From the NCBI GenBank assembly GCA_026988035.1, contig JALSLY010000066.1, positions 1-42,068 of the forward strand: a stretch of DNA of 42,068 nt, written 5' to 3'. Position numbers and translations under genes: made by a program. This document shows positions 1 through 42,068 of the stretch, piece after piece (within the stretch, counting starts at the first letter, position 1; every line of letters starts with the position of its first letter). The notes beneath the pieces were generated by a model. That model had not been told where the DNA came from, did no database searches, and saw only the letters and a list, made by a program, of their open reading frames with translations. Source of the stretch: Thermotogae bacterium. Its GTDB lineage: Bacteria; Thermotogota; Thermotogae; Mesoaciditogales; Mesoaciditogaceae.

Positions 1-206
1 TGTCATTCCGGCCTACGAGCCGGAATCTAAGGATGAGATCCCGGAGCAAGTCCGGGATGACATGTCGGTTTAAGACTCTATTAGATGAATCAAGTTCAGG
101 ATGACCTACGGTCGGTTCAGGATGACGCTTGATAAAACTTCAAAAAATTCCCTTATCGCTTGAAAAGCGATGTATATTCGTTAAAAGCCATTGGCTTGTA
201 AAGTTG
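1..206 (+). repeat. Dispersed palindromic repeat, copy A
   Basis: This is a mosaic of short palindromes: CATTCCGG/CCGGAATC (about 4-27), ATCCCGG/CCGGGAT (about 38-59), tandem TTCAGGATGACC units (94-127) and ATCGCTT-GAA-AAGCGAT (about 155-172). It ends in an AAGTTG/CAACTT inverted repeat that contains a perfect TTGACA (about 184-189). Bases 31-113 match 8991-9073 with about 4 mismatches by eye. The same unit lies reversed at 34.9-35.2 kb, and its right half lies at 17.97-18.09 kb. It may begin left of the window. It has no coding potential and resembles the REP-like intergenic repeats found in many bacteria. Confidence 0.85.
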
Positions 207-284
207 ACACACAACTTGAGTTCAGATCTAAGTTTATGGATCTTTATTACACTTGATCCGATTGTTATGTATATGACTAACAGC

Positions 285-392
285 CTTGACAAGCTAAACT
301 TAAAACCGTCCAAACTCTGGTATAGAGTACTGGACGGTTTTTTACAAATTGGTTCAAGATAAGGCAGGAAATAAGAATTTAGACGAAGGTGT
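285..392 (+). pseudogene. Relic fragment of the TPR-protein gene
   Basis: This stretch aligns with 9643-9750 inside the intact TPR gene. Both share the coding pattern LNLKPS-LW--V-DGF followed by a Gln-Asp-Lys-Ala-rich stretch. Only about 35 codons survive; the frame is broken and there is no start. Weaker similarity may reach back to about 210. It ends where a macrodomain relic of opposite strand begins (about 392-396). It contains an 11-bp perfect hairpin followed by T6 (302-343), the counterpart of the hairpin in the intact gene. A 77-codon open frame over 129-362 is only this relic read through repeat sequence. Confidence 0.75.
302..343 (+). terminator. Terminator-like hairpin in the TPR relic
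   Basis: The arms 302-312 (AAAACCGTCCA) and 331-341 (TGGACGGTTTT) pair perfectly over 11 bp around an 18-nt loop. A run of six T follows at 338-343. This is the form of an intrinsic terminator, although the loop is long. Relative to the intact TPR gene, an inner G-C pair has become A-T and an outer G-T wobble has become A-T, so pairing is kept although the coding sense is lost. Confidence 0.55.
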
Positions 393-395
393 AAA

Positions 396-520
396 AGCTA
401 ATGCTTCCTTAGTGAACGAGGTGAGAATTGGTAGAGTTGACAATAGCATTTGTATGTTCTTTCGTTATGTCACATTGTGCTATTTTCACTTTTGTGCCTA
501 AAAAATTGACAGTTTTTCAT
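396..520 (-). pseudogene. Relic 5' fragment of a macrodomain gene
   Basis: Read on the minus strand, this aligns with the start of the intact macrodomain gene at 4443-4570. Thirty bases are identical (456-485 against 4480-4509, inverted). The surviving protein sense is IAQCDITKE-T-AIVN--NSHL-H, then a stop at about 410. A 2-base deletion between the ATG (520) and this stretch puts the start out of frame. The ATG lies 17 bases after the pepC stop, so the gene once followed pepC. The rest of the macrodomain is missing and TPR-relic sequence abuts it. It is clearly non-functional. Confidence 0.85.
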
Positions 521-537
521 TCACTGATGATTGCCTC

Positions 538-1881
538 TTAGCGAACAAGTGCGACAGAACCCATTGGATCCCATGGTGGAAGCACGATCGGCTTCTTCTT
601 CAATGCTTCTTTCATCGGATCTGAAAGATATTTCTTGTCCACAACAACTTCGTAAACATACTCATCAAACCATTTATTGCCCATGACAAAATAACCTTTT
701 TCTCCACTATCTTCTCCCCAGCTATTTTCGACTTTCCATTTTAGAGGTTTTTCATCCATTAAATCAACTCCACTAAGTACCATGGCATGTGTCATAAGAC
801 TATCACCGTAATCCAATCTCTGAGCTTTGTTAAACACGAACCTTACGTCATACACACCCTCAAAGTTGTATAGATCGGTATCGAGTATTCCGCTTTCTCT
901 TTTCATCATCTTTCCAACATCAGAAGCAAACCAAACTGGCTGATCATCGATAATGGCTTTGATGGTGACATCTTTGAACTCCTGAAGGTCAACGTTCAAG
1001 TACAAAATATCTTTTCCACCTACCACATTACCGAGATACTGAACCGTGTAAGTTGTAAGAAAGTCCTTATCAGGAGTTGGACAATTTATAAGACTTACCA
1101 TGTTGTTCAAGTTTACTCCAGCGTACTCTTTGTAAAATTCTATGGGTGTTATATGCCTTATTCTGTGAAATTTTCCGTTTTTGTCTTTGTACTCGTAATC
1201 AAAATTTTCTGGGGGAATTCCCATGTTTATAGTAAGCATTCTGTAGATGTCCTCAATCATGGCATGTTTCAAGTTTCTCAGCGAATCTTCATTTTCCCCA
1301 TTCTCGTGCGCTTTTCTGAGGATCATGGCATCTTCTCTAAGTTTGGTTCTAAGCAAAGAGTTCATGATGTGAGAATTACTGGTATGAAAACTTTCTTTCA
1401 TCACATCTTTTGGAACTATTCCGTACTTTTCCACCAAATTTGTGAACATTCCCCATTGTCCGCCGTCCCCGACCAATTGCCAAAGTAGCCATGACACCAA
1501 ACGAGATTTGAGATCTTCGTTTGCGGTTTGTATGATGCTCTCAAGGAAGTAGTTTGCTTTTTCAAGTTTATCCCAAAACATTGTGTAACTTTGAGATAGT
1601 TCAATTTGTTCCACATTTAGTTCTTTAGCGACATAATATCTCATGAAATTAAGACCAGCGAATATCCAGCACCTTCCACTTTTCTTCTGATTGGTGATTT
1701 TCATGCTCTTTATTTCGTTTGAAAAAGTGTGATTGTATCTTGAAATAAATTCTCTGTTGACGGCAACATCCGTTAGAGAATTACTTGAAACGGCATTCAT
1801 AATGACCAAATTTTTGGACGAGGTTACAAACTTTTTCTTGAATTCTTCTATTTCTTCCCTTTTTAGATTCAAACCCCTCAC
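538..1881 (-). CDS. pepC: Aminopeptidase C / bleomycin hydrolase family cysteine peptidase
   Basis: A peptidase of family C1B, a cytoplasmic papain-like aminopeptidase that forms self-compartmentalising hexamers in characterised members. The 447 residues match the usual length. The catalytic triad is visible: Cys71 in KKSGRCWIFAG, His365 in SLMTHAMVLSG and Asn386 in VENSWGEDSG. The C-terminus has the family's PPWDPMG motif, which in bleomycin hydrolase projects into the active site, but here it runs about six residues beyond, which may require trimming. The GTG at 1881 overlaps the ribosome site; a TTG at 1872, five bases after AGAGGTGA, is an equally good start. It lies 55 bp downstream of the exporter gene on the same strand and is probably co-transcribed. 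Confidence 0.93.
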   Translation of the reverse strand: MRGLNLKREEIEEFKKKFVTSSKNLVIMNAVSSNSLTDVAVNREFISRYNHTFSNEIKSMKITNQKKSGRCWIFAGLNFMRYYVAKELNVEQIELSQSYTMFWDKLEKANYFLESIIQTANEDLKSRLVSWLLWQLVGDGGQWGMFTNLVEKYGIVPKDVMKESFHTSNSHIMNSLLRTKLREDAMILRKAHENGENEDSLRNLKHAMIEDIYRMLTINMGIPPENFDYEYKDKNGKFHRIRHITPIEFYKEYAGVNLNNMVSLINCPTPDKDFLTTYTVQYLGNVVGGKDILYLNVDLQEFKDVTIKAIIDDQPVWFASDVGKMMKRESGILDTDLYNFEGVYDVRFVFNKAQRLDYGDSLMTHAMVLSGVDLMDEKPLKWKVENSWGEDSGEKGYFVMGNKWFDEYVYEVVVDKKYLSDPMKEALKKKPIVLPPWDPMGSVALVR

Positions 1882-1935
1882 CTCTTCTTTTAAAATAAAA
1901 TTCTACTGACAAAATCATCATGTTTATTCGTTATT

Positions 1936-3603
1936 TTAGTTAGCTTTCGGTTTTTCACCTTGTGAATCTGTTTTCAACGATCCATCATATACACCATTTT
2001 GACGTGCAGAAATATTTTGAGTAACCGTAGGCTCTGACAATTTTTCGGAGACAATTTCGGCATTTTTATCTTCTATGGCTATTCTCTTGATGGCTATTGC
2101 TGCTATTATAGCGCCAAGTGATGCGATCATCGAAATTGTGAAAGCATGTGTTATTGATGTGGAAAGCCATTTTGCCATGTCAGCAAAAACACCTGCAAGT
2201 ATAGCATGAACACTTGGTGGACTTTTTTCAAGTATCTTAGACTTATTCATAAGGAACTGAGGAGATTTCATCATGGATAAGAATTCTTTTGGGAGTATGA
2301 AGTTCAAAATTTTCGGAAGACCATTGAGCTTCGATGCAAATGTGTTGTTGACGATAGTACCTAACACAGCTGTTCCAACGGTTCCACCAACACTTCGAAA
2401 GAATTGTACCGAAGAGAGAGCTAATCCTATGTAACGTTTACTTACAGCACTTTGCATAACCACCATGAGCATTCCCATGGGAAGCCCAACACCAAGCCCT
2501 GTTATGATCATTGCTAAGGAGACATCCCATCTCGATGAACTTACAACGAATTGAGACATTCTGAACAATCCATACGTTGTTGCTATCGTTCCTATTATGA
2601 AAGCCATTTTGTATTTTCCAGTTTTTGAAATGTAGAGTCCTCCGACTATACTCATCAGTACCGCTGCCAGCATCATAGGCATTAGAATCAGGCCAGAATT
2701 GGTGGCTGATTCTCCTTGAACTGCTTGAACGAAAAGAGGAAGATAGACTGCAGCTGCGAACAGTGAAAATCCTATGACAAAGTTCATAATATTTCCAACG
2801 GTAAAAACCTCATTCTTGAAAAGTGATAATTCCAATATTGGTTCTTTTGCCCGTCTTTCTGTGAAGAAGAAGAACACAAATGTTATCGCGGAAATTATAA
2901 AAAGCCCCCACACTTGTGATTCATTCCACGTGTGATCTTGTGATGCAAAAGACAGTCCAAGAAGAAGACTTAACAGCATCCCACCAAGAAGTGTGGCTCC
3001 AAGATAATCAACTTTTTCTCCAATTGCATTTTTGCCAAGTGTTTTTGGCAAAAAGAGGTATGCCATTATGAGTGCTGGGATACCTATGGGTATGTTGACA
3101 TAAAAGACCCAGTGCCAGCTTATTTTATCTGTTAAAAATCCACCTATGAACGGTCCTATAACGCTTGAAACGCCAAAAACTGCTCCGAGTAGCCCCTGAA
3201 ATTTTCCGCGTTCTCGCACTGTGAAAATGTCTCCAATTATCGCAGGACCTATTGCCATGGTCATAGCGGCTCCAATTCCCTGAATTGTTCGGGATCCGAT
3301 GAGCCAATATATGCTTTGAGATAGCCCCGCACTCCATGAAGCAGCCATGAAAATTGCCATGCCAGCCATGTAGAAATATTTTCTTCCAAACATATCGGAA
3401 AGTTTTCCAAATATTGGTACGAATATTGTAGAAGAGAGCATATAAGCTGTGAAGACCCATGCATAAAGGGACATCCCACCGAGATCATTTATTATCCTTG
3501 GCATAGCGGTACCAACAACAGTTTGATCCATCGATGACATAAAGACTGCCGCTAACACTGTTACAAGCGATCCTATGGCAATTTTTTTCTCAACATTTGG
3601 CAT
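1936..3603 (-). CDS. DHA2 (EmrB/QacA) family MFS drug exporter
   Basis: A 555-residue major facilitator protein of the 14-helix drug:H+ antiporter type in the inner membrane. The N-terminus has the DHA2 motif MDQTVVGTAMPRI (about 26-38), and loop 2-3 has motif A, GKLSDMFGRK. A proline- and glycine-rich helix 5 motif (VFGVSSVIGPFIGG) marks an antiporter. The hydrophilic tail after about residue 515 is unrelated to transport. The start overlaps the 3' end of the marR-type gene by 14 bp, so the pair is coupled and the repressor probably controls the pump. The substrate cannot be read from sequence. The DNA encoding its last transmembrane helix (2055-2170) has an inverted duplicate at 4277-4392. 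Confidence 0.93.
   Translation of the reverse strand: MPNVEKKIAIGSLVTVLAAVFMSSMDQTVVGTAMPRIINDLGGMSLYAWVFTAYMLSSTIFVPIFGKLSDMFGRKYFYMAGMAIFMAASWSAGLSQSIYWLIGSRTIQGIGAAMTMAIGPAIIGDIFTVRERGKFQGLLGAVFGVSSVIGPFIGGFLTDKISWHWVFYVNIPIGIPALIMAYLFLPKTLGKNAIGEKVDYLGATLLGGMLLSLLLGLSFASQDHTWNESQVWGLFIISAITFVFFFFTERRAKEPILELSLFKNEVFTVGNIMNFVIGFSLFAAAVYLPLFVQAVQGESATNSGLILMPMMLAAVLMSIVGGLYISKTGKYKMAFIIGTIATTYGLFRMSQFVVSSSRWDVSLAMIITGLGVGLPMGMLMVVMQSAVSKRYIGLALSSVQFFRSVGGTVGTAVLGTIVNNTFASKLNGLPKILNFILPKEFLSMMKSPQFLMNKSKILEKSPPSVHAILAGVFADMAKWLSTSITHAFTISMIASLGAIIAAIAIKRIAIEDKNAEIVSEKLSEPTVTQNISARQNGVYDGSLKTDSQGEKPKAN
2055..2170 (-). repeat. Left arm of inverted duplication (exporter 3' end)
   Basis: These 116 bases, inside the exporter gene and encoding its last helix and the first part of the tail (WLST...IAIEDKNAE), are repeated in inverted orientation at 4277-4392 with about 84% identity by hand count. 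Identical runs of 22 and 25 bases are present. The arms flank the rest of the exporter and the MarR gene. Confidence 0.85.
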
Positions 3604-4048
3604 TTTTGTTTGCCCCTTTCAGCTTTTCTGCAACATCTTCTATAACTTTAAAAGCGTCAAACAGTTTTTTCATTTCTTCATCAGATAAGATCTTTAACTT
3701 TTGATACATATACGATTCAGCTATTTTTGTGATTTCATCGATTCTTTTTTCTCCTTTTTTTGTTAGTTTTACCCTTACGACGCGACGATCTTTTTCTGAA
3801 CGTTTTCTTTCAATGTAACCGTTTCTCACAAGGAGATCAACGGATTCGCTCAAAGTGCTTTTTTTAAGACCCGAGTGTGATTCAAGTTCTGACATTTTCA
3901 AACTTTTACCTTTCGAACGATACCTAAGCCCAAATAAGATCATGAGAACAGCTTTGGAAAATCCAAATCGAGAATAATCAAAATCTTTGAAAAGCTGCTT
4001 CAAGAGCCTTGGATAAGATGTAAATAGTATTATTAGTTCATTTTCCAT
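3590..4048 (-). CDS. MarR family transcriptional regulator
   Basis: A 152-residue winged-helix repressor of the MarR family. The DNA-binding part is clear: the recognition-helix region KMSELESHSGLKKSTLSES (about 53-71) is followed by a wing with the family hallmark SEKDRRVVRVKLTKKG (about 90-105). Long helices at both ends would form the dimer interface. A strong AAGGAGG lies 8 bases before the ATG at 4048. It is first in the operon with the DHA2 exporter and overlaps it, the classic arrangement of a local repressor that senses pump substrates. No unmistakable operator was found, but the upstream region contains AGAAT/ATTCT half-sites around a TATAAT box. Confidence 0.92.
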   Translation of the reverse strand: MENELIILFTSYPRLLKQLFKDFDYSRFGFSKAVLMILFGLRYRSKGKSLKMSELESHSGLKKSTLSESVDLLVRNGYIERKRSEKDRRVVRVKLTKKGEKRIDEITKIAESYMYQKLKILSDEEMKKLFDAFKVIEDVAEKLKGANKNAKC

Positions 4049-4100
4049 AAGTTGAAACCTCCTTTTCCATAAACATATTTTATTCTATCCAGAATGATTC

Positions 4101-4128
4101 ATTATAGAACTATTCTTTTAAGAACCAT
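4101..4128 (-). promoter_or_regulatory. Candidate promoter of the marR-exporter operon
   Basis: On the minus strand a perfect TATAAT (4106-4101) lies about 50 bases before the MarR start codon. The -35 region (ATGGTT, 4128-4123, 16-base spacing) is weak. AGAAT and ATTCT half-sites bracket the -10 box and could be part of an autoregulatory operator. Only the -10 box is convincing. Confidence 0.4.
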
Positions 4129-4256
4129 TTAAAGCTCATTTACAGATTATCGATTATCGAGTTCTTATCTCAAATCTTTAAATGTGTCTCTTTCAATTTA
4201 TCACGGATAAATGTGCAAAGTAAGATGAAATATGTTCGTTATGCGAGTCATGTATG

Positions 4257-4392
4257 TAGTATGTTTTGTGTTTTTTATGGCTTTCCACATTTATGATTCG
4301 CGCCTTCGCGATTTCGGTGATCGCATCGATTGGCGCTATAATAGCAGCAATGACCATCAAGAGAATAGCCATAGAAGACAAAAATAACGAAA
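4257..4392 (+). pseudogene. Relic 3' end of a second DHA2 exporter gene
   Basis: Bases 4277-4392 are the right arm of the inverted duplication of 2055-2170. In translation they read WLSTFMIRAF, ISVIASIGAIIAAM and IKRIAIEDKN, the last helix of the exporter. Decayed similarity continues upstream to about 4257. The reading frame runs without a stop straight into the macrodomain gene, so an automatic caller may start that gene at 4266 and add a false membrane helix. No ribosome site precedes 4266. I read this as a rearrangement relic, not the native N-terminus of the macrodomain protein. Confidence 0.8.
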
Positions 4393-4442
4393 CCATCTTG
4401 GTAGAAGCAAAAGAGGTCAAAGCTGAGAGGAGTGATGATTTG

Positions 4443-4991
4443 GTGAAAAGAAGTGTTAATTTGGGAAAAGCACAGTTGGAAATAGCACAATGTGACATAA
4501 CGAAAGAACGTACGGATGCCATCGTCAACGCTGCCAATTCTCACCTTGCTCACGGTGGGGGTGTCGCTCTTGCAATATCAAAAGCTGGTGGGCATATCAT
4601 AAATAAAGAATCTCAAGAATACGTGAAAGAACATGGTCCAGTACCAACAGGAGGGGTAGCTGTAACGTCTGCGGGAAACTTGCAAGTACGGTACGTAATT
4701 CACACAGTGGGCCCAATATGGGGCGAAGGCGATGAAGACAAAAAGTTGCGCGACGCTTTTTATAATTCTCTTGTTAAAGCCGATGAGCTTGAATTAAGAA
4801 GCATATCATTTCCAGCTATCAGTTCCGGAATATATGGATTTCCAAAGGACAGATGTGCCGAAATTTTCTTTAAAACTGTAAAAGAATATCTTGAAGAAAA
4901 TGAATCTAAGTTAGAATTGATCAGAATGTGTCTGTACTCGAAAAGTGATTACGAGATATTCAAAAAAATTATGAAAGAAGTGTTTGAATGA
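4443..4991 (+). CDS. Macrodomain protein (probable ADP-ribose/O-acetyl-ADP-ribose hydrolase)
   Basis: A stand-alone macrodomain of 182 residues, of the Af1521/MacroD-like type, which binds ADP-ribose and often removes it from proteins or from O-acetyl-ADP-ribose. Visible ligand motifs are CDIT (17-20, adenine-binding Asp18), VNAAN (28-32), HGGGVA (37-42) and the phosphate loop ISSGIYGFP (126-134). I place the start at GTG 4443 (or TTG 4440) because GAGAGGAG at 4425-4432 gives proper spacing and the paralogous relic at 396-520 is homologous only from the equivalent codon. An ORF start at 4266 would fuse on an exporter relic. The stop overlaps the psuG start as ATGA, so the two are co-translated, which suggests a shared role in ribose-phosphate or nucleotide salvage. 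Confidence 0.88.
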   Translation: MKRSVNLGKAQLEIAQCDITKERTDAIVNAANSHLAHGGGVALAISKAGGHIINKESQEYVKEHGPVPTGGVAVTSAGNLQVRYVIHTVGPIWGEGDEDKKLRDAFYNSLVKADELELRSISFPAISSGIYGFPKDRCAEIFFKTVKEYLEENESKLELIRMCLYSKSDYEIFKKIMKEVFE

Positions 4992-5887
4992 TGGATTTTT
5001 TGGAACTATCTCCGGAAGTGAAAGATGCGTTGAAAAACTCACAGCCTGTAGTTGCACTTGAGTCAACGATAATATCTCATGGTATGCCTTACCCCAAAAA
5101 TTTCGAAACGGCGCTCACACTTGAAAAAGAGGTAAGAGCTCATGGCGCAATCCCTGCTACTATAGCCGTGATAGGAGGAAAAATAAAGATAGGTTTGAGT
5201 GAATCAGATATCGAATATCTGTCAAAAGCAAAAGGAATTTTAAAGCTCAGTAGAATGGATCTCCCATATGCCGTATCAAAAAAGTTAGACGGTGCTACAA
5301 CCGTAGCAGCGACCATGATGTGTGCTAACTTTGGAGGAGTAAAGGTTTTTGCAACTGGGGGAGTAGGAGGGGTGCACAAAGGGGTAAACGAAAGTTTTGA
5401 CATTTCAGCAGACCTCGTTGAGCTTTCTCAAACACCTATACTTGTTGTATCAGCCGGGGTAAAATCCATTCTTGACATTCCAAAAACACTTGAAGTTCTT
5501 GAAACCCTCGGCGTGACGGTTGTAGGATACAAAACACAGGATTTTCCTTCTTTTTACTCAAGAAAGAGCGGATCAAAACTTTATATGCACGTGGATGATC
5601 CATATGAGGCTGCGGCACTTTACAAAACAAAAAGAAAAATGGGAATTAAAGGTGGCGTTCTTGTCGCAAACCCCATATCGGAAGCCCACGAAATACCCAA
5701 TGGCGTTATTAACGAAGCGATTGAGCGAGCACTCAAAGAATCCAAAATCAAAAAAATAACAGGAAAAGAAACGACGCCATTTCTGCTCTCAAAAATCGTT
5801 GAGCTTTTGCCTCAAGCTTTAGAAGCGAACATTTATCTGGCCATGTCTAATGCTGCCCTTGCGGCAGAGATAGCAAAAAATCTTTGA
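4988..5887 (+). CDS. psuG: Pseudouridine-5'-phosphate glycosidase
   Basis: PsuG reversibly cleaves the C-C glycosidic bond of pseudouridine 5'-phosphate to give uracil and ribose 5-phosphate. The 299 residues fit the family. The expected active-site residues are present: Glu25 in VALESTIISHG, Lys86 in LKLSRMDLP and Lys159 in VSAGVKSILD, matching E. coli Glu31, Lys93 and Lys166 by motif. Two glycine-rich loops (ATGGVGGVH) bind phosphate. It starts within the macrodomain stop (ATGA overlap). No PfkB-type pseudouridine kinase is adjacent, so the kinase must be elsewhere or the substrate arrives phosphorylated. It converges on the methyltransferase gene 16 bp away; I see no good terminator between them. 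Confidence 0.95.
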   Translation: MMDFLELSPEVKDALKNSQPVVALESTIISHGMPYPKNFETALTLEKEVRAHGAIPATIAVIGGKIKIGLSESDIEYLSKAKGILKLSRMDLPYAVSKKLDGATTVAATMMCANFGGVKVFATGGVGGVHKGVNESFDISADLVELSQTPILVVSAGVKSILDIPKTLEVLETLGVTVVGYKTQDFPSFYSRKSGSKLYMHVDDPYEAAALYKTKRKMGIKGGVLVANPISEAHEIPNGVINEAIERALKESKIKKITGKETTPFLLSKIVELLPQALEANIYLAMSNAALAAEIAKNL

Positions 5888-5903
5888 AGGTAAAAAAGAA
5901 AAA

Positions 5904-6635
5904 TCAAGAAAAAACAGCTTTAAAGAATCCGGCAGTTTTTCCGTGAACTTCGCAATATATATCCATGCGCTTCACTTTCACTTCTTCAAATATATTTGAA
6001 GCCAATTCTCTCATCTCATCCAATGTAAAACCAAGATAGGTATCTTTCAACGTTTCTCTGAATTCTCTGTGCTCATGCTTGAGAACATCAATGATTACCG
6101 TCTTTCCGCCTTCTTTTACAACGTTTCTCATACTCTTTAAAACATTCTCGGGATTCAGGGAATGATGAAAAGCCAAAGTCGAAATCACGCCGTCAAACAT
6201 TTCTGGAAAATCAGAATTAGAACACTTATTTGCAATTTCAATTGATTCTTTGATTTTCTCGGCAATTCCCCAAATTGGCGTGATTTTCTTCTCTTCAAGC
6301 CTTTCAAGCATACTTGGAGTTATGTCAAAGCCATAAATTTTTGCTTGAACTCCTTCTTCTCCAAGTCTTTCTTTGATCTTTGATGTAAAGAATCCGGAAC
6401 CAGCGGCTACATCAAGCATCGTAACATTTTTCTTGTTTAGCGTCAAAATGTCCCCAACAATTTCTTCTACTATCTTATCAATACAATCATTCTTGAGATA
6501 TTCTTTTACTATCTCATCCCTGTTTTGAGCTTCTTCTTCAAAGTGTTTTATTTGTTCTATAAATTCATTCGTAGTTTTCTCTTTGAAACCAAGTTCTCCC
6601 AAAAAGCCTCTAATTTCTTCAATAGTAGGTATCAT
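5904..6635 (-). CDS. Class I SAM-dependent methyltransferase
   Basis: A 243-residue methyltransferase with a helical N-terminal cap and a Rossmann core. Motif I is LDVAAGSGFFTSKI (about 74-87); post-I acidic residues follow in KIYGFDITPSML, and GVISTLAFHHS is motif IV-like. It is the last gene of the transsulfuration operon and overlaps the gamma-lyase stop as ATGA. In Bacillus subtilis the methyltransferase gene yrrT sits beside mccA and mccB in the same way, so a role in homocysteine/SAM recycling is a fair inference. The methyl acceptor cannot be told from sequence. Confidence 0.85.
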   Translation of the reverse strand: MIPTIEEIRGFLGELGFKEKTTNEFIEQIKHFEEEAQNRDEIVKEYLKNDCIDKIVEEIVGDILTLNKKNVTMLDVAAGSGFFTSKIKERLGEEGVQAKIYGFDITPSMLERLEEKKITPIWGIAEKIKESIEIANKCSNSDFPEMFDGVISTLAFHHSLNPENVLKSMRNVVKEGGKTVIIDVLKHEHREFRETLKDTYLGFTLDEMRELASNIFEEVKVKRMDIYCEVHGKTAGFFKAVFS

Positions 6636-7798
6636 ACATCTATCCTCCTGAACCCTTTCTTCAAATCTTCAATCAAATCATCGGCATTTTCTATCCCTAC
6701 AGAAATTCTTATAAGATTGTCAGTAACTCCTATTTTTTCTCTTTCTTCTTTTGGTACCGAAGCATGAGTCATAGAAGCGGGATGCTCAATAAGAGATTCA
6801 ACTCCACCCAAGCTTTCAGCTAATGAAAAAATCTCAAGATTCTCCAAAAAGGTTTTCGCTTCCTGAAAGCTGCCTTTAATTTCAAAAGAGAGCATTCCAC
6901 CAAATCCTGACATTTGTCTTTTTGCCAACTCGTACTGAGGATGACTTTTTAACCCGGGATAGAAAACTTTCTTTACCTTAGGGGAAGTTTCTAAATATTC
7001 TGCGATTTTCATAGCGTTCTTTTCATGCTCTTTCATCCTCAACGCCAAAGTTTTGATTCCTCTCAGTACCAGAAAACTGCTGAAGGGAGAAAGAATGGCC
7101 CCAGTGGTATTCTGATTGAATTTCAGTTTGTTGTAGATTTCTTCATCTGAGAGCATTATAGCTCCGCCTATTGAGTCACTGTGTCCATTTAAATATTTTG
7201 TGGTGCTGTGAACCACTATATCTGCGCCTAAGGACAATGGCTGTTGAAAAAATGGGCTCATAAAGGTATTGTCAACAACCACTAAAACGCCTCGCTCTTT
7301 TGCAATTTTAGAGATCGCCTTAATATCACAGAGTTTCATCAATGGGTTTGTTGGGCTTTCCAACCAAATTAACTTCGTGTTTGGTTTTATAGCGTTCTTT
7401 ACATTTTCTACATTTACCGCGTCAACATAGCTAAATTCAATTTGAAAATTCTGCTCGAAAACCTTACTAAATAGCCTTCTCGTACCACCATATAGATTGT
7501 CAAAAGCAACAACGTGATCTCCGGATCCAAGCAAAGTTAATCCTATAATTGTTTCAGCAGCCATGCCAGAAGCAAAAGCAAGGGCAAATTTGGCATTTTC
7601 TAAAGAAGCTAATTTTTTCTCTAAAGCATCCCGGGTTGGATTTCCCGTTCTGGAGTATTCGTAGCCCCCTGTTGGTTTATCTATTTCTTTTCTCGCAAAT
7701 GTAGAGGAGAGATGAATGGGTATTACGACATCGCCAGCCCCTCCTTTTTCAAGGTTGGGGAACTCTCCTACGTGAATCGCTTTTGTTTCAAACTTCAT
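6632..7798 (-). CDS. Cystathionine gamma-lyase / gamma-synthase family PLP enzyme
   Basis: A Cys/Met-metabolism PLP enzyme of 388 residues, full length. The cofactor lysine is Lys201 in VVHSTTKYLNGHSD; SSTFARK, YSRTGNPTR and ESPTNPLMKL are other family motifs. The C-terminal SLGGVESLIEHPASMTHAS is typical of MccB/gamma-lyase-like members. With the upstream cystathionine beta-synthase-like enzyme it most likely cleaves cystathionine to cysteine, 2-oxobutyrate and ammonia (reverse transsulfuration). Gamma-synthase activity cannot be excluded because the families are hard to separate by sequence. It overlaps the upstream gene by 11 bp and the methyltransferase by 4 bp. Confidence 0.92.
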   Translation of the reverse strand: MKFETKAIHVGEFPNLEKGGAGDVVIPIHLSSTFARKEIDKPTGGYEYSRTGNPTRDALEKKLASLENAKFALAFASGMAAETIIGLTLLGSGDHVVAFDNLYGGTRRLFSKVFEQNFQIEFSYVDAVNVENVKNAIKPNTKLIWLESPTNPLMKLCDIKAISKIAKERGVLVVVDNTFMSPFFQQPLSLGADIVVHSTTKYLNGHSDSIGGAIMLSDEEIYNKLKFNQNTTGAILSPFSSFLVLRGIKTLALRMKEHEKNAMKIAEYLETSPKVKKVFYPGLKSHPQYELAKRQMSGFGGMLSFEIKGSFQEAKTFLENLEIFSLAESLGGVESLIEHPASMTHASVPKEEREKIGVTDNLIRISVGIENADDLIEDLKKGFRRIDV

Positions 7799-8795
7799 AC
7801 TCTTCTTCCTCCTCTAAAAATTTGTGGGTACTCATCCACTCGTCGTTGTAGCACTTACTCAGATACCTATTTCCAGAATCAGGGAATATAACCACTATAT
7901 TCTTATTGTCCTCTATTTTCTCAGCAACCTTAAGAGCAGCCCATGCTGCGCTTCCACTTGAACCTCCGGCAAAAATGCCTTCTTCTCTTGCCAGTCTTCT
8001 TGTAGTTAAAAAGGAGTCTTTGTCTGTAACTTGAATAATATCGTCTATCACATTAAAATCTATCGCCTCGACAACGTAATCCTCCCCAATGCCTTCTACC
8101 TTGTAAACATGAGGAGTGACTAATTTTCCACTTTTAAAGTAATCATAGAAGACAGAACCTACCGGATCAACCGCGATCACTTTCATTTCAGGTTTTTTCT
8201 CTTTGAGGTATCTACCTGCACCACTCAACGTGCCTCCCGTTCCAATGCCAGCCACGAGAATATCTATTTCTCCTTTCGTCTGTCGCCAAATTTCTGGTCC
8301 TGTTGTGTGATAGTGAGCTTCAATATTTTTAGGATTATCATATTGATTCACATAAAATGAATTTGGAGTTTCCTTTGCTATTCTTTTAGCAACGCTGTAA
8401 TAGCTTTCTGGAGAATCTGCTGGTACATCTGTGGGAGTTATAATAACTTCAACACCGAAAGCTTTCATCAGATTCTTTTTCTCGTCACTCATCTTGTCTG
8501 GCATTGTAATAATGCACTTGTACCCTTTAACTGCTGCAATCATCGCAAGTGCAGTACCAGTATTTCCGGAGGAACCCTCCACAATAGTTCCTCCTGGTTT
8601 TAGGAGTCCCTTTCTTTCCGCATCTTCAATTATATACAGAGCCATGCGGTCTTTGATACTTCCACTCGGGTTAAAAAATTCCAATTTTGCCCAAACAGTG
8701 GGCTTAACATGTTTGGTGATCTTATTCAACTTTACCAAAGGGGTATTACCAATTGCCTCGAGTATGCCGTTGTAGTTTCTTGCGTTTTCATTCAT
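7788..8795 (-). CDS. Cystathionine beta-synthase-like / cysteine synthase family PLP enzyme
   Basis: A fold-type II PLP enzyme of 335 residues. The PLP lysine is Lys48 in NPSGSIKDR, the phosphate-stabilising loop is EGSSGNTG (73-80), and IGTGGTLSG is the second glycine loop. The C-terminal part (EGIGEDYV, AREEGIFAGGSSGS, FPDSGNRYLSK, NDEWM) resembles the catalytic core of cystathionine beta-synthase or MccA more than CysK, but the regulatory CBS domains are absent. It would condense serine or O-acetylserine with homocysteine. It is the first gene of the operon; AAGGAGA lies ahead of the ATG, and a palindrome at 8819-8833 may be the operator. Cysteine synthase activity is the main alternative. 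Confidence 0.9.
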   Translation of the reverse strand: MNENARNYNGILEAIGNTPLVKLNKITKHVKPTVWAKLEFFNPSGSIKDRMALYIIEDAERKGLLKPGGTIVEGSSGNTGTALAMIAAVKGYKCIITMPDKMSDEKKNLMKAFGVEVIITPTDVPADSPESYYSVAKRIAKETPNSFYVNQYDNPKNIEAHYHTTGPEIWRQTKGEIDILVAGIGTGGTLSGAGRYLKEKKPEMKVIAVDPVGSVFYDYFKSGKLVTPHVYKVEGIGEDYVVEAIDFNVIDDIIQVTDKDSFLTTRRLAREEGIFAGGSSGSAAWAALKVAEKIEDNKNIVVIFPDSGNRYLSKCYNDEWMSTHKFLEEEEEYEV

Positions 8796-8815
8796 GCTTT
8801 TCTCTCCTTAAATTG

Positions 8816-8846
8816 ATAGTAGAATTGTTCTACATTTAGTGTTCAA
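8816..8846 (-). promoter_or_regulatory. Candidate promoter with palindromic operator of the transsulfuration operon
   Basis: On the minus strand a TTGAAC (8846-8841) is followed 19 bases later by TACTAT (8821-8816), about 21 bases before the ATG. Between and overlapping them lies GTAGAA-TTG-TTCTAC (8819-8833), a perfect 6-bp inverted repeat with a 3-base centre. A repressor bound there would block the promoter. The spacing is long, so promoter strength is uncertain; the palindrome is certain. Confidence 0.45.
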
Positions 8847-8964
8847 GCTGTATGAATAAAGTGCACTTTTTTAGTCTTGATTTATTTTACACTTTTTTTC
8901 TTATGATTTCAACCCATCGAATCGCATCTTGTTATCGTCAGCACTTCTCGTTCATTCTAAGCAC

Positions 8965-9118
8965 CATTGCGGGCTTGACCCGGAATCTGAGGATGAGATC
9001 CCGGAGCAAGTCCGGGATGACATGTCGGTTTAAGACTCTACCAGATGAACCAAGTTCAGGATGACCTATGGTCAGTCCGGAACGACCTACGGTCGGTTCA
9101 GGATAACCTGTGTTCAGC
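8965..9118 (+). repeat. Dispersed palindromic repeat, copy B
   Basis: This copy contains the same core as copy A: CCGGAATCTGAGGATGAG, the ATCCCGG...CCGGGAT palindrome, then ACATGTCGGTTTAAGACTC and several TTCAGGATGACC-like units. The first part (GCGGGCTTGACCCG) matches copy D rather than copy A. The right half with the ATCGCTT hairpin and TTGACR end is missing. It occupies part of the 8796-9392 spacer. The rest of that spacer (9119-9310) is AT-rich with no recognisable gene. Confidence 0.85.
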
Positions 9119-9310
9119 TCAAGAGGGCATATGGCTATTCAGGATAACTCCCTCGATAAGTTTAGACAAGGTGCTAAGCAGACTTCAAAAATACGTGAAC
9201 ACTCGTAAGTGGTATTAAAGTGCCAAAAAATCTTGCTTCTTAAAAAGCGTTTTACCTCGCATTGTCTTATTGAAGATCAAAAAGTTAGAAAAATCAGGAA
9301 AATCGATTTG

Positions 9311-9339
9311 TTGAATCCGGATCTACGTTGTGATATAAT
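9311..9339 (+). promoter_or_regulatory. Sigma-A promoter of the TPR-pilD operon
   Basis: TTGAAT (9311-9316), a 17-base spacer and TATAAT (9334-9339), preceded by an extended -10 TG at 9331-9332, form the clearest promoter on this side of the window. Transcription would begin near 9346, about 47 bases before the TPR start codon. Confidence 0.75.
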
Positions 9340-9392
9340 TGGTAATAGTTGATTAAATCTGTTGAAACATTTCAAGGAGGCGAATGCTTTAG

Positions 9393-10466
9393 ATGGAGAA
9401 ACCCATCGTTCTGACACTGAAAGATAAGAGTTATCGAATAGATGAGTACGATCCTATTTTCTTTTTAGTTCGGGACCTTCTTTATGATGGAGCATGGGAG
9501 GTTTTTGCAGCAGACATGCATACACATCCCGATTATCTTGAAAGAATCCATAAATTGAAAGATTTGGAAAGCGAGGTTGGTCAGATCTCAGGTTCTCTTC
9601 TCTTGCCCATCTCAGTTGAAGAAATATTGGAGTACTTTGAAGAGTTAAACTTAAAGCCGTCCGAGCTCTGGCATGGAGTACCGGACGGTTTTTATGAATT
9701 AGCTCAAGATAAAGCAGAAAATGAAAGCTTAGACGAAGCTATAAAATTGGTAGATGTTGTTATTGAAACGTGGCCTGAGTACGCAAAAGCTTACGAACTT
9801 AAAGGTTCATTTTTGACTGAAATGGGTAAATTGGAGGAAGGAATTGAATTTCTGAAACGTGCTATAAAGATGAATCCAACTCTTGTCGAGGCTTATGCCG
9901 AGCTTGGTCAAGCTTTCTACAACCTTGAGGATTATGAAGAAGCCATAAAGTATTGGGAAAAGGAGCTTGAATACACGCCACATGATAAATTCGCTTATTT
10001 CATGATAGCTGACGCTTACAGAAAGATGGGCAAAGTGGGAAGTGCTTTAGAAACACTCAAAAGATTCGCCGCCGAGGATAAGAAGAATATTCTTGTGCGT
10101 TACGAACTTATGCAACTTTACGAACAGCTTGGTGATTATGACAGTGCGAAAGAGTACGAAAATCAGATATTAGACATGACTCCTTATTATCCGGGTGATA
10201 TAGAACCATGGGCTAAGGTATTTTTCAAAAACGGGAGATACGAAGATGTGATGAATGTTGTAGAAGAGCATATTCAGAAATACCCAATAGATGGTCATTT
10301 CAGGTTATTACTTGTTGTTCCTTATGCAAAACTTGGGAATTATGATAAGGCAAGAAAGATTCTCGAAGAATTCAAGAATCAAAAAGATTGGTATTTTTAT
10401 GGCAAAAAAGAGCTCTTTGAGAGCAATCTAAGTAAGAGAGAATTAGCTTTGTGTGGGATAGAATAA
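9393..10466 (+). CDS. TPR-repeat protein
   Basis: A 357-residue soluble protein. Residues 1-105 form an N-terminal region that I do not recognise. From about 110 on there are tandem tetratricopeptide repeats, for example YAKAYELKGSFLTEMGKLEE and VEAYAELGQAFYNLEDYEEA, with the usual W/L/G/Y/A pattern; at least six units continue to the end. TPR arrays are protein-binding scaffolds. It shares its promoter with, and overlaps by 16 bp, a prepilin peptidase gene, so a link to type IV pilus or secretion assembly is possible but unproven. AAGGAGG (9374-9380) precedes a two-codon ATG-CTT-TAG mini-frame directly abutting the ATG at 9393. Codons 87-101 contain a terminator-like hairpin. A relic copy lies at 285-392. 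Confidence 0.88.
   Translation: MEKPIVLTLKDKSYRIDEYDPIFFLVRDLLYDGAWEVFAADMHTHPDYLERIHKLKDLESEVGQISGSLLLPISVEEILEYFEELNLKPSELWHGVPDGFYELAQDKAENESLDEAIKLVDVVIETWPEYAKAYELKGSFLTEMGKLEEGIEFLKRAIKMNPTLVEAYAELGQAFYNLEDYEEAIKYWEKELEYTPHDKFAYFMIADAYRKMGKVGSALETLKRFAAEDKKNILVRYELMQLYEQLGDYDSAKEYENQILDMTPYYPGDIEPWAKVFFKNGRYEDVMNVVEEHIQKYPIDGHFRLLLVVPYAKLGNYDKARKILEEFKNQKDWYFYGKKELFESNLSKRELALCGIE
9653..9693 (+). terminator. Terminator-like hairpin inside the TPR gene
   Basis: Arms 9653-9663 and 9682-9692 form 11 pairs (one G-T) around an 18-base loop, followed by TTTTT. It lies in codons 87-101 of an otherwise open gene. The stem is preserved by paired changes in the relic at 302-341. If it functions, it would attenuate transcription about 300 bases into the operon unless ribosomes are close behind RNA polymerase. 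Confidence 0.45.
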
Positions 10467-11182
10467 TATTTGTACCCATTGCTACAATTATCGGCTTGAT
10501 AATGGGCAGTTTTTATAATGTACTGATATATAGGCTTCCACGTGGAATTTCTCTCGTTAATCCAAAAAGGTCTTTTTGCCCCGTATGTAAACATACCTTA
10601 ACGTGGAGAGATAATATTCCGCTTTTGAGTTACGCTTTACTTAAAGGTCAATGTCGCTACTGTGGCGCACGTATTTCTGTGCGTTATCCAATTGTAGAAG
10701 CATCTACTGCTTTTTTGTTTTTGATAGCTGTTTATCTTTCGAATAATGTGATTGACCTTGTAGCACTTTGGATGTTATTCTCTGCCGGGTTAGTAGCAAG
10801 TGCGATTGATTTTGAGTACATGCTCATTCCAGATTCAATGGTAGTTATCACGGCTGGTGCTGGCATACTTTGGTCATGGAGCCACAATCATCTTTTTTGG
10901 TCGGTCTTAACTGCCGCATTTGCTTTTGGAATATTTTTTTTGATCCGTCTTTTGTCGAAAAATGGCATGGGTTTTGGAGATGTGGAATATTTCGGCGCAC
11001 TTGCGCTCTTCCTAACGCCGTTCTCCGCGGTAATTGCCGTACTTCTGGCTTCTGTCAGTGCACTTGTGTTCGTTGTTCCCATGTTTTTTACACATAAAGT
11101 AAGTAGAAAAACTCGTGTACCATTTGGACCTTTTTTGGCAATAGGGACATCGATATCGATCTTTTTAAACTTTCATGTATGA
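10451..11182 (+). CDS. pilD: Type IV prepilin peptidase / N-methyltransferase
   Basis: A 243-residue inner-membrane aspartyl protease of the A24A family. It cuts the short leader from prepilins and methylates the new N-terminal residue. The N-terminal cytoplasmic domain has the paired zinc cysteines CPVC (43-46) and CRYC (68-71). The catalytic aspartates are Asp120 in SAIDFEYMLIPD and Asp177 in GMGFGDVEY. About seven membrane helices are predicted. The GTG start at 10451 lies inside the end of the TPR gene and is needed to include the first helix and MGSFYNVLIYRLPRG motif. No pilin genes are in the window, so its substrates are encoded elsewhere. Confidence 0.95.
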   Translation: MWDRIIFVPIATIIGLIMGSFYNVLIYRLPRGISLVNPKRSFCPVCKHTLTWRDNIPLLSYALLKGQCRYCGARISVRYPIVEASTAFLFLIAVYLSNNVIDLVALWMLFSAGLVASAIDFEYMLIPDSMVVITAGAGILWSWSHNHLFWSVLTAAFAFGIFFLIRLLSKNGMGFGDVEYFGALALFLTPFSAVIAVLLASVSALVFVVPMFFTHKVSRKTRVPFGPFLAIGTSISIFLNFHV

Positions 11183-11197
11183 CCAGGGGGTGTGCGT

Positions 11198-11689
11198 ATG
11201 GACGTTAAATTTGAAGTGGTAAAAATGGAGTATCCAGAAGATACAAATATCGTGATTGGGCAAACACATTTTATAAAAACTATAGAAGATTTATATGAGG
11301 TAATGGCAACAGCATCACCGAATTCGAAATTCGGGATAGCTTTCAACGAGGCGTCTGATCCTTATCTCATTCGTCATGATGGAAACGACGATGAACTTGA
11401 AAAATGCGCAATAGATAACGCACAGCGCATAGGGGCTGGACATGTTTTTGTTTTGGTTATGCGTGGTATATATCCTATAAGCGTTCTGAATGCTATAAAA
11501 TCAACACAAGAAGTGTGTACAGTTTATGCAGCAACGGCAAATCCCATAGAGGTCGTAGTGATTATCACAGAACAAGGACGAGGTGTAGTTAGCGTTGTAG
11601 ATGGTTTTCCACCTAAAGGTATTGAGAGAGACGAAGATATTTCCAAGAGAAAATCATTACTCAGGCAAGCTATAAAGTACAAACGATGA
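11198..11689 (+). CDS. Adenosine-specific kinase family protein (PF04008-type)
   Basis: A 163-residue protein of the compact archaeal/thermophile family annotated as adenosine-specific kinase. It is recognised from the overall pattern: IVIGQTHFIKTIEDLYE near the start, KFGIAFNEAS in the middle, then GHVFVLV, YPISVLNAIKS, VYAATANP and GRGVVSVVDG. The proposed role, binding or phosphorylating adenosine, comes from structural and biochemical annotation of relatives; no classical kinase motif is visible. I chose ATG 11198 because AGGGGGTG ends five bases before it; a GTG at 11192 would overlap that ribosome site. It ends in a strong terminator and is co-directional with pilD, 15 bp downstream. 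Confidence 0.82.
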   Translation: MDVKFEVVKMEYPEDTNIVIGQTHFIKTIEDLYEVMATASPNSKFGIAFNEASDPYLIRHDGNDDELEKCAIDNAQRIGAGHVFVLVMRGIYPISVLNAIKSTQEVCTVYAATANPIEVVVIITEQGRGVVSVVDGFPPKGIERDEDISKRKSLLRQAIKYKR

Positions 11690-11695
11690 ATGGAA

Positions 11696-11732
11696 AAAAT
11701 GAAAAGGCACAAGTTCCGTGCCTTTTCATTTT
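11696..11732. terminator. Bidirectional intrinsic terminator
   Basis: A perfect 15-bp stem (11696-11710 with 11718-11732) surrounds a 7-base loop. The core is GAAAAGGCAC/GTGCCTTTTC, flanked by A-rich and T-rich sequence. It sits between the convergent kinase-family gene (+) and hflC (-) and would end transcripts from both sides. Confidence 0.85.
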
Positions 11733-11746
11733 GATTGTACTTGAAT

Positions 11747-12616
11747 CTACTGAGAACCATTATCAAGTAATTTCAAATAATCTGAATTTGTCGAAAGAAC
11801 CACTGTAGTTCCGCTTGCAAATGAAATTTCGTACGATTGCAAAGTTCTCCAAAATTTGTAAAATTTTGGGTTTTGATTGTATGCATCTGCGTATATTTCA
11901 AGAGCTTGAGCATCTCCTTGACCTTTAAGCTCATCTGCTTGTTTTTGCGCGGTCGCGAGTATAATCTGCGCTTGTTTGTCGGCTTGAGCCTTTATCTCTG
12001 CTGCTTGTCGTTCACCTTGTGCCCTGTACATTGCGGCTATCTTTTGTCTGTCTGAGTTCATTCGTTGATACACAGCTTGAGCGTTGGCTTCTGGAAGATC
12101 AGCTCCTTTTATTCTTACATCCACTGTGTATATACCAAATTTCATCAGTGCTTTCCTTGTCAATTTTGTGACCTGTTGGAGATATGCTGTTCGTTTGCCT
12201 GATATGATATCACTGAGTGTGTGTTGTGCTAAGACATCTCTTAGGTAAGCATAAACTATATCATCCATTCTCATTTGGGCCCCAACAACAGTTTTAACGC
12301 TTTCCAAAAACAATTTTGGATTTTCTATTCTCCAAAGGGCATAGTTGTCAACACTTAACCTTTTCTGATCAGAGGTGATAATCTCTTCTGGCTGTATATC
12401 ATAGTTTATTATTCGCTTTTCAAGATACACCACATTATCCACAAATGGAATTTTCGTGTGAAGGCCGGGATCTTTTATAACTTTTAGTATTTTGCCGAAT
12501 CGTAACAACACTGCTTGCTTTGTCTGATCAACGGAAAAGAAAGACTGGCTCGACACTATTAGAAAGGCAACAACAATGACAGCTGTGGTTATCAATATTT
12601 TTGTTCTCTTTTTCAT
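11747..12616 (-). CDS. hflC: HflC, SPFH/band-7 membrane protease regulator
   Basis: A 289-residue membrane protein. One N-terminal helix (about 7-25) is followed by the SPFH/prohibitin domain, beginning VDQTKQAVLLRFGKI and including KRIINYDIQPEEIITSDQK, and a long charged helix (about 195-250, rich in AQGERQAAEIKAQADKQA) that forms the cage wall. HflC partners HflK and, in E. coli, encloses and modulates the FtsH protease. It overlaps hflK by 4 bp. The order hflK-hflC matches the usual arrangement. No ftsH is in the window. Confidence 0.95.
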   Translation of the reverse strand: MKKRTKILITTAVIVVAFLIVSSQSFFSVDQTKQAVLLRFGKILKVIKDPGLHTKIPFVDNVVYLEKRIINYDIQPEEIITSDQKRLSVDNYALWRIENPKLFLESVKTVVGAQMRMDDIVYAYLRDVLAQHTLSDIISGKRTAYLQQVTKLTRKALMKFGIYTVDVRIKGADLPEANAQAVYQRMNSDRQKIAAMYRAQGERQAAEIKAQADKQAQIILATAQKQADELKGQGDAQALEIYADAYNQNPKFYKFWRTLQSYEISFASGTTVVLSTNSDYLKLLDNGSQ

Positions 12617-13620
12617 TTTTTACCACCTTCAGTCCCGGACAGAGAGTTAAGATCAAGCAAATTCAGGATTCCAGGTGTATTTTGAGATATGATGATCTTT
12701 TTCATATTTGGTAAGATGGTTTCCATTGTTTCTACATAAAGTCTTTCGCGAGTTACTTCTTCTCCAAGATTGTACTTTTTAAGAACATCTAAGAATCTTG
12801 AAACTTCTCCTTGCGCTTTTAATATTCTTGATTGCTCGTAAGCTTGCGCATTGTTTAAAATTACTTGCGCTTGTCCCTCTGCTTGGGGAATGACAGAAGT
12901 TGCGTGTGACTCGGCAACATTTATTGCCCTTTGTTCATCTTCTTTTGCACTGTTAACATCATCAAAGGCAGCTATAACCTGAGATGGTGGGCTAACATTT
13001 TGCAATTTAACGTTTACAACATGGATTCCAGCGTTGTATGTGTCTAAAGTCTGTTGAACACCTAATTTTGTCTCTTGTGATATGTCAGCTCTGCCAGTTG
13101 TCAGAATTGATTGTATGTCTCGCTCAGCGACACTTTCTCTGAGAAAGGATTCCGTTGTCTCTTTGACAATTTGAGGGACGTTTATAATGTTGAAAGCGTA
13201 ACTAGCTGGATCAGAAACTATGTATTGTATAATGGCCTCAACCGATACAATGTTATCATCACCTGTTAACATCAAAGACTCTGATGGTACGTCACTGTAT
13301 TTTGGATTAGGCGGAGGAGATATTGTCCTGAATCCAATTTCTATACTCTTAACGGTTCTCACGTTCACCTTTACAACACTTTCAAATGGAGCGGGAAAGT
13401 GATAATGCAGACCAGGACCGACGGTTAAGATATATTTTCCAAAACTTTTTACAAGTCCTTCTTCTGAAGGTCCTACTTGATAAATTCCGGTCAACAAGTA
13501 CACGATCACTCCACTGATAGCGATGAGAACAAACAAATACGTCCAAAATTTCTTTCCTGGATAACGTTTTTTGTTTGATCGGCTTTCTTCCCCCATAAAG
13601 GGTGGTTGATAATTTGGCAA
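12613..13620 (-). CDS. hflK: HflK, SPFH/band-7 membrane protease regulator
   Basis: The 335-residue partner of HflC. A short polar N-terminus, one membrane helix (about 27-48), an SPFH domain starting YQVGPSEEGLVKSFGKY with the HYHFPAPFE turn, and a coiled-coil helix (NVAESHATSVIPQAEGQAQ) are visible. The N-terminal glycine-rich stretch of E. coli HflK is absent. I place the start at TTG 13620, because GGAGGT ends seven bases earlier. A longer open frame starts at TTG 13635 but would contain the ribosome site within the gene. It follows the DUF2207 gene on the same strand by about 50 bp. Confidence 0.94.
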   Translation of the reverse strand: MPNYQPPFMGEESRSNKKRYPGKKFWTYLFVLIAISGVIVYLLTGIYQVGPSEEGLVKSFGKYILTVGPGLHYHFPAPFESVVKVNVRTVKSIEIGFRTISPPPNPKYSDVPSESLMLTGDDNIVSVEAIIQYIVSDPASYAFNIINVPQIVKETTESFLRESVAERDIQSILTTGRADISQETKLGVQQTLDTYNAGIHVVNVKLQNVSPPSQVIAAFDDVNSAKEDEQRAINVAESHATSVIPQAEGQAQVILNNAQAYEQSRILKAQGEVSRFLDVLKKYNLGEEVTRERLYVETMETILPNMKKIIISQNTPGILNLLDLNSLSGTEGGKK

Positions 13621-13671
13621 TCTTATTACCTCCAATTCTATGCTCGTTTTTTTATTGTTTCTTAATTTGAA

Positions 13672-15441
13672 TCAGAATCCTCCTCTACCACCTCCACCAA
13701 ATCCACCACCGACACTGCTTCCAAATCCACCACCACTACTTGAAGATTGAGTTGAATTTGCCATTGCGTAATACGGAAGGCGTGAAATCGAGGAATACCA
13801 GTATATACTTGTCCATGCTGGATACAAATTAGATTCTTTCATAATATTTGGATCAACTTCTTTTATCGCCTTGACAACTTCTTTAGCGATCCCAAGCGAT
13901 GTTCCATATATAAGATATTGATCCCAAAGTATCACAGATTCCGGCGGTTTCTCTTTTATGAGTGAGTAATCTTTTAGATACTTTTCGAAATTCTTCCATC
14001 TGAGGAAGTACTCTCGTCCAATTTTTGTCCACTTCCCAAATACGTCTTTGGGGAGTACAAGCATTATCCAGGCTGCAACCCAATCTACAAATGTTGCCAG
14101 TGAAAATAAGTACAAAAGATGCGGGTACGCCCTACCGCTCATCATCATCCACGCCAGAAACGATATTGGAAGGATTATCATTACAACTACCGCCAAGGTT
14201 TTGGCGACGGCATTTCCATATGTGATGATGTAATTTCTCAAATCGGCAGAAGCACCAATTTGAGACTTCCATGTGTCGTAAGCAGACAAAAATTTCTTAG
14301 AAAAAGTAATATTTCCTTTCATAGATTGTTTCAATTGTTCTGGATCAAATGTTCCTTTAATCGCGAATGGCTTTATAACAGTTTCTAATAACAATTTTTC
14401 GGACTCATCAAGTGATTTACCACTTCCATTGGTCAGCTTGAATGTACTTTCTTCTGCAAAGGATAGATAACCTTTGTTGATAAGACTGAGGATCGTTGCG
14501 GCGAACGCATCTGAATCCGGATTAGATACTATCCTCTTCACAATGGAATTGACAAGCGCAGGCGGATCTTTGTATGGTATCTCACGTTCATACTCGGAAT
14601 GCAAATTTATCTTTGGTTCTACACCAAATAGGTAAAAAGTTCCGAATGGAATCACAGCTGCAAGCGCGAGCAGAATCAATCCAACGATCCATATCCACTT
14701 TGTTCCATTGGAATAAGAATGCTCTATTTTCATGACGTCATTGAGATTTTTGTTTAAATTCGAAAAGTAACGAACGTTAACCTTTGGAAATACAAATCGT
14801 GCTTCAGCGTAAGAATTTGGTGGAAGATTGTGGTAAATGATTGTGAATGAGTTATCTCCATTTTTCGCAATTTTGTGAGTTACGTCTGTTGGATGAGTAA
14901 AAACATCTTGAATTTTGTAGATAGGGGCGAAAGTGTAAGTCACAATCATAACAGGTACCCAAGAAGGAGTATCTTTCCCCCAAAACTTGTGGAAAAATTG
15001 TGCGAAATCTTTTCCTATTTGCACTCCTCCGATTACGTCATAACTCATGTCCATTGTCACTTTGTCACCGCTTGGCTTTGGAGTGGTGTATCCACTATTT
15101 AAGTAAATTCGAAGATCAAATCCTTTGTTATTAAGCGTACCGATTTTTTTCAATATCTTGGCGCCACGAACAGAGAGTTTAAAATCTTTCATCTCTACTC
15201 CAGGTGGCAAATTCATATGGGGAGCTAATCCGTGATAAGGCTTGACAAAGGTGTAAAATTCTCTTTCGTGGATATGAGCAATTCCACTTGAATCAACGCT
15301 GACATCGATCACAACGCGATCAACTTTGAGAACGGAAGACCATACATCAAAATAACCGTTTATCCACAAAACGCCAAGCAAACCAACTACAGCAGCCCCG
15401 ATGACAATTAGAATTTTAAGCAACACGCTGGCACTTTTCAT
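13672..15441 (-). CDS. DUF2207 (YciQ-like) membrane protein
   Basis: A 589-residue membrane protein of the DUF2207 family, function unknown. An N-terminal helix leads into a beta-rich extracytoplasmic domain (about 30-250), a central helix (WIWIVGLILLALAAVIPFG), a cytoplasmic domain, then two helices near residues 410-460. The end is a low-complexity Gly/Ser/Phe tail (GGGFGSSVGGGF...), typical of this family. The ATG at 15441 has AAAGGAG six bases ahead and begins one base after the recN stop; an in-frame start at 15468 lies inside recN and is unlikely. It lies between recN and hflK in one operon. Confidence 0.87.
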   Translation of the reverse strand: MKSASVLLKILIVIGAAVVGLLGVLWINGYFDVWSSVLKVDRVVIDVSVDSSGIAHIHEREFYTFVKPYHGLAPHMNLPPGVEMKDFKLSVRGAKILKKIGTLNNKGFDLRIYLNSGYTTPKPSGDKVTMDMSYDVIGGVQIGKDFAQFFHKFWGKDTPSWVPVMIVTYTFAPIYKIQDVFTHPTDVTHKIAKNGDNSFTIIYHNLPPNSYAEARFVFPKVNVRYFSNLNKNLNDVMKIEHSYSNGTKWIWIVGLILLALAAVIPFGTFYLFGVEPKINLHSEYEREIPYKDPPALVNSIVKRIVSNPDSDAFAATILSLINKGYLSFAEESTFKLTNGSGKSLDESEKLLLETVIKPFAIKGTFDPEQLKQSMKGNITFSKKFLSAYDTWKSQIGASADLRNYIITYGNAVAKTLAVVVMIILPISFLAWMMMSGRAYPHLLYLFSLATFVDWVAAWIMLVLPKDVFGKWTKIGREYFLRWKNFEKYLKDYSLIKEKPPESVILWDQYLIYGTSLGIAKEVVKAIKEVDPNIMKESNLYPAWTSIYWYSSISRLPYYAMANSTQSSSSGGGFGSSVGGGFGGGGRGGF

Positions 15442-15442
15442 T

Positions 15443-16996
15443 TTATACTCCTTTCGGGATCTTTCCAAACATATCGCTTATTTCTTTTTTCCTCATCTCG
15501 TTTCCAAGTTCAATCACGGATGAATTTGTTTTCCCGTTGCTTGTTTGTTTCTCCACTTTAAAATGCTTATCTGCCATAGCTGCTATTTGAGGCAAATGAG
15601 TTATGACTATAAGTTGAGTGGTTTTGGATATTTCTTTTAGCTTTTGAGCCACTATATCCGCAGTTCTTGCGCCAACCCCTGCTTCAACCTCGTCAAAAAC
15701 AAGAGTTGAAATTGGCAATTTCCCGCCAAGAGCAGCTTCCAGAGCGAGATAAAGACGAGAAACTTCTCCACCAGATATGAACTCTGAGATCGCCATTTTT
15801 GGAGTACCAGGGTTCACTTGCCCAATGAATTCCAGACGATCAATTCCATTTTCTGTGAAGTTGGTATCGTAGTGTGAAAAGGAAATTTGGGCGTTTGGCA
15901 TTCCAAGATCGCGAAGATTTTTTTCTGTTCGCTTCAAAAGATTGTTCGCCGACACAGCACGTGCTTTTTTTATTTTTAACGCTAAAGGCCACATCTTGTC
16001 TTCTAATTCTTTCAGATGCAAGTTGGACTTTTTCAAAGAATCTGCTATTTTGTGCAAATCATCTATTCGTTTGTGAATGACGCTCAGTCTTTCCTGGACA
16101 TCTCTGAGAGTAGGACCATAACGTCTTTTTATTCGCTCAATATCACTTATCAGATCCTCAAGCTTTGCAAGTCTCTCCTCATCTATCTCTTGAGAATCTG
16201 CATATCTTTCGATATCTCTCGATAAGCTATGTACGTCTTCTTCAAGAGGTTCCACGAAGTCTAAAAAACTTTGAGCTTCGCTGTCAATTGTTCTCAGCTC
16301 TCTGAATTTTCTCACTAAAACTTGGAAAATATCTTCCAGTCCACCTTCTTCTGAAATGATGTAGTTGAGTTCTTTGGCAATTTTTATAATGTCGCGCGCG
16401 TTTGTTAGTTTCTTATATTCAGAAACCATGCTTTCATACTCTTCTTCACTTGGAAGAATGGCTTCTATCTCTTCCGCTTCTTTCTCGAATTCTTTTATTT
16501 CCTTATCAACATCTTCAATACTTACGTCGCTTGATTCGATCAACTTTTTGGTATTTAAGTGCTCGTGATACAATTCCCGATATTTGTTCAGATTTGACAG
16601 TATCGACGGATCGAAAAGATCAACAAAACGCACGTGCATTTTCGGATTTCTTAGAATGCCAGCGGCACCTTGTGCGTGAATTGCCATCAGAGAGCTTACA
16701 CGTTCTCTAAGCTGCGCAATGGTAACTATGGAACCGTTTATTCGGGCAGTCATACGAGATGGCGAAATTTTTAGAGTCACTACGATCTCTTGTCCATCTG
16801 GTTCAAAAAATAATGCTTCCACTTCACTTTTTTCTTTGATAAAAGATGGTTTTTCTCCTGTTAAAACTTTTAATATGGAAAGAAAGAGAGACTTTCCAGC
16901 ACCTGTTTCGCCAGTTATGACGTTCATACCATTTGAGAATTCCACATCTATGTTGTCAAATAAAGCAAATCCTTTGGAATGAATCTCTGCGAGCAT
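15443..16996 (-). CDS. recN: DNA repair protein RecN
   Basis: An SMC-like ATPase of 517 residues that acts in double-strand break repair. Walker A is GETGAGKS (29-36); the signature FISGGEVSRLYLALE and Walker B TLVFDEVEAGVG lie in the C-terminal third, separated by a coiled-coil region (about 150-350) rich in Glu, Lys and Leu. The D-loop and His-switch ITHLPQIAAMADKH are intact. Slightly shorter than E. coli RecN (553). It begins directly after the stop of the HhH/DUF2087 gene (TGA-ATG with no gap), so the two are translationally coupled. Confidence 0.96.
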   Translation of the reverse strand: MLAEIHSKGFALFDNIDVEFSNGMNVITGETGAGKSLFLSILKVLTGEKPSFIKEKSEVEALFFEPDGQEIVVTLKISPSRMTARINGSIVTIAQLRERVSSLMAIHAQGAAGILRNPKMHVRFVDLFDPSILSNLNKYRELYHEHLNTKKLIESSDVSIEDVDKEIKEFEKEAEEIEAILPSEEEYESMVSEYKKLTNARDIIKIAKELNYIISEEGGLEDIFQVLVRKFRELRTIDSEAQSFLDFVEPLEEDVHSLSRDIERYADSQEIDEERLAKLEDLISDIERIKRRYGPTLRDVQERLSVIHKRIDDLHKIADSLKKSNLHLKELEDKMWPLALKIKKARAVSANNLLKRTEKNLRDLGMPNAQISFSHYDTNFTENGIDRLEFIGQVNPGTPKMAISEFISGGEVSRLYLALEAALGGKLPISTLVFDEVEAGVGARTADIVAQKLKEISKTTQLIVITHLPQIAAMADKHFKVEKQTSNGKTNSSVIELGNEMRKKEISDMFGKIPKGV

Positions 16997-17551
16997 TCAA
17001 TCTCCCCTTTTGTATTCAGAGCCGTCCTTTGTTCGTTTTAGAAACCCATAGTCTACTAAGTAGCGTCTCAAAGCAACATAATCTTTATAGAGTTTCATTA
17101 ATATCTCGTTAATTTCTGTTTCCGTGTAAACATGGTTTCGTTTAAAACGTGATGCAATTTCTTTTAAAACATAGAATCTTGCCAAATGCTTGGAAGGTAA
17201 TGATCTCAGAGTTTTGTTTTCGTTGAAGAAACGCTTTATGATTTCTGACTTCCATTCTTTTCCCAAAGCCATTGCATTTTCAGGTGTCAGCACTTTGACG
17301 TATTTTTTTGGTATCAATTCCATCAGATAATCGTGTTTTTTGATTCTACCCATTTTGAGATATTCATCTGTTTTGTTTAATATCGCTTTTCCTATTCCTT
17401 TAACATTTTTCAAGCTTTCGATGTCTAAGCCGTATTCTTCAATGGTTTCAGCCGCAAAAAGATATGCTCTCGATTTGAAGGGACTGTCTCCTATAAATCT
17501 CTCTGCTGCTGCCATCTCCTTGAAAAGCTTTACGAGTTCGGCTTTAGTCAT
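16997..17551 (-). CDS. HhH (pol beta-like) plus DUF2087 domain protein
   Basis: A 184-residue protein of two parts. Residues 1-70 resemble the 8-kDa helix-hairpin-helix domain of DNA polymerase beta/X family (FIGDSPFKSRAYLFAAETIE, then VKGIGKAILNKTDEYL). Residues about 105-182 match DUF2087, a small domain often found with ArsR-type regulators (LPSKHLARFYVLKEIA, VYTETEINEIL, LRRYLVDYGFLKRTKDGSEY). The first part suggests DNA binding, possibly at ends or gaps. The second is of unknown function. GAGGTGAT precedes the ATG. It is first in the operon and abuts recN, which supports a DNA-damage connection. I know of no name for this arrangement. Confidence 0.8.
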   Translation of the reverse strand: MTKAELVKLFKEMAAAERFIGDSPFKSRAYLFAAETIEEYGLDIESLKNVKGIGKAILNKTDEYLKMGRIKKHDYLMELIPKKYVKVLTPENAMALGKEWKSEIIKRFFNENKTLRSLPSKHLARFYVLKEIASRFKRNHVYTETEINEILMKLYKDYVALRRYLVDYGFLKRTKDGSEYKRGD

Positions 17552-17868
17552 AAGATCACCTCGAACGATTATAACATTAGAGTTCCTTTAAGTCGCTATT
17601 TGTGCTTATTGATGTAAGTTTCAGTGCGCAGACGTTATAAGACGCTCCAAATCTGTAAAGAAAGAGATTTTTCACATCTTACTCGAAGTTTTCATCAAGG
17701 CATATGAGCTCGCCACCGAAGATAGTGGGTGGTGTGATTTGTATAAAACACACCTCGGCCTTCGGCCACCCCTCTTGATAGAGGGGACTTAATCCTTCCT
17801 AAGAAAGAGCAGGATTGTGCGGTGCACAATGTTTTCCTGCTTTCATGACCAAAGCGATAGCTAAGAGG

Positions 17869-17932
17869 GGGACCGCGTAGCGGTGGAAGGTAGTCCTTCC
17901 TTGAGGAAGGGGGACCGCGTAGCGGTGGAAGG
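17869..17932. repeat. Tandem GGGGGACCGCGTAGCGGTGG repeat
   Basis: GGGGGACCGCGTAGCGGTGGAAGGT appears twice, ending near 17892 and 17932, each with an ACCGC/GCGGT palindrome. Upstream, 17740-17790 holds related hairpins (TCGGCCTTCGGCCA and CCCCTCTTGATAGAGGGG). The 17552-18156 spacer therefore consists of two different palindromic repeat families (this one and copy C of the other); no gene is seen in it. Confidence 0.75.
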
Positions 17933-17964
17933 TGTAAGTATGCAGCATACTTTACACAAAGTCT

Positions 17965-18093
17965 TTGACCCTACCCTATGGTAGGTTCAGGATGACGCTT
18001 GATGAGACTTCGAAAAAATTCCTTTATCGCTTTTCAAGCGATGTTTATTCGATAAATATTCATAGATTGTAAAGTTGACGCACAACTTGAGTT
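17965..18093 (+). repeat. Dispersed palindromic repeat, copy C (right half)
   Basis: This part-copy shares with copy A the run GGTTCAGGATGACGCTTGAT, then GACTTC...AAAATTCC, the hairpin ATCGCTT-TTC-AAGCGAT (loop inverted relative to copy A) and the terminal AAGTTGACGCACAACTTGAG. The left half is missing. Its TTGACG end points at the DUF2520-panB operon. Confidence 0.85.
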
Positions 18094-18103
18094 TCAGTAA
18101 TAT
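18075..18103 (+). promoter_or_regulatory. Candidate promoter formed at the repeat end
   Basis: TTGACG (18075-18080) in the terminal palindrome of repeat copy C, a 17-base spacer and TAATAT (18098-18103) just outside the repeat make a plausible sigma-A promoter for the DUF2520-panB operon. A second -10-like TATAAT (18128-18133) lies closer to the gene but lacks a good -35 box. Confidence 0.45.
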
Positions 18104-18156
18104 TCCAGCTAAATGAAAAAATCATGTTATAATTTTGTGTAAAAAGGAGGTTCGCA

Positions 18157-18987
18157 GTGCGTTTTGATATAGTAGGTGCTGGGAAGGTTGGGAAAAGCTT
18201 TGCAAAGTTTTTAGCATCGAATGGACACGAGATTGGGCACGTGGTTAATTCCTCGATTGAATCATCCAAAAAAGCTGTAGAATTTATAGGACATGGGATC
18301 CCCTCTACAATCAATGAAGTTGGTAAATGTGATGTTGTGCTGATCGGAACACGTGATGACGCCATAAGGCAAACTTTTCTGAAAGTTTTGGAAAAATCAA
18401 AAGAATTCAAAGCAGTTGGTCATTTCAGTGGGGCTTATCCATCTTCACTTCTTAGAGAATGCGATCCAATTAATATTGGACGATTTTCAATACATCCAAA
18501 TGCTTCTTTTGCAGACCCAGACATATGGAAAAATCTTGCCAGTGTTTATTTCATAGTAGAGGGAAATGAAAAAGGACGAGAGATAGTAAAAGAACTATTT
18601 TCTTCTCTAAAGTTGAAGTATGGGGAAATATCAGAATCAAGAAAGCTATTCTATCATGCAGGAGCTGTTTTTGCATCGAATTTTATAGTTGCACTCCTTT
18701 CTACGTCAAGGGAACTCTACACAATGTCGGGTCTTGATCCGGAAATAGCTACTGATATTTCTAATTATCTTGCCAGACAAGCTGTGGAAAACGTCAGAAA
18801 GTTCGGCCTCAAAAGAGCTATAACCGGTCCAGTTGCGCGCGGTGATATGCAACTTGTTCGAGCAGAGGAAATGGCTCTTGAAGATGCGGTGCCGAATATT
18901 GGTCTCCTTTATCACAAATTTGTGGAGATCTTAAAAGAAAGGGTGATCGAGGTTGAACGTGAGAAAATTGATCAAGATGAAGAGTAA
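18157..18987 (+). CDS. Rossmann-fold DUF2520 protein, possible ketopantoate reductase
   Basis: A 276-residue NAD(P)-dependent reductase-like protein. The N-terminal Rossmann motif is IVGAGKVGKSFA (about 5-16), followed by VLIGTRDDAI; the C-terminal half (KLFYHAGAVFASNF, ELYTMSGLDPE, ITGPVARGD) is the DUF2520 dimerisation domain. From memory, the alternative ketopantoate reductase PanG of Francisella belongs to this general group. Here the gene overlaps panB by 35 bp, so ketopantoate reduction, the step after PanB, is a reasonable inference and not proven. GTG start with AAGGAGG six bases ahead. Confidence 0.85.
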   Translation: MRFDIVGAGKVGKSFAKFLASNGHEIGHVVNSSIESSKKAVEFIGHGIPSTINEVGKCDVVLIGTRDDAIRQTFLKVLEKSKEFKAVGHFSGAYPSSLLRECDPINIGRFSIHPNASFADPDIWKNLASVYFIVEGNEKGREIVKELFSSLKLKYGEISESRKLFYHAGAVFASNFIVALLSTSRELYTMSGLDPEIATDISNYLARQAVENVRKFGLKRAITGPVARGDMQLVRAEEMALEDAVPNIGLLYHKFVEILKERVIEVEREKIDQDEE

Positions 18988-19747
18988 AGAACCGATCACG
19001 ATGGTTACCGCTTACGATTACTTCAGTGCTAAGCTATGTGAGCGTGTTGGTATTGATGCCATACTTGTTGGTGATTCGCTTGGCAACGTTGTTCTCGGTT
19101 ATGATACTACTTTGAATGTGGATATGGAGGATATGAGCAGGCATATTTCAGCTGTCAGACGCGGAGCACCGAACACTTTTATCATTGGAGATATGCCGTT
19201 CATGTCTTACCAAGCATCTGATGAAGAAGGTATCAGAAATGCTGGGCGTTTGATACGTGCGGGGGCGAACGCTGTTAAGCTTGAAGGAGGAAAGAGAGTA
19301 GCGCCTCTTGTTTCAAAACTCGTAGATGCTGGCATACCTGTTATGGGGCACATAGGCCTTACCCCTCAGTCTGTTAATCAAATAGGTGGATACCGTGTGC
19401 AGGGAAAAGATGAAGATTCTTATAAAATGATTGAAGAAGCTCAAATGATTGAAGAAGCCGGGGTCTTCTCGATTGTTCTTGAGCTTACAATTGAAGAAAC
19501 AGCTAAAGCGATAACTGAATCTTTATCGATTCCGACGATTGGGATTGGTGCTGGGCGATATTGCGATGGTCAAGTACTTGTTTGGCATGATCTTTTGGGA
19601 ATAAATGATGAGCATGTTCCAAAATTTGTCAAAAAGTATGCCGAATTGTCTGTCGAAATTGAGCATGCTCTGAAGCACTACATATCTGATGTAAAAAGTA
19701 GGACTTTTCCGGAAGAAAAACATTCATTCAGGAGGAAAGAGAAGTGA
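18953..19747 (+). CDS. panB: 3-methyl-2-oxobutanoate hydroxymethyltransferase
   Basis: PanB makes ketopantoate from 2-oxoisovalerate and methylene-tetrahydrofolate, the first committed step to pantothenate and CoA. The 264 residues form a TIM barrel. Metal-binding and substrate motifs are present: MVTAYDYFSAKLCE, ILVGDSLGNVVLGYDTTL, KLEGG, PVMGHIGLTPQSVNQIGGYRVQG and IGIGAGRYCDGQVLVWHDLLG. The TTG start at 18953 gives the typical RKLIKMKSKEPITM N-terminus. It overlaps the DUF2520 gene (35 bp) and the channel gene (4 bp). No panC is in the window. Confidence 0.97.
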   Translation: MNVRKLIKMKSKEPITMVTAYDYFSAKLCERVGIDAILVGDSLGNVVLGYDTTLNVDMEDMSRHISAVRRGAPNTFIIGDMPFMSYQASDEEGIRNAGRLIRAGANAVKLEGGKRVAPLVSKLVDAGIPVMGHIGLTPQSVNQIGGYRVQGKDEDSYKMIEEAQMIEEAGVFSIVLELTIEETAKAITESLSIPTIGIGAGRYCDGQVLVWHDLLGINDEHVPKFVKKYAELSVEIEHALKHYISDVKSRTFPEEKHSFRRKEK

Positions 19748-20649
19748 CGCCTGAAGCGACACTTGTTATTAGCTCGTTTAGAGAATTTTTCTTTTCATAC
19801 GGGATCAAAATAATAGTTGCGTTTGTGATCTTTCTGATAGCTTACTATCTTGCCAAGTATGTTTTTAAAGTTATAGAAGCGTCTACGAGAAAATTGAAAA
19901 AGCCGTTAAAGTATCCCAATACTATACAACTCATCTTAAGAGCTCTCTTTTTCTTTATTGCCGCTATGATAGTGGTTGGGATGTTTAACATAAATCTTTG
20001 GCCATTGCTCACGAGTCTTGGAGTTATAGGTTTGATAGTAGGACTTGCGCTTCAACAACCACTTGGTAACTTTTTCAGTGGTTTGATGATCATAGTAACA
20101 GATGCTGTAAATGAGGGCGAAAGCTTAGATATTGGTGGCGTAAGTGGTACCATTTATGCTATAAAACTTAACCATACCGTGATCGATACTTGGGATGGAA
20201 AGCGAATTTACATACCGAATACCACGGTATGGTCTTCAAAAGTTACCAAATTTTGGCCTAAGGTAGCCCGTAGGATTGAAATGTCTGTGGGAGTTTCATA
20301 CGCATTAAGTGCAGAGGATCTCAAACGTACCATGGAGATATTTCAGAAAGTTTTGGATGAGGAGCCTCTGGTATACAAAGGAGATAATTATTCCAAAGAG
20401 GCAAATTATGGACCTGTTAGTAACTATGTGACTTTCGATGGCTTTGGGGATTCTTCCATAAATTTTACCCTTCGTTTTTGGGTGCTTCGTAAGGATTACT
20501 TTGATGCGGTGAAAAGTGTTGGAATTGCCGTATATCGAGAACTTAATACTGCGGGAATAAGCATACCGTTTAATCAATTGGATGTTCACGTTGATGGGAA
20601 ACTTGAGAACATTTTGTTCAACAGCTCAAAAATGGAGGATAAAACTTGA
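19744..20649 (+). CDS. MscS-type small-conductance mechanosensitive channel
   Basis: A 301-residue inner-membrane channel. Two N-terminal helices (about 18-40 and 58-80) are followed by the pore helix region LWPLLTSLGVIGLIVGLALQ and QPLGNFFSGLMIIVTD, the MscS signature, and a beta-rich cytoplasmic domain (VSGTIYAIKLNHTVI, IYIPNTTVW). It opens under membrane tension to release solutes on osmotic downshock. GTG start overlapping the panB stop, with AGGAGG 9 bases ahead. Position between panB and birA looks like simple co-transcription. Confidence 0.93.
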   Translation: MTPEATLVISSFREFFFSYGIKIIVAFVIFLIAYYLAKYVFKVIEASTRKLKKPLKYPNTIQLILRALFFFIAAMIVVGMFNINLWPLLTSLGVIGLIVGLALQQPLGNFFSGLMIIVTDAVNEGESLDIGGVSGTIYAIKLNHTVIDTWDGKRIYIPNTTVWSSKVTKFWPKVARRIEMSVGVSYALSAEDLKRTMEIFQKVLDEEPLVYKGDNYSKEANYGPVSNYVTFDGFGDSSINFTLRFWVLRKDYFDAVKSVGIAVYRELNTAGISIPFNQLDVHVDGKLENILFNSSKMEDKT

Positions 20650-21362
20650 ATTCAAAGATATACGCTTACGATACCGTGAAATCCACAAACGATCTTGCTA
20701 AAGAGAAAGCGCCGGGGCTCAAAAATGGGGATATAATTTGGGCGCTTTCCCAAACAAGCGGACGTGGTAAGGGCAAGCGAAGTTGGTATTCACCAAAAGG
20801 AGGATTGTGGTTTTCGATTGTTTTCAAGCCTCAAAGATTGTCAAAAGATCCTAATGTGTACACCAAAATGGCTTCAATTGCCGTTGTTAACGTTCTAAAA
20901 AGATTCAAGGTGAAAGAAGTAGGTGTGAAGTGGCCAAATGATATATATCATGGCAAGGAAAAATTGGGAGGGATATTGACGGAAATCCTAAGTCAAGGCA
21001 AAAATCATACGGTGATCGTAGGTGTGGGTTTGAATGTTAACAATGAACTGCCTGAGGATCTTCCAAACGTGACTTCTCTTTTTAAGATCACAGGCGAAAA
21101 AATAAGCGTTCCTCAGCTTTTAAAAAGAGTATCCTCTGAGATAAAGAGGCTGTACAATTTTATAACATCCGGAAAAAGGAATGTGATCACTAACTTGTGG
21201 AGAAATGCTGTGATCACGAAAAAAGGCTCTGAGATAAAAGTTATCGAGCACAGTGGAAAAGAGTATCATGCGACTGTTGTAAAGGTATTGTCAAACTCTC
21301 TGATTGTCGAACATGATGGTGTGAGGGAGAGAGTTCATCCTTCGGAGATCTTTTTTGGTTGA
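20646..21362 (+). CDS. birA: Biotin--[acetyl-CoA-carboxylase] ligase
   Basis: A 238-residue biotin protein ligase. The biotinyl-AMP loop is SGRGKGKRSW (38-47), followed by KWPNDI (95-100) and the lysine-containing KLGGILTE (106-113); the C-terminal SH3-like domain ends the protein. It lacks the N-terminal helix-turn-helix of E. coli BirA, so it should be a ligase only, not a repressor. TTG start with GGAGGAT five bases ahead, overlapping the channel stop by 4 bp. Its 3' end overlaps the convergent rpe gene by 28 bp. Confidence 0.95.
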   Translation: MNSKIYAYDTVKSTNDLAKEKAPGLKNGDIIWALSQTSGRGKGKRSWYSPKGGLWFSIVFKPQRLSKDPNVYTKMASIAVVNVLKRFKVKEVGVKWPNDIYHGKEKLGGILTEILSQGKNHTVIVGVGLNVNNELPEDLPNVTSLFKITGEKISVPQLLKRVSSEIKRLYNFITSGKRNVITNLWRNAVITKKGSEIKVIEHSGKEYHATVVKVLSNSLIVEHDGVRERVHPSEIFFG

Positions 21363-22003
21363 CCTTTTAGTGTTTTAATAGCTCTGACGGGATCCTCAGA
21401 CCCGAAAACGTAACTGCCAGCCACGAGTATATCTACGCCAGCATTCAATGTAGATTCAAAAGTTTCTTCATTTATCCCACCATCGACTTCTATTTTGAAA
21501 GTTAAACCGGTTTTTCGTTTTATGTCGTTCAATCTTCTTATTTTATTCAAAGCATTTGGTATGAATTTTTGTCCTCCAAATCCTGGGTTGACGCTCATAA
21601 TGAGCACACCATCCACATCCATTAGGATATCTTGCAAAAGTTCAACCGAGGTGTGAGGATTCAAAGCAACAAAAGCTTTAACATCCTTTTCTTTTATTCG
21701 CTGAATTAATCTATGCAAATGATAAGTAGCTTCGTAGTGAACCGACACTATTTCTGATATCTCACAAAATTCATCAACAAGATTCTCTGGATTATCAACC
21801 ATGAGATGCGAATCAAGAGGAAGATTAGTTATTCTCTTTACCGCTTTTGCCACAATGAGTCCAAAAGTTAGATTTGGAACGAAATGTCCATCCATTACAT
21901 CTATGTGTACGTAATCGGCAATGCTTTCTATTTTTTTTACTTCTGCACCAAGATTTGCAAAATTTGCGGCGAGTATAGATGGTGAAACTTCGATTTTTCT
22001 CAA
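21335..22003 (-). CDS. rpe: Ribulose-phosphate 3-epimerase
   Basis: Rpe interconverts ribulose 5-phosphate and xylulose 5-phosphate in the pentose phosphate pathway. 222 residues, full TIM barrel. Motifs: SPSILAANFANLG at the start, YVHIDVMDGHFVPNLTFG with metal-binding His and Asp, LDSHLMV, MSVNPGFGGQKFI and the second catalytic Asp in EVDGGINEET, then ILVAGSYVFG. Starts 4 bp inside rsgA. It is last in the ribosome-maturation operon and its end overlaps birA from the other strand. Confidence 0.97.
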   Translation of the reverse strand: MRKIEVSPSILAANFANLGAEVKKIESIADYVHIDVMDGHFVPNLTFGLIVAKAVKRITNLPLDSHLMVDNPENLVDEFCEISEIVSVHYEATYHLHRLIQRIKEKDVKAFVALNPHTSVELLQDILMDVDGVLIMSVNPGFGGQKFIPNALNKIRRLNDIKRKTGLTFKIEVDGGINEETFESTLNAGVDILVAGSYVFGSEDPVRAIKTLKGQPKKISEG

Positions 22004-22866
22004 GTCAATCCTCCTTTTCTTACTTCTTCAAGTATTTCTAAATAGCTTTTATAACGACTTTTTGGGATCTTTCCAGATTTAACGAGTTCTTTGACATGAC
22101 ATCCGGGTTCAGCATCGTGGATACAATCGTCGAAAGCACACATTACAGACGCCGATTTTATTTCTGGAAACAACTCTTGAACTTCCAGAGGAATAGTGTC
22201 CTTAAAGTCAACCGTGATAAATCCTGGGGTGTCCACGACAAATCCATCTTCTTCTAATTCTAAAAGAGATGCCGATGTAGTTGTATGACGCCCCATGTTA
22301 GTGGCTTCTGAAATTCTCCCCGTTCTAAGATTCATGCCAAATATCCTGTTAAGCAAAGATGACTTTCCCACACCAGAAGGCCCAGCAAACACAGATACGC
22401 GCCCTTTCAACTTTGTTTTAAGTTCGTCAATTCCTACACCAGTTGTTGTACTTGTAAAGAGTGGCTCATAAGGTGAGTAAGTTTTTCTGAAATCTTTTAT
22501 TTTTCCCTCAGGTGTTATATCCAATTTATTCAAGACGAGTATGATTTCTGCCTTTGAAAGCGTAACAGCAGCTATGATCCTGTCTATTGTTGAATATTGA
22601 ACATCCGGACTGGATATAGAAACCACTACTACAACTGTATCGATATTTGTGACTCTTGGCTTTTTGAGTGTTATAGTTCTCGGGAATATAGATTCTATTC
22701 TTCCCCGATCGCCAGTGATCATGTATTCAACGTGATCCCCAACCATTGGTTTTGTTTTCGAAAGTTTGAACCTTCCCCTCAACGTACAAAGGGTTTTCAA
22801 ATCTTCTCTGTCATCTTTTACGATCGCAAAATTTGAATGAAAACTGATGATCGTGCCTGTTCTCAA
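22000..22866 (-). CDS. rsgA: Ribosome small subunit-dependent GTPase A
   Basis: RsgA is a circularly permuted GTPase that checks 30S subunit maturation. N-terminal OB-fold, then G4 LNKLD, G1 GPSGVGKSSLLN and G3 DTPG in permuted order, and a C-terminal zinc site (CAFDDCIHDAEPGC, with His between). I start it at TTG 22866: AGAAGGAG ends about six bases before and the TTGA overlaps the rlmN stop, giving an N-terminus RTGTIISFHSNFA typical of the family. An upstream in-frame ATG at 22893 would place the ribosome site inside the gene. 288 residues. Confidence 0.95.
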   Translation of the reverse strand: MRTGTIISFHSNFAIVKDDREDLKTLCTLRGRFKLSKTKPMVGDHVEYMITGDRGRIESIFPRTITLKKPRVTNIDTVVVVVSISSPDVQYSTIDRIIAAVTLSKAEIILVLNKLDITPEGKIKDFRKTYSPYEPLFTSTTTGVGIDELKTKLKGRVSVFAGPSGVGKSSLLNRIFGMNLRTGRISEATNMGRHTTTSASLLELEEDGFVVDTPGFITVDFKDTIPLEVQELFPEIKSASVMCAFDDCIHDAEPGCHVKELVKSGKIPKSRYKSYLEILEEVRKGGLT

Positions 22867-23888
22867 GGCATTCTCCTTCTGAGCTGTCCACATGCGGCAT
22901 CTATATCAGAGCCCTTTTCGGCTCTTATAACTGCTTCAATGCCATGTGATCTCAAAAATTCCTCAAATCGGCTTGCCTTATCCGCTGGAGTGCGCTTAAA
23001 CTTGCTACCAGTCTCATTGTATGCTATGAGGTTCACGTTGCATTTTATGTCCTTAAGGAGCTCAACAAGTTCTAAGGCATCCGTCATCGAATCATTGAAC
23101 TCATCAAAGAGTATGTATTCAAAAGTCACGCGTCGATTTTTGATAGCTTGGTATTCTCTTACGGCATCAAGAAGCATGGATAATGGATATTTTTGGTTAA
23201 TCGGCATTATTTTTGATCGTTTTTCATCATTAGGAGCATGAAGAGAGATGGAAAGGATTATGTCCAAAGGTTCGTTTGAAAGCCGTTTTATACCATCCAC
23301 GATGCCAGATGTTGATATGGATATTCGTCGCTGGCTTATTTTCAAAGCTTTTGAATCAGCTATAACATGTATCGCACGCATAACCTCATCATAGTTAAGC
23401 ATAGGTTCTCCCATGCCCATGAAAACCACATTGCCAATTCGCTCGTTCTCTGTTTTTTCCATACCAAGAATTTGGGCAAGCATTTCACCAGAAGTCAGAT
23501 TTCTCGCAAATCCAGATTTTCCAGTCGCACAGAATTCACATCCAAGGGCACATCCAACCTGGGATGATATGCATGCGCTTGTACGATCAGAATAGCGCAA
23601 TAGAACAGATTCCACTGTGCTTCCATCATCATATTTCCACAAAAATTTTACTGTTCCATCTTTCGATCGAGCAGTTGTTACAAGCACAGGAAATTTCACT
23701 TCCAAACGTTGAGAAAGTTTTTCTCGCAATTTTTTTGATAGATTTGTCATAACAGAAAAACTTGAGACTTTTTTCTTGTAGATCCAATCGAAAATCTGCG
23801 TTGCTCTGTATGGTTCAAGTTTTTCGCGTTCAAGTTTTCTGCGCAAACCTTCGTAATCGTAATCAAGCACGTTCTCCAAAGTTCTCAC
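22863..23888 (-). CDS. rlmN: Dual-specificity 23S rRNA/tRNA adenine-C2 methyltransferase
   Basis: A radical SAM enzyme that methylates C2 of adenine in 23S rRNA A2503 and in some tRNAs. 341 residues. The [4Fe-4S] cluster cysteines are Cys113, Cys117 and Cys120 (CALGCEFC). The methyl-carrying cysteine is Cys333 in DAACGQLR near the end. GEPMLNYDEV is the SAM-binding GEP motif. GTG start overlapping the rsmB stop (GTGA). Confidence 0.97.
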   Translation of the reverse strand: MRTLENVLDYDYEGLRRKLEREKLEPYRATQIFDWIYKKKVSSFSVMTNLSKKLREKLSQRLEVKFPVLVTTARSKDGTVKFLWKYDDGSTVESVLLRYSDRTSACISSQVGCALGCEFCATGKSGFARNLTSGEMLAQILGMEKTENERIGNVVFMGMGEPMLNYDEVMRAIHVIADSKALKISQRRISISTSGIVDGIKRLSNEPLDIILSISLHAPNDEKRSKIMPINQKYPLSMLLDAVREYQAIKNRRVTFEYILFDEFNDSMTDALELVELLKDIKCNVNLIAYNETGSKFKRTPADKASRFEEFLRSHGIEAVIRAEKGSDIDAACGQLRRRMP

Positions 23889-25117
23889 AACCTTTTAATC
23901 TTTGATATGTAAAAGCCTTCCATATGTTTTAGAAGTTGCACACCTAAGCCGTTAAAGTCAAACGGAAATTCTCCATCAAAAGGGTCGATAGCTACCGCAT
24001 CTTTGTGCTGAGATAAGAATTTGAAGATCACGTCGTCTGTTTCGGCTTTAGTAACGGTACAAACAGAGTAAACTAACTCTCCACGAGGTCTGATCGCATT
24101 CCACAACTTTTCGAGCATTTTCAACTGAATTTTAGCTTTTTCCTCGACATCACTCTGGTTTAGCCTTAGCAGAAGATCCGGATGTTTTCCAAGGGTACCA
24201 AGAGCTGTACAAGGAGCATCTACAAGCACTTTATCAAATTGATCACCTGAACCAGCTTCATATTTTAGCACGTCGAAACTCATCATCTTTTCTGGAAATA
24301 AACCGAGTCTTTGAAAATTTGACCTTGCTGCCGACATTTTCAATTTATTCACGTCATTATAGATTACATTCGCCTTTCGCTCGATCTGAACAAGGTGAGA
24401 AGTTTTTGTTCCAACACCGCCACATGCATCCAAAATCTTTTCGCCAGGTTTTGGGGATATGGAAATTCCCACCAACTGAGAAGATTCATCTTGAAAGGTG
24501 AAGTTCCCACGTCTAAAAGAATCGTTTTCAAGATTCGCACCTTTTTTACAAATCACTCCCCATGGTGAATAATTCATAGGATAACAATCAACAACGGAAA
24601 ATAATTCATTCAATAATTCTTTTCTTTCCATTTTGACAGCTCTTAAAGAAAGTTCATGACCCTTTGATTTATCAAGGAAGATGTTCATATCTTTACCGAG
24701 GTCTTTTTCAAGTATGTTGTAAAGCCAATTTGGCAAAGAAGGACTCAGTTTTGTTTTGTCAGCGGACTTTGAGATCTCTCGAAGCACTGCGTTTACGAGC
24801 CCTTTTAACTTTTGGGGTGCTATTTGAGTGTACTCGTTAACAGTAGCATACACCGGTACATGGGTTTCAAAGATCTCGTAAACACCCAACCTCAAAATGT
24901 TTCGAACATTTTTGGGGGTTTTCCTCGGTTCTTTCAATAAAGAATCAACTTCTCTGTCAATTGCAAACAAAAATCTTATAGTTCCATAAACTATCTTCCT
25001 AACAAAATCACGATCCGCTTTGCTGAGCGGATCGGTAAGTTTCCAAAGATCTTTGGATATGAAAGAATGAGAAATGCCTTCTTCGAATATTTTCAATGCA
25101 ATGCGCCGAGAATTCAT
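23885..25117 (-). CDS. rsmB: 16S rRNA (cytosine-967-C5)-methyltransferase
   Basis: 410 residues: an N-terminal NusB-like helical RNA-binding domain (1-140) and a C-terminal SAM methyltransferase. SAM motif I is LDACGGVGTKTSHL; the catalytic motifs are VLVDAPCTALGTLGKHPDL (first Cys, with Pro-Cys) and VYSVCTVTKAETDDV (nucleophile Cys). It overlaps the peptidase gene (ATGA) and rlmN (GTGA). The order peptidase-rsmB-rlmN-...-rsgA-rpe resembles the Firmicutes cluster, but the phosphatase/kinase pair stp-prkC is absent. Confidence 0.95.
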   Translation of the reverse strand: MNSRRIALKIFEEGISHSFISKDLWKLTDPLSKADRDFVRKIVYGTIRFLFAIDREVDSLLKEPRKTPKNVRNILRLGVYEIFETHVPVYATVNEYTQIAPQKLKGLVNAVLREISKSADKTKLSPSLPNWLYNILEKDLGKDMNIFLDKSKGHELSLRAVKMERKELLNELFSVVDCYPMNYSPWGVICKKGANLENDSFRRGNFTFQDESSQLVGISISPKPGEKILDACGGVGTKTSHLVQIERKANVIYNDVNKLKMSAARSNFQRLGLFPEKMMSFDVLKYEAGSGDQFDKVLVDAPCTALGTLGKHPDLLLRLNQSDVEEKAKIQLKMLEKLWNAIRPRGELVYSVCTVTKAETDDVIFKFLSQHKDAVAIDPFDGEFPFDFNGLGVQLLKHMEGFYISKIKRL

Positions 25118-25812
25118 CGATTATTAACGTATCCTGAAAGGAGCATCATTCTGAGCAACTGTAAAGCAGCCATAGCAACACTTGCTACATAAGTTAACGC
25201 GGCAGCATTGAGCACTTTTCGGGCCATGGCAACTTCCCCTTCGTTCATAATTACAACGTTTTTAAGCATCTTCAAAGCTCTGTGAGAAGCATCTAACTCA
25301 ACTGGTAGAGTCACAAGAGTAAAGAGCACAAAAAAGCTGAACAGAACTATTCCAACTTTAAGTAAGAATCCATTGTAGAAGATCAAACCAATGAAGAAAA
25401 TCACCCATGAAAGTCCCGAACCTATATTAGCAGTTGGAACTATTGCATCCCTAAGCACAAGTGGAACATAGTGATGTGCATGTTGAAGGGCATGACCAGT
25501 TTCGTGTGCTACCACTCCAAGCGACGCAACGGAATCGCTATTGTAAGTTGCATCTGAAAGTCGTATTACTCTTGTTCGTGGGTCATAGTGATCGGTTAAT
25601 TTTCCTGGAACTCTTTCAACTTTAACGTCGAATAATCCATTGGCATCAAGGAGCATTCTTGCAAGTTTAGCACCAGTCAAACTGGTTGATGAGCTTACGC
25701 GAGAATATTTATTAAACGTCGTAGACACTTTAGTCTGCGCCCAAACTGCAAGTATAATCGCAGGTATTAAAATAAGCATTGTCGGATCGAAAAACCAAAA
25801 TGGAAATAGCAT
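25114..25812 (-). CDS. Zinc metallopeptidase (YugP family)
   Basis: A 232-residue membrane zinc peptidase of the neutral Zn-peptidase 2 family. The HEXXH zinc motif is VVAHETGHALQHAHH (about 112-126). Helices flank it: one at the N-terminus and two or three after residue 130. I start it at ATG 25812, six bases after GGAGGTG; an upstream in-frame start at 25896 would add a non-homologous segment. Physiological substrates are unknown. It is first in the operon with rsmB. Confidence 0.9.
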   Translation of the reverse strand: MLFPFWFFDPTMLILIPAIILAVWAQTKVSTTFNKYSRVSSSTSLTGAKLARMLLDANGLFDVKVERVPGKLTDHYDPRTRVIRLSDATYNSDSVASLGVVAHETGHALQHAHHYVPLVLRDAIVPTANIGSGLSWVIFFIGLIFYNGFLLKVGIVLFSFFVLFTLVTLPVELDASHRALKMLKNVVIMNEGEVAMARKVLNAAALTYVASVAMAALQLLRMMLLSGYVNNR

Positions 25813-25977
25813 AACAAACACCTCCATCATAATTTTACCACAATTGTCAAATATCTTGACTTCGCTAAATATGCAAAAGTTCAAAGCTTTTATCACTGAG
25901 CATTATAGAAATTGAAAGAATTTTTAAATTTTCTCATGCTTTTGTCCGATAATTTTCAATGAAAGGGAGTGGTACAT

Positions 25978-27027
25978 GTGAAAAAATTTTTACTGATAGT
26001 AACGATTGTTGTTTTGATAGTTGTTCTCTCCTCGTGTGCGGTCAACGTCTTTAAATCCTTTGACAAACCAAATGGTATATCAAACCTCGCAAAAAGTGCG
26101 CTGAATGCGGCAAATAACGGAGATACACAAATGAGCATTAACCTTTCTTCGGATGTTATCACAAGTGCGGCATCAGCATCGACAAGCATGAAAGTGGATC
26201 TTTACAGTGCACTAACCGGATCCGCAACTTCTTCAAAAGCAAAAGAAGTGATCGAGCAAACTGCTTCCAATGTCAAGACTATTGAATCTCGGATAAAAAA
26301 TGGTGAGATTTCTCTGAACAGCACAACGGCTTCTGCCGTGAAAAATGCCGCGGTGGCCATGATCAGATCCATTTCTCAGGTGAAAAATCTATCGATAATG
26401 AATGTTGTCAGCACGCTGCTTAATATGTTGCCACAATCGAACTCTGTCTCGGTTAAAAGCACTTCTCCCTCGCTTGACGCTTCAACAGCGTCGAGACTTG
26501 TAGTAGCTTTATTATCTGTATCGAGAGATATGCCAACAATGGATCTTTTGAGCGAACTTTCATCTTTGCTTTCCGTGTACGGTGGAGAAAATGAATTCAA
26601 TTGGGATGCTGCTAACATGATTTACGATTTACTTTATGTATCCACAGCTTTCTTCGATTCAAACAATGATGGTGTTCTTACCACATCAGATGAGATATTC
26701 AACTATGTATGGGATAAGAAAAACAATAAATTTAAGGATTCTATTTCTCAACAAGAATTTGAAGAAATGCTTAACAACGTAGAACTCGCAACTTACAGAA
26801 ATCTCGAGAAGTCTCAAAAGGTGATCGATAAGATGTACGAAGCTGTTCAATCGGCAAATGATGCTTTAAATCATATTCCATCATCGCTTTCGATCGATAC
26901 ATCCACCTACCAAAAATACATCAACGATGTGGAAGAAATTTTGAATGATTTCAATTCCAATAAATTATCATCCCTCAAAACCCTTGGAGATTTGTTGGAT
27001 GTACTTGAATCGGTAATTCAACAATAA
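25978..27027 (+). CDS. Lipoprotein with EF-hand-like loop, unknown function
   Basis: 349 residues. A lipoprotein signal (KKFLLIVTIVVLIVVLSSC, lipobox LSSC) anchors the protein at Cys20. The mature part is mostly helical and rich in Ser, Asn, Ala and Thr. A loop of form DxNxDGxLxxxDE (DSNNDGVLTTSDE, near residue 222) matches a calcium-binding EF-hand or dockerin-type loop. I chose GTG 25978 (AGGGAG nine bases ahead); GTG 25969 would also be in frame. It is followed 26 bp later by an outer-membrane-type protein gene, so the pair may act together at the cell envelope. I do not recognise the family. Confidence 0.8.
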   Translation: MKKFLLIVTIVVLIVVLSSCAVNVFKSFDKPNGISNLAKSALNAANNGDTQMSINLSSDVITSAASASTSMKVDLYSALTGSATSSKAKEVIEQTASNVKTIESRIKNGEISLNSTTASAVKNAAVAMIRSISQVKNLSIMNVVSTLLNMLPQSNSVSVKSTSPSLDASTASRLVVALLSVSRDMPTMDLLSELSSLLSVYGGENEFNWDAANMIYDLLYVSTAFFDSNNDGVLTTSDEIFNYVWDKKNNKFKDSISQQEFEEMLNNVELATYRNLEKSQKVIDKMYEAVQSANDALNHIPSSLSIDTSTYQKYINDVEEILNDFNSNKLSSLKTLGDLLDVLESVIQQ

Positions 27028-27053
27028 TTTTGATAGCAAAGGAGTTGAGCTAA

Positions 27054-28100
27054 TTGAAGAAATGGATCATTTTCTTTTTGATCGCACTTTTATCTGTTAT
27101 GGCTTTTTCTTTTGATTTAAGCTTTTACAATTCTTTTGAAACACTAACGATGGGAGAAACGTTTACAGGCATTTCTGATGACATAAATGCTGTTTATTAT
27201 AACCCTGCAGGGCTTACAAATGGTAAAGGATTCGTATTTGTTTTTCCAAGCATGAACATAAACATGAGCTACGGTATAGGATCATCTTTGTTTAAAGCGC
27301 TCACACATATAAATGAGATAGAATCAGTTCTTGCTTCCACAAATACAGCTAACGTTGTAAGTTATTTCCTTAAAAATTATGGGCAAGATCTTCTCAATAC
27401 AAACAGAATAGTAGTCAAAACAAATGGTTATATCGGGTATAATGCCAAAAATTTCGCATTTGATATTTCTGGATTCGCACAAGGTTATGCGCGAACATTC
27501 GTATCGAACGATCTGGTACCTTTCGTTTCATTACACGCTAAGGCAGCCGCGTACCTTGAAGGAACTGGAGCATTGGCTTTCGATATTTCGAGTGTCAAGT
27601 TTTCAATTGGGGGAACCTATAGATACGGTTATGTCATGCCAAATATATATTCTGTTGATAATCTTTCAGTTTTATCTGCAAGTTCTTCGACTTTTGAACC
27701 AAATCTAACATATAAAGCCACTTCTAATGTTGATCTTGGTGTGAAAATCTCCGTGGGTCCTTTCAACTTTGGAGGGTTGTGGCACAATGTGACCAATTCT
27801 TCCACACCCAATTTAAGAATTGGAACGGGATTTGTTACACGCAATCTGGCAATTGGCGTGGACTTTGAAAAACTTCTCGACAGTCACTATTCTTTTTTCA
27901 GAAGATTGCACGTTGGAATTCGATACGTACCTTTTGATTTTGTTAAACTCTATGGTGGACTATCTGCGGGATGGTTTGTTGGTGGTGCTGAGTTGGAATT
28001 AGGAGCTGTAAAGGTTTATGGAGGTACTTACGTTATAAATGGTGGATTTCACGCTGGATACGACTATCAAAGAATGTACATCATTGGATTCGGTTTGTAA
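27054..28100 (+). CDS. Predicted outer-membrane beta-barrel protein
   Basis: 348 residues with a signal peptide (KKWIIFFLIALLSVMAFSF, cleavage near 20). The N-terminal motif GETFTGISDDINAVYYNPAG is shared by the UPF0164/PorV/FadL-like group of outer-membrane proteins (usually GGAFTAIADDANAVYYNPAGL). Alternating hydrophobic strands and a C-terminal strand ending in aromatic-hydrophobic residues (YIIGFGL) suggest a barrel. In Thermotogota such proteins would sit in the toga. TTG start with AAGGAG nine bases ahead. Probably co-transcribed with the lipoprotein gene, and ends in a strong terminator. Transport or structural role not determined. Confidence 0.78.
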   Translation: MKKWIIFFLIALLSVMAFSFDLSFYNSFETLTMGETFTGISDDINAVYYNPAGLTNGKGFVFVFPSMNINMSYGIGSSLFKALTHINEIESVLASTNTANVVSYFLKNYGQDLLNTNRIVVKTNGYIGYNAKNFAFDISGFAQGYARTFVSNDLVPFVSLHAKAAAYLEGTGALAFDISSVKFSIGGTYRYGYVMPNIYSVDNLSVLSASSSTFEPNLTYKATSNVDLGVKISVGPFNFGGLWHNVTNSSTPNLRIGTGFVTRNLAIGVDFEKLLDSHYSFFRRLHVGIRYVPFDFVKLYGGLSAGWFVGGAELELGAVKVYGGTYVINGGFHAGYDYQRMYIIGFGL

Positions 28101-28101
28101 G

Positions 28102-29433
28102 TTAAATCAATCCTTTAAGATAACCAGAGAGCGCCTCCAAAGAGAGGTGCTTTTTTCCTATAGAAAAATTCCTTTCAAGCATTTGTAATGTTTTCTCTTT
28201 GTTGAGAAGTGCATCGCAGAGTTCATCGGCTGTCTGATCTGCCCTTTTCTTGTCTACAGCGATAAAGTTATTGTGTACTGTGTATTTATCACCGAGAGAC
28301 ATGGTCCAAAACCCCAATGGTTCAATATCACTTTTAAAGACTGGGTATTCGAAGATAATTACTGGTAATTTTGCGAAGATTGCCTCTATAAATTGATTGC
28401 CCCATCCTTCTTTGATGCTTGGATAAGTTACAACATCAGCCATTGTGTACGCGTCCCATAAAGAATAGATTTTTGTGTGATTTAGTTCTCGTTCTCCCGC
28501 TATGGATTCATATCCAAATATGAGTTCCACGTTTTCTGAGCGAGCATAATCTCGCAGTTTGTCACGGTACGCAAAACTGTCGAACTCAGGGGAGCCAGCC
28601 AAGAACAAGATCATGCGCGAATCATTTTCTATCTTCCTCCCGTTGTAGATTTGATTTCCAATCAACTTAGAAAAGCAACGATTTTTAAATTCAGCTACGA
28701 GATCGATGGCAAGTTCTATTGCTTTTCTTTCGACAATTCGAGTGGCTTGTAAAAAAACGAGATCTTTTTCTGTTATGCCAAATTTTTTTCGCATGTCCGA
28801 GTTAAAATTGTCTTTGATCCATGGCTTTTGATCAAAATCAAAAACATTTGGCACCACTTTTGCATTTATCTTCTTACGTTTTTCGAGCTCAATTTGTGCG
28901 ATCTTGTTAATCACAACATGTTTCACATCAGGATCATCTGGTGGAAAGTAGCGTTCAAGTATATCTTCAACAAATTTACAGGTTGGATGGGCGTAACGCT
29001 TCCTTTCCCAATAAAAATCATGATTGTGGCTTATTGCCTTTATCCCGAAATGCTTTGTGGTATTGTGAAAAGCAATTGCAGCCGCCAAATTATGCCCAAG
29101 AGACCATAAATTGTTTACAATTAAGAGCTCAGGCTTCCATTCTTTTATGTATGCCCCTAATTTCTTCTCGATCTGTTGAGAATAAGAAATAATTTCATCT
29201 TTTAAATCCATTTCAGATATGGTCAAGCTGTTGAAAGCTTGAGAGTGGATTCGATGATTATTTGGATGAACGTATTTTATTGAATTTAGAACAAATCCTT
29301 CTTCTTTTCCCAAACTACCTGCCATATAAGTAACTTCATGCCCAATCACTTGTAATGCTTTTTTCCATTTCTCCATTTCGAGTGAGACACCATCTTTTTC
29401 ACCTACGCGAAAATGAACCAGAATTATTCTCAT
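28102..29433 (-). CDS. GT4 family glycosyltransferase, possible mannosylglucosylglycerate synthase
   Basis: 443 residues, GT-B fold. The C-terminal nucleotide-sugar site has the EX7E motif KEGWGNQFIEA, typical of retaining GT4 enzymes. The N-terminus (IILVHFRVGEKDGVSLE) has the DGVS acceptor-side loop. Its neighbour is a GT78/GT81-like enzyme. This pairing resembles the non-phosphorylating route to mannosylglucosylglycerate described for Petrotoga, in which one enzyme makes glucosylglycerate and a GT4 enzyme adds mannose. Assignment is by context and overall form, not a residue-level match. Overlaps the RpiR-type gene by 4 bp; last gene of the operon. Its 3' end carries the terminator of the convergent barrel gene. 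Confidence 0.8.
   Translation of the reverse strand: MRIILVHFRVGEKDGVSLEMEKWKKALQVIGHEVTYMAGSLGKEEGFVLNSIKYVHPNNHRIHSQAFNSLTISEMDLKDEIISYSQQIEKKLGAYIKEWKPELLIVNNLWSLGHNLAAAIAFHNTTKHFGIKAISHNHDFYWERKRYAHPTCKFVEDILERYFPPDDPDVKHVVINKIAQIELEKRKKINAKVVPNVFDFDQKPWIKDNFNSDMRKKFGITEKDLVFLQATRIVERKAIELAIDLVAEFKNRCFSKLIGNQIYNGRKIENDSRMILFLAGSPEFDSFAYRDKLRDYARSENVELIFGYESIAGERELNHTKIYSLWDAYTMADVVTYPSIKEGWGNQFIEAIFAKLPVIIFEYPVFKSDIEPLGFWTMSLGDKYTVHNNFIAVDKKRADQTADELCDALLNKEKTLQMLERNFSIGKKHLSLEALSGYLKGLI
28130..28156 (+). terminator. Intrinsic terminator of the barrel-protein gene
   Basis: AGCGCCTC (28130-28137) pairs with GAGGTGCT (28144-28151) over 8 bp with one G-T, a 6-base loop, then T6 overlapping the stem end (28151-28156). 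It ends transcription from the lipoprotein/barrel pair and lies within the 3' coding end of the convergent GT4 gene. Confidence 0.8.
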
Positions 29434-30269
29434 TTTTCAAACCTCTTTGGCTTCAAAATTTTGTTGTACAAATTATCCAAATGTGGATTTATCTTTTCTC
29501 CCATTTTCAAAAGTACAGATCTGTATAAAACGTTCATTATGGTAAATTCCCCGATTCTATTGTTAAGAAAGTTTCCAAGGTGCTCCTTGCCGGCAGCACA
29601 ATGCAAAATAACATCCGCAACTTCTGTTATCGGTGAGTTGATTCCGGCTGTGATCGCGATCGTTTTGGCTCCGGTGTCTCGAGCAACTTCCATAGATTTC
29701 ACAATATCTCTGATTGCTCCACTGTGGCTAATTCCTATAACAACATCGAATTTGGTAAGACCTGCTCCGACCATGACTTGAGCATGTGGATCCGAATAAC
29801 TGACCGTGTGAAAACCTAAGATTGCGAATCTCAAACTTCCATCTTTGGCTATAGATGCGGATCTTCCGACACCAAAGAAAAGAAGTCTTTTTGCATTTAA
29901 GATAAGTTTCACCCCCTTTTGTAACTGCTCTACATCAAGTAACTGCCTTGTATCTTTCAAGATTCCTATACTTTCGTCAAACATAGCACTCACAAATCCC
30001 GGAAAATCTTTCACTTCTTCCAAAGATGTGAATTTTCCACTTGGAAGAGTTAATTCTCTGGCAAGTGCTATTTTAAACTGTTGATACCCATCAAAGCCAA
30101 TTTTCCTGCACAAACGATAAATAGTTGCCTCACTCGCTTTGCAATGCATCGAAAATTCAGTTATGCTGTAGTGTATGACATCGTCTGGCCTTTTTATTAC
30201 GTAGTCTGCTACGAGTTTCTCGGATTCTCCAAGAGAGTTGTACATTCCTTCAAGAACAGTTAAGATCAA
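29430..30269 (-). CDS. RpiR/MurR family transcriptional regulator
   Basis: 279 residues. An N-terminal HTH_6 domain (about 10-80; ITEFSMHCKASEATIYRLCRK is the recognition region) is followed by a SIS sugar-phosphate-binding domain (FFGVGRSASIAKDG, VVIGISHSGAIRDIV). Such regulators sense phosphorylated sugars. The TTG at 30269 is preferred: GAGAGGTGG lies five bases ahead and TTGA overlaps the stop of the GT gene. The open frame could be extended to GTG 30296 but without a ribosome site. It sits between the two glycosyltransferase genes and probably controls the operon; a candidate operator is described at 34808-34822. Confidence 0.92.
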   Translation of the reverse strand: MILTVLEGMYNSLGESEKLVADYVIKRPDDVIHYSITEFSMHCKASEATIYRLCRKIGFDGYQQFKIALARELTLPSGKFTSLEEVKDFPGFVSAMFDESIGILKDTRQLLDVEQLQKGVKLILNAKRLLFFGVGRSASIAKDGSLRFAILGFHTVSYSDPHAQVMVGAGLTKFDVVIGISHSGAIRDIVKSMEVARDTGAKTIAITAGINSPITEVADVILHCAAGKEHLGNFLNNRIGEFTIMNVLYRSVLLKMGEKINPHLDNLYNKILKPKRFEK

Positions 30270-31477
30270 GCTTTCCACCTCTCTTTCAGATACCACTTCT
30301 GTTTCTCGAACTCTTTAAGTTGCTTTTCTATCATTTTCTCCGCATACTCATCGGATTTTCCACGTGTTTCTTCAACGAACAAAGCCACCCGTGCAAAATA
30401 CAACGGAACGAGTGATTGTATCAGTTGATCCTGGAGATGGAGGTTTCTATATTGACACGCAAACTCATATATGATCTTTATCCAAGAATCACTATCAAGT
30501 GTACCGCTTTTCTTCACATTTTCAAGTATGTTGTGCAATTCTGGTGATAAAATCGAAATGATAAACTTCCAATGCTCGTTTATCCCGTTTTTTGCTGCGC
30601 TTTTGAGATTTACAATGTCAACATTCACCGGTTCCGGAACAACATTAGGGATATCACCAAATATAGGTGCATCCTTTGTTTCTCTCCCCTTTTCCATCCA
30701 AATGTGCTCATTTTCTTTCATAAGAGTAAACAGAGTGCCAACCACCTGTTTGAACATTGGTCCAAGTTGCTTTCCGGGATCTTTCACGTCGTGAATCTTA
30801 GCACCAAGTGCAGCTTGCCAAATGGGCTTGTTTCCTTCACAAAGTGCAGTGGTTGTCATCCATATATCTATTCCGAATCTGGCAACATCACTTTTCCAAA
30901 TTTGAGGGGATTTTGATAAGTACTTTTTAACCATCTCCAAGCTTACACCAAAATCTCCACCTATGGGCTGCCTTACCTTTTGACCGTAAAGTATCGATGT
31001 CAAGGGATAGCATATATTATTTGTAATCGTACCATCATATTTGTGACGAATGTAATAAGGAGTGACATATGAAGATTTTCCCTCTATAATTGGTTTTGTG
31101 AGTCGCTCTATCCACCACGGCTCTATACTTCGCAGATCAGAATCAACAAAAACTGTAACAGGTGTTTCAAGAAGAGACGATATTTCCATGACACTGCCCA
31201 TTGCGCTACCTTTTCCGGCAATACCTTTATAGATGTAAGTAATCTTATCGGATACAGTCTCTTGGTTTAGAAAGTTTTCCCTCGTTTTGTCTTTAGAACC
31301 ACCATCTGAATTGACGATCAATCCTTTACCGTTAAAGTATTCCTGTATGCCTTGATCCGCCATTTTCACCACGTGATTTATAGTTGTTTCATTGTTATAG
31401 CTTGGAATTCCGATCACAACATTGTAAGATTTACTTTTCAATTTATTCTCTACTTCATTTGGAAGCATTACAGTCAT
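30266..31477 (-). CDS. GT78/GT81-like glycosyltransferase, possible glucosylglycerate synthase
   Basis: 403 residues, GT-A fold. VVIGIPSYNNETTI is the N-terminal nucleotide-binding strand; the metal site DSD is at about 112-114 (VFVDSDLRSIEPWWI); YGQKVRQPIGGDFGVS and FGIDIWMTTTAL match the acceptor region of mannosylglycerate/glucosylglycerate/glucosyl-3-phosphoglycerate synthases. The C-terminal helical extension favours the one-step glycerate-type synthases over GpgS. No separate phosphatase gene is nearby, which also favours a direct synthase. Start at ATG 31477, seven bases after AAGGAGG; ATG 31483 is too near. Substrate remains an inference. Confidence 0.82.
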   Translation of the reverse strand: MTVMLPNEVENKLKSKSYNVVIGIPSYNNETTINHVVKMADQGIQEYFNGKGLIVNSDGGSKDKTRENFLNQETVSDKITYIYKGIAGKGSAMGSVMEISSLLETPVTVFVDSDLRSIEPWWIERLTKPIIEGKSSYVTPYYIRHKYDGTITNNICYPLTSILYGQKVRQPIGGDFGVSLEMVKKYLSKSPQIWKSDVARFGIDIWMTTTALCEGNKPIWQAALGAKIHDVKDPGKQLGPMFKQVVGTLFTLMKENEHIWMEKGRETKDAPIFGDIPNVVPEPVNVDIVNLKSAAKNGINEHWKFIISILSPELHNILENVKKSGTLDSDSWIKIIYEFACQYRNLHLQDQLIQSLVPLYFARVALFVEETRGKSDEYAEKMIEKQLKEFEKQKWYLKERWKA

Positions 31478-31489
31478 AAACATTCCTCC

Positions 31490-32455
31490 TTACTCTTTTA
31501 CAGCTCCGACGGTGAACCCGGAAGTGAGATATTTTTCCATGGTCATGAAAAGCACAACAACGGGCACAGCAGTTATAACTGAGGCAGCCATCATCTTTGC
31601 CCATATTGCATGATAAGAATTGAACAGTTCGTACAATCCCACTGGCAGTGTGTAATCAGATGGAAATGGACGAATAAAAATGGACGCGAATAAATATTCA
31701 TTCCAGGCAATCATGAAAGCATATATGTACACAGTGATGATTGCTGGAAGTGAGAGCGGTACAACAATTTTCAATATAGCTTGCGTGCGTGTGCAACCAT
31801 CTATAATCGCAGCTTCTTCTATGGAATAGGGAATCGTTCTGAAATAGTTTCCCAACATGTAAAGAGAAACAGGCAATGTTTGGACCATATATATCACGAG
31901 CAACGACAACATGGCAGATGTTGGATTCGACAACATGCCTATCTTGGCAAAAATTTGATATAGAGGAACCATAAGTATGGTACCACCAAATAAATAGACT
32001 ACCAAAACCCCGCGTTGTATAGTGCCACGACCTGGGTACTTTATTCTACTAAATGAATATGCACCAAATACGGATATAATGACACTTATCAGAGAAGCAA
32101 GTCCTGCAAGGATCAAACTGTTTTTAAAATAAGTTAAGAATGGAAAGGACTCTCTCTGCTCTTTTTTGATCTTCTTTAGAATGGCTTTTTGCTGATCTTT
32201 TGGAAGAGTTTGGATCAGACCTAACAGCGCTTTCTGTTCTCCAGATAATTGTTGGCGGATGGATTGTCTGAAACCGAGGAGCTCTGCATACTGATTGAAA
32301 GTCACTGGATGAATAAGGCCCGGAGCCAAAGCATCGGTATCGTATCGAAATGAGATCAAAGCCATCCAGAAAAACGGATAAGTAACGCCAACGATTAGTG
32401 CAATAACCAAACTGTAGAAGCCAACTGTTCGTGATAGGCTCTTTTTCTTTACCAT
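31490..32455 (-). CDS. ABC sugar transporter permease (MalG type)
   Basis: 321 residues, six predicted helices. The EAA loop EEAAIIDGCTRTQAILKIVVPLS contacts the ATPase. A long, charged extracytoplasmic loop (about 68-105, EQKALLGLIQTLPKDQQKA region) follows helix 1 and is larger than in most MalG-type permeases. The protein pairs with the next permease upstream, overlapping it by 7 bp. No ATPase gene is in the operon, so a shared MsmX/UgpC-type ATPase elsewhere is expected. Confidence 0.93.
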   Translation of the reverse strand: MVKKKSLSRTVGFYSLVIALIVGVTYPFFWMALISFRYDTDALAPGLIHPVTFNQYAELLGFRQSIRQQLSGEQKALLGLIQTLPKDQQKAILKKIKKEQRESFPFLTYFKNSLILAGLASLISVIISVFGAYSFSRIKYPGRGTIQRGVLVVYLFGGTILMVPLYQIFAKIGMLSNPTSAMLSLLVIYMVQTLPVSLYMLGNYFRTIPYSIEEAAIIDGCTRTQAILKIVVPLSLPAIITVYIYAFMIAWNEYLFASIFIRPFPSDYTLPVGLYELFNSYHAIWAKMMAASVITAVPVVVLFMTMEKYLTSGFTVGAVKE

Positions 32456-33330
32456 TTTAGCACCTTCTTAACGTAAAGGGTTATCAAAACCATCATGATT
32501 ACGAAGAGGATCGTCGCTGCTGATGCCGCAACTCCTTGACGTGGAATTCCCGTAAACGCCGTATCATATATGTAGATTGGTAAAGTACCTGCAAATTTGG
32601 ATAAAAGATAAACCTCGTCGAATTTGTAAAAATTCCATATTCCTCTCAAAAGCGCAACAGAAGCAAGAACGAAATACAGTTCCGGAAGGGTGATCGAAGT
32701 GAACTGTTTCCATCGACTGGCCCCATCAATTTCAGCTGATTCATATAGAGTGTTTGGAATTGATTGCAAAGTTGCCAAAGTCATAAGATAGACAAAAGGG
32801 AAGTTCCGCCATATATTGAAAACACTGACCACTAAGAAAGCGTTGTTCGGATTATTTATAACATCTGTTCCCGGATTCATAAGATGCAAAGAAGCCAAAA
32901 ATTGAACGAGAGGACCATTAAGTGGTAAAAAAATGAATCGCCACGCAAAAACCAATGAAATCAAAGGAGTTACGTATGGAAGAAGAATTAAAGCTCTGAC
33001 TATTCCTCTTCCAAAAAATTTTCGGTTCATCAGGAGAGCAACTCCGAGTCCTAAAATGATGCTTCCAAAAACTGTTAAAAGCGTGAAAATTATAGTGATC
33101 CCAAACGATCTCCAAAATCGGCTATCAATAAGAAGTCTGACATAATTACGCAAGCCCACAAACTGATCTGGTACTTGAGGATTCAAAGATACTCTAAAAA
33201 AACTGATATAGATGTTGTAAACAACGGGGTACAATATTAGCATAGATATTATTATCACGGTCGGGGCGATCAACTTCCAGCCAAAAATAGCTTCTTTTCT
33301 CTCAAGTGTTCCCCGTCTCATTCCGATCAC
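32449..33330 (-). CDS. ABC sugar transporter permease (MalF type)
   Basis: 293 residues with six predicted helices and the EAA loop YESAEIDGASRWKQFTSITLPEL. It is the partner of the MalG-type permease. I chose GTG 33330, five bases after AAAGGAGA; a longer frame from 33390 would begin in the intergenic hairpin and lacks a ribosome site. The binding-protein gene lies 76 bp upstream with a terminator-like hairpin between. Confidence 0.92.
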   Translation of the reverse strand: MIGMRRGTLERKEAIFGWKLIAPTVIIISMLILYPVVYNIYISFFRVSLNPQVPDQFVGLRNYVRLLIDSRFWRSFGITIIFTLLTVFGSIILGLGVALLMNRKFFGRGIVRALILLPYVTPLISLVFAWRFIFLPLNGPLVQFLASLHLMNPGTDVINNPNNAFLVVSVFNIWRNFPFVYLMTLATLQSIPNTLYESAEIDGASRWKQFTSITLPELYFVLASVALLRGIWNFYKFDEVYLLSKFAGTLPIYIYDTAFTGIPRQGVAASAATILFVIMMVLITLYVKKVLKW

Positions 33331-33367
33331 GACAATCTCTCCTTTTCTAATTTCTTTTTTAATCAAA

Positions 33368-33392
33368 AGGGGTGTCCAATGTTCGGACACCC
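33368..33392 (-). terminator. Partial terminator/attenuating hairpin between binding protein and permease genes
   Basis: On the minus strand GGGTGTCC pairs with GGACACCC (33392-33385 with 33377-33370) over 8 bp around a 7-base loop, followed by CCTTTTGATT. The T run is short, so it probably stops only part of the transcripts and protects the 3' end of the binding-protein message. This is a usual way to make more binding protein than permease. Confidence 0.6.
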
Positions 33393-33406
33393 TCTAAGAA
33401 TTGAAA

Positions 33407-34702
33407 TTATTGGCCTTTCAAAACTCTTTCAGCTTCTTTCTGAGCCCACTCAGCTGTTTGTTCTGGAGTCCAATTGTTGGCAAACATGAGGTTAATCGCT
33501 TTACCAATCACGAAATTTGAGGAAAGTTTAGCCATTTTGGTGACAACTTTGCCTTTGTAGAAATCGAATCTTTCCACGTTATCCAAAGCTGCTATGATGT
33601 TTGCAATCTTTGCAGCCCCGTAACGTTTCAAAACCGCATTATCAAGAAATTTGGGATTAGTAGCAATGCTGCGTCTTGTTGGATTCATGCCACCTGGTGC
33701 CATATGCAACCAGTATATGTAATTATTCCCGGTCATCAAAAATTCAGCAAATTTCGTGGCATCACTTTTGTTCTTGGAAGATTCCAGTATTCCGAGAGCC
33801 ACTACCTGACCGTAAGAAGTTGTTCGAATGTTCATCATTTTGTTAGCGAATCCCGTGTTCTTCACAAGCTGAGGATCGAAACTGTGAATTCTTTTTCTTT
33901 GCACTTCTTCCACAGCTATGTCGTCCATGATATATGTGGAATAGAAAATCATGGCTGCTCTCCCAGATAAATAACCGTTAAGAGCATCCAAAACAGTAGT
34001 AAACCCGGGCATGGAATATTTTCCTAATGTTTTGTAAAATCTGAACACTTCTATCATTTGTGGAGAGTTGAAAGCAACATTTCCTTTGTTATCAAATGGA
34101 CGTGCTCCGTTGGCGAGGGCTATTTCTGTAAAAATCTGTTCAGTGTAAGCATCCGCTTTTTTTGGAAGAACAAGCCCATATACACCTTTGGCTGGATCGT
34201 TGAGTTCTTTAGCAGCTTCGAGTATGTTGTACCACGTAGTTGGTGCCCCGAGATTTTTTGAGTCAAACCAATTTTTGTGGTACCAAATACCTTGCACCCA
34301 AGCATGGAATGGAATACCGTAATATTTTCCGTTTCCAGCGGAAAGAAGTCTCTTTACGCCAGCGTAGATGTCGCCAAAGTAGTTTATGACTTCCGCGTTT
34401 AATTGTGTATCCATTAACCCTTCAGAACCTAACAAAAGAAAAGGTTCTATGCCGGCTTCCATGATGTCTGGAAGTGTCCCGGCTGCCTTTGACGCAATAA
34501 TTCTTGTGAACAAAGCGTTCTCTTCAACTGGCACAACATTCACTTTGATACCAGTTTGAGCTTGGAAAATGGTTGCCAGTGCTTGAATGCGCTGCATTCT
34601 GTTACTTTCCACTTCGGTGGTCCAAAACGTGATACTTTGGGCAAATATAGCTCCGACTATGAGTGTAACAAGAGCGAATACCAAAAAACTTTTCTTCCAC
34701 AT
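33407..34702 (-). CDS. Extracellular sugar-binding protein of ABC transporter (family 1)
   Basis: 431 residues. A classical signal peptide (WKKSFLVFALVTLIVGAIFA, cleavage after Ala21, no lipobox Cys) suggests secretion into the periplasm. The mature protein begins ITFWTTEVESNRMQRIQALA and has the family features KVNVVPVEENALFTRII, GTLPDI, YGIPFHAWVQGIWYHKNWF and a C-terminal NNWTPEQTAEWAQKEAERV. The ligand cannot be read, but linkage to two glycosylglycerate-type glycosyltransferases suggests a compatible solute or its breakdown sugar. First gene of the operon; AAGGAGG precedes the ATG. Confidence 0.94.
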   Translation of the reverse strand: MWKKSFLVFALVTLIVGAIFAQSITFWTTEVESNRMQRIQALATIFQAQTGIKVNVVPVEENALFTRIIASKAAGTLPDIMEAGIEPFLLLGSEGLMDTQLNAEVINYFGDIYAGVKRLLSAGNGKYYGIPFHAWVQGIWYHKNWFDSKNLGAPTTWYNILEAAKELNDPAKGVYGLVLPKKADAYTEQIFTEIALANGARPFDNKGNVAFNSPQMIEVFRFYKTLGKYSMPGFTTVLDALNGYLSGRAAMIFYSTYIMDDIAVEEVQRKRIHSFDPQLVKNTGFANKMMNIRTTSYGQVVALGILESSKNKSDATKFAEFLMTGNNYIYWLHMAPGGMNPTRRSIATNPKFLDNAVLKRYGAAKIANIIAALDNVERFDFYKGKVVTKMAKLSSNFVIGKAINLMFANNWTPEQTAEWAQKEAERVLKGQ

Positions 34703-34807
34703 GAGATGATCCCTCCTTGAGTTTTGTTTTGCCCAGAATCTACTGGGATTTAATTTCGTTTTAGTTTAGGCATGTCTTGATAATTTATTTCACGATATAA
34801 ATAATTA

Positions 34808-34822
34808 TGAAAAATATTTTCA
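34808..34822. promoter_or_regulatory. Candidate RpiR operator
   Basis: TGAAAAATATTTTCA is a palindrome with 6-bp arms (TGAAAA/TTTTCA around ATA, one central mismatch). It overlaps the expected transcription start of the binding-protein operon promoter. TGAAA-N-TTTCA forms are common for RpiR-family operators, and an RpiR-type gene lies in this operon. The link is an inference. Confidence 0.45.
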
Positions 34823-34827
34823 CCATA

Positions 34828-34856
34828 AGTATAAAACATTCTTCCAGACATGTCAA
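34828..34856 (-). promoter_or_regulatory. Strong sigma-A promoter of the ABC/glycosyltransferase operon
   Basis: On the minus strand TTGACA (34856-34851), a 17-base spacer and TATACT (34833-34828) form a near-consensus promoter. The transcript would start near 34821, leaving about a 120-base leader before the ATG. The leader has a small CCCAG-aatcta-CTGGG hairpin (about 34732-34747). Confidence 0.75.
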
Positions 34857-34910
34857 ATGAATTTTCTAAAGGTTAACAATCTACATTCATATTTAGTATT
34901 CGCGTGTGCG

Positions 34911-35165
34911 TCAACTTTACAACCTGTAAGTATTTATCAAATGAGCTTCGCTTTTCAAGCGATAAAGGAATTTTTTTGAAGTCTTATCACAGTATCTGAT
35001 TCTTTAACGTCATCCTGAACTTGATTCATCTGGTAGAGTCTTAAACCGACATGTCATCCTGAACCGACCTTAGGTCGTCCCGGACTGACCATAGGTCATC
35101 CTGAACTTGATTCAGGATCTTGGGATCTCATCCTTAGATTGCGGGTCAAGCCCGCAATGAGTGTG
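34911..35165 (-). repeat. Dispersed palindromic repeat, copy D
   Basis: This is the longest copy, on the minus strand. Read in that direction: GCGGGCTTGACCCGCAATC, AAGGATGAGATCC, GATCCTGAATCAAGTTCAGGATGAC, two GGTCRGTYC units, ACATGTCGGTTTAAGACTC, the ATCGCTT-GAA-AAGCGA hairpin and the end AAAGTTGACGCACA. The core matches copies A and B. Its TTGACG end points toward the ABC operon, upstream of that operon's own promoter. The remainder of the 34703-35676 spacer (35166-35676) shows no gene that I can support. Confidence 0.85.
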
Positions 35166-35676
35166 TCCAGCAAAGGCAGACATGTTCAGTGGGAGATAAA
35201 CCCACCGAGATAAAAACCAGCATCTCGTAGCTTGGTTGGCAAAGGCAAGGGAACCGCGGATCAGGTCCACGGTGACATTAAGGTCAAAGACTCTAATTTA
35301 TCAAGCCCAATGACAAAGCCGTTTAAGGAACGGTGAGTGAGATTTCGGGCCGTAATGAAAATGAACGCACAGGTAGCCTCGAAAGCCTATTCCAAAGGCC
35401 GAGCTTTTTCATTCCAAGCGAAGGCAGTGTCAACACCACTTACTGTGCAATCCCACTCTTCACATCTTGTGAACTTGGCGATGGTGACTCATATGTCTTG
35501 ATGAAAACTTCGAGGGAGGTGTTAAATCTCTTTTCTTAAAGGTTTGGATCTTCTTGTAAAGTTTGTGCACAATCTGAGTTAGTATAACGATGATAAATCT
35601 TGAAGATTCAAGAAGATATTCTCAAACAAGAAGGTGCAATACTTGCCAAAAATAGAGTAACCTTTAAACTGGCAAT

Positions 35677-35922
35677 TTATTTGCAACCGAGATCTTTCTT
35701 CATTTCTTCATATTCTTCCTTCGTGATCTCACCAGCTGCATAGCGCCGTTTCAAGATCTCACATGCTTCACTTGATTTCCCATGAAAGTTCCATGGCTGA
35801 AACCTGAACCGTCGAAAGAAGAGATAAAGAAAGAGAACAAAGAAAACAATGCCTATTAGATCCCAAATCAAAGCTAAGATTCCATACGAACCTACATACC
35901 AAAATGGCCAAAAGAAAAACAT
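35677..35922 (-). CDS. SHOCT-domain membrane miniprotein
   Basis: 81 residues. One or two N-terminal helices (WYVGSYGILALIWDLIGIVF and the following FFVLFLYLFF) are followed by a C-terminal SHOCT motif (ILKRRYAAGEITKEEYEEMKKDL, about 56-78), a short helical oligomerisation module common in bacterial membrane proteins. It starts 2 bp downstream of the nadE stop, so it is the last gene of the gat-fol-nadE operon. Function unknown. Confidence 0.8.
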   Translation of the reverse strand: MFFFWPFWYVGSYGILALIWDLIGIVFFVLFLYLFFRRFRFQPWNFHGKSSEACEILKRRYAAGEITKEEYEEMKKDLGCK

Positions 35923-35924
35923 TT

Positions 35925-37652
35925 TTATCCCCTTCCTTGATAATGATTAGTTATTGGTAGTCTTCGATCACGTCCAAATGCACGAGATGTAATTTTAATG
36001 CCTGGAGGTGCTTGGCGTCGCTTGTATTCATTATGATCGACAAGTCGGATCGTTTTCTTTACCGTTTCTTTTTCAAATCCCCTTTCCATGATCTCTTCAA
36101 AAGAGAGATCATCTTCCACATACAACTTGAGTATCTTATCTAAGATATCATAGGGAGGAAGAGAATCTTGATCTGTTTGATTGGGTCTCAATTCAGCAGA
36201 AGGCGGCTTCACAAAAACATTGTTTGGTATGATCTCTTTACCTTTGTATGAGTTATACCATCGAGCTACCTGGTAAACCATAGTTTTGTAAAGATCTTTT
36301 ATGACCGCAAAACCGCCAGCCATATCTCCATAGAGAGTGGCATATCCAACACTCATTTCGGATTTGTTGCCGGTGGTAAGAACCAGCCACCCGTACTTAT
36401 TTGAAAGTGCCATAAGATAATTTCCGCGTATTCGGGCTTGTAAATTCTCTTCGGTAACATCTATATTTGTTCCCTCAAAAGCTACTTTTAACGCTTCTAA
36501 ATAAGCGCTGAATACATTTGATATTGGAATAGTATATGTCTTTATTCCAAGATTGCTCGCTAACATTTGAGAATCATCTATACTCGAAGCTGAGGAATAC
36601 ATAGAAGGCATTAAAACACCTGTGACATTTTGGGCTCCTAAAGCTTCAACAGCTACAACCGCAACTAATGAGGAATCTATTCCCCCACTGAGACCTATTA
36701 ACACCTTGGAAAATCCGTTCTTTTTCACGTAATCTTTAACTCCAAGAGTAAGCGCTTTAAATATTTCTTCTTCAAAAGAAAGTGTTTCTGATATGATAGG
36801 GGTTATTGGATCACGGTTGATGTTTATAGCATTCACTTCAACAAATTCCACAGTTGGTTTTGTCCTTCCACGTTCCCTTTTTCTTGGATCATGAAGATTA
36901 GCACTGACTATGTTGGGAATATCTATATCGGATATCAGGACGCTCTCCTTAAAATCAGGGGCCCGCGCTATAATCTTTCCCGATTCATTTGTGACAACAC
37001 TATGACCATCAAAAATAAGCTCATCTTGCCCACCAACAGAATTGGTATAAACAATGGCAGCTCTCGAATCAGAAGCCCTAACTCTCAGCATTTCTTCTCG
37101 TGCCATTCCTTTAAGGAGATGATAAGGAGAGGACGAGATATTTACGAGTATCATTGCACCAGCTCTAACTTCATCCACTACGGGACCGTCTGGTACCCAG
37201 ATATCTTCACACACACTGATACCGATTTTGACGCCTCCATAATTCACGATCATTGGTTTATCCCCAGCGGCAAAATATCTCTTTTCGTCAAAAACACCGT
37301 AATTTGGGAGAAGGATCTTGTGGTATACACTCAAGAGTTGTCCGTCCTGAATCACTGCAGCGGAATTATAAATGTCATCTACCATATCAACAAATCCTAC
37401 AATAACAACGAAAGACTTTCCTTTGGTGGATTCGATTACTTTATCGAGTCCCTCTAAATTGTCTTTTATGAATGAATGCTTTAGCAAAAGATCTTCAGGT
37501 GGATAGCCAACCAAGGACAATTCCGGAAATATGATAAAGTCTGGGGATGATTTCTCCACCTCATTTATAGTGGATATCATCTTGTTCACATTCTCTGAGA
37601 TTCCACCCACGGTGAAATCTTTTTGCACAAGAGCGAACCTGAGTTTCCTCAA
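35925..37652 (-). CDS. nadE: Glutamine-dependent NAD+ synthetase
   Basis: 575 residues, two-domain NadE. The N-terminal nitrilase-type glutaminase has the triad Glu44 (FPELSLVGYPP), Lys112 (YHKILLPNYG) and Cys148 (ISVCEDIW). The C-terminal synthetase has the ATP P-loop SGGIDSS (322-328) and TTGNKSEMSVGYATLYGDMAGGFA. It converts nicotinate adenine dinucleotide to NAD+, using Gln as ammonia source. TTG start overlapping the folK stop (TTGA), with AAGGAGG about ten bases ahead. Confidence 0.97.
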   Translation of the reverse strand: MRKLRFALVQKDFTVGGISENVNKMISTINEVEKSSPDFIIFPELSLVGYPPEDLLLKHSFIKDNLEGLDKVIESTKGKSFVVIVGFVDMVDDIYNSAAVIQDGQLLSVYHKILLPNYGVFDEKRYFAAGDKPMIVNYGGVKIGISVCEDIWVPDGPVVDEVRAGAMILVNISSSPYHLLKGMAREEMLRVRASDSRAAIVYTNSVGGQDELIFDGHSVVTNESGKIIARAPDFKESVLISDIDIPNIVSANLHDPRKRERGRTKPTVEFVEVNAININRDPITPIISETLSFEEEIFKALTLGVKDYVKKNGFSKVLIGLSGGIDSSLVAVVAVEALGAQNVTGVLMPSMYSSASSIDDSQMLASNLGIKTYTIPISNVFSAYLEALKVAFEGTNIDVTEENLQARIRGNYLMALSNKYGWLVLTTGNKSEMSVGYATLYGDMAGGFAVIKDLYKTMVYQVARWYNSYKGKEIIPNNVFVKPPSAELRPNQTDQDSLPPYDILDKILKLYVEDDLSFEEIMERGFEKETVKKTIRLVDHNEYKRRQAPPGIKITSRAFGRDRRLPITNHYQGRG

Positions 37653-38122
37653 CTTGATGTCGCCTCCTTAAGTTCATCTAATAATTCAGCGACTGTTTTA
37701 TGCAGCATTGGGTGAACATAGTGAGGCGCTAATTCGGAAAGTGGTTCAAGAACAAAGGTACGGTTTTGCATATCCGGATGTGGAATGACGAGATTGGCAA
37801 AACTCACTATTTTATGATCATAGAATATGATGTCCAAATCCACAGTGCGAGGACCCCATTTTCTCTCACGTACTCTTCCAAGAGCTTCTTCCACTTCGAG
37901 CAAAGTTTCCATTAGCATTATAGGAGACAATTCTGTGCGAACAAGTGCCACGCAATTTATGAATTTTGGTTGGTTGGTTACACCATACGCTTCTGTTTCA
38001 TACATTGTGGATATTTTGAGAAATTCCATCCCTCTTTCATGCATTTTATCCACGGCAGCTAATATGTTAGCTTTTCTATCACCAATATTCGAGCCAAACG
38101 CGATGTACGCTATATGTTTCAT
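37649..38122 (-). CDS. folK: 2-amino-4-hydroxy-6-hydroxymethyldihydropteridine pyrophosphokinase
   Basis: 157 residues, typical HPPK. Motifs: IAFGSNIGDRKANI (start), YETEAYGVTNQPKFINCVA, LGRVRERKWGPRTVDLDIIFYD (metal-binding aspartates) and IPHPDMQNRTFVLEPLSELAP. It transfers pyrophosphate to the pterin just before the FolP step. ATG 38122 is seven bases after GGAGG; a GTG at 38125 is the alternative. It overlaps folP by 1-4 bp. Confidence 0.96.
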   Translation of the reverse strand: MKHIAYIAFGSNIGDRKANILAAVDKMHERGMEFLKISTMYETEAYGVTNQPKFINCVALVRTELSPIMLMETLLEVEEALGRVRERKWGPRTVDLDIIFYDHKIVSFANLVIPHPDMQNRTFVLEPLSELAPHYVHPMLHKTVAELLDELKEATSS

Positions 38123-38958
38123 CACTCCACCTCCATAACAGCATCTACCATTCTCATAGCTTTGACATTTTCACGGACATCGTGAACTCTCACAATGTTG
38201 GCGCCGTGAACAGCTGCGATTGTATTAAGCGCTATTGTTGGTTCCAATCTTTCTGAAACATCCATCGACATAATCATATTTATCATAGATTTTCGTGAAA
38301 TTCCGATAAGTATCGGGAGATTCAAATCTTTGAATTCATTCAGGTGAGCTATGAGATTTAAATTATCTTCCAATCTTTTTCCAAAACCTATCCCTGGGTC
38401 TATTATTATCTTCTCTTTTTTTATTCCAGCATCAATACCTATTTTTACGGATCTCTTTAACTCTCTTTTAACCTCCAACACAACGTCATCGTAGTGAGGA
38501 TTCTTTTGCATATCACGTGGAGTTCCCTTTATGTGCATAACAACCACAGGTACTTTGAGTTCTGCAATCGTTTTTGCCATTGCTGGATCGAATTTTAAAC
38601 CACTTATGTCGTTTATCATGCTTGCACCAGCCATTATCCCTGCTTTGGCGGTTTCAGCACGATATGTATCAACAGAAATTGGCAGGTTTGTGATTTCTCG
38701 GATTGCCTTTACAGCTGATTTTATTCTTTCGACTTCTTCGCTTGGATCGATGGGCTCTGATCCAGGCCTTGTGGATTCTGCGCCAACATCTAAAATGTCT
38801 GCCCCTTCTTCTTCCATGCGTTTTGCAATCTTTGCAATCTCATCCAAATTTGCACGGCTCTCTGGATAGAAAGAATCGTTTGTAACATTTATTATTCCCA
38901 TAATGTAGATGCGAGAAAAATCAAAGATTTTATTACCGATTCTAATCGATTTGATCAT
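38122..38958 (-). CDS. folP: Dihydropteroate synthase
   Basis: 278 residues, TIM barrel. IMGIINVTNDSFYP (pterin/diphosphate loop), DVGAESTRPGS (loop 2), NDISGLKFDP, DPGIGFGKRLEDNL, ISRKSMIN and RVHDVRENVKAM near the end are all present. It condenses the pterin pyrophosphate with p-aminobenzoate to give dihydropteroate. ATG overlaps the gatB stop (ATGA). The coupling of folP-folK with gatAB is operonic convenience as far as can be seen; folB/folE/folC are not in the window. Confidence 0.97.
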   Translation of the reverse strand: MIKSIRIGNKIFDFSRIYIMGIINVTNDSFYPESRANLDEIAKIAKRMEEEGADILDVGAESTRPGSEPIDPSEEVERIKSAVKAIREITNLPISVDTYRAETAKAGIMAGASMINDISGLKFDPAMAKTIAELKVPVVVMHIKGTPRDMQKNPHYDDVVLEVKRELKRSVKIGIDAGIKKEKIIIDPGIGFGKRLEDNLNLIAHLNEFKDLNLPILIGISRKSMINMIMSMDVSERLEPTIALNTIAAVHGANIVRVHDVRENVKAMRMVDAVMEVE

Positions 38959-40388
38959 TCAAATTCACCGTCCAAAACTTTTTTAACCAATTTTCCAGCA
39001 AGTTTTGGATCAGCTTTTCCATTCGTTTTTTTCATCACAGCTCCAACAAAAAATCCAACTACTGATGCTTTGCCCTTTTTGTACTGTTCAACAACACGTG
39101 GATTTTCCAATATAACTTCTTTTACGATCGGAATAAGGGAACTTTCGTCAGATACTTGCAAAAGATTTTTTTCTTTTACAATGACGTCTGGATCCTTTCC
39201 CGTTTTGTAAACTTCAGCAATGATCTCTTTAGCCGCCAATCTTGATATTTTGGATGAATTTGTGTAATCTATGACTTTTTTTAAATGAGCAAGTGATATT
39301 TTTTTTGGATTGAATTCCATGGAATCCGCATTAAAAAGGGCCATAACCTCGTTAACAATCCAATTTGAAGCATCTTTGGCTGAAATTCCGATCTTTATCG
39401 CATCCTCAAAATATCTTGATAACTCTTTGTCTTTGGACAATATTTTGGCGTTTTCACTTTGAATCCCTATTTCCTTTTCGTATCTTTTTGCTTTTTCATC
39501 AGGCAGCTCCGGAAGTGAGTTCCTTATCCTCTTTATTCTTTTTTTTGATACAACAAGAATAGGTAAATCTGGCTCAGGGAAATATCTGTAATCATTCTCT
39601 GCCTCTTTGGATCTCATGGAAACTGTAGATTTACTTATAGAATCCCATCCTCGGGTTTCCATTGGCACATCCCCACCGGATTCCATAACCTTTGAGATGC
39701 GTTCTATTTCATATTCAAGGGCATGTTGGACGAATCTGAATGAATTTATGTTTTTCACTTCTACTCTTGAACTCGAATGTCCCTTGTCATTTACCACAGA
39801 AACATTGGCATCACATCTGAGGGCTCCTTCTTCCATGTTTCCTGTGCTAATTCCAACGGCTCTGAGTACATCTCTTAGCTTTTCCATAAATTCACGGGCT
39901 TCCTCTGGCTTCTCCAAATCAGGTTCTGTCACAATTTCTATGAGTGGTATTCCGCATCTGTTTAAATCCACCAAACTCGAAATCGACTCAGTTATGTTTT
40001 CAGAAGAATGAAACATTTTTCCGGCGTCTTCTTCTATGTGTATTCTACGTATTCGTATTCTTTTTCCACTGTTGAGCTCTACGTACCCATTAGTCGCTAT
40101 TGGGTGAAAATACTGCGTTATTTGATAACCTTTGGGAAGGTCTGGATAGAAATAATTTTTTCTGTCGAAACTTGAAACTTCATGAATTTCGCAGTTCAAG
40201 GCTAACGCTCCACGGATTGCGTACTCAACCACCTGATCATTCAAGACCGGAAGAGCACCAGGTTGCCCAGTGCATACGGAACAAATGTTTGTATTAGCTT
40301 TAGCATCAACTTCGTTTTTGCACGAACAGAAAGCTTTTGTTTTCGTGGAAAGCTGCACGTGTATCTCAAGTCCAATTACACTCTTCAT
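38955..40388 (-). CDS. gatB: Aspartyl/glutamyl-tRNA amidotransferase subunit B
   Basis: 477 residues. GatB binds the misacylated tRNA and carries the kinase site. GLEIHVQLSTKTKAFC at the start, the zinc cysteines (FCSC and CSVC, residues about 21-40), PDLPKGYQITQY, IHIEEDAGK, DLNRCGIPLIEIVTEPD and the C-terminal YqeY-like helical domain (KADPKLAGKLVKKVL) are present. It starts at the gatA stop (ATG at 40388, one-base overlap), as expected for a stoichiometric partner. Confidence 0.97.
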   Translation of the reverse strand: MKSVIGLEIHVQLSTKTKAFCSCKNEVDAKANTNICSVCTGQPGALPVLNDQVVEYAIRGALALNCEIHEVSSFDRKNYFYPDLPKGYQITQYFHPIATNGYVELNSGKRIRIRRIHIEEDAGKMFHSSENITESISSLVDLNRCGIPLIEIVTEPDLEKPEEAREFMEKLRDVLRAVGISTGNMEEGALRCDANVSVVNDKGHSSSRVEVKNINSFRFVQHALEYEIERISKVMESGGDVPMETRGWDSISKSTVSMRSKEAENDYRYFPEPDLPILVVSKKRIKRIRNSLPELPDEKAKRYEKEIGIQSENAKILSKDKELSRYFEDAIKIGISAKDASNWIVNEVMALFNADSMEFNPKKISLAHLKKVIDYTNSSKISRLAAKEIIAEVYKTGKDPDVIVKEKNLLQVSDESSLIPIVKEVILENPRVVEQYKKGKASVVGFFVGAVMKKTNGKADPKLAGKLVKKVLDGEFE

Positions 40389-41812
40389 TATTTTTCACCA
40401 CCATCATCATCTATGTTTGGCATGGGGAACTCTCCGCGTACTTTCTCATAAGCACGAGCAATTTGAAGAATTTTTGAATCATCAAATCTTTTGCCCATTA
40501 TCTGAAGACCTATGGGAAGCTTTTCAACAAATCCCATTGGAACGCTAATAGATGGGAGACCAGCTAAGTTTGCTGGTATGGTGTAAATATCCTGAAGATA
40601 ATAATCAAGAGGACTGGAGAGCTCACCAAACTTAAACGCTGTTTTAGGTGTGGTAGGACCTACGATGGCATCGTGAGTTAGAAATATTTTCAGTAGTTCA
40701 TCTGTGATCTTTGCGCGTACGCGTTGAGCCTTGTCAAAATAAGCATCATAATAAGTTGCAGATAATGTGAATGTCCCAAGCATGATCCTGCGTTTCACTT
40801 CTTTTCCAAAGCCCTCATCTCTCGTTTGATTGTATGTTTCATCAATGGAATCTTCTTCGACTCTTAATCCGTATTTAATGCCATCATACCGCGAAAGGTT
40901 AGACGATGCTTCTGCAGGTGCTATTATGTAATAAACGGCGACAGCGTATTTCAGGGATGGAATAGAGACTTCTTCAACTCTTGCACCTAATCTTTTCAGA
41001 GCTTCGATCGCCTCTTCAAGTACAATCTTTGCGGTTGAAGTCAGTCCCTTAACAAATTCGGAAGGTAGCGCAAACTTCATTCCTTCTATGGAGTTTTCCA
41101 GTGTGTTCATAACATTTATCTTTTTATCAATCGTTGTGGCGTCGTTCAAATCGCGTCCGAAAATCATGCTCCCTACCAGCGCGGCATCCCTGACACTTTT
41201 TGTTAGAGGTCCAATTTGATCCATCGAAGAAGCAAAGGCAGAAAGTCCGTACCTTGAAACGAGGCCGTAGGTAGGCTTATATCCTACTATTCCACAGAAT
41301 GATGCGGGCTGTCTTATTGAACCTCCAGTGTCAGAACCAAGAGCGAATGGGACCATACCAGACGCAACGGCAGCAGCTGAGCCGCCACTTGATCCTCCAG
41401 GTACTCTTGAGATATCCCATGGGTTTTTTGATGCAAAAAATGCAGAATACTCGGTGGAAGAACCCATTGCGAACTCATCCAGATTTGTTTTTCCGATGAC
41501 TGTTCCACCGTTATCCAACAGCTTTTTCACGGCTGTGGCTGTAAAAGTTGATCCATAATTTTCTAAAATTTTAGATCCAGACGTTGTTTTCGTACCGTTC
41601 AATTGCATGTTGTCTTTCACAGCAAATGGAATTCCATGAAGTGGTCCATTGTTTCCTTTGACTGTACAAGTTGATATGTAAGCTCGCAATTTCGGATTGA
41701 GACGAGCGGAACGTTCTTTAAAGTACGAAACAACCGAATCTTCATCTAATCTCCCGCTTTTTACATCATCTACCAGTTCTTCAACACCCTTCTTGAAGAG
41801 CAATCTCAACAC
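40388..41812 (-). CDS. gatA: Aspartyl/glutamyl-tRNA amidotransferase subunit A
   Basis: 474 residues, amidase-signature glutaminase. The Ser-cisSer-Lys triad is Lys66 (PFAVKDNM), Ser141 (PGGSSGGSAAA) and Ser165 (SDTGGSIRQPA). It releases ammonia from Gln for GatB, giving Asn-tRNA or Gln-tRNA. GTG 41812 is the longest plausible start; a TTG at 41803, eight bases after GGGAG, fits the ribosome site at least as well. It is first in the operon; gatC, often just upstream, is not here. Confidence 0.96.
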   Translation of the reverse strand: MLRLLFKKGVEELVDDVKSGRLDEDSVVSYFKERSARLNPKLRAYISTCTVKGNNGPLHGIPFAVKDNMQLNGTKTTSGSKILENYGSTFTATAVKKLLDNGGTVIGKTNLDEFAMGSSTEYSAFFASKNPWDISRVPGGSSGGSAAAVASGMVPFALGSDTGGSIRQPASFCGIVGYKPTYGLVSRYGLSAFASSMDQIGPLTKSVRDAALVGSMIFGRDLNDATTIDKKINVMNTLENSIEGMKFALPSEFVKGLTSTAKIVLEEAIEALKRLGARVEEVSIPSLKYAVAVYYIIAPAEASSNLSRYDGIKYGLRVEEDSIDETYNQTRDEGFGKEVKRRIMLGTFTLSATYYDAYFDKAQRVRAKITDELLKIFLTHDAIVGPTTPKTAFKFGELSSPLDYYLQDIYTIPANLAGLPSISVPMGFVEKLPIGLQIMGKRFDDSKILQIARAYEKVRGEFPMPNIDDDGGEK

Positions 41813-41833
41813 TCCCTTCGAATTATCAAAATA

Positions 41834-41839
41834 ATTATA
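41834..41839 (-). promoter_or_regulatory. Candidate -10 box of the gatA operon
   Basis: TATAAT on the minus strand (41839-41834), about 22 bases before the gatA start. No good -35 hexamer lies at the right distance, so this is weak evidence of a promoter and would leave a very short leader. Confidence 0.4.
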
Positions 41840-41899
41840 TCACTCCCGCGACGAACCTTTTATAAGTGGAGTCTTAACCCATAATATCATTCAGGCTGG

Positions 41900-42068
<169 letters not shown>

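Follow-up and report, generated by a model that had tools for sequence, protein, structure and literature searches.

Gene content and organization of the locus

The window, a stretch of 42,068 nucleotides from a Thermotogae bacterium (contig JALSLY010000066.1), carries near its left end a marR–exporter–peptidase unit on the minus strand and, directly adjoining it on the plus strand, an exporter remnant followed by a macrodomain gene and a psuG-like gene. The closest genomes are metagenome bins of the Mesoaciditogaceae (Thermotogae), of which only two, G001 (locus L024) and G002 (locus L023), belong to the same genus. The features of the locus are listed below, with the supporting evidence in brackets.

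286–396, plus strand: decayed fragment of a TPR-protein gene, matching 9637–9746 at 80% (intact copy at 9393–10466)
412–488, minus strand: macrodomain 5′-end stump, outer arm of the nested inverted repeats (repeat search, alignment, in-frame TAA)
538–1881, minus strand: C1-type peptidase (Peptidase_C1_2), marker gene of the G002-type operon form (family match, gene order in relatives)
1936–3603, minus strand: complete DHA2-type MFS exporter with a long G002-type C-terminal tail (alignment)
2055–2170, minus strand: left inner arm, within the intact exporter (blastn, sequence comparison)
3590–4048, minus strand: MarR-family regulator (family match, gene order in relatives)
4049–4152, minus strand: marR upstream region, conserved in three relatives, with block AGTTCTTAAAAGAATAGTTCTATAATG; end of the inverted unit (alignment)
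4158–4276, plus strand: heavily eroded continuation of the original exporter to the left (weak match, highest at the colinear site)
4277–4392, plus strand: right inner arm, stump of the last helix of the original exporter with a short G001/G005-type C-terminus (alignment)
4426–4435 (approximate), plus strand: Shine-Dalgarno-like GAGGAG; an identical motif precedes the G001 macrodomain at the aligned position (sequence, alignment)
4442–4991, plus strand: intact macrodomain protein (Pfam Macro; MacroD/YmdB-like) (Pfam match)
4988–5887, plus strand: psuG-like gene (Indigoidine_A family; pseudouridine-5′-phosphate glycosidase by family) (family match)

The seam between the two units lies at 4152–4158, where the homology of the marR upstream region stops at about 4152 and the exporter stump fades at about 4158. 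Along the exporter gene, 4153–4276 matches best at the colinear position, in G001 as in the left copy, with a score only slightly above that of the best shuffles against G001 and reached by 12 of 500 shuffles against the left copy. On the minus-strand side of the seam, the block AGTTCTTAAAAGAATAGTTCTATAATG (4099–4130), which is conserved in relatives, contains TTCTT-AA-AAGAA together with TATAAT and likely represents a MarR operator and promoter. On the plus-strand side, the GAGGAG motif would imply that the macrodomain starts at TTG 4439 or GTG 4442.

Left edge and right flank

The left edge of the window consists of debris and reads, in order, dispersed repeat (60–220), TPR fragment and macrodomain stump. 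Further copies of the dispersed repeat family occur at 8965–9107, 17975–18093 and 34905–35160, and a search with 60–411 returned 48 matches in the genome, most of them within the window. The start of the contig inside this repeat probably explains why the assembly breaks there. Positions 128–170, which match the marR upstream region of G001, were considered as a native left flank and dropped, as 60–220 is a dispersed repeat with dozens of copies. The TPR fragment has the same orientation as the intact gene, directly adjoins the macrodomain stump and is matched orthologously by the TPR genes of G002, G005, G007 and G004. The stump of this second macrodomain gene spans 412–517 on the minus strand.

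To the right of psuG, positions 5904–8795 hold a methyltransferase, a Cys/Met PLP enzyme and a PALP (cysteine-synthase-like) gene. This cluster gave no DNA match in G001, G002, G005 or G007 except for one weak 47-base hit, a search of the nearer family genomes gave no close protein match for its Cys/Met enzyme, and the cluster was possibly acquired. The region has undergone more than one rearrangement.

Two nested pairs of inverted repeats

The initial annotation had described an inverted repeat between 2055–2170 and 4277–4392, about 84% identical with exact runs of 22 and 25 bases, and its coordinates proved exact: the minus-strand and plus-strand arms align by blastn over 116 nt at 84.5% identity (E = 1e-32), with longest exact runs of 25 and 22 bases. 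A genome-wide search of the 2.04 Mb assembly found two copies of this sequence, both at the present locus. The two arms begin at an identical codon phase of the exporter frame, and the right arm shares the frame of the macrodomain ORF (4266–4991), in agreement with the earlier statements that this arm is in frame with the macrodomain gene and that a crossover between the arms would yield an in-frame exporter–macrodomain fusion. Differences between the arms number 5, 4 and 9 at codon positions 1, 2 and 3, respectively, so that half of them fall at positions 1 and 2, the pattern expected once the right arm is free of constraint.

A second, outer pair, absent from that description, is formed by 412–488 (minus) and 4477–4553 (plus), which align over 77 nt at 87% identity (E = 2e-22) with a longest exact run of 30 bp. 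Its left arm is the decayed 5′ end of a macrodomain gene and runs into an in-frame TAA. The opposite copies follow a matching order, with both the exporter tail and the macrodomain 5′ end duplicated, and their decay is complementary: the macrodomain is dead on the left and the exporter is dead on the right.

Comparison with the operon of relatives

Gene order was compared with two same-genus genomes, all relatives in the comparison being metagenome bins. Both same-genus genomes carry the genes on a single strand: G001 reads marR–exporter–macrodomain–psuG, and its exporter ORF overlaps the macrodomain ORF in another frame; G002 reads marR–exporter–C1 peptidase–macrodomain–psuG. The other family members searched carry the exporter and the macrodomain at separate places. 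The window holds the same genes as the genus operon, at about 76–88% protein identity for marR, exporter, macrodomain and psuG, but its marR–exporter–peptidase part runs opposite in direction to macrodomain–psuG. Neither L023 nor L024, each a single codirectional unit, contains the inverted repeats; the exporter–macrodomain fusion envisaged earlier is absent from both G001 and G002, and their macrodomains carry no N-terminal anchor.

The inverted unit follows the G002 form. Positions 417–4132 are colinear end to end, in inverted orientation, with G002 L023 9202–5471, covering the macrodomain 5′ end, the peptidase, the exporter and marR. The C-terminal tail of the left exporter and the spacer between peptidase and macrodomain resemble G002, and the macrodomain stump occupies the distal end of the unit, the very position expected from the gene order of G002. 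The identity of the inverted unit to G002 does not exceed the genome background: marR–exporter shows 83.0% to G001 and 79.4% to G002, and psuG shows 83.7 and 79.6%. A recent import of the left unit from G001 or G002 is not indicated, as its divergence equals that of psuG and the genome background.

The forward unit follows the G001 form. Positions 4278–5880 are colinear end to end, in forward orientation, with G001 L024 6846–8443, through the exporter tail, the macrodomain and psuG and without the peptidase. The right stump ends in the short C-terminus ILVEAKEV, like ALMEIKED in G001 and VLIEAKEI in the outgroup G005, and the junction between stump and macrodomain aligns with G001 throughout, including the GAGGAG ribosome-binding-like site.

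Origin of the divergent arrangement

The arrangement is most probably the outcome of two forms of one operon that came head to head and then decayed reciprocally, a single-event history that we infer from the junction types, order, orientation and decay seen at the locus. The original forward unit would have been a G001-like marR–exporter–macrodomain–psuG operon, and a second, G002-like unit (marR–exporter–C1 peptidase–macrodomain) would have been placed backwards directly upstream of it, either by inverted duplication or by import. The backward unit would have kept marR, exporter and peptidase, with its macrodomain reduced to about 77 bp, and the forward unit would have kept macrodomain and psuG, with marR lost and the exporter reduced to about 240–270 bp. 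The inverted repeats would then be the overlaps surviving from both units.

The evidence on the route by which the second unit arrived points both ways. The right exporter tail shares 84.5% identity with the left arm and 75.9% with G001, which favors duplication inside the lineage, whereas the differing junctions, with and without the peptidase, favor two pre-existing operon forms. In a site-by-site comparison of the stumps, which are short (116 and 77 bp) and give no firm tree, informative sites are few and conflicting. An inverted, head-to-head duplication with reciprocal loss likewise leaves copies on opposite strands, each keeping what the other loses, with fossil repeats at the overlaps. 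Unlike such a duplication, the copies in the window carry different junctions, which requires either import or a duplication that predates the peptidase insertion.

The initial annotation had left the choice between the fossil of one inversion and a phase-variable switch; the fossil stands in spirit, though not as one simple inversion, and the switch is poorly supported, its arms being diverged and both same-genus relatives being free of the repeats. It is very unlikely that one simple inversion of marR–exporter broke the exporter near its 3′ end: it would account for the orientation of marR–exporter opposite to macrodomain–psuG, but it would not duplicate sequence, yet a separate exporter stump stands on the right, and the inverted exporter is complete to its 3′ end and continues into the peptidase gene and the macrodomain stump. 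A staggered-break inversion with duplication is itself a form of the head-to-head explanation. No more credit is due to a switch in which recombination at the inner or outer arms inverts the unit, so that a fusion or a G002-like codirectional operon alternates with the present order. The nested pairs are in frame, an inner-arm crossover would fuse exporter and macrodomain in frame, and an outer-arm crossover would restore the G002 order of marR–exporter–peptidase–macrodomain–psuG. However, the arms have diverged to 84.5% and 87% identity with longest exact runs of 25 and 30 bp, codon positions 1 and 2 account for half of the inner-arm differences, the outer arm runs out in a decayed stump, the macrodomain has its own conserved ribosome-binding site, and repeats and fusion are missing from G001 and G002. 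No serine or tyrosine recombinase match (PF00239, PF00589) is present near the repeats or elsewhere on the contig; the genome's matches lie on other contigs, from where an invertase could possibly act. Published invertons are bounded by inverted repeats of 10–40 nt and are flipped by invertases whose genes often lie close by (PMC11892184). Like invertons of the PhaseFinder type (PMC11892184), the window has coding DNA between inverted repeats and a possible in-frame alternative product; unlike them, its arms are 116 nt long, diverged gene stumps on a contig with no invertase match. An inverton would call for near-identical repeats that serve as recombination sites; the present arms, at 84.5% and 87%, are decayed, and conservation of the arrangement in relatives, a supporting feature that is not strictly required, is not seen in L023 or L024. 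The literature found covers inverton background and contains nothing on this locus. Occasional recombination of the nested repeats, by which the outer macrodomain arms would flip the unit between the divergent order and a G002-like codirectional operon, is very improbable; if true, such flipping would change macrodomain–psuG read-through from the MarR-controlled exporter operon.

A metagenome assembly chimera, joining the loci of two strains at about 4152–4158, is unlikely. The relatives are metagenome bins, the present assembly is split into 86 contigs, the first bases of this contig belong to a repeat dispersed in dozens of copies, and two operon forms stand on one contig; nevertheless, the stumps are decayed (stop codon, indels, 13–16% divergence), which the joining of healthy loci would not create, and the reported contamination of the assembly is 0. 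Capture of the exporter's last helix as an N-terminal membrane anchor of the macrodomain, in ORF 4266–4991 or from ATG 4293, is highly improbable as well. The ORF is open and in frame, and its hydrophobic stretch gives way to charged residues, which is compatible with capture, but no ribosome-binding site is seen before the possible anchor starts, the GAGGAG near 4430, which is shared with G001, suits a start at 4439/4442, and the macrodomains of G001 and G002 do without an anchor. The head-to-head meeting of two operon forms remains the preferred explanation, in which the relatives mark the inverted repeats as old rearrangement debris rather than a switch.

Biological implications

Inverted gene ends in a shared frame can look convincingly like a switch in raw sequence and yet be debris of decay; inspecting the next outer repeat and how relatives order these genes tells the two apart. 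The biological weight of the finding is modest. It offers a clear case of operon rewiring that can be read against two relatives, in which each of two forms meeting head to head loses a part. Macrodomain and psuG would now diverge from the MarR promoter region rather than follow the exporter, and this new divergent arrangement, in which the second half of the operon has been left, may be a lasting effect.
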